From the IMG/VR virus record IMGVR_UViG_3300029910_000060, positions 1 to 38,320 of that record: a stretch of DNA of 38,320 nt; one strand, 5' to 3'. Under the pieces are notes generated by a model. That model searched no databases. It was given only the letters and a program-made list of their open reading frames with translations, and was not told where the DNA came from. The translations under genes were made by a program, and so were the position numbers. Below, piece after piece: positions 1 through 38,320 of the stretch. The stretch's first letter is position 1. Each line of letters begins with the position of its first letter. Origin of the DNA: a virus.

Positions 1-212
1 TGGCGCAAGTCGGCTCGACTGTTGTGCTTCGCGTCATCAATAGTTCGGGCGGCGCATTCGCGTGGACCGTCACCACGAATACCGGTTGGACGCTTAGCGG
101 CACGCAAAGCATCGCGCAGAACACATGGCGCGACTTTATCGTTCAATTGACAAACGTCGGCACGACGCCTACCGCAACGATTCAGTCGGTCGGCACCGGC
201 ACCCAATCGTAA
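1..212 (+). CDS. 3' part of head/structural protein gene that begins at 37887
   Basis: This is the C-terminal 69 codons (reading from base 3) of a gene cut by the contig ends. Bases 2-127 are identical to 38195-38320 and the frame is continuous, so the whole protein is about 172 residues. This part is Ser/Thr/Gly/Asn-rich with alternating hydrophobic residues, as in beta-sandwich virion proteins. I recognise no family. It lies 10 bases upstream of the scaffold-like gene in the capsid operon, which suggests a head decoration or head-fibre role (inference). The first base (T) differs from the matching base at the right end (A), changing one codon from CAG to CTG. Confidence 0.75.
   Translation, partial: AQVGSTVVLRVINSSGGAFAWTVTTNTGWTLSGTQSIAQNTWRDFIVQLTNVGTTPTATIQSVGTGTQS
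2..127. repeat. Left copy of 126-bp terminal direct repeat
   Basis: Bases 2-127 match 38195-38320 without a mismatch, and base 1 does not match. The repeat lies inside a coding sequence and its length is close to a common assembler k-mer size. It is therefore more likely the overlap left when a circular or circularly permuted genome was assembled than a biological terminal repeat. Confidence 0.9.
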
Positions 213-222
213 AGGCAAGACA

Positions 223-942
223 ATGAATAAGCTGCTTAAAAAGCTGCTAGGCCTTCTCTTTCCGGGGATTGACGGCGATGCTGATGACCTTCCTGACGAC
301 ATTGACCCACCTGATTCCGTCGATGATGGTATTGACGATCTTCCTGACGATGAGTTGCCTGACGATCCTCCTGCACGGCAGACAGCATCGCGCCGTGATG
401 ATACTGCTGACCGTTTGGCTCGGGTGGAGGCTGAAGTCGAACGCAGAGGCCGCGCAGCGGAAGAGCGGGAACGTTCGACACGCGCACCAGCGGTAGACGC
501 GGAGTTCCAGCGCGAAGAAGAGCGCTTGCGCGCCGCCGACGTGTCGGAAATGGAACGCTGGCAGATCCAGGCAAACCGCACGTTGCGGGCTACGCAAGCC
601 GAAGCACGGCAAGCGATGTTCCAGGCACAAGACATGTCGGATCGCACGCGCTTCGAATCGAAGATCGCAAGCGAACCGCGCCGCGCGAAGTACACCGAGC
701 GCGTGGAAGAGGAAGTCAGGAAGGCGCAATCGCGCGGTCAGATGGCTTCCCGTGAAGACGTGTATTACTGGATGCTCGGCAAGGATATTGCGGACGGCAA
801 GCTGAAGCCCAAAGCGAAAGCCTCGCCGACAGCCGGCGTACCGCGCGGCCGGACGCCCGGAGTGCGCAGCGACGTTCAGCGAGGAGGGGCGAAGTCGGAT
901 CACGAAAAGCGCGCCGCTCGTCTCGCGAACATGAATATTTAA
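223..942 (+). CDS. Scaffold-like acidic coiled-coil protein upstream of the capsid gene
   Basis: The 239-residue protein begins with a short hydrophobic segment carrying LLFPGIDG. An Asp/Pro-rich stretch follows (about residues 18-50), then a long highly charged Glu/Arg/Ala/Gln helical region (about 60-175) with coiled-coil character and a basic Gly/Arg/Lys tail. Its place 15 bases before the major capsid gene, its charge and its predicted helicity are typical of capsid scaffolding proteins. I see no protease motif. The N-terminal LFPG segment is shared with the proteins encoded on either side, which may mark a common assembly interaction. Scaffold function is inferred from composition and position only. 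Confidence 0.6.
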   Translation: MNKLLKKLLGLLFPGIDGDADDLPDDIDPPDSVDDGIDDLPDDELPDDPPARQTASRRDDTADRLARVEAEVERRGRAAEERERSTRAPAVDAEFQREEERLRAADVSEMERWQIQANRTLRATQAEARQAMFQAQDMSDRTRFESKIASEPRRAKYTERVEEEVRKAQSRGQMASREDVYYWMLGKDIADGKLKPKAKASPTAGVPRGRTPGVRSDVQRGGAKSDHEKRAARLANMNI

Positions 943-957
943 CCCTGAGAGGAAACC

Positions 958-2376
958 ATGTCCTTCCGTAAATTGGCCCTCCTTTGGGCTTCGCTGTTCC
1001 CCGGCGTAACGAATCAATCGACCAGCTTTACTGCTGACGTTGAAGCGTACATTCAAGAAGAAGTCGAACCGCTTGCGCGCCGCCAACTGGTCGCGTACCA
1101 GTTCGGCAAGCCGCTCAAGCTCGATACGAATCGCGGCACGACGTACACGGCTTCGCGCTACCAGCGCTTGCCGCTCCCGTTCGCGCCCTTGCAAGAAGGC
1201 GTGGCACCCCCCGGCGAAGCGATGACTTTGCAACAAGTCTCGGCCACCGCGCAACAGTGGGGCGATCGCGTCATCATCACTGACGTGGCGAACCTGACCA
1301 TCAAGCACCCGCTGTTTCAACAGGCGTGCGAACTGGTCGCGTTGCAACTGCCGGAAACGCTGGAACGCAATACGTTCAACACGCTGATGGCAGCTACCCA
1401 GGTGAACTTCGCCAACGCGAAGACGAGCCGCGCGAACTTGCTGGCTACCGACGTGATGACGCCGCACGAGAACAACCGCATTGTCGGTTCGTTTCTCACC
1501 TACGGCGTACCCCGCTTCCTAGGCGACGAGCGCGAAGACATGATGATCGAGGCCGGCGCATACCGCGACCCTTCGAAGTCGCCCGCCGTCATGCAGCACT
1601 ACATCGGGCTGATCCATCCGCTGTCCGCGCAAGACATGCGCGAAAACACGACGGTCGCCACCGCCTGGTCCTACAGCGATGTGAACCGCCTGTATAACAA
1701 TGAACTCGGACCCTTCGGCGGCACGCGTTTCGTTGAGTCGAACATGATGCCCTACTGGACCGGCGCGGCTCAGATCAACGGCACGGCATCGGCCTCGGGC
1801 GGCACGCTCGCGACCAACGCGGGATACCAGATCATCGTGACCGCAGCGCCCGCGCAAACGTCCGTTGAGCAGGTGATTTATCAGGTGTCGAACGCGATCA
1901 GCGTCACCGGCCCCACGGGTTCGATCAGCGTCACGCTGCCGCAACTGGCCGGGTACATCTTCAACGTGTACATCGGTACGTCCGCCACGCCGGGTAACCT
2001 CGCTACGGCTATCGGCCTGGGCGTACCGGTTACCGGCCCACTCGCCGGACAAGCCACACAGTTGCAGCCGAACCAGACCGTCACCCTGACGGGCATCGGC
2101 GTAGCGCAAACGCCGCCTGCCGCCCCCGCTACGGGCGTGAGCGTGTTCCCGACGATCTTCATCGGTAACCACTCGTACGGCCAAGTGCTGCTCGAAAATC
2201 CCGAGTTCCACTACCTGACGGGCGCCGACAAGTCGGATCCGCTGAACCAAACGCGCGTCGTGTCGTGGAAGGTGTTCTACGGCTCGATCATCCTGAACCA
2301 AGCGTTTCTCGCGCGCGTTGAAGCCGGTTCGGGCTTCGCTCCGGGCTATACTGCTGGCACCGTAACCACCCCGTAA
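958..2376 (+). CDS. Major capsid protein, N4-gp56-like family
   Basis: The 472-residue protein has the hallmarks of the N4-gp56 major capsid family (HK97 fold). These are an N-terminal alpha/beta segment ending in a Trp-Gly-Asp strand (101-103), the central QHYIGLIHP-like stretch (213-221) followed by the DMREN helix start, and a C-terminal WKVFYGSIILNQAF segment (437-450). Between about residues 272 and 395 lies an extra Gly/Thr/Ser/Pro-rich beta domain including a YIFNVYIGTS Fn3-like strand (333-342), which I read as an insertion exposed on the capsid. The N-terminus carries the SLFPGV version of the motif shared with the two preceding genes. An SD (GAGAGGAAACC) precedes the ATG. It is probably the most abundant virion protein. 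Confidence 0.85.
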   Translation: MSFRKLALLWASLFPGVTNQSTSFTADVEAYIQEEVEPLARRQLVAYQFGKPLKLDTNRGTTYTASRYQRLPLPFAPLQEGVAPPGEAMTLQQVSATAQQWGDRVIITDVANLTIKHPLFQQACELVALQLPETLERNTFNTLMAATQVNFANAKTSRANLLATDVMTPHENNRIVGSFLTYGVPRFLGDEREDMMIEAGAYRDPSKSPAVMQHYIGLIHPLSAQDMRENTTVATAWSYSDVNRLYNNELGPFGGTRFVESNMMPYWTGAAQINGTASASGGTLATNAGYQIIVTAAPAQTSVEQVIYQVSNAISVTGPTGSISVTLPQLAGYIFNVYIGTSATPGNLATAIGLGVPVTGPLAGQATQLQPNQTVTLTGIGVAQTPPAAPATGVSVFPTIFIGNHSYGQVLLENPEFHYLTGADKSDPLNQTRVVSWKVFYGSIILNQAFLARVEAGSGFAPGYTAGTVTTP

Positions 2377-2387
2377 TCGAGGAACAG

Positions 2388-2870
2388 ATGCCACCGCGCA
2401 CGCCCCACGACCCGTCGAAAGACGGGGAAGAAGATGAGTTGAACGCAAGCGCTTCGACGGAAACGCCGGAGCAGCTTAAAGCCCGGATCGCGGACCTTGA
2501 AGCGCAATTGCGCTTGTCGGTCGGCGCGCGCTTGATCGCGGAGGAAGAGAGTTCGCGCTTGTCGGCGCAAGCTCAGTCTTCGATGTTCACGACCAACGTC
2601 ACGGAGCGTTTCTCCCGCGTCGCGGAGGACGGATCGGACGTGTACTGGTATCGTATCGATCTCGCGCCGTGCGGCGGGACCGAGATCCGGATCAACGGCG
2701 TTCCGTACTATCACGGGTCAACCTACGAGTTCCGTACCGACTTGCTGCGCACGGTGAAAGAGATTGTGTCGCGCACGTGGGATCACGAGAACAACATCAT
2801 GGGCTCCAACGAGAACGTGTATAAAGTTGCGCAAGACCGCGTTCTGCGCGGCGGCGAACGTAGACACTAA
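2388..2870 (+). CDS. Unknown virion-operon protein with N-terminal coiled coil
   Basis: I do not recognise a family for this 160-residue protein. The first 25 residues are charged and probably disordered. Residues 25-65 are Leu/Ala/Glu-rich and should form a coiled coil, and the rest is a compact mixed alpha/beta region with a VYWYRIDL strand and a YYHGSTYEF strand. It sits 11 bases after the capsid gene with a GAGGAA SD, among head and connector genes. A minor head, decoration or head-completion role is the simplest guess. Confidence 0.6.
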   Translation: MPPRTPHDPSKDGEEDELNASASTETPEQLKARIADLEAQLRLSVGARLIAEEESSRLSAQAQSSMFTTNVTERFSRVAEDGSDVYWYRIDLAPCGGTEIRINGVPYYHGSTYEFRTDLLRTVKEIVSRTWDHENNIMGSNENVYKVAQDRVLRGGERRH

Positions 2871-2878
2871 GAGGAATC

Positions 2879-3262
2879 ATGGAAGAAAAAGTCGCAGTTT
2901 TGGGTAACTTCCAAATCAATATGCCGGGGCCGAACGGCGCTTCGCTGTCGATCAGTGGCTATCTGTACGCCGACGAGTCGCAAGACTCGTTGAACGAGCG
3001 GATGGACCTGTGCCGCGATTCGCTCGCGCGCCAGCAGCAAGCGCTTGAAATCCCCGTACTGGAAGAGCGGCTCGGCCAGCTGGAGCGTACGAAGATCCAG
3101 ATCATGGAAGCGTATGCCGACTTGATGGAAAAGCAAAAGCGCAAGCAATTGCCGTCCGCTGAAGCGTCGCACCTCAAGAACTACCCGACGCAGATCAAAC
3201 ACATCGACGAAGAAATCGCCAAGGGCAAGGCGAAGATTGGCCTGGTCAAGAAGGCGGCGTAA
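2879..3262 (+). CDS. Unknown small helical protein of the head operon
   Basis: The protein has 127 residues: a short beta-rich start (residues 1-30) and then almost continuous charged helix (about 33-125) with Leu/Glu/Lys/Gln heptad-like spacing. The SD AGAGGAATC lies just upstream, and the stop overlaps the next start as TAATG, so the two are probably translationally coupled. No family is recognised. The position suggests a head-completion or assembly factor. Confidence 0.6.
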   Translation: MEEKVAVLGNFQINMPGPNGASLSISGYLYADESQDSLNERMDLCRDSLARQQQALEIPVLEERLGQLERTKIQIMEAYADLMEKQKRKQLPSAEASHLKNYPTQIKHIDEEIAKGKAKIGLVKKAA

Positions 3263-3972
3263 TGGCGTATCTGACGTCACAGCAAATTGTCTCTCTCGCG
3301 TGCTCGATCGCGAAGTGCCCCGGCTTCCTCGCGCAGGGCGGGCAGTTTCTGAACATGACGTTGGAAGACTTGTGGTTGCACCGTGACCTGAAGATTAACC
3401 GGGTCACGGAATTTATCACGGTGCAAGCTAATAATTACGGCCCTTTCACGCTGCCGCAGAACTACCAGCGGACCTACGATCTGTTCTTTCAGCAGAACAA
3501 CTTGCCGTACTTCCTGAATCCGATCAGTACGGAAGAGTACGATCAGGAATTTAAAGACCCGTCGATTGCGAACTACCCCTACGAGTTCATGACGACGCTG
3601 TTTGACGAGACGACAGCGCTTCAGCAAGTGCCGCCGTCCGCCGGTAACCTGTACATCTACCCGCAGTCGTCGGGCGCGATCACGCTTACGCACCGGTACA
3701 TGGTGAAGCAGCCGGATATCTCCGCGCCTGAGTCGTCGCAGATCATCCCGTGGTTCCCCGATCAGGATTACTTGATCACGGCCACCGCTGCGCGATTGAT
3801 GCAGATTACGGACGATTCGCGCCGCGACAAGTTTCTTGCCGATATGGACAAAATGTTGCGCATCCAACTGATTATGCAGGGGGATGAGCAAAAGGTGGTG
3901 AACAGTGTCCGCCTAGATCCTAGACGTTTCCATTCGAACCGCAGTCTAAAGCCGACGAAGATTACGAATTGA
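3262..3972 (+). CDS. Probable head-to-tail connector (adaptor) protein
   Basis: The 236-residue protein opens with helices (LTSQQIVSLACSIAK), then an aromatic beta region with a TLPQNYQRTYDLFF segment, and ends with helices and a basic tail. This size and order resemble adaptor or gatekeeper proteins that follow capsid genes in podoviruses (P22 gp4-type or T7 gp11-type), but I see no diagnostic motif. It is coupled to the preceding gene by a one-base overlap. Its TGA abuts the TAA of the antisense HNH gene. The next rightward gene after that insertion is the nozzle-like protein, consistent with a connector block. Confidence 0.55.
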   Translation: MAYLTSQQIVSLACSIAKCPGFLAQGGQFLNMTLEDLWLHRDLKINRVTEFITVQANNYGPFTLPQNYQRTYDLFFQQNNLPYFLNPISTEEYDQEFKDPSIANYPYEFMTTLFDETTALQQVPPSAGNLYIYPQSSGAITLTHRYMVKQPDISAPESSQIIPWFPDQDYLITATAARLMQITDDSRRDKFLADMDKMLRIQLIMQGDEQKVVNSVRLDPRRFHSNRSLKPTKITN

Positions 3973-4431
3973 TTACAGCCACCCTTCTCCTCGCTTAATG
4001 CGAGTAATGGTCGAATGAACAACGCCTAACTCCTTCGCGATGCTATTACATGACTGCCCGGATTGGATCAGCAAACGAATCTGGGCTACCTGCTCAGCGG
4101 TGAATTTCGCCCTTACGTTTGTCTCGCCAGCAAAACCGCGTGCTCGACGTTTAGCTTTCATATCAGCCATGTTGACCAAATGCGAGCCCAAGAACAGGTG
4201 GTCAGGGTTGACGCAGCAAGTAACGTCGCAGCGATGCAATACGTGCCATTGCCCGGGGTCGTTTTTGTGGATTAACCACGAGAAGCGATGGGCTTTCACT
4301 GGGCGACCGTCGATACCTAATGCGCCGTACCCGTACGCGTCAAGGCCTGCCGTCCACACCCAGCATCCGGCTTCCGGGATGCGCTCGATTTTTTCAAAGA
4401 ACCGTATTACGGGGTCGCGCTTAGCAGGCAT
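3973..4431 (-). CDS. Free-standing HNH endonuclease (homing type)
   Basis: The 152-residue protein contains an HNH_3-type nuclease core: CWVWTAGLDAYGYG, then the KAHRFSWLIH strand, the catalytic VLHRCD histidine, and CVNPDHLFLG with Asn and His. Two Cys pairs (HRCDVTCC region) could bind zinc. A C-terminal helix-turn-helix (EQVAQIRLLI through STITRIKRGEGW) should provide DNA binding. It lies antisense between two virion genes, its stop abuts the upstream gene, and it has its own AAGGAG SD. This is the typical signature of a mobile homing endonuclease that invaded a gap without breaking neighbours. Confidence 0.85.
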   Translation of the reverse strand: MPAKRDPVIRFFEKIERIPEAGCWVWTAGLDAYGYGALGIDGRPVKAHRFSWLIHKNDPGQWHVLHRCDVTCCVNPDHLFLGSHLVNMADMKAKRRARGFAGETNVRAKFTAEQVAQIRLLIQSGQSCNSIAKELGVVHSTITRIKRGEGWL

Positions 4432-4479
4432 TGTCTTTCTCCTTGTTTGTCTGTTTCACTATAACAAGGAATTTTCAAA

Positions 4480-6102
4480 ATGCCAATAGCAAGATCCTAC
4501 CCGGTTCAGCTCACGCCGAAAGGTTTGTGTGATGCTTACGACTCGTCACAAGCATTTCCCGGCGCATGCCGCGCGCTCACGAACCTGATATTCGACCGGG
4601 GAAACCCTGAACTAGTCGTGTCACGCCCCGGCGTCGGCGCGGCGGTAACCACGTTTGCGGGCTTCACGACGCCGACGTTCGTTTCGGTGTTCATTACGAT
4701 TGGCGCCATGGTTTACGGCATGGTTTCGACCGGGCGTAACCCAGGCTTTGACGAGCCCTTCGCTTATAACCTGCTTACGAACTTATTCGTCACGATCTCC
4801 GGGGTGAACTCCGCTAACGTGCCCGCGTCTCCCGCGACTTCGGGCGCGTGGACACCGCCCACGATGGCGGTAATCAGCACGAAGATTATCGTAACGCATC
4901 CGGGGTTTAGCGGCGTCGGCGCAGGTTTTTTCGGCGTCATTGACATATCGACGCCTGCTACACCCGCATGGTCTGCGGCAAACACCGCGACGAACGCCTT
5001 GCCGGGAGTGCCGACTTCGGTCGCGAACTTCAATAACCGGGCGTGGTTCTCGGTCGCCAACATCGACTATTTCAGCGATGTGCTTGCGCCGACTACCCGC
5101 ACAAACGCTACACAGTCCGTCACCCTGGGCGACACGACGCCGATCACCGCGCAGTCGGGTTTGCCTGTCACGACCACTTCTTCGGGGGTGCTCGGCGCGC
5201 TGATCGTGTTTAAAGGCACACAGATTTGGCAGATCACGGGCGATATAACCACGAACAACTTGGCGCTGAACTTCATCTCGCTCACGACGGGCTGCATTGC
5301 ACCTCGAAGTATTTCGCAAGTCCCGTTCGGTATCGTGTTCGCGGGCTTGGACGCGCCTTACGTGCTCAGTTTCTTGGGCGCACTCTCAGCGCTCACGCAC
5401 CAGCTCGGCAGTCAGACGGACGCCGACTTGCAAGTGCCTTTCCAGAATGCCACCGTGCCTTCGCGCATGGCGGCGTCGTTTGCCGGGAACATCTATCGGG
5501 TTTGCGTGCCGACAAGCATTTCGGGTGTTGCGCAAACGAATGACTACTGGTTCGATATCCGGCGCATGCGCTGGAACGGCCCGCACACGTTCGCTTATGA
5601 CTGTGCAGCGGAGCAGGGGAACGGCTTCATCTTGTCGGGGGCGTCGCAAGGCGCAGCACTCTTCAGCAGCGCCTCGGCCCCCGCTCAAAACAGCGTGTAT
5701 AACGACGCCGGTACGCAGTTGAACGTATCGCTCGCGTCGTCTACGTTCCCGAAGACCAACCACATGGCGCAGTTGCAAGTGATCGAGTCAACGCAGGAGT
5801 TGACTTCGACGGGTACGCCAGTCAACTACAACATCACGGCAGTGGATGAGAAAGGCAATACGCTGAACAGCACCTACGTGATGACGCAGGCGGTCGGCGG
5901 CGTGTGGGGGACCGGTACGTGGGGTTCAGGCCTGCTGTGGAGTTCGACGGTGAACGTGCCCCAGGTGTACACGGTCCCGTGGTCCGCGCCCTTGGTGTTT
6001 CAGAAGATGGCTCTAAGCATCACGGCCACGTCTTCGAGCAGCCTTTCGATAGGCACTTTCTACGCACGCTATCAGGACACCGGTTATACCGGCCAGGGAT
6101 AA
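4480..6102 (+). CDS. Large beta-rich virion protein, probable tail nozzle/hub
   Basis: The 540-residue protein is rich in Thr, Ser, Ala, Gly and Val, with many short strands and repeated aromatic-Asn turns, as in beta-propeller or nozzle proteins. It has no signal peptide or enzymatic motif. Its length and its position directly after the connector candidate are like P22 gp10-type or T7 gp12-type tail hub proteins. The segment QTNDYWFDIRRMRWNGPHTF looks like a propeller blade in such proteins. Assignment rests on context and composition. The SD is AAGGAA. Confidence 0.5.
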   Translation: MPIARSYPVQLTPKGLCDAYDSSQAFPGACRALTNLIFDRGNPELVVSRPGVGAAVTTFAGFTTPTFVSVFITIGAMVYGMVSTGRNPGFDEPFAYNLLTNLFVTISGVNSANVPASPATSGAWTPPTMAVISTKIIVTHPGFSGVGAGFFGVIDISTPATPAWSAANTATNALPGVPTSVANFNNRAWFSVANIDYFSDVLAPTTRTNATQSVTLGDTTPITAQSGLPVTTTSSGVLGALIVFKGTQIWQITGDITTNNLALNFISLTTGCIAPRSISQVPFGIVFAGLDAPYVLSFLGALSALTHQLGSQTDADLQVPFQNATVPSRMAASFAGNIYRVCVPTSISGVAQTNDYWFDIRRMRWNGPHTFAYDCAAEQGNGFILSGASQGAALFSSASAPAQNSVYNDAGTQLNVSLASSTFPKTNHMAQLQVIESTQELTSTGTPVNYNITAVDEKGNTLNSTYVMTQAVGGVWGTGTWGSGLLWSSTVNVPQVYTVPWSAPLVFQKMALSITATSSSSLSIGTFYARYQDTGYTGQG

Positions 6103-6105
6103 ATC

Positions 6106-6840
6106 ATGCCAATCATCGGTACGCTTCCGAACAACATTCAAGACGGGCAGATTATCGACGCTGTTCCTGTCATGGCGGATTTCAACTTCATCGTCAATCA
6201 GGTGAACGCGAACGCGCAGCAAAACACCGTACCTTCTACCGGCGCGCTGATTGCGGTTCGCCAATTCATTACCAGCACTACGTACACGCCGACACTCGGC
6301 ACGAACAGCATCATCGCTGAGATGGTCGGCGGCGGCGGCGGCGGCGGCGGTGCGCCGGCAACAGGCGCTTCTCAGGTATCGGCAGGTGGCCCCGGCGGCG
6401 CCGGCGGTTACTTGCGGCAATACGCGATTACCGGGTTCAGTGGCGTCACCCTGACTGTCGGCACGGGCGGGGCAGGCGGCACGGGCGCCGCTGGCTCGAA
6501 CGGTACGGCGTCGGCTCTTGCGCTAAACGGAGGCACCGTCCAGGCGAACGGGGGTTTCGGCGGCACACTGGCCGGCCCCGGAACACTTGCTTTGGGCCCT
6601 CCGGGTGCAGGTGGCATCACCACACCGGGAAACATCGTCAGCAGTACAGGCGCTCAGGCAGGGTTCAGTTCGCTTGCTTCACAAACCCTTGGGCTATTAG
6701 CCGCAGCCGGAGGCCCGCCGTCCGTACTTGGGCCTAGTTTCGGCGCAGGCGGTGCGGGGAGTGCCGCCGGCGGAAGTTCAGGAGGAGCAACGGGCGGCGC
6801 GGGAGCCCAAGGTGTCGTAATCATCTACGAATACGCCTAA
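6106..6840 (+). CDS. Glycine-rich tail fibre / receptor-binding protein
   Basis: The 244-residue protein has an N-terminal part of about 70 residues (possible virion anchor) followed by a Gly-rich domain. The domain has an uninterrupted Gly8 run (residues 75-82) and many GGAGG/GGPGG motifs separated by short strands, and it ends in VVIIYEYA. This matches the Glycine-rich domain of many tail fibre tips, thought to form a polyglycine-II helix sandwich that displays receptor-binding loops. It begins four bases after the nozzle-like gene. The Gly8 is encoded by seven GGC plus one GGT codon, a potential slippage site. Confidence 0.65.
   Translation: MPIIGTLPNNIQDGQIIDAVPVMADFNFIVNQVNANAQQNTVPSTGALIAVRQFITSTTYTPTLGTNSIIAEMVGGGGGGGGAPATGASQVSAGGPGGAGGYLRQYAITGFSGVTLTVGTGGAGGTGAAGSNGTASALALNGGTVQANGGFGGTLAGPGTLALGPPGAGGITTPGNIVSSTGAQAGFSSLASQTLGLLAAAGGPPSVLGPSFGAGGAGSAAGGSSGGATGGAGAQGVVIIYEYA
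6328..6351 (+). repeat. (GGC)7GGT triplet tract in the fibre gene
   Basis: Seven GGC codons and one GGT codon run in tandem inside the Gly-rich fibre gene. Gain or loss of triplets would change Gly-run length without a frameshift. Confidence 0.9.
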
Positions 6841-6862
6841 AATACGCTAAACGGGGAAACTG

Positions 6863-7054
6863 ATGGATGATAGAACGCTCAGCGAAGGCGATGTTAGGGC
6901 CATAGTGGACGAACTTGAAAAACGGGCCACGCAGCGCTTCCAGCTGAACATAGGCCGGGGCGTGATCGGCCTGGCGTGGAAGACGGGGATTTACCTAGTC
7001 ATCTGGCTAGCGGCGTATGGCGCTGGCGGCGGTTTTAAACGGTTTTTCCAATAG
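6863..7054 (+). CDS. Small membrane protein, holin candidate
   Basis: The 63-residue protein has a charged amphipathic N-terminal helix (about 1-30), a single hydrophobic segment (about 33-56, GVIGLAWKTGIYLVIWLAAYG) and a short basic tail (FKRFF). The endolysin encoded 214 bases downstream has no export signal, so the cassette needs a holin. This gene or the one at 7698 is the likely candidate. A GGGGAAA SD precedes the ATG. Confidence 0.5.
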   Translation: MDDRTLSEGDVRAIVDELEKRATQRFQLNIGRGVIGLAWKTGIYLVIWLAAYGAGGGFKRFFQ

Positions 7055-7064
7055 GAGCAACACC

Positions 7065-7271
7065 ATGTTTGCAGCACTCGAAGCGGAATTCAACACCATC
7101 ATTAACGACGCCAAATCGATCGGCGAAAAGCTCGAAGCCCTGGTCGGCCTGCACGCGAAGGTGTCCGCAGTTGAAGCGCTTGCCGCGCCGATGACCGCGA
7201 TCATCGAGGACGCGAGTAAGACGACCGAACAGAAGGTCACGGAAATCCTGACCGCAGTAGGCAAGCTGTGA
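7065..7271 (+). CDS. Small helical protein of the lysis cassette
   Basis: The 68-residue protein is predicted to be fully helical and Ala/Glu/Lys-rich, with no membrane segment. I chose the ATG at 7065 because it follows an AGGAG SD at 7053-7057 and the upstream gene ends at 7054. Its TGA overlaps the GTG start of the endolysin (GTGA), so they are probably coupled. No family is recognised. A regulator of lysis timing or a minor virion protein are both possible. Confidence 0.6.
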   Translation: MFAALEAEFNTIINDAKSIGEKLEALVGLHAKVSAVEALAAPMTAIIEDASKTTEQKVTEILTAVGKL

Positions 7272-7696
7272 ACTACTCCGCGGCAGGCTTAGCGCTTACC
7301 CAAGCGTCGGAAGGCTGCGAACTGACCGCGTATCAGGACTCGGCAGGCGTTTGGACGATCGGCTACGGGCACACCGCCGACGTGCAGCCGGGGGATAGCT
7401 GTACGCAGCAGCAGGCTACGGCGTGGCTTGCCGAGGATATCCAGTGGGCGGCGCACGCGGTGAATCAGTACGTTACCGTACCGCTTACGCAGGGGCAATT
7501 CGATGCCTTGACCGACTTCACGTTCAACTTGGGCGTGGGCAGTCTCGTGCACTCGACACTTCTGCGCTTGCTGAACGCGTCGGACTACGCGGGCGCGGGT
7601 GCGGAGTTCCCGAAGTGGAATATGGCAGGCGGTCACGTTCTCGCGGGCCTGGTTGCGCGCCGCGCCGCCGAACAGGCGATGTTTCTAGGAAATTGA
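7268..7696 (+). CDS. Endolysin, T4-type lysozyme (GH24)
   Basis: The 142-residue protein cleaves the glycan strand of peptidoglycan at the end of infection. The catalytic triad is visible as E15 (SEGC), D24 (YQDSAG) and T30 (WTIGYGHT), with the same 9 and 6 residue spacing as E11, D20 and T26 of T4 lysozyme. The C-terminal LTDFTFNLGVGSL and ALARR-like (LVARRAAE) motifs are also standard. It has no signal peptide or SAR anchor, so release depends on a holin. The start is GTG, coupled to the preceding gene by a four-base overlap. Confidence 0.93.
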   Translation: MNYSAAGLALTQASEGCELTAYQDSAGVWTIGYGHTADVQPGDSCTQQQATAWLAEDIQWAAHAVNQYVTVPLTQGQFDALTDFTFNLGVGSLVHSTLLRLLNASDYAGAGAEFPKWNMAGGHVLAGLVARRAAEQAMFLGN

Positions 7697-7697
7697 T

Positions 7698-7895
7698 GTG
7701 CGCTTACCGAATACGACGAAACTGTGGTCTAACGTCGCCTACGCAGCGGCCACGGTGTGTTTCGTCAAAGCGAACTGGGCCGCAATCGCACCCGGTGACA
7801 TATGGGCCGTTTATCTCGCGGTGGTCGGGCTTCACGCGACAGCCGACACATTGATTCAATTGCGATACGGCCCCCGAAAGGATGATCCAGCATGA
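7698..7895 (+). CDS. Small hydrophobic protein, second holin candidate
   Basis: The 65-residue protein contains two moderately hydrophobic stretches (about 12-30 and 34-50) separated by a short polar turn, and a basic tail (RYGPRK). It starts at GTG 7698 just after the endolysin stop and overlaps the Rz start by four bases. A two-span class II holin or an antiholin would fit this place, but the hydrophobicity is modest and I know no specific family. Confidence 0.5.
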   Translation: MRLPNTTKLWSNVAYAAATVCFVKANWAAIAPGDIWAVYLAVVGLHATADTLIQLRYGPRKDDPA

Positions 7896-8395
7896 ATCCT
7901 TATGTACTGCTCGGCGCACTGGTAGCGGCAATTGGCCTTGCCGCAGGGGGCTACTCCTACGGGCACCACCAGGAGGCGCTAGCCTTCAACGCTTTCAAGG
8001 CAGAGCAGGCTGCTGTCGCGGAGAAAGCCGCCGCCGACTCGGAAGCCCGCGCCCGCGCCGCTGAACAAGCGGCTTCGATCAACTTGGCGCAAGTTGCGTC
8101 AACCTATCAGGAGCAGGTCAATGCGCTCACTAAAACTCGCGATTCCCTTATCGCTTCTGCCGGTACTGTTCATCGGGTGTACGTCCGTGTCGCCAGTCCC
8201 GGTGCAGTTGTCGTGCCCCAAACTGCCGCCGGTGGATCCGGCGATAACGCAACAGGTATCGCCGCATTGGATAGCCGATCTGCAAGCTTTTTCTACAACG
8301 AATTCGCAGCCGCTGATCAGCTCGCCTACCAACTCGCTGCCGCCCAAAAAGTGATTGCCGCTGACCGAGTGACTTGCAACGGAGCCGCGCCTTGA
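7892..8395 (+). CDS. Rz: Inner-membrane spanin subunit (Rz-like)
   Basis: The 167-residue protein has an N-terminal signal-anchor (residues 5-24, LLGALVAAIGLAAGGYSYG) followed by a long Ala/Glu/Lys periplasmic coiled coil (about 28-90) and a variable C-terminal part. This is the i-spanin layout. It works with the lipoprotein encoded inside it in the +1 frame (8121-8354) to fuse inner and outer membranes at lysis. Rz/Rz1 pairs occur in phages of Gram-negative hosts. The start overlaps the preceding stop (ATGA). Confidence 0.85.
   Translation: MNPYVLLGALVAAIGLAAGGYSYGHHQEALAFNAFKAEQAAVAEKAAADSEARARAAEQAASINLAQVASTYQEQVNALTKTRDSLIASAGTVHRVYVRVASPGAVVVPQTAAGGSGDNATGIAALDSRSASFFYNEFAAADQLAYQLAAAQKVIAADRVTCNGAAP
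8121..8354 (+). CDS. Rz1: Outer-membrane spanin lipoprotein (Rz1-like), nested in Rz
   Basis: The 77-residue protein lies wholly within the Rz gene in another frame. It has a short charged start, a hydrophobic signal (IPLSLLPVLFI) and a lipobox ending in IGC at residue 20, so the mature lipoprotein would start at that Cys. A Pro-containing region (CPKLPPVDP) follows, as in Rz1 proteins. I chose the ATG at 8121 over the longer reading frame because AGGAG lies at 8110-8114 and the signal peptide then begins correctly. Confidence 0.85.
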   Translation: MRSLKLAIPLSLLPVLFIGCTSVSPVPVQLSCPKLPPVDPAITQQVSPHWIADLQAFSTTNSQPLISSPTNSLPPKK

Positions 8396-8955
8396 ACAAC
8401 CTGGTTAAAATCGCGCAGGGAATCGATACCGCGCCCTTGCTACTTGAGATTGCGCGTCAGCCCAACCTCTGGAACCGGCACGGCGTGCGCAAAACTGCGC
8501 CTGACACGCCGCATGCCGCGATGGACGATATCTGGCTTCGGTATAACGACGAGAAGCCGTTCAAGGAGTCAGGCGACTACTCGACGTTTAACGACGAACA
8601 CGATGCCAAGTTCTATCCCGAATGGTTTGCGCTTCCGAGCGCGCGGCCCCTCGTCTACGGCATGATGGCGCGCGTCCAGGCGGTGCGCCTGGGTGGCGTG
8701 ATGATCACGCGCATCCCCGCAGGCGGGAAGATCGAACCGCATTCGGACAAGGGCTGGCACGCAACGTATTACAATACGAAATTGTATGTCGTCTTGCAGT
8801 CCAATCCGCAGTGCGTGAACCGCGTGGAAGAAGAGCGCGTCGCGATGGCTCCGGGCGAAGTCTGGTACTTCGACAACACGATCGAGCACGAAGTCACGAA
8901 TGACGGCCCGGATGACCGGATTACTTTGATTATTTGCTTACGGTGCGAACGCTAA
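8392..8955 (+). CDS. 2-oxoglutarate/Fe(II) oxygenase, aspartyl/asparaginyl beta-hydroxylase-like
   Basis: The 187-residue protein shows the iron-binding facial triad H117-x-D119 (EPHSDKGW) and H166 (NTIEHEVTN), with R176 ten residues after the second His as the likely 2-oxoglutarate-binding residue. This spacing fits the Asp/Asn beta-hydroxylase branch. Enzymes of this fold hydroxylate protein side chains or small molecules, and the substrate here is unknown. The start is TTG at 8392: GGAG lies 7 bases upstream and TTGA overlaps the Rz stop. The stop overlaps the cupin start (TAATG), so the two enzymes should be made together. They lie between lysis and ejection-protein genes, an unusual place for metabolic enzymes. 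Confidence 0.8.
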   Translation: MNNLVKIAQGIDTAPLLLEIARQPNLWNRHGVRKTAPDTPHAAMDDIWLRYNDEKPFKESGDYSTFNDEHDAKFYPEWFALPSARPLVYGMMARVQAVRLGGVMITRIPAGGKIEPHSDKGWHATYYNTKLYVVLQSNPQCVNRVEEERVAMAPGEVWYFDNTIEHEVTNDGPDDRITLIICLRCER

Positions 8956-9287
8956 TGCCTGCACACGCCGCTTGGGAGATCGGATACGCCTTAGGTCACG
9001 CGAATGACCACATAAAGCACCACTCGGTTGGCGGAGTGTACGCCCGCGAACAGGCGCTCAAGGCCGGTAAGAAGGTCGAAAAACACGAGCACACCTACGA
9101 CCACCTGTCGTTTTTGTGCTCCGGTTCGGCTGTTCTCGAAGTGGACGGGGACATGCAAGTTATTCACGCGCCTCATGCAATTGAAGTCAAGGCCGGCAAG
9201 AAACATCAGATTCTCGCAATCACCGATATCGTCTGGCTTTGCATCCACGCGGAAAGCGTCGCAGATCCAGAAATAGCTAAGGAGTAA
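8955..9287 (+). CDS. Cupin-fold protein with metal-binding histidines
   Basis: The 110-residue protein is a single cupin domain. Motif 1 has H44-x-H46 and H50 (KHEHTYDH) followed by SGSAVLEVDG, and motif 2 has IEVKAGKKH with H84. These can bind a metal ion. Small cupins may be dioxygenases, isomerases, epimerases or sugar-binding proteins, so the reaction cannot be named. Coupling to the adjacent 2-oxoglutarate oxygenase suggests both act on one modification pathway (inference). I chose ATG 8955, which overlaps the oxygenase stop. Confidence 0.75.
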   Translation: MPAHAAWEIGYALGHANDHIKHHSVGGVYAREQALKAGKKVEKHEHTYDHLSFLCSGSAVLEVDGDMQVIHAPHAIEVKAGKKHQILAITDIVWLCIHAESVADPEIAKE

Positions 9288-9291
9288 GACC

Positions 9292-10362
9292 ATGCCGTGG
9301 GGAGCCGCCGCCGCCGTAGCGGGAACAGCGATATCGAGCGCCATGGCGCCAAGCGCCGGCAGTGCGGGCGCGAACTATTTCATGCAAGGCACTGCGGACC
9401 AAGCGAACAGCCAGTACCAGACGCTTGGGTACGACGCATACAACACGCTCGCCAGCAACTACGGCACGACCGTTAATAACGCTTGGAACAACTACGCCGG
9501 AGCGCAACAGAACGCGCAGCAATACGGCGGAGCGTATCAAAATGCGGCGAACGCGGCAGGATCGCAGTACGGCAACCTCTCTGCTACGCAGCAGGGCTAC
9601 GGGGCGCAGATGGGGCAGCAAGCGGCCCAGCTAGGGCAGCAAGCGACGCAAAATTACGGAACGCAGCAAGCCTTGCTGAATGCGGGTCAAAACGTCTACA
9701 ACACGGCGATGGACCCGCAAGGGGCGCTATACGCCCGCACAAGCCAGCAATTGCAAGATCAGACAGGGGCCACGAATTCGATGTACGGGCTCGGGTCTTC
9801 GGCTGCGGGGGCAGGAGTCGCGAATAACGCGATGTCGAATTTCAATATCGACTGGAACGCGCAACAGCTCCAAAATCAGGTGACAGGGCTAAATGCTTAT
9901 ACCGGTGCGGCTAATGCCGCCGGCAGCTACGGCTCGCTGGGTAATGCGGACTTATCGGGCGCTCAGGGCGCATACGGAAACTCGTCAACCATGTACGGCA
10001 ACGCCGCGAACAGCATGCTTCAAAGCGGCTCCGCGGGGTACGGTGCGGCGACTCAGATTAACGGTCAGAACACGACGGATTTGAACGCGTACAACAATTC
10101 CATGAACCAAGGCGTTTATTCGCCTATGAGCGCGATGCAGTCAACAGATCTCGGCTACATCTCGCAGGGGTCGAGTGCGGCGAATAGCGCAGCGCAGAAC
10201 CAGTACTCGGCGGCGTCGGCTCAGGCTAACCAGTGGGGGAACGCCGCGAGCGGAGCGATCAGCAGTATAGGTAGCGGGTTCGGTAACGGGTATAGCGGGT
10301 ACGGAAGCGCCACGAGTTCGCCATACTATAGCGGCAGTAACTCCTACGGCTTTACGATGTGA
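9292..10362 (+). CDS. Low-complexity internal virion protein, probable ejection protein
   Basis: The 356-residue protein is extremely rich in Ala, Gly, Asn, Gln, Ser and Tyr, with many AAGSQYG-like and NAA repeats. It has a hydrophobic N-terminus (about 4-20, GAAAAVAGTAISSAM) resembling a membrane-active segment. It is the first of three large genes in the position that ejection (internal core) proteins occupy in podoviruses such as P22 (gp7/gp20/gp16) and T7 (gp14-16). Such proteins leave the virion and form a conduit through the cell envelope. No specific homologue is recognised. An AAGGAG SD precedes the ATG. Confidence 0.55.
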   Translation: MPWGAAAAVAGTAISSAMAPSAGSAGANYFMQGTADQANSQYQTLGYDAYNTLASNYGTTVNNAWNNYAGAQQNAQQYGGAYQNAANAAGSQYGNLSATQQGYGAQMGQQAAQLGQQATQNYGTQQALLNAGQNVYNTAMDPQGALYARTSQQLQDQTGATNSMYGLGSSAAGAGVANNAMSNFNIDWNAQQLQNQVTGLNAYTGAANAAGSYGSLGNADLSGAQGAYGNSSTMYGNAANSMLQSGSAGYGAATQINGQNTTDLNAYNNSMNQGVYSPMSAMQSTDLGYISQGSSAANSAAQNQYSAASAQANQWGNAASGAISSIGSGFGNGYSGYGSATSSPYYSGSNSYGFTM

Positions 10363-10372
10363 GGCCCCCGCG

Positions 10373-11962
10373 ATGACAACCCCTTACGTCCCCCTCGTAA
10401 ACGGCGCTCAACAGTACGCGGATCTACGCGATCAGCGCGCGCGATACCAGATCGGCATGGCGCAGTTCCAGCAGCAGCAGCAAGACCGCCAACGCCAGCA
10501 AGCCGCGATGCAGGCGGCGGGGAATGCGTTGCCGCAACTTCTGCCGAGCGGGCAGGTTGCTGCGCAACCCGGTCAAGGGCAAATGCCGCCCCCGCCTCAA
10601 GCCCCGGCGCCCGGTCAGCCCTCGCAGCCGATGCAGCAACCCGGCCAGGGGCAACCACCGCAAGGTATGCCGATGCCCGGTCAGGGCATGCCTCCGGGGC
10701 AGCAGCAAGTCAACCAACCGCCGTTACCCCCTGGCGGCGCGCAAGGTCAGCCCCAACAGCCTCCGCCGTTCCGACCTATGCCGACTAGCCCGCCGACTAG
10801 CCCGCCGCCTCAGCAACAGGCTGCGCCGGCTGCTATCGCTCCGCCGCCCCAATCGCCTCAGCAACAGCCGCAAGCACCTCAGCAATCGGGGCCGCTCACC
10901 CTAGAAAGCGCGGTCAAGGTGCTGCAAGGTCAAGGGCTGTCGGGGGCCGACCTAATGGCAGGCTTGCAGCAACTTACGCCTTTGCTCGATAGCCAAGCCA
11001 AGCAGCAGGCGAACCAGTTGCAAACGCAGTTCAACAATGAGTTGAAGCTGCAAGCGGTTTCGGATCGGCACGACCAAATGGCTGAGCGTGTGCGCGAAGC
11101 GGATCAACGCGCACAAGATCGACAAGCGTCCCTCGCGGATCGGCAGCAGGCGCGCGCTGAGTCGAACGCGTTGCGCGGTGAAACCATCCAATTGCGCAAG
11201 CAGCAAATCGCGATGAGTAACGGGGATGACGCTAAGTTCTCGCCGGACGACCTGAAGTTCCTCGCGCAACAGGCACGCGCAGGCGATACGTCCGTCTACC
11301 AAAACCTCGGTCGCGGCGCGCAGGGCGCAAAGAACATCATCGCCTTGCGTCGCGAAGTGATGAAACAGACCCAGGAGGCGGGCGGCACGGGAGCGGACGT
11401 GGCTGCGTCGAATGCCGGGTTCCAGGGCGAGAAAGCAGCAGCGCGCACGGGCGCCACCAAAGCGGCGAATGTCGGCATGGCCGTCACTGAAGCGCAGCAA
11501 ACTTTCCCGCTGGTCCGGCAAGCCTCTGCCGCGCTGCCGCGTACGGAGTTTCCTGGCGTCAACCGGGCGCTGCAAGCTGCACAAACAGGTACGGGCGACC
11601 CGCGTGTTATCGCGCTCGGTACGGCGTTGAACACATCGGTGAACGCTTACGCTCGCGCTATCAGCCCTTCGGGCACGCCTACCGTGTCCGACAAGGAACA
11701 TGCGCGTGAGCTGCTGAATACGGCCAGCACCCCCGAGCAACTGAACGCTGTTCTCGGTATGATGGAAAAGGAAATGGCGGCGGCATCCAAAGCCCCGACC
11801 GAAGTCATGAACCGTCAGAAAGCGCGCATCTCAGGGCGCGACCAGCCGTCCGCGTCCGATACCGGCACGCCTGTTCGCATCTCTTCCGACTCGGAATACA
11901 ACGCGCTACCGTCCGGGGCTGAGTTCACCGCTCCCGATGGCTCGCACCGGAGAAAACCGTAA
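10373..11962 (+). CDS. Gln/Pro-rich internal virion protein, probable ejection protein
   Basis: The 529-residue protein has a Gln-rich start, a long Pro/Gln tract (about residues 60-170, PPQ/QQP/GQP motifs), then a helical Gln/Arg/Ala/Asp region (180-300) with coiled-coil character and a helical C-terminal part. Nothing enzymatic is visible. It sits between two similar large genes and overlaps the next start (TAATG), so the three are likely an ejection-protein set. The Pro/Gln tract is probably disordered, which would suit passage through a narrow portal. Function is inferred from composition and gene order. Confidence 0.5.
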   Translation: MTTPYVPLVNGAQQYADLRDQRARYQIGMAQFQQQQQDRQRQQAAMQAAGNALPQLLPSGQVAAQPGQGQMPPPPQAPAPGQPSQPMQQPGQGQPPQGMPMPGQGMPPGQQQVNQPPLPPGGAQGQPQQPPPFRPMPTSPPTSPPPQQQAAPAAIAPPPQSPQQQPQAPQQSGPLTLESAVKVLQGQGLSGADLMAGLQQLTPLLDSQAKQQANQLQTQFNNELKLQAVSDRHDQMAERVREADQRAQDRQASLADRQQARAESNALRGETIQLRKQQIAMSNGDDAKFSPDDLKFLAQQARAGDTSVYQNLGRGAQGAKNIIALRREVMKQTQEAGGTGADVAASNAGFQGEKAAARTGATKAANVGMAVTEAQQTFPLVRQASAALPRTEFPGVNRALQAAQTGTGDPRVIALGTALNTSVNAYARAISPSGTPTVSDKEHARELLNTASTPEQLNAVLGMMEKEMAAASKAPTEVMNRQKARISGRDQPSASDTGTPVRISSDSEYNALPSGAEFTAPDGSHRRKP

Positions 11963-13899
11963 TGGCAGGCTGGCAAGACGCACCGTTAGTAAGCGCGGGC
12001 GGAGGTAAAGCCGCGTGGGAAAGTGCGCCCGTCGTCAACCCCTCCGCGCCGTCGGCGGGGAAACCGCCTGAACAGCCTCCGCAGAACATGACTGCCTTTG
12101 TCGGCGGCAACTTGTCCAAAGGCGTGGCTGATGTCGCGGGTTTACCGGTCGATCTCGCAAATTCCGCTATTGAAGGCGTGAAGGGCTTGGCAAATGCAGG
12201 CGGCGCGAAACTGAAGGCAGAACAAACCCCTGTCGGCGGTTCGGAATGGATCAAGCAACAGCTTTCGAAGATTGGATCGATAGGCCCGAGTGCGGAACCG
12301 CGCACCCCCGGTCAGCGCATTGTTGCCGCTGGCTTAGAAGCCGCGCCTTCGGCTGTCCTGCCGGGGGGCGGTGCGAAGGCACTTCCGCGTATCGGTGCAG
12401 CAGCAGGTAGCGGCGCAGGAGGCGAAGTCGGCCGGCAAATCGGTGGCGTGCCGGGACAGATCGCCGGATCGCTGGTTGGTGGCGGCCTCGGCGGTATGGC
12501 AGGTGCAGAGAAGGGTATTCCGAAGCCGCCTTCCGAAGCCGCGCGCGCGTCCGATTCTTCGGGGATTCCGCTGACGATCGGGCAAGAAAGCGGAAGCAAG
12601 GTGCTGACCGGCGTAGAGAATAAACTCCGCGAGTTGTTCACTTCGTCGGGCGTAGCACATCGCGACGCGTTGAATCAGGCGGTAGCAGGCGCGAACAGCG
12701 TGGAGAAGCTCGCGGGCCAGGTGGCGGGCGCGACAGCTAACCCGGAGCAAATCGGTAACCAGCTGCGCTCCGCCTATAAGACTACCGTTTCACGACTGGC
12801 TGACGTGCGCAGCAAGCAAGCGACGGCAGATTATGGCGACGTGCGTAAGGTAGCGGGCGATGCGCCCGTGATCAAGTACCAAAATACGCTCGACGCCCTC
12901 GACAAGATAATCGCGGAAAATAAGAACGTGCCCGCTGGGGATTCGGTCAAGGTCGCGAAACAGGCGCAATCAATGCGCGATCTTCTAGCGGAGCAAGGTA
13001 CCGCAACCGTCAACGATGCGATGAAGACGCGCAGTGCGTGGGGGAAGGCGGCGGCGCGTAGCGGCAACATTTTTTCCGACATTGACCCGAACGCAAATCA
13101 GCTTCTCGCCAAGCGCCTGTTCGGCGCGGTCAATGCGGACTTCGATGCTGCGAGCACGGCTCAAACTCCTATCGCCCAGGCGTTGAAGAAGGCGAATACG
13201 AACTACGCCAAAGCGTCGCAGTCGATAGACTTCGTTGCGAAGTCCGCGCTCGGCAAGCTCCTGGGCGAAGACGTAACCGATGCTATGGGTAGTGGGCAGA
13301 CAGCAAGCACCAAAGCGCCGGAGTTGATCGCAAAACGCTACCTCGACATGACGCCAAGTCAATCGCGGTCTGTGACTTCTATTCTGAAGCGTAATGCGCC
13401 CGACGTGCTTCAACAGGCGAAAGCTTTCGTCTTGAAAAACGGCCTTGAGCAGGCGAAAAACGATACTCCCGGCGCGCTGCCAATTTCGTTTGCCAAGTTC
13501 CGAAGCCAGATGGACAAGGTAGAACCCAAGATGAAAGAGATGGGCTTTACGCCGAAAGAAATTCAAAGCATTAAAGATATCACGGACACAATGGCACGCG
13601 CGGGTGACCGGACAGGTAAGAATCCTTCCGGGACGGCAGCATCCGCGCAAGCGGGCGGCATCGCCGGTGCGGCATTCGTCCACCCACTTGCGGCACTCGG
13701 CGCGGCGGCGACGCCTTTCATCTTGTCAAAAGCCTTGCTTACGGACAAGGGGCGCGACTTGCTGCGCGCCGCGATGAGCAAGACAAACGGCAAGGGGCAA
13801 GCGGCGGCACTCGGCGCGCTGCGCGGATTGATGCCCGCTGCTAGTCAGAGTGGTGCGGCGCAAGCACCAACAGGGCAGCTAGCATCACCGCCTCAATGA
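11962..13899 (+). CDS. Large internal virion protein, probable ejection protein (P22 gp16-like by context)
   Basis: The 645-residue protein starts with a Gly/Ala/Pro-rich part. It then has two Gly/Ala hydrophobic stretches (about 125-185, GGGAKALP through GGGLGGMAG), a long helical middle region (200-540) and a hydrophobic Ala-rich segment (about 565-595, GGIAGAAFVHPLAALGAAATPFIL). Membrane-active helices in an otherwise soluble virion protein are typical of ejection proteins. It is the last gene of the rightward virion operon and ends 30 bases before the convergent stop of a small secreted protein. No transglycosylase motif is visible. Confidence 0.55.
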   Translation: MAGWQDAPLVSAGGGKAAWESAPVVNPSAPSAGKPPEQPPQNMTAFVGGNLSKGVADVAGLPVDLANSAIEGVKGLANAGGAKLKAEQTPVGGSEWIKQQLSKIGSIGPSAEPRTPGQRIVAAGLEAAPSAVLPGGGAKALPRIGAAAGSGAGGEVGRQIGGVPGQIAGSLVGGGLGGMAGAEKGIPKPPSEAARASDSSGIPLTIGQESGSKVLTGVENKLRELFTSSGVAHRDALNQAVAGANSVEKLAGQVAGATANPEQIGNQLRSAYKTTVSRLADVRSKQATADYGDVRKVAGDAPVIKYQNTLDALDKIIAENKNVPAGDSVKVAKQAQSMRDLLAEQGTATVNDAMKTRSAWGKAAARSGNIFSDIDPNANQLLAKRLFGAVNADFDAASTAQTPIAQALKKANTNYAKASQSIDFVAKSALGKLLGEDVTDAMGSGQTASTKAPELIAKRYLDMTPSQSRSVTSILKRNAPDVLQQAKAFVLKNGLEQAKNDTPGALPISFAKFRSQMDKVEPKMKEMGFTPKEIQSIKDITDTMARAGDRTGKNPSGTAASAQAGGIAGAAFVHPLAALGAAATPFILSKALLTDKGRDLLRAAMSKTNGKGQAAALGALRGLMPAASQSGAAQAPTGQLASPPQ

Positions 13900-13928
13900 A
13901 GTTGAACGCCATATCAGGAGTTACCATT

Positions 13929-14180
13929 TCAGTACCTCGGCACAGGACCGTAAGGCCCGTACTGACGGTTTTGCAGTTGGGCGTTCAGGTTCATTTGCTC
14001 CATCGCCTGCGCTTGGCGTTGCAAGGCTTCGGTTTGCTGATAGGCCTGTTGTTGTGCTTTAAGTTGCTGCATTTCATACGATCGACATCGCATGTCGCGC
14101 ATGGGGTCGTTAGTCGAGGGGCAGAAAGCATTAGCGACGATGGGCGACGCGGCGAGCAGCAAGGCGAGAATGAGTTTCAT
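13929..14180 (-). CDS. Small secreted Gln/Met-rich protein
   Basis: The 83-residue protein has a clear Sec signal peptide (MKLILALLLAASPIVANA) with likely cleavage after ANA. The mature part has two Cys and is rich in Gln, Met, Arg and Tyr, with helical QQ-rich repeats and a Tyr-Gly-Pro tail. No family is recognised. It is transcribed alone, leftward, against the virion operon, from its own promoter carrying the shared GCARYTGC box. GGAGATCACC precedes the ATG. A periplasmic product expressed from a dedicated promoter suggests host-envelope modification, such as superinfection exclusion (inference). Confidence 0.7.
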   Translation of the reverse strand: MKLILALLLAASPIVANAFCPSTNDPMRDMRCRSYEMQQLKAQQQAYQQTEALQRQAQAMEQMNLNAQLQNRQYGPYGPVPRY

Positions 14181-14203
14181 GGTGATCTCCAGTTGTTACG
14201 GCC

Positions 14204-14232
14204 ACTATAGCAGTTGCAAAACGAGAATACAA
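14204..14232 (-). promoter_or_regulatory. Sigma70-type promoter with shared phage box
   Basis: On the minus strand the -35 is TTGTAT (14232-14227) and the -10 is TATAGT (14209-14204), with a 17-base spacer. The spacer ends in GCAACTGC, part of the 18-bp element also found at 20392, 25198 and 30713. It drives the small secreted gene 24 bases downstream. The -35 touches the ATG of the divergent ATP-grasp gene, so occupancy could affect both. Confidence 0.75.
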
Positions 14233-15578
14233 TGCGAATTTTGGTGATCGATGTTGGTTCTAACGCTCTCGACTTGTGCATGCGCTGGCAGCAGCAAGGC
14301 CACGAGGTGCGCTGGTACGACAAGCCGCGCCCGGACGGCACGGACCGGCACGCAGGCGAAGGCATCGTCACCAAGATCACGGACTTCGGCGATTTGCGCA
14401 AGAAGTGGATCGGCTGGGCCGATATGATCTACACCCCTGACAACGTGTGCTATCTCGATTTGCTTGAACCGTACCGCAAGATCGGCTACCCGGTTTTCGG
14501 CTGCAATCTCGACGCCGTAGAGTGGGAATTGGACCGTGAAGTCGGGCAGAAAGTCATGGAAGAGTGCGGACTGAAGACGATTCCCGGCAAGACGTTTCAC
14601 GATTACGACACCGCCACGGCGTACGTGAAAAAGCACGGCAAGGCCTTCGTTTCGAAGCCCTCGGGCGATGGTGAGCGCGCCATGTCCTATGTCGCAAACA
14701 ACGCCGCCGATCTGGTCTACATGTTGCAGCGCTGGAAGGGCGTCGATAAATACCGTAAAGCCGCGAAGGAAATGGGTTTTATCCTCCAGGAGAAGGTGAA
14801 CGGCGTTGCCGAGATGGCGGTCGGCGGATGGTTCATCCCAGGCGTTGGCTGGTCGAAAGCCGGATGGGTTGAAAACTTCGAGCACAAGTCCCTCTTCGCT
14901 GGCGACCTGGGCGTAGCCACGGGGGAGATGGGTACGATCGTGCGCGTCGTGAAGAAGTCAAAACTCGCTGACATGATGCTTAAACCGATCACCGATCACC
15001 TTCACGCGGTTGGTTATGTCGGCTATGTTGACGTGGCCACAATTATCGACGAAGACGGTACGCCTTGGCCTCTTGAATTCACCATGCGCGACGGATGGCC
15101 TATCCGCCACAACCTGACATCGCTCATTGAAGGCGACCAAGCGCAGTGGATGCTCGATGCGCTCAATGGGCGCGATACGCTGAAGATCAAGACCGATTTG
15201 GTGAGCGCGAGTGTCGTTATGGCGCTGCCGGACTTCCCATACTCCCGCATCACGAACCGCGAACTGTGTGGCATTCCGGTCTATGGTGCCGAAGACTTAG
15301 CGCACCTCCACTGGTCGGAAATGATGATCGGTGATGCGCCGCGCGAGGTGAACGGGAAAGTTGTCGACCTGCCGGGGCCGGTTACGGCGGGTGATTACAC
15401 CCTGGTCGCGACCGGCGAAGGCGCGACCGTTTCCGGCGCTCGGCGAAGCGTGTACAGTGCGATCAAGAAAGTTAAAGTACCGAACAGCCCCTTCTATCGC
15501 GTCGATATCGGTTCGAAGATGCGAAAGCAGTTACCGGTTCTTCAGGCTCTCGGATTTGCAATAGGAATGGAGTATTGA
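14232..15578 (+). CDS. PurD-like ATP-grasp ligase
   Basis: The 448-residue protein resembles phosphoribosylamine-glycine ligase in architecture. It has an N-terminal nucleotide-fold domain (MRILVIDVGSN), an ATP-grasp lid with the VSKPSGDGERA strand-loop (140-150, probable ATP-binding K142), and a C-terminal catalytic strand DEDGTPWPLEFTMRDGWP (273-290) whose E282 would bind Mg-ATP. ATP-grasp enzymes join a carboxylate to an amine via an acyl phosphate. The usual GSGGREHA motif of true PurD is replaced by DVGSNALDL, so the substrate probably differs from the purine pathway. I chose ATG 14232 because the longer TTG start would lie in the opposing promoter. SD is weak. Nothing else for purine synthesis is nearby. 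Confidence 0.75.
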   Translation: MRILVIDVGSNALDLCMRWQQQGHEVRWYDKPRPDGTDRHAGEGIVTKITDFGDLRKKWIGWADMIYTPDNVCYLDLLEPYRKIGYPVFGCNLDAVEWELDREVGQKVMEECGLKTIPGKTFHDYDTATAYVKKHGKAFVSKPSGDGERAMSYVANNAADLVYMLQRWKGVDKYRKAAKEMGFILQEKVNGVAEMAVGGWFIPGVGWSKAGWVENFEHKSLFAGDLGVATGEMGTIVRVVKKSKLADMMLKPITDHLHAVGYVGYVDVATIIDEDGTPWPLEFTMRDGWPIRHNLTSLIEGDQAQWMLDALNGRDTLKIKTDLVSASVVMALPDFPYSRITNRELCGIPVYGAEDLAHLHWSEMMIGDAPREVNGKVVDLPGPVTAGDYTLVATGEGATVSGARRSVYSAIKKVKVPNSPFYRVDIGSKMRKQLPVLQALGFAIGMEY

Positions 15579-15580
15579 TT

Positions 15581-15733
15581 ATGCCTGCTAAAAGTAAGGT
15601 TCAGTCCAGAGCTATGCACGCCGCTGCCGAAGGCAAATCTTCCAAAGTGCCAGCGAAAGTCGGCAAGAAGTTTGTCGAAGAGCAGCACGGCAAAAACCTG
15701 AAGCGGCTTCCTGAACGGCGGACCCGGAAATGA
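15581..15733 (+). CDS. Small basic protein
   Basis: The gene encodes 50 residues rich in Lys, Arg and Ala, with no hydrophobic segment. It starts two bases after the ATP-grasp stop, with AGGAATGGAG upstream, and its TGA overlaps the ATG of the next gene (ATGA), which supports real translation. Composition resembles the other short basic proteins near the terminase and portal genes. A nucleic-acid-associated or structural role is possible, but no family is recognised. Confidence 0.6.
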   Translation: MPAKSKVQSRAMHAAAEGKSSKVPAKVGKKFVEEQHGKNLKRLPERRTRK

Positions 15734-16263
15734 CCAGTGAAGCGCGAAAAGCCGGTCTGATTTCCGAGTCGTCGATCAAATCAGCTTTGACCGAGGCGAA
15801 AGGGGACCTGTTCCTTGCCGCCTGCGCGCTCAGCTGCACCGCTCGCGAGCTCGACCAGTACATCCGACGCTCCGCTACGCTCCAAGCCTTCGCGGGGGCC
15901 GTAGAGCAAGTGAAGATCGACCCGGCGTACTCGCGACTGAGCACCGAACAGTTCGAAAACCAAGTGGCGGACCTTGCTCGATCCTTCCGGGTAGACGGAA
16001 TAAAGGAAGTCCATAAACTCGCGACCATGGAGTTCGGCGATAGCGCCGCCCTCGCCAAAGTCAAACTCGATGCTGCACTCGCGCTTAGCGCTGGTGCTCG
16101 TTCGCACGCCGGTAATAGCGAGACTGAGACGGCCCTCGCTGAATTGAACGCTCTTTATCATGCCAATGCTCCTCGAATCAAAGAGATTCGTCAGACGGTG
16201 ATAACGCTTCGAGATGATCGGGAAGCGACTCCACTAACAATCGAACAGCGGACAAATCCTTAA
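15730..16263 (+). CDS. Unknown protein with N-terminal HTH-like region; small terminase candidate
   Basis: The 177-residue protein has a helix-turn-helix-like segment at about 25-48 (GDLFLAACALSCTARELDQYI), then a helical region and a charged tail. Small terminase subunits often carry such an N-terminal DNA-binding motif followed by an oligomerising helical core, and no other small terminase is evident. It is however far from the large subunit gene, so the call is tentative. The start is coupled to the basic 50-residue gene (ATGA). Its last 86 bases overlap the convergent gene at 16178. Confidence 0.5.
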   Translation: MTSEARKAGLISESSIKSALTEAKGDLFLAACALSCTARELDQYIRRSATLQAFAGAVEQVKIDPAYSRLSTEQFENQVADLARSFRVDGIKEVHKLATMEFGDSAALAKVKLDAALALSAGARSHAGNSETETALAELNALYHANAPRIKEIRQTVITLRDDREATPLTIEQRTNP

Positions 16264-17008
16264 GCGCGGCTTCCCGGTCCTTTTGTAACTGGCGCCAGTT
16301 CGGCGTCTCAGACGGGAAGTGCTGCAAGCGCTTCATGCTGATATATCCGAATCGCGCTAACTGCCACACAGCCGGTTTGAAGCCCGACTTCGTTATCTCG
16401 CGCCGAGGCACGGCACCCCCTTCCAGCCAGGCGTAAGCCGGAATCAACTCTGAGCGCTCAGGCTTCAAGCGCTTCTCGATGTACCAATACTCGACCGGCT
16501 TCAACACGTGCATCATGGCCCCGACTTGCGCGACCGGCCAACCGCTTGCTTGCGATAACTCGTCAAGCGACATGTTTCGTCCGCCGCAGTGGAACCAGAT
16601 GTCTTGCAGGAAGCTGACCGGCGGGTTGCGCAGGTCTACTTCCTCGTCATAAGCGGTCCAGCTAACCGGGTTTGGGATCACACCGTACTCGGCGTTATCG
16701 ACGTTCACCGCGGCCAGGCGCTGCATCGTGTAAGGGCACTCAACCATTACCGTCACATCCTGGCCGCCGGGGGTGAAGTGCGTATCCATCACGAACAGCA
16801 CCCCGCCGTGCTTCTTCCACTCGCGTACTTGCTGCTCGGACTGGGGAAGCGCCTTACTGCTCAGGAACGCCGGCAAGTCCACGACGGTGCGCGAGTCGAA
16901 GATGATGGGCTTGTGCAGCCACATGGCGCGGTTCAGCACCACGTGGGTGAAGTCGGCAAGCGCGCGGCGCGTAGACGCCGCTACGTCGGTGGTTGAGTAC
17001 AGTTTCAT
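16178..17008 (-). CDS. Unknown protein ending the replication operon
   Basis: I do not recognise this 276-residue protein. It has a mixed alpha/beta N-terminal half with HKPIIFDSRTVVDLPAF and GGVLFVMDTHF strands, and a more helical C-terminal half containing a winged-helix-like stretch (LDELSQASGWPVAQVGAMMHV). It ends in a Leu/Glu/Asp-rich tail. It is the last gene of the leftward operon, coupled to the 70-residue gene by ATGA. The 3' end overlaps the rightward gene at 15730 tail to tail. A DNA-binding or host-interaction role is possible. Confidence 0.55.
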   Translation of the reverse strand: MKLYSTTDVAASTRRALADFTHVVLNRAMWLHKPIIFDSRTVVDLPAFLSSKALPQSEQQVREWKKHGGVLFVMDTHFTPGGQDVTVMVECPYTMQRLAAVNVDNAEYGVIPNPVSWTAYDEEVDLRNPPVSFLQDIWFHCGGRNMSLDELSQASGWPVAQVGAMMHVLKPVEYWYIEKRLKPERSELIPAYAWLEGGAVPRREITKSGFKPAVWQLARFGYISMKRLQHFPSETPNWRQLQKDREAALKDLSAVRLLVESLPDHLEALSPSDESL

Positions 17009-17217
17009 ACCGGCGCGATGTAGTTTCGATAATCCGCGTCAAGATCACGCTGATCCTGAAGGCGGCGTTCAGCGTTGACGGCGCGCAGGTTGGCGATGGC
17101 TTCTTCAGTATCTTTGCCGTGCTGCATGGCGTCGAGCGAAGCGCGCTGGTACCACTTCTCGATCTCATCCTTAGCGGCACGGCCGTGCGCCTCGCGGTGT
17201 TTATGAACGATGCTCAT
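17005..17217 (-). CDS. Small charged helical protein
   Basis: The 70-residue protein is rich in Arg, Asp, Glu, Ala and His and should be helical throughout, without a membrane segment. Start and stop both overlap neighbours (ATGA with the preceding 17214 gene and ATGA with the following 17008 start). This tight packing supports it as a real coupled gene of the leftward operon. Family unknown. Confidence 0.6.
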   Translation of the reverse strand: MSIVHKHREAHGRAAKDEIEKWYQRASLDAMQHGKDTEEAIANLRAVNAERRLQDQRDLDADYRNYIAPV

Positions 17218-17564
17218 AAATCATACTCCTTGACTTCAGGTAGCCCGAGCGCGCGGCGCGCTTCGTTGCGCACTTCCGCCGTCACCGCGTAGCCCAAGTC
17301 TTCCGGGTTCAGCAAGCGGCGAGCGAAGGCCCCGAGATCGCGAATTGCTCTCACGTCATTGGTGAGAGGCTGGTTAGCTTGCGCGCGGACGGCAGCCTCC
17401 TTAATAGCGGTATCGAAGGCGGCTCCTGGCGCCACAGCGCTGGTCATGTTTTGCTGACTTTGCGGGTACTCAACGATCTTTTCGAGTTGTTTGACGCGTT
17501 CTTTTAACGCGGCAAATTCAGCGAAAAACCCTTCGTACTGAAGACTTGCTATACCGTTCGTCAT
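17214..17564 (-). CDS. Unknown 116-residue protein of the replication operon
   Basis: The protein has a short N-terminal region, a coiled-coil-like stretch (about residues 10-35, FAALKERVKQLEKIV), a low-complexity middle, and a helical C-terminal half (RDLGAFARRLLNPEDLGYAVTAEVRNEARRALGLPE). I chose ATG 17564 because AAGGAG lies seven bases upstream and the longer reading frame would start inside the upstream terminator-like hairpin. It is coupled to the next gene. No family recognised. Confidence 0.6.
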   Translation of the reverse strand: MTNGIASLQYEGFFAEFAALKERVKQLEKIVEYPQSQQNMTSAVAPGAAFDTAIKEAAVRAQANQPLTNDVRAIRDLGAFARRLLNPEDLGYAVTAEVRNEARRALGLPEVKEYDL

Positions 17565-17591
17565 TACTTTCTCCTTCGCAAAATTGCCGGA

Positions 17592-17619
17592 TAAAAACCC
17601 CAAAGCAAGCCTTGGGTTT
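17592..17619 (-). terminator. Rho-independent terminator after helicase
   Basis: On the minus strand, CCCAAG and a facing CTTTGGG form a stem around a GCTTG loop. They are followed by GTTTTTATCC. It starts about 10 bases after the helicase stop and would reduce transcription into the three downstream genes, which could be read through or have their own start. Confidence 0.6.
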
Positions 17620-17626
17620 CTGAGAG

Positions 17627-18997
17627 TCATTTTCGCCTCTTCATCGCTTGCATCAAGATGTCCTGGACCGAACGCTTGCTTTCAAGCCGTTCCATCACAT
17701 CTAAGTCAAGCGTGCCGTGCGTTAGTATGTAGTGGATGAAAACCGGACGGTCGTAACCTGACTGGGCTTGTCGCACAGGGCCGATTCGCTCAATGATTTG
17801 CATATGCTCTTCGAGGTTCCAATTCACTGAGAAAAAGACAATGATGTTCCCCCCGTCTTGAAGACTGAGGCCGTGCCCAGCGCTAGCAGGATGAGCAAAC
17901 AAAACAGGAATTTTCCCGTTGTTCCACTGGCGTATAGTTTCTGGATCGGCATCAAGCACGCGGCCGCGAGGAAAAGCGGCAACAAGACGAGCCAAATCAT
18001 GCTTGAAATGATAAGCAACAAGCACCGGTGCGCCGCCTGCCTCTTCGATGACATCATCAAGAGCTTGGATCTTGACATCGTGAACCTCCGTCCAATTGCG
18101 TTGCTCATCGGTATAGATCGCGCCGTTCGCGAGCTGGAGACACTTCTGCGTTTTGCTTGCTGTGTTCAGCGCTTCCACTTCGGTCGGTCCGAGATGTCCC
18201 TCCAGTTCGAGGAACATCTTCTTTTCCATGTCGCGATACTGCTGGCGCGCCTTGTGCGGCATCTCGACCGTGATCTTGTTCACGATCGGCACCTTCAAAT
18301 CGAAGTAGTCCTTCGCATCTAGCGACAAGCACACATCGGATATCAAACCCTGGATCTCTGCTTGTGCTGAATCGAGCGGGTCCAGGCCAAACCCGTCGTA
18401 GCTCTTCCTGAACCATCGTTGCGAGAAAGCCGTGAAGGAGGAGCCAAGTCTCTTTCCGCCATCTACAAACCACATCGGCCCCCACAAGTCTTTCAGTCCG
18501 TTGGGCGCTGGTGTGCCCGTAAGTCCGATCCACCTGTCTACTTTCTTGTGCGCGACTTCCGCGAGTGCCTTGGCGCGCTTCGTGCCTTGTCTCGTGCGGA
18601 AGCCCTTCAGCTTCGTCACTTCGTCCGCAACGATGGTCCTGAAGGGCCATGGGCGCGGATTATACTTAAACCAGTCTACAAGCCACGGTACGTTTTCATA
18701 GTTGATCGTGAATATGGCCGAGTCTTCGCGAAGAGCTTGTGCGCGCTGCGCAGCATTGCCGACAATCGGTGTGATTGGTAAGTCAAGCTTCCACTTCTTA
18801 ACCTCGTCAGGCCACGTGCTTTGAGCAACCCGCAACGGGGCGATTACAAGCGTCGGTGAATCATCCGCGAGTGCAAATGCCTCGATCGCTTTAAGCGTCG
18901 ATACAGTTTTACCGAGGCCCATGGGGACAAAAGCATTACAACGCTCCTTATCGAGAATGTGATCAATGATCAGCTTTTGGTAAGGGCGAAGTTGCAT
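17627..18997 (-). CDS. SNF2-like superfamily 2 helicase
   Basis: The 456-residue ATPase has the SF2 motif series: Q-like LRPYQ (3-7), Walker A MGLGKT (26-31), VIAPLRVAQSTW (51-62, motif Ia), DEVT (125-128, motif II), GLTGTPAPNGLKDLWG (motif III) and a C-terminal lobe with ERIGPVRQ in the motif VI position. This is the SNF2-type phage helicase usually found with DUF2800, DUF2815 and VRR-NUC genes. It presumably remodels DNA during replication or recombination. ATG 18997 is chosen because it overlaps the stop of a 26-residue gene; the longer frame has no SD. Confidence 0.88.
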   Translation of the reverse strand: MQLRPYQKLIIDHILDKERCNAFVPMGLGKTVSTLKAIEAFALADDSPTLVIAPLRVAQSTWPDEVKKWKLDLPITPIVGNAAQRAQALREDSAIFTINYENVPWLVDWFKYNPRPWPFRTIVADEVTKLKGFRTRQGTKRAKALAEVAHKKVDRWIGLTGTPAPNGLKDLWGPMWFVDGGKRLGSSFTAFSQRWFRKSYDGFGLDPLDSAQAEIQGLISDVCLSLDAKDYFDLKVPIVNKITVEMPHKARQQYRDMEKKMFLELEGHLGPTEVEALNTASKTQKCLQLANGAIYTDEQRNWTEVHDVKIQALDDVIEEAGGAPVLVAYHFKHDLARLVAAFPRGRVLDADPETIRQWNNGKIPVLFAHPASAGHGLSLQDGGNIIVFFSVNWNLEEHMQIIERIGPVRQAQSGYDRPVFIHYILTHGTLDLDVMERLESKRSVQDILMQAMKRRK

Positions 18998-19077
18998 CAG
19001 CAGTGCTCGGCCCCGTACACGATACCCATAGCGGCACCGGCAAGCGCCGAGAGCAAAATAATGATGAAGATCAGCAT
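18997..19077 (-). CDS. 26-residue single-span membrane peptide
   Basis: The peptide is almost entirely one hydrophobic helix (MLIFIIILLSALAGAAMGIV) with a short YGAEHC tail. A GGAG SD precedes the ATG, the start overlaps the VRR-NUC stop, and the stop (TGATG) overlaps the helicase start. The precise packing argues for real translation, at least as a coupling device. Function unknown. Confidence 0.55.
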   Translation of the reverse strand: MLIFIIILLSALAGAAMGIVYGAEHC

Positions 19078-19355
19078 GGCTCACTCCTTAGCGATTGGAT
19101 GAAGCGATCGACGCCTTCTTTACTGTCGATCACGAACACGTTACAACCCGCCGCGAACAACTTCTCATGCTCGCGCGCCTGATCATCTCGCAGCACCTTG
19201 CCGGGGGCCTTCAACTCTACGAAGTACACCCAGCCGAAGTACACCACGATCCGATCCGGCACACCCTTGTGGCCGGGACTTGTGAACTTGCGTTGCAGTC
19301 CGCCGACTTCCCGCACGCGGCGAATGAAGTACTGCTCAATATCCCGTTCCCGCAT
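19071..19355 (-). CDS. VRR-NUC domain nuclease
   Basis: The 94-residue protein is a minimal VRR-NUC (PD-(D/E)XK) nuclease. It has GGLQRKF (18-24), the catalytic D34 in VPDRIVVYF, the ExK pair E47 and K49 in VELKAPG, and a downstream DDQAREH helix with Q59. Stand-alone phage VRR-NUC proteins act on branched DNA, probably as junction resolvases. I start at ATG 19355, which matches the conserved domain start. It overlaps the preceding gene by 20 bases. Neighbour of the SNF2-like helicase, as is usual. Confidence 0.88.
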   Translation of the reverse strand: MRERDIEQYFIRRVREVGGLQRKFTSPGHKGVPDRIVVYFGWVYFVELKAPGKVLRDDQAREHEKLFAAGCNVFVIDSKEGVDRFIQSLRSEPC

Positions 19356-19542
19356 GATATTCAATCGCCTTTTCGAGATCAGCTTCGCAAATCGAGATGT
19401 CGCGCGCAGCGCGGCGGAAGTCCACGTCGAGCTTTGCCCGCTGGACAAGATCAAGCCCGCTGGTGTTTTGCATCGCAAACGCGTTAAAGCGCATGCCGGC
19501 AAGGCCTAGTGTTTCAGCTATTTTGTAGACATCGTCGCTCAT
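19336..19542 (-). CDS. Small unknown protein of the replication operon
   Basis: The 68-residue protein is helical and charged, without a recognisable motif (MSDDVYKIAETLGLAGM at the start, then Arg/Asp-rich helices). The ATG at 19542 overlaps the stop of the upstream membrane protein (ATGA). I prefer this start to the longer frame because that extension runs through another gene. Confidence 0.55.
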   Translation of the reverse strand: MSDDVYKIAETLGLAGMRFNAFAMQNTSGLDLVQRAKLDVDFRRAARDISICEADLEKAIEYHAGTGY

Positions 19543-19712
19543 CCGCGCCACCCAATCAGCAGGCCGATAAGAGCCATCACGATAATGGCGGCGACAAGGC
19601 ACAGACGTTCGTGCTTGCGGCAAACCGCGATATCGTAACGATGATACGGGCCAAACGCCTGCTGTACGCTGCGAGGCGTCGGGCGGTAATGCCGGTTGTC
19701 TTTTGAGAACAT
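19539..19712 (-). CDS. 57-residue protein with C-terminal membrane segment
   Basis: The N-terminal half is polar and basic, with an RPTPRSVQQAFGPYHRYDIA stretch. The C-terminal part is a single membrane span (LVAAIIVMALIGLLIG) ending in WRG. The SD AAGGAG sits in the end of the upstream DUF7666-like gene, and the stop overlaps the next start (ATGA). Such tail-anchored small proteins are common in phage replication operons, but I know no function. Confidence 0.6.
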   Translation of the reverse strand: MFSKDNRHYRPTPRSVQQAFGPYHRYDIAVCRKHERLCLVAAIIVMALIGLLIGWRG

Positions 19713-19714
19713 GC

Positions 19715-20360
19715 TTACTCCTTAACAAATTCAATGAACTCAATGAACTCGCCCTTCGTGTTCAGGACGTACCACGTGTCAGCTTTGATACCGTTCTCGC
19801 CGACATAGGCGACAGCGATGCGCGGTCGGTTATCGTCATCCCAGCGTAGTGCGAAGCAGCAACCTTCCGCCCCCCTTGGCGCGCGCCCCTACGCCGGCTG
19901 CCATCGCCACACCGTGCTTCCCATTTATTTCCTGCGTGCTGGAGTAGCCGCTCGCTGCCTGCGTGCTGTGGTCGCCGCTCGCTGCCTGCGTGCTGTAGTA
20001 GCTTTCCGTTTCGGTATCCTTGACATCCTTCACCAGATCCACCACGAACTCGATTGCGTTGGTTACGATCTGCGGGATGCCGATCTCGGCTTTAACCGTG
20101 ATTCGGCCAGACGCGATCTTGGAGTCCTGACCTTCACGGTTCAGTTCACCAGACAACTCGACGACACAGAAACGCGAGTCCGTAACCGGGTAGTACGTCC
20201 ACATGTCCAACGGGTTCTCGCACGCATGAAAGCCAGATTCGCACGCAAGCACCTTGCCAGCGTGCTCATAGGTCTTGCCAATCTCATATTGGAAGCCGCG
20301 GCATTTCAAGTCCTTATCGAACGCCTTATACGCCAAGACTACCTTCGTTTCTTGTGTCAT
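19715..20360 (-). pseudogene. DUF7666-like protein with a frameshift in a G6 tract
   Basis: From ATG 20360 (AAGGAAACGAAA upstream) the frame reads YKAFDKDLKCRGFQYEIGK, then ACESGFHACENPLDMW, the hallmark of the DUF7666 domain, and ends in short ASGDHSTQAASG repeats. After GARAKGG (minus-strand G6 at 19875-19870) the open frame gives RLLLRTTLG and stops at 19836. One base further on, the +1 frame continues for about 50 residues with family-like sequence (EGCCFALRWDDD through WYVLNTKGEF) and stops at 19715. The gene is thus one base out of frame. Sequencing or assembly error in the G run, a real mutation, or programmed slippage are all possible. Known role: none established. It has its own promoter. 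Confidence 0.7.
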
Positions 20361-20391
20361 TTTCGTTTCCTTCGGTTGTGTTTGTGATTCC

Positions 20392-20420
20392 ACTATAGCA
20401 GTTGCAAAACAGAAAAACAA
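20392..20420 (-). promoter_or_regulatory. Sigma70-type promoter with shared phage box
   Basis: On the minus strand, -35 TTGTTT (20420-20415) and -10 TATAGT (20397-20392) are 17 bases apart. GCAACTGC abuts the -10. It lies directly after the polymerase stop and would start transcription of the DUF7666-like gene and the downstream leftward genes independently of the main replication promoter. Confidence 0.75.
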
Positions 20421-22493
20421 TCACTCTTTTCTATAGCGGAAACCCTCGAATCCAGCAGCGGCAAGCGGCAAACCTGGGGCCCAATCGTGCGGCGCTGCCA
20501 TGAAGTACGAAAGAGTCTTCGCGTCGCGCAGATTGTTGTCCGGCGTGTACGTAATCAGTTCATCGTGCACCCGCATACGGATGCTGTAGCCTTGCTTCAC
20601 GATTCGCGGCATGTGATAGAACATCACGTCGCGCGCGATCGCCTGACAGAGATTTTCGAACAGCTTGCCGCCATAAGTTGTCAGGCGTTGCCACTTACGC
20701 GAATACTGATTCATACCCATGTACGAAATTGAATTGCCCGCACGCGGTGCGGCGTAGGACAAATCTCGCCCGCTAGGCAACTTTACGCGCAGCCAATTGT
20801 CTTCTCGCCGGAACACGATCATATTCACGCGAAAGTCAGTGTGCGGTTCATTGATCGCGGCTCCCGCTGCGTCTTCGAGTTTCGCCCAAATCCCGGATAT
20901 CTTCGGGTTTGCCGCCCGCCACAGGCGTTTGATCGAGTCGCAAACACAAAACGTGTCGTGCTCCAGGCCGTACGTGTTTCGCTTCGTGTCAATCGACCAG
21001 TTCCAGAAGTTCTCTGCCTCCGCCCATACGTGACCAGGAATTGCCTCGCGCCCCACGCGTGCCAGCTCGTCCAAGTCAATGCCGTAAGTCGCGGCTCCGG
21101 TCAGGAAGGCCCCTACGCCGCCCGCGTAGGCAAGCATGAGCTCCATTACCTTCCCGATCTGACGAAGTTTCTTGGTGACCGATCCGGGGCTCACGCGAAA
21201 CGCTTCCGAGTAAGCCTTGATGTAAAGGTCTGGCCCGGTCCCCGCGTCGTAATCCCGAAAGGCCTGGAGTTTCCACTCTTCGCCCGCAATCCAGGCCGCG
21301 ACACGCCCTTCGATGTTCGCCAAGTCCGAGACAACAATCTTCCGACCCGGCGGCGCGATAATGACGCCGCGCATCGTGTTCGCGCACAGTTCCATCACGT
21401 TGTCGGTCACTAGATCGGCGCAGCCCGCCTTGATCGCTTCGATACCGGTTTCGATCTCTTCCGCTTCGAGCGTCGGGCGCATCATATTGCCCATTTGCAC
21501 CAGGCGGTGAGCGTCGCGACCGGTGCGACCGGCGCCGTTGAACTGGATGCCGCCCTTCAGGAACCCATCTGAGCTAGTAGACCGGATAATCCGTTTAAAC
21601 TTTGACACTGAACTTGTGCTGGCCATGAGTCTTATAGACAACAGCTCTCGTACACCGTCCGGTAAGGATGAGTCTGCCAGTCGGCGTTCAAGAGTTGCGG
21701 ATTGCATGTCGGGTAAAGAGACGCCGTGTTCTGCAAGTATGAATTTGAGAAGGGCGTCTCTTTGAGTGGCTGAAGATACCACTCCGCTCGTGGCGTCGTG
21801 AGTTCTTCCCGCGAGCGAAGTTTGCTCCGCGCCCACTGCTTCAATTGCAGCCTTTGCAAGTTCGAGATCGACATATACACCCTCGTTATTAATTCGTTGG
21901 TCGAGTTGCCAAAGTTCCATCTCCTTGGCGTTATTCGGGTAATTCCACTTCGGCATCTTCTGATGCAGGATACGCATCGAAGTAATGTCCGACTTCGCGT
22001 ACTCAACAAACCGCGTCCACTCTTCAGGATGCGTCTTGCGAGTCTTGCGCCGCAACTTCTGGTTAGCGGGTTGCGGCATGCAAAACATGCGCATGAGTTT
22101 GCGGCCTTCCTTGCTCTTCGCGACATCAGCGTCCAGCTTGAAGATCTCGCAAAGCGTACCGAGTGAGCCGGGCAGCCCGTGGCTGAAGGCTTGCACCATG
22201 GTGTCGCGGTGTTGACTTTCGTTTTGCATACGCGTCTGAAGCGGCGAGATTGCGCGCTTCAGCACAATACGATCAAACATGCCCGAATTATGGCCCCAGT
22301 ATTCAGTGCAGTTAATCAGTGCCAAGTCCAGAGTAGTCGGCATTGCTCCCGGCGCTGTCAGGTCCCAACACTGAACCGGACCGTCATCTATCGCCCACGC
22401 GAACAGCAGCACTTCAGCCTTTTCCGCGTATCGGTGCGCGCCGTCGTTAATCGGCGTTTCGGAATAGGTTTCGAGATCCCACCAGAGCTTCAT
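20421..22493 (-). CDS. Family A DNA polymerase with 3'-5' exonuclease
   Basis: The 690-residue enzyme has an N-terminal exonuclease domain with the first metal-binding pair D6 and E8 (WWDLETYSE). The C-terminal polymerase domain has motif A (VVSDLANIEGRVAAW, near 390), motif B (RQIGKVMELMLAYAGG, near 450) and motif C VHDELITY (H643-D644-E645). It would be the replicative polymerase of the phage. The ATG is coupled to the stop of the upstream 73-residue gene (ATGA), with little SD of its own. The organisation DUF2800-DUF2815-polymerase is widespread in prophages. Confidence 0.93.
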   Translation of the reverse strand: MKLWWDLETYSETPINDGAHRYAEKAEVLLFAWAIDDGPVQCWDLTAPGAMPTTLDLALINCTEYWGHNSGMFDRIVLKRAISPLQTRMQNESQHRDTMVQAFSHGLPGSLGTLCEIFKLDADVAKSKEGRKLMRMFCMPQPANQKLRRKTRKTHPEEWTRFVEYAKSDITSMRILHQKMPKWNYPNNAKEMELWQLDQRINNEGVYVDLELAKAAIEAVGAEQTSLAGRTHDATSGVVSSATQRDALLKFILAEHGVSLPDMQSATLERRLADSSLPDGVRELLSIRLMASTSSVSKFKRIIRSTSSDGFLKGGIQFNGAGRTGRDAHRLVQMGNMMRPTLEAEEIETGIEAIKAGCADLVTDNVMELCANTMRGVIIAPPGRKIVVSDLANIEGRVAAWIAGEEWKLQAFRDYDAGTGPDLYIKAYSEAFRVSPGSVTKKLRQIGKVMELMLAYAGGVGAFLTGAATYGIDLDELARVGREAIPGHVWAEAENFWNWSIDTKRNTYGLEHDTFCVCDSIKRLWRAANPKISGIWAKLEDAAGAAINEPHTDFRVNMIVFRREDNWLRVKLPSGRDLSYAAPRAGNSISYMGMNQYSRKWQRLTTYGGKLFENLCQAIARDVMFYHMPRIVKQGYSIRMRVHDELITYTPDNNLRDAKTLSYFMAAPHDWAPGLPLAAAGFEGFRYRKE

Positions 22494-22711
22494 ACGAGGT
22501 CCGAATATTGATCTTCAGGTTCGACGGAAAATTCCGCATGTACTTCGTCTTTTTCGCGCTTCATTTCTGAACCGCGAATTTCGTAAGCGGCCTTTAACGC
22601 CACGCCTGCTTTTTCAAACTTCAGTAGGTATTTCACGCACGACAGAAAAGAACCTTCGTGCACGGCTTTTTTTGTCCCGCAACGATTACGTAATAGGCCA
22701 TATTTCACCAA
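22490..22711 (-). CDS. Small unknown protein coupled to DNA polymerase
   Basis: The frame gives 73 residues from TTG 22711 (72 from GTG 22708). The first 55 residues are basic and mixed and the tail is acidic (KREKDEVHAEFSVEPEDQYSD). No good SD precedes either start, but the stop overlaps the polymerase ATG (ATGA). An ATG at 22564 would give only the acidic tail. No family recognised, and the start is uncertain. Confidence 0.45.
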   Translation of the reverse strand: MVKYGLLRNRCGTKKAVHEGSFLSCVKYLLKFEKAGVALKAAYEIRGSEMKREKDEVHAEFSVEPEDQYSDLV

Positions 22712-22724
22712 GTGTAATTAGCAG

Positions 22725-22784
22725 TTAGCATATGCGCACCCTTAACACCGCTCGGTATGGTGCTGCCGCTATTAGTGTTTTCAT
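22725..22784 (-). CDS. Putative 19-residue leader peptide upstream of the polymerase genes
   Basis: A strong SD (AAGGAGATCAAAA) precedes an ATG that encodes only 19 residues (MKTLIAAAPYRAVLRVRIC) before TAA. It follows a UUCG hairpin and ends 14 bases before the TTG start of the next gene. It may be a leader used for translational coupling or attenuation, or a remnant of a gene truncated here. No independent evidence of expression. Confidence 0.4.
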   Translation of the reverse strand: MKTLIAAAPYRAVLRVRIC

Positions 22785-22801
22785 TTTTGATCTCCTTCAG
22801 C

Positions 22802-22817
22802 AAGCCCCGAAGGGCTT
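22802..22817 (-). other. UUCG-tetraloop hairpin after the ssDNA-binding gene
   Basis: On the minus strand AAGCCC-TTCG-GGGCTT forms a six-pair stem closed by C(UUCG)G, an exceptionally stable tetraloop. It lies seven bases after the DUF2815-like stop and just before a strong SD. There is no T tract, so it is more likely an mRNA stability or partial attenuation element than a full terminator. Confidence 0.6.
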
Positions 22818-22823
22818 ACCGGG

Positions 22824-23426
22824 TTACGCGAGGTCGTCTTCCGCGTCGATGGCATCGAAACCTTCATCGGAAGGTCGCGATGCGCCGCCGAAGCTGTCGC
22901 CCGGACCGTCGAACTGCACGCCCAGGAGCCCGCAACGCATACCGCTATACGTGCCTGACTGTGCCCACATCTCTACCTTCGCGTTCACATAGCAGCCGGC
23001 GTAGATTACGCCTTCGGAACCCGTCAGGCGAAGCGCTTTACCGAAATGCTTGGAGTCAGGATCGCCATCCTTGATGTTGTGGAGAAAGAGCGGCGCACCG
23101 TCCTTCTGCTTGCGAATCGCGGACAGCGCGAACATGTTCTCGAAGCCGTCGTAGATTTCGCCGACTTTGTCTTTCTTGTTTTTGATGTACGAAAACTTGT
23201 TTTTGTTCGTGCGCATGTCTTCAAGGAAGGCTTCAGCCTTTTTGCCCCATGCGGCGGTCGCTTCACCGTTGATCGCGGCCTGAATCGCCTTATCGTTAGC
23301 GCTACCCGGCTCAACGATCAGCGTGCACGAGTGGCGGAAGTCGCCTTGGCCTTCGTACTGCGCCGGCGTGAACAGGTCGTCGATAAACGCGATGCGCACG
23401 TGCTTGAGTTGAACAATGGTTCCCAT
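22824..23426 (-). CDS. DUF2815-type ssDNA-binding protein
   Basis: The 200-residue protein matches the DUF2815 family (OB-fold, T7 gp2.5-like ssDNA-binding). The visible features are a VRIAFIDDLFTPAQY start, GQGDFRHSCTLIVEPG, a KDKVGEIYDGFENMFALSA segment, the AGCYVNAKVEMWAQ strand and an acidic tail (DAIDAEDDLA), as used by SSBs to recruit partners. It would coat single-stranded DNA during replication. It lies between the DUF2800 nuclease and the polymerase, the usual order. Confidence 0.8.
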   Translation of the reverse strand: MGTIVQLKHVRIAFIDDLFTPAQYEGQGDFRHSCTLIVEPGSANDKAIQAAINGEATAAWGKKAEAFLEDMRTNKNKFSYIKNKKDKVGEIYDGFENMFALSAIRKQKDGAPLFLHNIKDGDPDSKHFGKALRLTGSEGVIYAGCYVNAKVEMWAQSGTYSGMRCGLLGVQFDGPGDSFGGASRPSDEGFDAIDAEDDLA

Positions 23427-23436
23427 GATTTATTCC

Positions 23437-24681
23437 TTAACAGAGTGAGTCAATATCTTCAGAGTCGTCAACGGTTTCAAAACCGTCTTCAACCGGTTTG
23501 ATTTCAATAGCCGGACGTTTGTCCGAATCGAGTACGACATGCGGCTTGCCTTCCGGCTGGACGATCAGCGCTTCGATCTTCTTCAGACGTCGCGGTTGAT
23601 CCTTCAGCGCTTCGAGAATCGGCTTGGGGCCAAGCAGCTTGAACGAATACATCTGCTCAAGCTTCAGTCGGAAGCCCTTCATCATCGTTTCGGCTTCCTC
23701 GTCGTTCGCCCACGAGCGATTACCGCGCTTGCCCGCGACGACCTTCACGCCTGGCACTTTGCGGCCCGCGAACATCTCTAACTCGATGCGAGCGCGCACG
23801 GCTTTGATCCAGTCCTCGACCAGTTCCAGTTCAGCGAACTTAGGGCCGAGTTTTTCAATCGGGATCAGATCAACCGGGATCGGTTCCAGCGTTTCGAAAT
23901 CCGATTCAGTGATCGCCTCCACTCTCGCGAGGAGTGCCGGGCAAACCGCTTTTGCTTTGCACCACATGCAAGTCTTCTCGGAAGGCGCGAAGTCCTCTTC
24001 CTTCAAAGCACGCTCGCCAACCAGCTTGTGGATCAGGATGGCCTTCTCAAACTTTGGACGCGCGTCCGATACCCAGGCTTCCAAATCCTCGACCGTGAGC
24101 GTCCATTCGTTGCCGGTCCTGAGCGGCTGCTCAATGACAATCGTGATTTCCTTGAAGTCTTCGACCAAGCCGAACTTCTGCAATGCCCCGTGGCCGTACA
24201 TCATGCCTTGGGGATTGTTCTCGGCATCGACTTCCTGATAACCGAACTTCGCGTCAATCACGTCCGTTGTCGCGTGTCCGTCAGGCCACGAGATGATCAA
24301 CACGATATCCGCACGACCGGTCGCGCCTTCTTCGCCGGTAATCTGGCTAACAGGCACATCCTGCTCGATCTCGACAGTAACGGCGCAGCCTTGCGCTTCG
24401 TAATTCGCGATGCGATCGCGCACGTTGCTGACCACGGTTTGCACGTCGGCGGCGAACGACTTGTCAACCGCATGACCTTTCTTCAGTACGTGACCGAGAT
24501 ATGTTTCGGCATCCTTGCTGAACGCAAGGCACATACTCAGCAGTTCATGCTTGTCGGTTCCGAGATCCGCAGCCTTCGAGCTGCCGTCCGGTTGTCCCTT
24601 CTCCATCGCCAAAGCGTTCGCGCAGTTCAACACGCGATGCGCCGATGACGGGCTCGCTAGCGCGTGGTAGTCGTCAGGCAT
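23437..24681 (-). CDS. DUF2800-type RecB/Cas4-like nuclease
   Basis: The 414-residue protein (ATG 24681) has the PD-(D/E)XK layout of DUF2800: LASPSSAHRVLNC (C20), GTDKHELL (H45), TGRADIVL, and the DVIDAKFGYQEVD strand. A C-terminal Cys cluster (CMWCKAKAVC) together with C20 could hold an iron-sulfur cluster as in AddB and Cas4. It is probably a recombination or replication exonuclease working with the DUF2815 ssDNA-binding protein. I prefer 24681 over the longer frame because GGAAGA precedes it and it overlaps the preceding stop. The acidic tail ends in DDSEDIDSLC. Confidence 0.85.
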   Translation of the reverse strand: MPDDYHALASPSSAHRVLNCANALAMEKGQPDGSSKAADLGTDKHELLSMCLAFSKDAETYLGHVLKKGHAVDKSFAADVQTVVSNVRDRIANYEAQGCAVTVEIEQDVPVSQITGEEGATGRADIVLIISWPDGHATTDVIDAKFGYQEVDAENNPQGMMYGHGALQKFGLVEDFKEITIVIEQPLRTGNEWTLTVEDLEAWVSDARPKFEKAILIHKLVGERALKEEDFAPSEKTCMWCKAKAVCPALLARVEAITESDFETLEPIPVDLIPIEKLGPKFAELELVEDWIKAVRARIELEMFAGRKVPGVKVVAGKRGNRSWANDEEAETMMKGFRLKLEQMYSFKLLGPKPILEALKDQPRRLKKIEALIVQPEGKPHVVLDSDKRPAIEIKPVEDGFETVDDSEDIDSLC

Positions 24682-25105
24682 GGGATTCTTCCGGGTTGAC
24701 TTCGCCGGCCGCGACACGCGTTAGGTAGGCAACGGCTTCGGGCCACTGTGCTTCCTTCAATTCCTTGCCATTCGCGACGCCGAGACGGGAAAGCGCTGCA
24801 ACCGCCTTGTCTTTGGACTCCTTGCCAATCGCGATGATCAGCTTCCTTACGTCGTCATAAATTACCGGCGCGGATTCGGGCTCGGAAGGCGGCGAAGTGT
24901 CGGTAGTGGGCTTCGACTTTTTTGAGTCGGCGATTTCCTCTTTGATGATTTCCTGCTCGCGCTCCTTGATCTTCTCGGTTACGTCTGGCGTAAAGGTTGG
25001 CTCGCGAACGACTACCCGGCTGCTTGTAACCAAGTGCTGATTCAGGGCGTAAGTAAGCGCAAGAACCGCTTTCGTCAGTTCTTGAATGTCATTCTCTAAC
25101 GGCAT
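24674..25105 (-). CDS. First gene of the leftward replication operon, unknown
   Basis: The 143-residue protein has an N-terminal helix (DIQELTKAVLALTYALNQHL), a charged Glu/Lys/Pro-rich linker (about 40-80) and a C-terminal compact helical domain (VIYDDVRKLIIAIGKESKDKAVAALSRLGVANG). Similar two-part proteins precede DUF2800 genes in several prophage replication modules, but no function is established that I know of. GGAG precedes the ATG and the stop overlaps the DUF2800 start. Confidence 0.65.
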   Translation of the reverse strand: MPLENDIQELTKAVLALTYALNQHLVTSSRVVVREPTFTPDVTEKIKEREQEIIKEEIADSKKSKPTTDTSPPSEPESAPVIYDDVRKLIIAIGKESKDKAVAALSRLGVANGKELKEAQWPEAVAYLTRVAAGEVNPEESHA

Positions 25106-25144
25106 ATGTCTTTCTCCAATCGGTTGATGGGTAACGCAAGAAGG

Positions 25145-25173
25145 AATTTAGGCGCGAAAAACTGCGCTGTCAA
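25145..25173 (-). promoter_or_regulatory. Consensus sigma70 promoter of the replication operon
   Basis: On the minus strand TTGACA (25173-25168), a 17-base spacer and TAAATT (25150-25145) form a near-consensus promoter 40 bases before the first gene of the 9-kb leftward operon. It lacks the GCARYTGC box found in the divergent promoter 14 bases away, so the two directions are probably controlled differently. Confidence 0.85.
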
Positions 25174-25186
25174 GGTAAATTCGCAC

Positions 25187-25215
25187 TTGCGCAACCATTT
25201 TGCAATTGCTATAGT
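25187..25215 (+). promoter_or_regulatory. Rightward early promoter with shared phage box
   Basis: TTGCGC (25187-25192), a 17-base spacer and TATAGT (25210-25215) form the promoter. The spacer ends in GCAATTGC, a perfect palindrome and the symmetric version of the box in the other three promoters. The -35 lies in an 8-bp palindrome TTGCGCAA. It drives the repeat protein, the YdaS/Cro-like regulator and small genes. Confidence 0.8.
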
Positions 25216-25244
25216 GCAGTCACATAAACCCGAAGGAGAAAAGT

Positions 25245-25991
25245 ATGAAAGCATTTCGTGGTGACCCGGCAGTAAAAGAGAAGTACCTGGCGCGTCTAAA
25301 AGCCCATCACGCGGCTGATGAAATCATTCAAGGAACCGGTTACGACGGTTCGCACGGCTGCGCAGTAGGATGCACGCTCAACAAGTACGATCATCTCGCT
25401 TACGAACACGAACTCGGCTTGCCGCAGTGGCTTGCCCGACTTGAAGACAGGATTTTCGAAGGGCTTCCGGCTGTTGAAGCTCAGCGATTTGCGGTTGACT
25501 TCCTGGAAGCCGTACCCGTTGGCGCGAACGTCGACAAAGTACGTTGGCATCTCGCTATTCAACGGCACACACAGGCGCGCGATAGCCTGCTCAAGAATAA
25601 AGAACCATATGCGGTTCAGTGCGTTGCCGCTATCGAGCAGGTAATAGCGTATTGCGAGCTTGAAATCCTCGGCTCGGCGGCGGAGTCGGCGGCGGCGGCG
25701 CGGTCGGCGGCGGAGTCGGCGGCGGAGTCGGCGGCGTGGTCGGCGGAGTCGGCGGCGGAGTCGGCGGAGTCGGCGGAGTCGGCGGCGTGGTCGGCGCGGT
25801 CGGCGGCGCGGTCGGCGGCGCGGTCGGCGTGGTCGGCGTGGTCGGCGGAGTCGGCGGCGTCGGCGGCGTGGTCGGCGTGGTCGGCGGAGTCGGCGGCGGA
25901 GTCGGCGGCGGAGTCGGCGGCGGCGCATTTTCAGTGGGAAGCCAAAACGCTTCTCGAATTGCTCCGCGCAGCTCCGCAGGCCGCAGAATGA
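25245..25991 (+). CDS. Ala/Ser/Trp/Glu repeat protein
   Basis: The 248-residue protein has a conserved-looking N-terminal domain of about 140 residues with HHAADEIIQG, GCAVGC, a short YEHELGLP motif and RIFEGLP. A low-complexity tract follows (about 144-227) made of SAAES, SAAWSA and SARSA units, then a short helical tail. Proteins with this N-terminal domain and SAAWSA-type tracts occur in phages and bacterial genomes, but their role is unknown. The tract probably forms a long alanine-rich helix with Trp, Arg or Glu at regular steps. GAAGGAGAAAAGT precedes the ATG, and the stop overlaps the next start. Confidence 0.75.
   Translation: MKAFRGDPAVKEKYLARLKAHHAADEIIQGTGYDGSHGCAVGCTLNKYDHLAYEHELGLPQWLARLEDRIFEGLPAVEAQRFAVDFLEAVPVGANVDKVRWHLAIQRHTQARDSLLKNKEPYAVQCVAAIEQVIAYCELEILGSAAESAAAARSAAESAAESAAWSAESAAESAESAESAAWSARSAARSAARSAWSAWSAESAASAAWSAWSAESAAESAAESAAAHFQWEAKTLLELLRAAPQAAE
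25674..25925 (+). repeat. TCGGCG-based short tandem repeats
   Basis: About 250 bases are built from TCGGCG followed by GAG, TGG, CGG or directly by the next unit, giving 6-, 9- and 15-base periods. The tract stays in frame and encodes the Ser-Ala-(Ala)-Xaa helix of the repeat protein. Expansion or contraction by multiples of three would change protein length without loss of frame. Confidence 0.9.
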
Positions 25992-26257
25992 CAATCGCGA
26001 AATACAAAGACTGGATGGCGAAATCCGCTATCGATGAGAAGCGAGAACTTGCCATCAAGGCTCGCACGTCGCTGTCCCTGCTCTACCAATTGGGGTACGG
26101 AACGCGGACGGCGAGCCCCGAGTTGGCGGCGCGCCTTACGCGCGGTATCGCTTCGATCAACAAGCGCAAGCGCCACGCCCCCTTGCCGGAAGTGGCGCAA
26201 GGTGATTTGTCGCCTGTATGTGCCAAATGCCGTTTCTACAAGGAGTGCGAACAATGA
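25988..26257 (+). CDS. YdaS/Cro-like regulator with C-terminal Cys motif
   Basis: The 89-residue protein has a small helix-turn-helix region (about 23-55, LAIKARTSLSLLYQLGYGTRTASPELAARLTRGIAS) like YdaS/Cro-type phage regulators. It ends with CAKCRFYKEC, a possible zinc-binding or redox motif. It is coupled to the repeat protein (ATGA) and transcribed from the promoter holding the symmetric GCAATTGC box, so autoregulation through that box is plausible (inference). It is the best candidate for the factor behind the four-promoter regulon. Confidence 0.6.
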   Translation: MTIAKYKDWMAKSAIDEKRELAIKARTSLSLLYQLGYGTRTASPELAARLTRGIASINKRKRHAPLPEVAQGDLSPVCAKCRFYKECEQ

Positions 26258-26357
26258 CATCTCCCGCCCGCTCACCGATCTCGCAACCGACGCCTCGCGC
26301 ATCGACGCATAACGCCCCGTAGTCCGCGCACCTACTGCGACAAATCGAGAGGAAGTG

Positions 26358-26543
26358 ATGAAACGCCATTACATCCGCTGTACGTTCCTCGACACAGATG
26401 GAGACACATCGTGGAAATTTCTGACGTTGCCTAACAAACCCGAAGTTGAGTTTATGACGACAAATTACGACCTTGCCTGTGATATTGCAAATGCATTGCA
26501 GGAACAGGACGAAACACAAACCTACGATATATGGACGGTATGA
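26358..26543 (+). CDS. Small unknown early protein
   Basis: The 61-residue protein is a compact mixed alpha/beta chain (HYIRCTFLDTDGDTSW through YDIWTV) with no motif I recognise. GAGGAAG lies just upstream of ATG 26358. It is part of a run of three small rightward genes between the YdaS-like gene and a terminator, typical of early host-takeover genes. Confidence 0.6.
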   Translation: MKRHYIRCTFLDTDGDTSWKFLTLPNKPEVEFMTTNYDLACDIANALQEQDETQTYDIWTV

Positions 26544-26546
26544 GAA

Positions 26547-26714
26547 ATGAGGCAATGGATGCTTGTTTTGCCTGCCTTCGTCTACATACGTCTTGTACGT
26601 CGCTATGGCGAGCGCTTCTGGATTGAGCCGAGAACAGCGTGGCGATCTGGGATTGAGGCGGCTTATGACGGGCACACGGTGTTGGTAAAGCTAAAGGGGA
26701 ATAGTGATGATTGA
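26547..26714 (+). CDS. Small unknown early protein, basic
   Basis: The 55-residue protein has a hydrophobic/aromatic N-terminus (MRQWMLVLPAFVYIRLV) and a basic remainder with RRYGERFWIEPRTAWRSGIEAA. It starts three bases after the preceding stop and overlaps the next gene by eight bases. There is no clear SD, so reinitiation is likely. Family unknown. Confidence 0.5.
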   Translation: MRQWMLVLPAFVYIRLVRRYGERFWIEPRTAWRSGIEAAYDGHTVLVKLKGNSDD

Positions 26715-26937
26715 ATTCGATTACTACGTCGTAGAGAAAAATACATTGCTCGTGGTCGCAGGATTCAACGATTACATATCAGCCGTGTGCTTTAGGGATG
26801 CCGAATGCGATACAGATCGATTCAGCGTTTTCTCTTCGCGCGCCCTGAAGAAGCGAAATGCACGCGTTATTCCGGAAACAGTGGGGATAACGATCACGTC
26901 GGTAGACCCGACGATTCTCAGCAGAAACAGTGCATAA
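26707..26937 (+). CDS. Small unknown early protein
   Basis: The 76-residue protein (ATG 26707, with an in-frame GTG one codon earlier) has a beta-alpha-beta look (FDYYVVEKNTLLVVAGFNDYISAV) and a Ser/Arg/Val C-terminal half. An AAGGGGAA SD is present. It is the last gene before the terminator at 27009. No family is recognised. Confidence 0.55.
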   Translation: MIEFDYYVVEKNTLLVVAGFNDYISAVCFRDAECDTDRFSVFSSRALKKRNARVIPETVGITITSVDPTILSRNSA

Positions 26938-27008
26938 CCCCGCAAACGCTCGCAGAGGCGAAGCGGAAAAAAGTGATAGACTAGCCCCGATCTCCTTCGG
27001 TTGTTCTT

Positions 27009-27034
27009 AGCCCGCCTCGCGCGGGCTTTTTCTT
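27009..27034 (+). terminator. Strong rho-independent terminator
   Basis: AGCCCGC and GCGGGCT form a perfect seven-pair stem with a CTCGC loop at 27009-27027, followed by TTTTTCTT. It ends the rightward early transcript that begins at 25215. Confidence 0.9.
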
Positions 27035-27061
27035 GCGCGCTGCGTTTTAGAGGCGTATGCT
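27033..27061 (+). promoter_or_regulatory. Putative promoter of the AlpA/primase module
   Basis: TTGCGC (27033-27038), a 17-base spacer and TATGCT (27056-27061) lie just after the terminator and 34 bases before the AlpA-like start. The -35 is the same as at 25187, but the GCARYTGC box is absent. The -10 matches only four consensus bases. Confidence 0.5.
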
Positions 27062-27094
27062 TCCCGGACACCGTTGGACAACAGGAGATCACCC

Positions 27095-27271
27095 GTGCTT
27101 ATCCCCATCGCCGATGTTCTGGCGCTCATACCCATCGCCCGCTCCACCCTCTATCTCCGCATGGCGGAACCCGACTTCCCGAAACCCGTTCGCGTCGGCG
27201 GACGCGTGTTTTGGAAGCAGGAAGAGATTCTTGCCTATATCGATTTCAAGAAAGATTCTGCGGAGGCGTAA
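27095..27271 (+). CDS. AlpA-like DNA-binding regulator
   Basis: The 58-residue protein has the AlpA/MerR-like winged HTH layout: LIPIADVLALIPIARSTLYLRM (helix-turn-helix), DFPKPVRVGGRVFWKQEEILAYID (wing and final helix). AlpA-type proteins act as transcription activators or excisionases. No integrase is present, so a regulatory role is more likely. GTG 27095 is chosen because AGGAG lies seven bases upstream. The stop overlaps the next start by one base. Confidence 0.8.
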   Translation: MLIPIADVLALIPIARSTLYLRMAEPDFPKPVRVGGRVFWKQEEILAYIDFKKDSAEA

Positions 27272-27858
27272 TGGTCGCAGTTCTTTTCGCCCGAAGAGAC
27301 AGCGTTTATAAGACATTTCCTGATTGCGATGTCTTCGACGCCGACAGGGATGCGCTGAACTACTCCGGGGGGCAGTCGATAGTCGCGCACCCTCCCTGCC
27401 GTGCTTGGGGCCAATTGGCGCATATGGCTAACCCGCGCCCTGGTGAACGTGAATTAGCTTTATGGGCGGTTGACATGATCCGCCTTCACGGGGGTGTCCT
27501 CGAACATCCGCGCGCATCTCGTTTGTGGAAAGAAAAGCCGTTGCCGCCGGTCGGGGAGCTTGACGCTTGGGGCGGCTTTACGCTTCAAGTGCGCCAGTTC
27601 GATTGGGGCCACAAAGCCGAGAAAGCCACTAAGCTCTATGTGTGTGGTTGCGACCCCGCAGACGTGCCGCCGCACCCTGTTCGCGTAGGCGAACCGCGAT
27701 TTGTTGTCGGAACTAGTGGTCGGCGTAAAGATGGTACGCGTTTGGGCGGTCGGCCCGAAATACCGAAAAGTGAACGAGAAGCGACCCCTCTTGCATTCGC
27801 TGAATGGCTGGTCGAGCTGGCTGGATTGTGTCGCGCACCTATCGGGGATCTCTGCTAA
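27271..27858 (+). CDS. PPC-motif protein related to C5-cytosine methylases, motif I absent
   Basis: The 195-residue protein has VAHPPCRAWGQLAHM (PPC at 41-43, the catalytic-loop motif of C5-methyltransferases), GGVLEHPRAS (79-81, motif VI position) and WGHKAEKATKLYVCG, which resembles the phage methylase strand FGHPARKxTWL. The SAM-binding motif (FxGxGG) that should start such an enzyme is missing, and the target recognition region is short. It may be a divergent or degenerate methylase or a different enzyme reusing the fold. It lies between AlpA and the primase, coupled to both (TAATG and TAATG). Confidence 0.55.
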   Translation: MVAVLFARRDSVYKTFPDCDVFDADRDALNYSGGQSIVAHPPCRAWGQLAHMANPRPGERELALWAVDMIRLHGGVLEHPRASRLWKEKPLPPVGELDAWGGFTLQVRQFDWGHKAEKATKLYVCGCDPADVPPHPVRVGEPRFVVGTSGRRKDGTRLGGRPEIPKSEREATPLAFAEWLVELAGLCRAPIGDLC

Positions 27859-29843
27859 TGCCGCAATACTTCAAAGACCTGGGCGAGCAGCTGCTCGATC
27901 ACGGGTACCTGATCGTGCCCCTGCCGCCAGGTAGTAAGGGGCCGCGCATCAAAGGCTGGCCGTCTCTCGCGCTCGACAAGCCCGCATTTCACCGGATGGC
28001 GGCTAACGGGTCGGCGGACGCTGGCATCGGCGTACTGGCCCGTTACACGCCCGCCATCGACGTGGATATCCTGGACAAGAGCGCCGCCGACGAGATGTCC
28101 TTGATCATCGATGAGATCTTCGCCGGCCAGGCTCTCATGACGCGCACGGGGCGGGCACCCAAGTTCCTGATTCCATTTCGTTCTGACGACCCTTTCAAGA
28201 AACTTACCTCCAACGTCTACACGGATGGAACCCATGACCACAAAATCGAAATCCTGGGCGATGGCCAGCAGTGGGTCGCCTACCACGTGCACCCTGAAAC
28301 CGGAAAGCCTTACGAGTGGTGGGATGGATTGGGAGACGCTGGAATCATGGGTTCGGCTCAGTCAGAGCTGCCTGCACTTTCCCGATCAGACGCTCAACGC
28401 GTTATTGACGCATTCGAAGTACTTGCGGCGACGCGTGTAGCTTCAGGTGCTTGGCGAGCGAAGGATGTGGGGCAGCGCCCGGACATTCGCGAACGAGGCG
28501 GAGATGATCCGTTCTCTGTTTATTCGGAACCAGTGGGTAAATCCGAAATAGAAGTACGCGAACTGCTTGCACGGCACCCGAACGAGGAAGCGGATTACGA
28601 CCACTGGTTCAAGGTGCTCGCAGCCGTCCACCACGAGCTCGGCGACGCCGGTGAGGATATCGCTCGGACGTGGAGCACTGAAGCGCACAAGCACACCGAC
28701 GAGAAGTTCGACCTGACCTGGAATTCGCTCGGGCGCTACACCGGTCGTCAACTCACGCTTCGCAGTTTGCTGAAAGGCGAGAAACCGTCCGCGCCTGAGA
28801 AGTCGCTTGAAGGCAACGAGTTCGTGCAGGCGGCGCAGTTCGCATCCGAGCAGCGCATCGAGTGGCTTGTTAAGAAGGTGCTGCCGAAGAGTGGTTTGAC
28901 GATCATCTACGGCGAACCAGGTTCGGGTAAGTCGTTCTTTGCGCTGGATTTAGTTGCCCACGTGGCGCGTGGCTTGCCTTGGCGGGGCCTACGAACGAAG
29001 CAGTGCTCGGTAGCGTACGTCGCGGCGGAAGGCGTTGCAGGCTTCGGCAATCGCCTCAAAGCCTATGGCGAAGGCCACGGCGTTGATCTGTCGGTGTTGC
29101 CTGTGTACGTACGCGGCGGGCAGCTGGCAATCAAAGAACAGGCGGTCGCGATCGTAGACGCCGTGCTTGGCTTGCCGCACGTCGGGGTTATCGTTATCGA
29201 CACGCTCGCTGCCGTGACCCCTGGCGCGAACGAGAACGTATCCGAAGACATGGGCGTCGCTATCGAACGCGCAAACTTCATCATCCAATCGACCGGCGCG
29301 GCGGTCATCCTCATCCACCACTCGACGAAAGACGGCGGCACCCTGCGCGGCTGGAGCGGTTTGCTCGGTGCCGCCGACTCGACCATCAAGATCGAGCGCA
29401 GGGATGATAAACGCACGGCGCACATCGAGAAGATGAAGGAAGGTGAGGATTCGGGTAAATACGGCTTCAAGCTGCGGATTGTGGATCTCGGGCAGGATGA
29501 TGATGGCGATCCGGTCACAAGTTGCGTTGTCGATGAGTCAAAGGATATTGCTGAAAAAGGCAATAAGAAGGAACGCAAGCCGCGCTCAGGTGACTTCGAA
29601 ACTTCCGACAACTACATCAAAGCGCGAGACTTCCTCGCGATTATTGAGCGCGCGATGGGCGTCGGTGTTGACGCATCGATGACCGAAGATGAGATTGTGG
29701 AAGCTATCCAAGCGGACCCTAAAACTAACGAGATGGGCCAGGACGACTACCCGCCACGGCGTTATATCACTCCCACGTTGCGGACCCTAGTGCAAAAAGG
29801 CAAGATTTGCAGGGAGGGCCGCGCCATAAAGCTTTGCGCGTGA
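27858..29843 (+). CDS. Primase-polymerase fused to RepA-like hexameric helicase
   Basis: The 661-residue protein carries two modules. The N-terminal archaeo-eukaryotic-type primase-polymerase (about 10-190) has GIGVL, catalytic D68 and D70 (AIDVDI) and the HKIEILGDGQQWVAYHVHP stretch. A PriCT-like helical domain (about 228-295) follows. The C-terminal RecA-type AAA module has Walker A GEPGSGKS (352-359), Walker B VIVIDTLAA and a RepA-like IHHSTKDGG loop. It would open the origin and prime replication. ATG 27858 overlaps the preceding stop. The last helices (ARDFLAIIERAM onward) resemble a winged-helix tail. Iteron-like repeats start eight bases after its stop. Confidence 0.9.
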   Translation: MPQYFKDLGEQLLDHGYLIVPLPPGSKGPRIKGWPSLALDKPAFHRMAANGSADAGIGVLARYTPAIDVDILDKSAADEMSLIIDEIFAGQALMTRTGRAPKFLIPFRSDDPFKKLTSNVYTDGTHDHKIEILGDGQQWVAYHVHPETGKPYEWWDGLGDAGIMGSAQSELPALSRSDAQRVIDAFEVLAATRVASGAWRAKDVGQRPDIRERGGDDPFSVYSEPVGKSEIEVRELLARHPNEEADYDHWFKVLAAVHHELGDAGEDIARTWSTEAHKHTDEKFDLTWNSLGRYTGRQLTLRSLLKGEKPSAPEKSLEGNEFVQAAQFASEQRIEWLVKKVLPKSGLTIIYGEPGSGKSFFALDLVAHVARGLPWRGLRTKQCSVAYVAAEGVAGFGNRLKAYGEGHGVDLSVLPVYVRGGQLAIKEQAVAIVDAVLGLPHVGVIVIDTLAAVTPGANENVSEDMGVAIERANFIIQSTGAAVILIHHSTKDGGTLRGWSGLLGAADSTIKIERRDDKRTAHIEKMKEGEDSGKYGFKLRIVDLGQDDDGDPVTSCVVDESKDIAEKGNKKERKPRSGDFETSDNYIKARDFLAIIERAMGVGVDASMTEDEIVEAIQADPKTNEMGQDDYPPRRYITPTLRTLVQKGKICREGRAIKLCA

Positions 29844-29851
29844 TTTGTCGT

Positions 29852-29920
29852 ACCCTAGCGGACCCTAGCGGGCCCTAGCGGACGTTACCTACTTACCCTA
29901 GCGGACCCTACGGACCCTAC
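29852..29920. repeat. Iteron-like 10-bp tandem repeats, candidate origin
   Basis: ACCCTAGCGG occurs at 29852-29861, 29862-29871, (GCCCTAGCGG) 29872-29881 and 29895-29904. A 9-base variant follows at 29905-29913 and the truncated ACCCTAC at 29914-29920. Three copies are in direct tandem. They lie directly after the primase-helicase gene, where plasmid and phage origins often carry binding sites for the initiator. Confidence 0.75.
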
Positions 29921-29953
29921 ACCCCTGTCTTTAGACAGGGTAGGGTAGGGTCC
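29912..29953. repeat. Long inverted repeat after the iterons
   Basis: GGACCCTAC (29912-29920) is the inverse complement of GTAGGGTCC (29945-29953). Between them CCCTGTCT-TT-AGACAGGG (29923-29940) forms an eight-pair hairpin with a two-base loop. No T tract follows, so this is unlikely to be a terminator. It could be the site of strand opening or primase loading. Confidence 0.75.
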
Positions 29954-29974
29954 GAAATTACTTACGGAGTCGTA

Positions 29975-30151
29975 ATGTTTCTAAGATTGCGTATTTCTGA
30001 GACAGGCGGAGCGTATTACGTGAACTCAGACTTGATTCTGTATTTCGGCAAGCGCCACGAAGCAACCGAGATTCACCTGGTCGGAGGCGAGGTCCGCCGA
30101 GTGCGTGAAACGCCTGCCGAAATTCTCAAACAACTGGCGGAGGCGAAGTGA
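29975..30151 (+). CDS. Small unknown protein after the putative origin
   Basis: The 58-residue protein is beta-rich (MFLRLRISETGGAYYVNSDL, then IHLVGGEVRRV) with a helical tail (EILKQLAEAK), and looks like a small folded domain. GGAG precedes the ATG, and the stop overlaps the next GTG start (GTGA). Family unknown. Confidence 0.6.
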   Translation: MFLRLRISETGGAYYVNSDLILYFGKRHEATEIHLVGGEVRRVRETPAEILKQLAEAK

Positions 30152-30327
30152 AACGCGATTCGGTTTTGTGCGTGGCGTGCGGCAAGCCGTTCGATGTTGG
30201 TTTGCTCCAGCTAGTCCGCTGGTCGGGGCCGCTCTGGTGCGGGCCATGCGTCGCGAAGGCTGATGCGGAGCTAGTACAGGCCGCGCAGCGGGCCGCAAGG
30301 GTCGGGGAGGTACTAGGAGAACGGTAG
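30148..30327 (+). CDS. Small zinc-ribbon-like protein
   Basis: The 59-residue protein has two CxxC pairs, C8-x2-C11 and C31-x2-C34, framing a hydrophobic core, as in zinc ribbons, followed by an Ala/Arg/Glu helix. Such proteins bind DNA, RNA or host RNA polymerase, but no partner can be named. The GTG start is coupled to the preceding gene. It is the last rightward gene before a strong terminator. Confidence 0.6.
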   Translation: MKRDSVLCVACGKPFDVGLLQLVRWSGPLWCGPCVAKADAELVQAAQRAARVGEVLGER

Positions 30328-30334
30328 GAAGAGA

Positions 30335-30357
30335 AACGGCCCTTAGCGGGCCGTTTT
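30335..30357. terminator. Strong bidirectional terminator
   Basis: AACGGCCC (30335-30342) and GGGCCGTT (30348-30355) form a perfect eight-pair stem with a TTAGC loop, followed by TT rightward. Reading leftward, the same stem is followed by TCTCTT. It lies between convergent genes and can end both transcripts. Confidence 0.88.
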
Positions 30358-30359
30358 GC

Positions 30360-30539
30360 TTAGTGCAGTTGGGCGTAGCCGAGGATCAAGCCGGGGTTGG
30401 CGTCCAGTAGCGCATCGCGGTCAGTGAAGGCGCGGTCCACTGCCAGCTTGTCGGCCATGGCTTCGAGGCTTGGGGCTTTGTCCGAGCGGATGTAGCCGAC
30501 AGCGACATCACCAGGCGTGAGGATGACGTAGGTGATCAT
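30360..30539 (-). CDS. Small unknown protein
   Basis: The 59-residue protein has two short strands at the start (MITYVILTPGDVAVGYI) and a helical rest (SLEAMADKLAVDRAFTDRDALLDANPG). It looks like a small stable domain with no known family. ATG 30539 overlaps the preceding stop (ATGA). The gene ends at the bidirectional terminator. Confidence 0.6.
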   Translation of the reverse strand: MITYVILTPGDVAVGYIRSDKAPSLEAMADKLAVDRAFTDRDALLDANPGLILGYAQLH

Positions 30540-30688
30540 TGCAGCGTGATCCGGGAGTAATCGACGGTGCGCCGCAGGGCCCAGTGGCGAAGCGCCTCGG
30601 GCAGCCACATGTCGAAGCAGGCGGATTCGAGGTAGGCGTTGGCGAGCGGGGTGATGACTGTGTGCAGTCTGCTGCAAGTAGGGGTCAC
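30536..30688 (-). CDS. Small unknown protein, first gene of the leftward accessory module
   Basis: The 50-residue protein starts at GTG 30688 behind a good AAGGAGATCACA SD. It has two Cys, a moderately hydrophobic stretch (LHTVITPLANAYLESACF) and a basic Trp-rich part (WALRRTVDY). The stop is coupled to the next start. It is driven by one of the promoters with the shared box. Confidence 0.6.
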   Translation of the reverse strand: MTPTCSRLHTVITPLANAYLESACFDMWLPEALRHWALRRTVDYSRITLQ

Positions 30689-30712
30689 TGTGATCTCCTT
30701 GAAAGAGATTTG

Positions 30713-30740
30713 ACTATAGCAGTTGCAAAACGAAAAGCAA
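30713..30740 (-). promoter_or_regulatory. Sigma70-type promoter with shared phage box
   Basis: On the minus strand, -10 TATAGT (30718-30713) is preceded by the conserved TTTTGCAACTGC. The best -35 is TTGCTT (30740-30735) with a 16-base spacer. It lies 25 bases upstream of the GTG start of the 50-residue gene. Confidence 0.7.
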
Positions 30741-30820
30741 TTAGCGCGCTAACTAATCGCGCGCACGCTATTCGCGGAACGCCTTGTCACGCAAGCGTGA
30801 CTTAGGGTTTGCGATTTGAT

Positions 30821-31021
30821 TTATAGGGCGAAGCGAGCACCGATGCGCGCCTCGAAAACATCGATTGTGAACGGTCGTTCGTCAGCAGATTGAAAGCTAA
30901 ACTGTAATGATAACGTCAGCTTGCGAACAGGTATGAGCGCGCATAATTTGCGCATTCGGTTCACTACCTGCCTTTGAGCCTTACCCAGTAAGGCTTTGCG
31001 GGTTAGGGTAGTAGTTGACAT
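30821..31021 (-). CDS. Small basic protein, possibly leaderless
   Basis: The 66-residue protein from ATG 31021 is basic at the N-terminus (TLTRKALLGKAQRQVVNRMRKL) with a beta-rich second half (RKLTLSLQFSFQS through FTIDVFEARIGARF). No SD lies upstream, and a TTG five codons earlier gives a slightly longer frame. The promoter candidate TTGACT around 31054 and the inverted repeat 31028-31065 lie immediately upstream. A small DNA-binding regulator is possible but not shown. Confidence 0.45.
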   Translation of the reverse strand: MSTTTLTRKALLGKAQRQVVNRMRKLCALIPVRKLTLSLQFSFQSADERPFTIDVFEARIGARFAL

Positions 31022-31027
31022 AATGGA

Positions 31028-31065
31028 GATTATCAATCTAATTGCGCAGTCAACGATTGATTATC
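31028..31065. promoter_or_regulatory. Inverted repeat upstream of divergent genes, operator candidate
   Basis: GATTATCAATC (31028-31038) and GATTGATTATC (31055-31065) are inverted with one mismatch, separated by 16 bases including TTGCGC-like sequence and the TTGACT -35 of the leftward gene. The arrangement fits a dimeric repressor site between the leftward 30821 gene and the rightward terminase operon. Confidence 0.45.
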
Positions 31066-31207
31066 AGCCCGGATGAGAATGATTCTTAACTCTGGGCCCC
31101 GGCGAGGCGGGACGGCGGACGGTGGGAATTTTCGTACCCCCCATTCCCGATTCGCGAATCGAAAAAACACGCATGAGTTAAACTCGCGAAAAACCACGGG
31201 TTTGAAA

Positions 31208-33211
31208 ATGGCATCACTGACCAGCGCAGGCAATCTGCGCATCATCTCGGAAGACCGCGCGCTGGCAAGCGCCATGGTGTTCCCGCATCGCCACCCGCAA
31301 GCCTCACCCCCGGCGCACGTGGAGGTGATGGACTTGTGGCGCAGCCAGGACGAGTTCGTTCTGATCGAGATGTTCCGCGAAGGCGGCAAGTCCACCCTGT
31401 CCGAGGAATTCCTGCTGCTCGAAGCGTGCTTCCAGAATTTCGGTTATTGCATCATCCTGGGTGAGACGTACACGAAAGCCTGCCAGCGCCTGGAAGCGAT
31501 CAAGTTCGAGGCGTTGAAGAACATGAAGCTGCTCGCGCTTTTCGGCAAGTTGCGCGTGGCGGGCAACGTGTGGAACGAGAATCAGATCGAGCTAGCGAAT
31601 GGCGTCATGATCGAGGCGCACGGCTGGGAAGAGGAAATTCGCGGCTTCAAGTGGCACGACTTGCGTCCGGACCGTTGCTACCTGGACGACGTGGAGAACA
31701 AGGAGCGCGTGAAGGACAAGACGGCAGTGGACGCCTCGATGCGCAAGATTTATCTTGAGCTCATGCCCGCCATGGACAAGGAGAAGGGGAAGATCCGCGT
31801 GACGGGAACCCCCCTGGCCGAAGACTGCATGATTGTGCGCATGAGGGAAAACCCGGATTGGACCTCACGCAAGTACCCGATCTGCAATGGCGATATCGAT
31901 GACCCGAAGACGGCGGCGACCTGGCCCGAGCGCTACCCGATGGAGTGGATTCGCAAGAAGCGGGATCAAGCCGAGCGCGCGGGGCAGTTGCGCGGGTTTT
32001 TGCAGGAGTACATGCTGATGGCGATCGGCAGCACCGACAAACCGTTTGAAGAGAGGCACATCCATGAAACAGCGGTTGACCCTGCGCCGTGGCTTCCTAA
32101 GACTCTGGTGGTGGACCCTGCCCGTACTGCTAACGTGGCTAGTTCTGACCGGACGGGCAGAGTGGTTCTTTCTCGGCTCGCCACACGCATATTCGTGCAC
32201 GCCAGTTCCGGCGAGTTCTGGAAGCCCGACCAGATAATCGCGGATGCGTTCGATACGTCGGAACGGTTTGAGGGGGCGACGGTCGCCATCGAGAAGAACA
32301 GCCTGGACGAGTGGTTGCTCCAGCCGATGCGCGCGGAGATGTTGCGACGCGGAGAGAGTTTGCCGCTCAAGGCGCTTCAGGCACCGCAAGACCGGAGCAA
32401 GGAGCAGTTCATCATGGGGCTGCAACCTTTTTTCGAAGCGGGCGATATTGTGCTGGTGGGCGGACGCGGCGCGCATGCGCAGCTCGTCGCCGAGATCCAG
32501 AACTTCCCAAGCGGAAAGAGGGATATCTTGAACGCCTTGGCCTATGCGCAGCGAGTGTTTTCCGGGACGGTGGTCTATGAAGACTTCGGCGAAAAGAATC
32601 TCACAAGCGAGTACGAACCGAGTGCGCGAGACGCGCTTGCGATTTGCTTTAACGCCACTGGAAACGAAACTACTGCTGTGCTCCTGGCTGTGGAAGGCGA
32701 GCGCCTTGTGGCTGTCGCCGACTGGATTTCGCCTGTTTCCCCGGCGCAGGCTGTTCCAGACGTTATGCAACTTGTCCGCGCAGCGTTCCCGCGCGCTCGC
32801 GTCACAGCGTGGCTTCCGGCAGACGTGATGGACCAGCAGGACCGCCTGCCGTTGATGGCGGCGTTGCGCGCGGCGGGGTTGGCACCCATGCGCGGCGCGT
32901 ACGCCACGATGGCGCGCGGCACGCTTTCCCCGCTCATCCGCACCGAGATGAAGAACCGCCGGCTGTTCCTGGTCGATAGCAACGCCCGGCACACCATGAA
33001 CGCGATGGCCGGAGGCTATAACTTTCCAATCATGAAGAACGGCCAGCAGAACACGGAACCTGAGCGCGGGCCGCACCGCACCCTGGTCGAAGGGCTAGAG
33101 TGCGCCGCGTATGTGATTTGCTCCAACGCTGGCAATTCCTTGCCGGATGACTTACATTCTGGTACTAACGCCCAAGGGCAACCCTATTTCACCTCTCTCC
33201 CACGGAGATAA
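31208..33211 (+). CDS. terL: Terminase large subunit with long C-terminal extension
   Basis: The 667-residue protein is the DNA packaging motor. Its ATPase has a deviant Walker A REGGKS (58-62 region, after LIEMF), Walker B CYLDDVE (D160, D161) and VTGTP (coupling motif, 198-202). The RNase H-like nuclease has D303 (VVDPA), E362 (VAIEKNS) and D439 (KRDILNALAYA). Usual large terminases end near here. This one continues for about 215 residues containing a second region that looks like an RNase H-like fold (ALAICFNATGNETTAVLLAVEG). ATG 31208 is chosen because it gives a typical terminase start. Its SD is weak and the longer reading frame has no support. Confidence 0.85.
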   Translation: MASLTSAGNLRIISEDRALASAMVFPHRHPQASPPAHVEVMDLWRSQDEFVLIEMFREGGKSTLSEEFLLLEACFQNFGYCIILGETYTKACQRLEAIKFEALKNMKLLALFGKLRVAGNVWNENQIELANGVMIEAHGWEEEIRGFKWHDLRPDRCYLDDVENKERVKDKTAVDASMRKIYLELMPAMDKEKGKIRVTGTPLAEDCMIVRMRENPDWTSRKYPICNGDIDDPKTAATWPERYPMEWIRKKRDQAERAGQLRGFLQEYMLMAIGSTDKPFEERHIHETAVDPAPWLPKTLVVDPARTANVASSDRTGRVVLSRLATRIFVHASSGEFWKPDQIIADAFDTSERFEGATVAIEKNSLDEWLLQPMRAEMLRRGESLPLKALQAPQDRSKEQFIMGLQPFFEAGDIVLVGGRGAHAQLVAEIQNFPSGKRDILNALAYAQRVFSGTVVYEDFGEKNLTSEYEPSARDALAICFNATGNETTAVLLAVEGERLVAVADWISPVSPAQAVPDVMQLVRAAFPRARVTAWLPADVMDQQDRLPLMAALRAAGLAPMRGAYATMARGTLSPLIRTEMKNRRLFLVDSNARHTMNAMAGGYNFPIMKNGQQNTEPERGPHRTLVEGLECAAYVICSNAGNSLPDDLHSGTNAQGQPYFTSLPRR

Positions 33212-33214
33212 GTC

Positions 33215-33376
33215 ATGGCCGTCTCGCGCACGATTCACCCGAAAGCCCCTTCGCAAAAACCGACCGACTTCTACAAAGGCGTGCAGCAGGGCGGCGCGTA
33301 CGGCAAGCCGCAAAGCGTGCCTGAGAAGTTGCCTTCCGGCCCGATGCGCGAAGTGATGCGCAAGAAAGGTTTGTAA
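33215..33376 (+). CDS. Small basic protein 1 between terminase and portal
   Basis: The 53-residue protein is rich in Lys, Pro, Gly and Gln (MAVSRTIHPKAPSQK, then FYKGVQQGGAYGK) with no hydrophobic segment. GGAGATAAGTC precedes the ATG three bases after the terminase stop. Low complexity and high charge suggest a disordered nucleic-acid-binding or virion-assembly peptide. Family unknown. Confidence 0.6.
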   Translation: MAVSRTIHPKAPSQKPTDFYKGVQQGGAYGKPQSVPEKLPSGPMREVMRKKGL

Positions 33377-33378
33377 TC

Positions 33379-33525
33379 ATGGAAGGCAAGAAAGGCCGGA
33401 TGAACCGGGTTTATACGGCCCCCGGTAAGAAAGCCCCGGAAGCTGCGATCAAGAATGGCGGTAAGTCGAAAGACCCCGCCATGAAGGGTAGCAAGCCCCC
33501 GAAGACTCCACGCATGGGCGGTTGA
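33379..33525 (+). CDS. Small basic protein 2 between terminase and portal
   Basis: The 48-residue protein is extremely Lys/Gly/Pro-rich (MEGKKGRMNRVYTAPGKKAPE) with no predicted fold. It starts two bases after the preceding gene, with AAAGG as a possible SD. Composition resembles the gene before and after it, so the three look like variants of one theme. Confidence 0.55.
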   Translation: MEGKKGRMNRVYTAPGKKAPEAAIKNGGKSKDPAMKGSKPPKTPRMGG

Positions 33526-33526
33526 G

Positions 33527-33745
33527 ATGGCGACGAAGAAAGACAAAAAGGGCGAGAACGGGCGCAATTGGTCGGAATCTGTTGATCTGCGCTCGGGCAA
33601 CCCGTGGGGCGGCAAGAAGACGGATACCACCTACGGTCGCACGTCCAAGAAGCCGGAAGAGGACGACCGACCGGCACGCGTCGGTAAGGACCGGAACACC
33701 GGCACGACTGTCGCGAAGCGCCTGGCCGGTAAGGTTATCGGCTGA
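33527..33745 (+). CDS. Small basic protein 3 between terminase and portal
   Basis: The 72-residue protein is Lys/Arg/Gly/Thr/Asp-rich (MATKKDKKGENGRNW, NPWGGKKTDTTYGRT, VAKRLAGKVIG) and probably disordered. Its stop overlaps the next start (TGATG). Same class as the two preceding genes. Confidence 0.6.
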   Translation: MATKKDKKGENGRNWSESVDLRSGNPWGGKKTDTTYGRTSKKPEEDDRPARVGKDRNTGTTVAKRLAGKVIG

Positions 33746-33921
33746 TGGAAGCTAAAAAGGTCTGGCCAATCGCAGAACTTCGGGATAAGAGCGTCTTGGG
33801 GAGCGCGTTGCAGGACGAGCTGTACGATGTGATAACTAGTGAGAAGTTTGACAACATGTCAGTCTCGCAGACTATCGGCGTGCTTGAATTCCTGAAGTGG
33901 AACCTGATCAATGGCGCGTAA
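33745..33921 (+). CDS. Small unknown protein before portal
   Basis: The 58-residue protein is not basic. It looks folded and helical (ELRDKSVLGSALQDELYDVI, SVSQTIGVLEFLKWNL). It is coupled to the preceding stop and overlaps the portal start by 11 bases. Possible small helical adaptor or assembly factor; no family. Confidence 0.6.
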   Translation: MEAKKVWPIAELRDKSVLGSALQDELYDVITSEKFDNMSVSQTIGVLEFLKWNLINGA

Positions 33922-36091
33922 GAAAAAAGAAGACAAGAAACCCGACGAGCCCGTAATCGAGATAGTCGATTCACGGGCTATCGACGCTGAGAAGACAGGC
34001 GAAGAGCTAGAAAATTGGGCTGAAGATCAGACTTCGGACGCCTACCTTGAGGCAGCAAAGCTGTATCCCAAGATCCAGAAGTGCTACGAGAATAAGCAGC
34101 AGCAATCGGATTGGGTGGAAGAGTACTGGAACATCTACAATGCCCGACCCGACGAAAACCAGCAGTACACCGGCAACAGCCAGTGTTACATCCCCGCCGT
34201 GCGAGACGCCATCAACGCTCGCTGTAAGCGAACCCTCGCCACCCTCTTCCCCGCCAACTATAAGCACGTTGACGCCGTTGGCCCTGCGTCGGTTACGCCA
34301 TTCCCTACGCTTGCACTCCTTGAGCATTACATCCGGAAGACGAATCTGAAGGATATCGTCCGCGCCGATTTGCTCTCGGGCGACGTGACGGGCCAGTGGT
34401 GCTTGTACGTGGACTGGATGCGTACGACGCGCCGGATCACCGAGCTGGTCAAGAAACCGCCGATCTTGTCTGACGATGAGGCAGGCGTGGAGGCGGAAGA
34501 CGTAACGGTTGACGAAGAGTGGGACACGGAAGAGAAAGAGATTGTCGATGAGATGCCCGACATCTCACCGATGGCGGTTGACGATATCGCCGTCTACCCG
34601 CCGACCGTGAACGATATCGAACGCGCAACAGCCACCGCCGTGCGCTTGCGCTTGTCCAAGGAGTCCGTTCAGCAGTTCATCGACGAGGGTGTTTTCGTCG
34701 GTTGGAGCGCGAAGGAAGTCATGGACAATCTGAACGAGCCAGACGGCGGGCGTCAGAAACGCGTGCCGCAAAAACGCCGCACCGCTGATGCGGGCGTGCG
34801 CACCGAAGGCACCTATAAATACGCACTGGTCTACGAAGTACATGCAAATATCGAACTGGAAGAAGACAAAGGCAAAGAGCCTGTCTTCATCTACTACGCC
34901 GGTCCTGAAACGATTCTTGGCATTATCCGCAACCCATTTTGGACTAAGAAGCGCCCACTTATTTGCGCGCCAGTCGAACGCATCCAGGGGTCGTTTTACG
35001 GAATCTCGCGGGTAGAGCCGGTCAAGTACCTGCAATGGAATTTAAACGACTACTGGAACATGGGTCAGGACAGTGCGCAGTACGCGCTTCTGCCTATCGT
35101 CATGACTGATCCGCTCGCGAACCCCAATTACCAGAGCATGGTGATGGGGCTTGCCGCCGTGTGGCTGACGAATCCGCAGACCACGCAGTTCGCGCAGTTC
35201 CCGGCAATCTACAAAGACGCCGTAGGCTTGTGCAACGCGATCAAGTCGCAGATCCAGGAATCGATGGACGTGAACGATGCGATGCTCGGCAAGGCACCGC
35301 CGGGGCGTAAGAACCAGGCGCAAGCCGCCGCGCAAGCCCAGTCGCAAGAATCGAACATCATCGACCACGCCAAGCGGTACGAGGGCGTGATGCTCAATCC
35401 GCTACTTGAGCGCATGTTTGAGCTTGACCGCCAGTTCCGTACGAAAGAACTGACGGTCGTCACCATGGGTGAAGTCGGCGCACGCGCCAAGCAGGAAGAG
35501 ATTCCCGTGCAGGCGTTCAGCGAACGTTATTTCTTCCGGTGGTGCGGTACGGCCTACCAGACTGGCATGCAACGCATGCAGCAAATGATCTCGTGGATGA
35601 ACGTGTTGCGCGGCATTCCTCCGCAGCAGCTTGACGGACGCCGGCTTAACGTCGGCCCGATCCTGGAAATGGGCACCGAACAGATTTTCGGGCCTGAAGT
35701 CGCGCCGCGCATCCTGATTGACGAACGCAACCTGTTCCACGTCGATCCGGAAGACGAGAACCTGATGATGCATAACGGCATGCCTGCCGAGGTGCACCCG
35801 GCGGATGATGACCAGCGCCACTTGAAGACGCACATGCACGGCGCGCAAATGACGGGCGACCCGATCGGATTGTTTCGCGCGCACATTCAGGCGCACCAGC
35901 AAGCCATGCAGCAGAAGATGCAAAAGGCGCAAGGCGCGCAACCGGGTCAGCCCGGCGTACCGGGCGGCGGGCAACCCGGCGTAGCAGGAACACCGCGCCC
36001 CGGCGCACAACCCGGCCAGCCGCGTCCGCAGCAACCCCCCGGCGCAATACATCCTGACGCCATGGCCGACCCAGCGGCGGGGCCGCGATGA
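33911..36091 (+). CDS. Portal protein
   Basis: The 726-residue protein is large and helical with a Lys-rich start. It has an acidic hairpin region (about 190-220), a central alpha/beta core containing EVHANIELEE and VFIYYAGPETILGIIRNPFW, a long helix with QAQAAAQAQSQESNIIDHAKR, and a low-complexity Gln/Gly/Pro C-terminus (about 660-726). Size, position after terminase and before tail genes, and this core identify it as a portal of the large podoviral type. It forms the dodecameric ring through which DNA is packed. Stop overlaps the next start (ATGA). Confidence 0.8.
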   Translation: MARKKKEDKKPDEPVIEIVDSRAIDAEKTGEELENWAEDQTSDAYLEAAKLYPKIQKCYENKQQQSDWVEEYWNIYNARPDENQQYTGNSQCYIPAVRDAINARCKRTLATLFPANYKHVDAVGPASVTPFPTLALLEHYIRKTNLKDIVRADLLSGDVTGQWCLYVDWMRTTRRITELVKKPPILSDDEAGVEAEDVTVDEEWDTEEKEIVDEMPDISPMAVDDIAVYPPTVNDIERATATAVRLRLSKESVQQFIDEGVFVGWSAKEVMDNLNEPDGGRQKRVPQKRRTADAGVRTEGTYKYALVYEVHANIELEEDKGKEPVFIYYAGPETILGIIRNPFWTKKRPLICAPVERIQGSFYGISRVEPVKYLQWNLNDYWNMGQDSAQYALLPIVMTDPLANPNYQSMVMGLAAVWLTNPQTTQFAQFPAIYKDAVGLCNAIKSQIQESMDVNDAMLGKAPPGRKNQAQAAAQAQSQESNIIDHAKRYEGVMLNPLLERMFELDRQFRTKELTVVTMGEVGARAKQEEIPVQAFSERYFFRWCGTAYQTGMQRMQQMISWMNVLRGIPPQQLDGRRLNVGPILEMGTEQIFGPEVAPRILIDERNLFHVDPEDENLMMHNGMPAEVHPADDDQRHLKTHMHGAQMTGDPIGLFRAHIQAHQQAMQQKMQKAQGAQPGQPGVPGGGQPGVAGTPRPGAQPGQPRPQQPPGAIHPDAMADPAAGPR

Positions 36092-36435
36092 AGCCTTTCG
36101 TTGCGCGCTCCACCCCGTGGGGGACGATCCAGACCGGCGCACTGTTCGACCGCCTGACGCCGCTTGAGCAGCAAGCGGTAATCGCGCACGAAGAAGGGCA
36201 CATCAGGTTTCACCATGCGCGCACCCGCTTTCGGTGGATACTGACCGGGAAAGCGTTCTTCCAGGCAGAAAGGTTTTACGCGCTGTGCGAAGAGCAGGAG
36301 ATGGAAGCTGACCGGTACGCCGCTTGGCAAGGTCACGCAGCCGGCCTGATCACTTTCTTGTTTCGACAGGGCTTGCATGTAAAATCCGATGGGTACCCGA
36401 CGCACAAACAGCGCATAGAGGCTATCCATGGCTGA
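36088..36435 (+). CDS. Compact M48-like zinc metallopeptidase
   Basis: The 115-residue protein carries the zinc-binding HEEGH (34-38, AVIAHEEGHIRFHH) and a second motif QEMEADRYAAW (70-80) that supplies the third ligand Glu, as in gluzincins. It ends with GYPTHKQRIEAI, equivalent to the SHP..ERI segment of M48 proteases. Membrane segments of HtpX/Ste24 are absent. Coupled to the portal gene (ATGA) and overlapping the fibre gene, it may be a virion-maturation protease acting on capsid or portal (inference). A host-directed protease is an alternative. Confidence 0.75.
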   Translation: MKPFVARSTPWGTIQTGALFDRLTPLEQQAVIAHEEGHIRFHHARTRFRWILTGKAFFQAERFYALCEEQEMEADRYAAWQGHAAGLITFLFRQGLHVKSDGYPTHKQRIEAIHG

Positions 36436-37534
36436 TGAGTTTCAGATTATTCCGCGCCAGGTGCGCTCCGCCGGCACAGATGTTCCGCCCGAAGAAATTC
36501 AGGCAGCGCTTAACTCGCTCGCGCAGCAAGTGCAAATCGCACTGAACATTCTCGCTACGCAATCGGAAACACCAACCGGCCCCGCCGGCGGCGATCTGTC
36601 CGGCACCTATCCGAATCCGACGGTCGCGGCAGTGCATGCGACGAGCGGCACTGCATCGGGCGTCGCGATTATTGCAAGCACGGTGAACAGCACCCCCGTA
36701 GGTGCGACCACGCCGAGCACGGGCGCTTTCACGACGCTATCCGCGACGACCCCCTTACCGATTGCGTCGGGGGGAACCGGAGCCAATACCGCAGCGACTG
36801 CGCGCACGGCTCTTGGGCTCGGCACGATCGCCACACAGAACGCGAACAGCATAGCGGTCACCGGCGGCACAATCGACAACACGCCTATCGGGCAGACGAC
36901 CCCGGCGGCGGTGACCGCAACCACGCTCAACTCGACGGGCGGCGCGCTCAACGGCACCGTGGGTGCGGCTACGCCGAATACGGGCGCTTTCACTGCTTTG
37001 AGCAGCACTAGCGGCGCGCTCAACGGCACCGTGGGTGCGACTACGCCGAATACCGTTGCGGCGACGACGATCGTGGCTTCGAGCACGATCACGCCTTCGC
37101 AAACAGCGGGTATCGTCGGCACGACTACGGGTAACAACGCGAACGCGGGCAGCGTGGGCGAATTTATTTCAAGCAGTGTTTTGATCGGCGCCGCGGTACC
37201 GCTAACTTCGGGGACGCCTGCCAATATAACCAGTATTTCGCTTACAGCGGGCGATTGGGACGTGAGCGGAACGGTGGGGTCGACGTTAGGCGTCGCCACC
37301 AACACGACAGCTTACGTAGGGAGTGTGAGCACTACTTCAGCAACGCAAGCCGCTAATCAATCGCAATTTCTTTTATCAGCCGCTTTCAACGTCGGCGCAG
37401 GGCAGAACATCCCCACGGGGACTGCGCGCTTATCGCTTGCTACGACCACAACCGTATATCTCGTAACTACTGCCTTTTTCACCGGAGGTACGCTTTCGGC
37501 GTACGGTTACATATCGGGGCGCCGTCGCCGTTAA
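36428..37534 (+). CDS. Tail fibre-like / virion surface protein
   Basis: The 368-residue protein has an N-terminal helical segment (about 1-45), then a GGDLSGTYPNPTV motif common in fibre shafts. An SGGTGANTAATARTALGLG module (114-132) typical of tail fibre repeats follows, then NGTVGA-TPNTGAF repeats (about 172-210), and a C-terminal beta domain (about 235-365) ending with GRRRR. The layout suggests a trimeric shaft with a globular tip. It lies between the metallopeptidase and the capsid module. A head fibre is also possible, given the position before the capsid genes. GAGG SD, ATG within the preceding gene. Confidence 0.65.
   Translation: MADEFQIIPRQVRSAGTDVPPEEIQAALNSLAQQVQIALNILATQSETPTGPAGGDLSGTYPNPTVAAVHATSGTASGVAIIASTVNSTPVGATTPSTGAFTTLSATTPLPIASGGTGANTAATARTALGLGTIATQNANSIAVTGGTIDNTPIGQTTPAAVTATTLNSTGGALNGTVGAATPNTGAFTALSSTSGALNGTVGATTPNTVAATTIVASSTITPSQTAGIVGTTTGNNANAGSVGEFISSSVLIGAAVPLTSGTPANITSISLTAGDWDVSGTVGSTLGVATNTTAYVGSVSTTSATQAANQSQFLLSAAFNVGAGQNIPTGTARLSLATTTTVYLVTTAFFTGGTLSAYGYISGRRRR
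36940..37053 (+). repeat. Two 42-bp direct repeats in the fibre gene
   Basis: 36940-36981 and 37012-37053 match in 41 of 42 bases, offset by 72 bases (24 codons). They encode the GGALNGTVGA-TPNT shaft unit, so the gene may gain or lose shaft units by recombination. Confidence 0.85.
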
Positions 37535-37551
37535 TCATCAAGGAGAAAGTC

Positions 37552-37818
37552 ATGACCGTAACTGTCACCGGTAATCTTGTTAAAGCTACCCTCATCGGGG
37601 GCACTGCGAGCGGTCCTGTCAGTGTTCCGGGGCTCGAAGTGGGCGACGTAGTCTTTACAGGAGTGTTCACCGTCGGCACGACGACTACGCCGACCGACTG
37701 GCAGCCTTTCATCTCGTCCTACGAGAAGGTTATTTCCGTAGCAGATGAGTTCCAGCAGATCAACCCAGGCGATTTAAGCGTCCTCTCACTTACCCTTTAC
37801 CTGTTACGCGGGCTGTAA
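37552..37818 (+). CDS. Small beta-rich virion protein
   Basis: The 88-residue protein is made of Thr/Val/Gly-rich strands (MTVTVTGNLVKATLIGG, VVFTGVFTVGTTTTPT) and ends in a hydrophobic SLTLYLLRGL. A strong AAGGAG SD precedes the ATG. It is the last gene before the capsid-module promoter. A decoration or fibre-tip cofactor is possible; no family recognised. Confidence 0.6.
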   Translation: MTVTVTGNLVKATLIGGTASGPVSVPGLEVGDVVFTGVFTVGTTTTPTDWQPFISSYEKVISVADEFQQINPGDLSVLSLTLYLLRGL

Positions 37819-37830
37819 AAAGCGATTGCG

Positions 37831-37859
37831 TTGACAACTAGTAATAAACAGCATATAAC
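37831..37859 (+). promoter_or_regulatory. Near-consensus sigma70 promoter of the capsid module
   Basis: TTGACA (37831-37836), a 17-base spacer and TATAAC (37854-37859) lie 27 bases before the GTG at 37887. It would drive the head protein, scaffold-like and major capsid genes across the contig junction, giving high capsid-gene expression. No GCARYTGC box is present. Confidence 0.85.
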
Positions 37860-37886
37860 CGGCGAAAGCCTTTCTAGGAGCGTATC

Positions 37887-38320
37887 GTGCGCAAAAACCG
37901 TTTGGCCGAACTGATCGGCTCGTTGTTCCCGGCGATTCAGGGCCAAACCCCGACACTCGCAGATAACGGCTCGATGCCGGATCAAATCAGCCTTATCAAC
38001 GCCCTCATTTCAGTGAACCCCTGGCCGGCGACTTCCTATAATGCCGCGACCAACACGACCGGATTCACCGCAACGCAACAACAAGTTATGGCAGCGGAGC
38101 AGTCGTACTTGAACTTAACCGGTACGCTCGGCGCAGGCGCAGCGCTTACCCTTCCGACTGTCGCAGCCTTGCTCGCTACCCTCACCCCGCAACAGGCGCA
38201 AGTCGGCTCGACTGTTGTGCTTCGCGTCATCAATAGTTCGGGCGGCGCATTCGCGTGGACCGTCACCACGAATACCGGTTGGACGCTTAGCGGCACGCAA
38301 AGCATCGCGCAGAACACATG
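37887..38320 (+). CDS. 5' part of head/structural protein with N-terminal LFPA motif
   Basis: The gene starts at GTG 37887 behind TAGGAG (37875-37880). The N-terminus LAELIGSLFPAIQG matches the LFPG segment of the next two gene products. A Thr/Ala/Leu-rich helical part follows (about 80-105, GAGAALTLPTVAALLATLTPQQAQ), then the beta-rich end. The frame runs off the contig and continues at bases 3-212, giving about 172 residues. Role unknown; position suggests a head decoration, spike or internal head protein. Confidence 0.75.
   Translation, partial: MRKNRLAELIGSLFPAIQGQTPTLADNGSMPDQISLINALISVNPWPATSYNAATNTTGFTATQQQVMAAEQSYLNLTGTLGAGAALTLPTVAALLATLTPQQAQVGSTVVLRVINSSGGAFAWTVTTNTGWTLSGTQSIAQNT
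38195..38320. repeat. Right copy of 126-bp terminal direct repeat
   Basis: It is identical to 2-127. Joining the two ends restores one open reading frame, so the molecule is circular or circularly permuted, with a unit length of about 38,194 bp. Confidence 0.9.

Follow-up and report, generated by a model that had tools for sequence, protein, structure and literature searches.

A candidate iteron-type replication origin behind a phage primase-helicase gene, with a repeat unit that changes along with part of the protein

The question

What is a dense cluster of short repeats, direct and inverted, doing in the gap directly behind the gene of a viral primase-helicase? The sample is a 38,320-bp virus record (IMG/VR IMGVR_UViG_3300029910_000060), referred to below, at its full length, as the window. 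A sequence-only reading had proposed an initiator-adjacent iteron array and hence a candidate replication origin. The analysis supports that proposal as a candidate, without showing origin activity. The reading favored here is that the array is likely to be the phage's iteron-type replication origin, acting in cis to the upstream gene; its origin activity and its binding by the protein are inferred.

The virus record and its replication genes

The replication set on the minus strand of the window comprises a family A DNA polymerase and an Enc34-type single-strand-binding protein, together with a DUF2800/PD-(D/E)XK exonuclease and an SNF2-type helicase. The proposed initiator is a 679-aa protein with PrimPol (PF09250, as in the pRN1-type PrimPol origin), PriCT_2 (PF08707), AAA_25 RepA-like helicase (PF13481) and C-terminal winged-helix-like domains; an SF3 helicase domain is absent from this protein, and an AAA_25/RecA-type domain stands in its place. 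The features that matter for what follows are these:

27804 to 29843, plus strand: primase-helicase gene, the proposed initiator (679 aa)
29604 to 29840, plus strand: codons of the C-terminal winged-helix-like domain (about residues 601-679), the proposed iteron-binding domain
29713 to 29721, plus strand: exact CGGACCCTA unit within the gene, its distance kept in the relative L003
29757 to 29795, plus strand: codons of the predicted recognition helix (residues 652-664), RRYITPTLRTLVQ
29781 to 29789, plus strand: exact CGGACCCTA unit within the recognition-helix codons CGG ACC CTA (R660 T661 L662)
29849 to 29881, plus strand: three tandem 10-bp iterons (CGTACCCTAG / CGGACCCTAG / CGGGCCCTAG, in the register of CGGACCCTAG)
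29895 to 29919, plus strand: further iterons, ACCCTAGCGG (at 29895), CGGACCCTA (at 29902) and CGGACCCTA (at 29911)
29911 to 29954, no strand assigned: dyad with outer and inner arms and the tip CTTTAG
29950 to 30000, no strand assigned: A/T-richer stretch directly behind the dyad (G+C 0.38 against about 0.58 around it), a possible unwinding zone on weak evidence

(Some observations on the record as a whole: the order of pol A, Enc34-type SSB, DUF2800 nuclease and PrimPol genes at 20421-29843 is that of the Casjensviridae (BcepNazgul, Enc34), and this Casjensviridae-like replication block adjoins podovirus-like head genes; a phage ORF at 14214-15578 has two Pfam matches to domains of the purine-synthesis enzyme GARS (phosphoribosylglycinamide synthetase), of which one passes the cut-off and the other falls below it; and in ORF 25245-25991 the heptamer GTCGGCG (read as CGCCGAC on the opposite strand) occurs 16 times, at 25703-25865, a repeat that is found with other copy numbers in many of the relatives whose locus extends that far, its distance from the stop codon of the downstream primase gene being about 3-4 kb.)

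The repeat array and its dyad

The gap runs for 131 bp from the end of the stop codon at 29843 to the next ATG at 29975, and it is filled by a 10-bp array (CGGACCCTA / ACCCTAGCGG) and an inverted repeat. Exact copies of ACCCTAGCGG start at 29852, 29862 and 29895, a copy with one mismatch (GCCCTAGCGG) starts at 29872, and shortened copies are found at 29905 (ACCCTACGG) and 29914 (ACCCTAC). The outer 10-bp arms of the dyad are CGGACCCTAC (29911-29920) and GTAGGGTCCG (29945-29954), the right arm being an inverted iteron; they enclose an 8-bp hairpin made of CCCTGTCT (29923-29930) and AGACAGGG (29933-29940). The array and its position are thus shown. What the sequence-only reading had described, namely four 10-bp repeats (three of them in tandem), two shortened copies, a long inverted repeat with an inner eight-pair hairpin, and the 131-bp gap after a primase/RepA-helicase gene, held in every part; its end point, 29953, was off by one, the second arm ending at 29954. 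It missed the two exact CGGACCCTA copies inside the gene: the 38-kb window holds six exact matches to this unit, all of them within 29713-29954. Nor is the density of repeats what shuffled sequence delivers: in the 160 bp that follow the stop codon the most frequent 6-mer has 6 copies, where shuffles average 2.4, and none of 300 dinucleotide shuffles reached as high a count.

Single-stranded DNA of the array region is predicted to fold (z = -3.7). An A/T-rich unwinding element is represented by no more than a mild dip (lowest 50-bp G+C, 0.38); no strong element is present. The possibility of a CRISPR was dropped, the units being 10 bp long and arranged head to tail without spacers.

Might the dyad instead be a transcription terminator, or a signal for RNA processing, behind the primase gene, with the direct repeats "merely" remnants? 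The argument for this alternative is the strong hairpin of the 131-nt transcript (-54 kcal/mol, z -2.7). Against it stand the absence of a T run behind the stem and of any terminator-like site at the array (a terminator element would have refuted the sequence-only reading), and the lack of any match in Rfam. (A tRNA search also found nothing.) Moreover, a hairpin in RNA can form without direct repeats, which nearly every relative nonetheless keeps. We regard this explanation as very unlikely.

Constant layout and variable units among relatives

The origin reading gains most from comparison. (A technical note: relatives were found in IMG/VR virus contigs, which may be incomplete, and a scan of genome contigs yielded none, so that the group is known here from virus contigs only; the presence of an array was judged by shuffling the 160 bp that follow the stop codon, with P <= 0.01 taken as significant.) Among 32 non-redundant relatives with the same gene type, 31 have a significant array directly behind the stop codon; the exception, L017, has no significant array, yet the dyad is present. 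Only 81 of 3,696 other 160-bp windows in the same loci (2%) reach the observed count, and some of these are the GTCGGCG coding tandem repeat. Looking for the same array beside the primase gene in relatives was a check that the sequence-only reading had proposed; it was passed, with the same layout in 31 of 32, and is the most informative of its tests.

L003 and L004, whose proteins are 66% and 65% identical to that of the window, keep both the array and the dyad, with CTGACCCTA replacing CGGACCCTA in L004. More distant relatives have an array at the same place, built of a different unit; beside ACCCTAGCGG in the window there are CACACCCTA, CTCAACCT, CTCACATT, CCACCGAT, GCTCCGAC, TTGCTGAC, GCTGAGGTT, CTCATTCA, TGCTCAA and others. 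The unit sequence is almost wholly different between relatives and the layout is constant: direct repeats, a dyad, then inverted copies. The arms of the dyad vary with the unit, and its tip in most families reads CTTTAG or CTATAG, or differs little from these (TATAAG, CTAAAG, CTAAGG). The stem-loop directly 3' of the gene thus retains its structure while its sequence varies, which is the criterion met by origins of the pRN1 type. This conservation of layout is shown.

In several pairs of relatives the array is more alike than the adjacent C-terminal codons (identities of 0.93 v 0.81, 0.95 v 0.84 and 0.98 v 0.83), and the 150 bp beyond it are often no more alike than random DNA (0.41-0.47, with a baseline of 0.46). 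It is likely that the array is under selection.

Arrays are confined to a part of the wider protein family: they occur in 17 members of a further set of 45 new families, and a related protein type without such an array (e.g., L173, L174, L176-L186) provides a negative control. No array is present in BPP-1 or in Caulobacter phage GB2A, although their primases or helicases are related. (A search for the exact array pattern also returned L010, L012 and L013; these are chance matches, without an array.)

Looser repeats are found behind the primase gene in some larger phages with the same replication type (BcepNazgul, Enc34 and several contigs), whose primases match the PrimPol half only. Of these looser-repeat loci, 16/39 pass the shuffle test, and they are treated as leads. 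Some contain looser arrays in both orientations (AGGTCCGAAT, TTTGTAATA, ATACCGAAT; L092:7508-7950, L093:6619-6960, L067:7457-7710, L073:7478-7750). Separately, a CRISPR-like tandem repeat (about AGATCACCCCGCACGAGGGGATGGCCAGGGCCTGC) lies downstream of a phage primase gene at L065:8150-8420.

The array changes together with part of the protein

The sequence-only reading also missed that unit and protein change together. Among the relatives, the protein's four parts (PrimPol, PriCT_2, helicase and C-terminal domain) have been swapped independently and recombine freely, and this makes it possible to ask which of them the array follows. In partial rank Mantel tests, corrected for the other domains, array similarity correlates with the C-terminal domain (partial r 0.27-0.34, P = 0.001) and about as strongly with the helicase domain (partial r 0.25-0.28, P = 0.001); it is uncorrelated with PrimPol or PriCT_2. 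Individual swaps agree, and they separate the C-terminal domain from the helicase. L004, L026 and L029 share 82-84% of their C-terminal domain and have related units (GCTGACCCTA in L004 and L029, GCTGAGCCT in L026), with the helicase domain of L004 merely 27-28% identical to those of L026 and L029. Conversely, L027 and L036 have helicase domains that are 93% identical, C-terminal domains that are 55% identical, and different units. It is thus shown that the array changes in concert with the C-terminal and helicase domains. Since the array out-conserves the adjacent codons in several pairs, and the DNA beyond it is often at the random level, array and C-terminal codons tend to move as one cassette. 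A caveat attaches to this: because the array adjoins the C-terminal codons, physical linkage alone may possibly account for part of the correlation between protein and array.

The C-terminal domain is proposed to read the unit. An AlphaFold model built with 12 sequences is compact (pLDDT 81) and has the winged-helix order helix-strand-helix-helix-strand-strand. Its structural neighbors are mostly winged-helix domains (best Z about 8-9, moderate by the tool's own note) and include Fur-type, MarR-type, and PadR or IclR-type regulators, MCM and ORC proteins. Foldseek found only weak matches for the model (none with E below 0.001), again mostly of the winged-helix type, and PDB sequence searches with the winged-helix profile returned nothing significant. 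A second domain type (the L005 group) has the same predicted order of elements at lower confidence (pLDDT 68), and profile comparison links both C-terminal domain types with a probability of 92%. For the proposed initiator, then, a winged-helix fold is predicted and the unit tracks the C-terminal domain; there are no binding data.

The unit within the recognition-helix codons

One of the two units inside the gene lies in codons of the predicted recognition helix (CGG ACC CTA, encoding RTL). Is this peculiar to the window? It is not: each genome's own unit tends to recur at one fixed place in these codons. Units were defined from each genome's non-coding array only, and then sought at the recognition-helix codons. 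For 20 representative families of all domain types, the summed mismatch was 22, against 42 for synonymous codon shuffles (0/300 as low) and 46 when units were exchanged between genomes (0/2,000 as low). For the 18 families with the window's domain type there were 13 mismatches, against 36.6 for synonymous shuffles (0/1,000 as low) and 37.9 for unit swaps (0/5,000 as low), and in half of them (9/18) the exact unit is present at the helix codons. The triplets differ along with the units: CAC ACC CTA (HTL) in L015, unit CACACCCTA; CTC ACA TTA (LTL) in L035, unit CTCACATT; CAC CGA TTA (HRL) in L036, unit CCACCGAT; CTC CGA CTA (LRL) in L027, unit GCTCCGAC; CTG ACC CTA in L165, unit CTGACCCT; in L163 an inverted copy of the unit occupies the site. 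Seven of the 18 families were fetched after the idea had arisen: the match is exact in three of these (L156, L163, L165) and off by one base in another two (L106, L160), and it fails in the remaining pair (L100, L155). In the 17 array-bearing families of the 45-family set, the codon match in the last 120 nt again beats all 150 shuffles, and other C-terminal domain types are mostly without an embedded unit. The match between unit and recognition-helix codons is thus shown, with two reservations: 1) the gaps of L017, L160 and L163 hold only two copies, leaving their units poorly defined; 2) the 18 families are not fully independent, the units of the window, L014, L029 and L004 being related.

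A bolder reading is that the recognition-helix codons are themselves an iteron, the same DNA encoding the residues that read it; the case for it and the case against it seem to us nearly balanced. If it is true, a change of unit alters the helix at once, so that origin and initiator may switch specificity together, and there is a possible route to their joint change, e.g., gene conversion between array and gene.

The deflationary alternative is that the array is a recombination hotspot or a junk repeat at a module boundary, and the helix-codon match a local duplication without function. In its favor, the protein modules do recombine freely and identity falls directly after the array. Against it, the arrays beat adjacent codons in conservation in several pairs, the dyad's layout and tip persist through complete change of sequence, and arrays are limited to some helicase families (17/45). 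This too is a very unlikely explanation.

How the origin might work

Returning to the reading of the array as an origin, one can envisage the following sequence of events: 1) the C-terminal winged-helix domain would bind the 9-10-bp units, including the two inside its own gene; 2) the bound copies would assemble the hexameric helicase at the dyad; 3) the A/T-centered tip of the dyad (CTTTAG) and the A/T-richer DNA behind it would be opened or extruded; 4) the fused PrimPol would prime on the exposed strand; and 5) the phage's own family A polymerase and single-strand-binding protein would then take over. Binding, unwinding, priming and origin activity are all inferred, and to our knowledge there are no binding or replication data for any member of the group.

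Some results count against the origin reading: a strong A/T-rich unwinding element is lacking, BPP-1 and GB2A are without an array, and the minimum of cumulative GC skew lies at about 25 kb, about 4.9 kb from the array. The sequence-only reading had looked to a skew turning point at the array, and with the minimum at about 25 kb rather than 29.9 kb that check failed to the letter. The skew test is weak, even uninformative, because skew follows gene direction, which flips at about 25 kb.

The absence of a skew turn at the array also favors a third alternative, in which the array is an operator, bound by the primase-helicase or by another factor, that controls downstream genes, with replication starting elsewhere. 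The array does lie directly before a small plus-strand gene (29975-30151), and initiators often autoregulate. Against an operator, the array is behind the initiator gene and not in front of it, no promoter-like site was found near it, and the genes that follow differ among relatives that share the array (flank identity being near random); the array therefore travels with the protein and not with a regulated gene. We consider the operator unlikely, less so than the terminator or the hotspot.

It has long been puzzling how an initiator and its many binding sites can shift specificity in step. The protein family described here has ten or more distinct types of unit, domain swaps that arose in nature, and a unit that keeps its place in the codons of the recognition helix, and the recognition code and its evolution are therefore directly testable. 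The array would also provide a simple sequence rule for locating origins in uncultured phages with such a replication protein. As to what drives the diversity of units, attack by origin-cutting enzymes or decoy origins can be entertained as no more than a speculative possibility.

Comparison with known systems

Elements of this arrangement are familiar, singly or in other combinations. (Only open-access full text was searched, and the absence of earlier reports does not prove novelty.) The PLE RepA DNA-binding domain and origin repeats swap as a module (PMC8263062), as domain and array do here. The drive is known in that case, an origin-cutting nuclease (Odn) that attacks the origin, whereas no cause of the diversity has been established for the window phage. 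In phage lambda, the origin lies within gene O and consists of four 18-bp iterons and an A/T-rich element (PMC3349717). The likeness is in iterons placed within the initiator gene; the differences are that O is not a primase-helicase and that the A/T-rich element is also within O. The lambda iterons encode a linker and are not known to encode a recognition helix.

RSF1010 oriV brings together a RepA-type helicase, iterons and hairpin priming sites at one origin (PMC4234260), as the window phage appears to do, but divides the work among three separate proteins (RepA, RepB' and RepC), and it is RepC that binds the iterons, not the helicase. In SaPI Rep and SCCmec Cch2, the helicase's C-terminal domain binds short direct repeats just downstream of the gene (PMC7581432), a placement like that seen here. 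These systems differ in having a separate primase or primase-polymerase protein and another helicase class, and no report of a unit in their recognition-helix codons was found in the open-access full text searched.

Phage P4 alpha combines primase, helicase and a C-terminal winged-helix origin-binding domain in one protein that acts on iterons (PMC4234260). The overall design is that proposed for the window phage; the P4 primase is of the Toprim type, and the primase and helicase of the window phage come from other families. The Sulfolobus plasmid pRN1 requires for its replication a stem-loop 3' of its PrimPol-helicase gene, and its authors proposed the same idea for phage BIP-1 (PMC4234260). 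Its ORF904 protein is likewise a PrimPol-helicase with a C-terminal winged helix, the required dyad likewise lies directly 3' of the gene, and structure rather than sequence is conserved. The helicase of pRN1 is of the SF3 class, and the plasmid lacks iterons; the window phage has an AAA_25 RepA-like helicase, a dyad built from iterons, and units inside the gene as well. By analogy, the origin proposed here is likely to be one like those of P4 alpha, SaPI Rep or pRN1, yet hypervariable.
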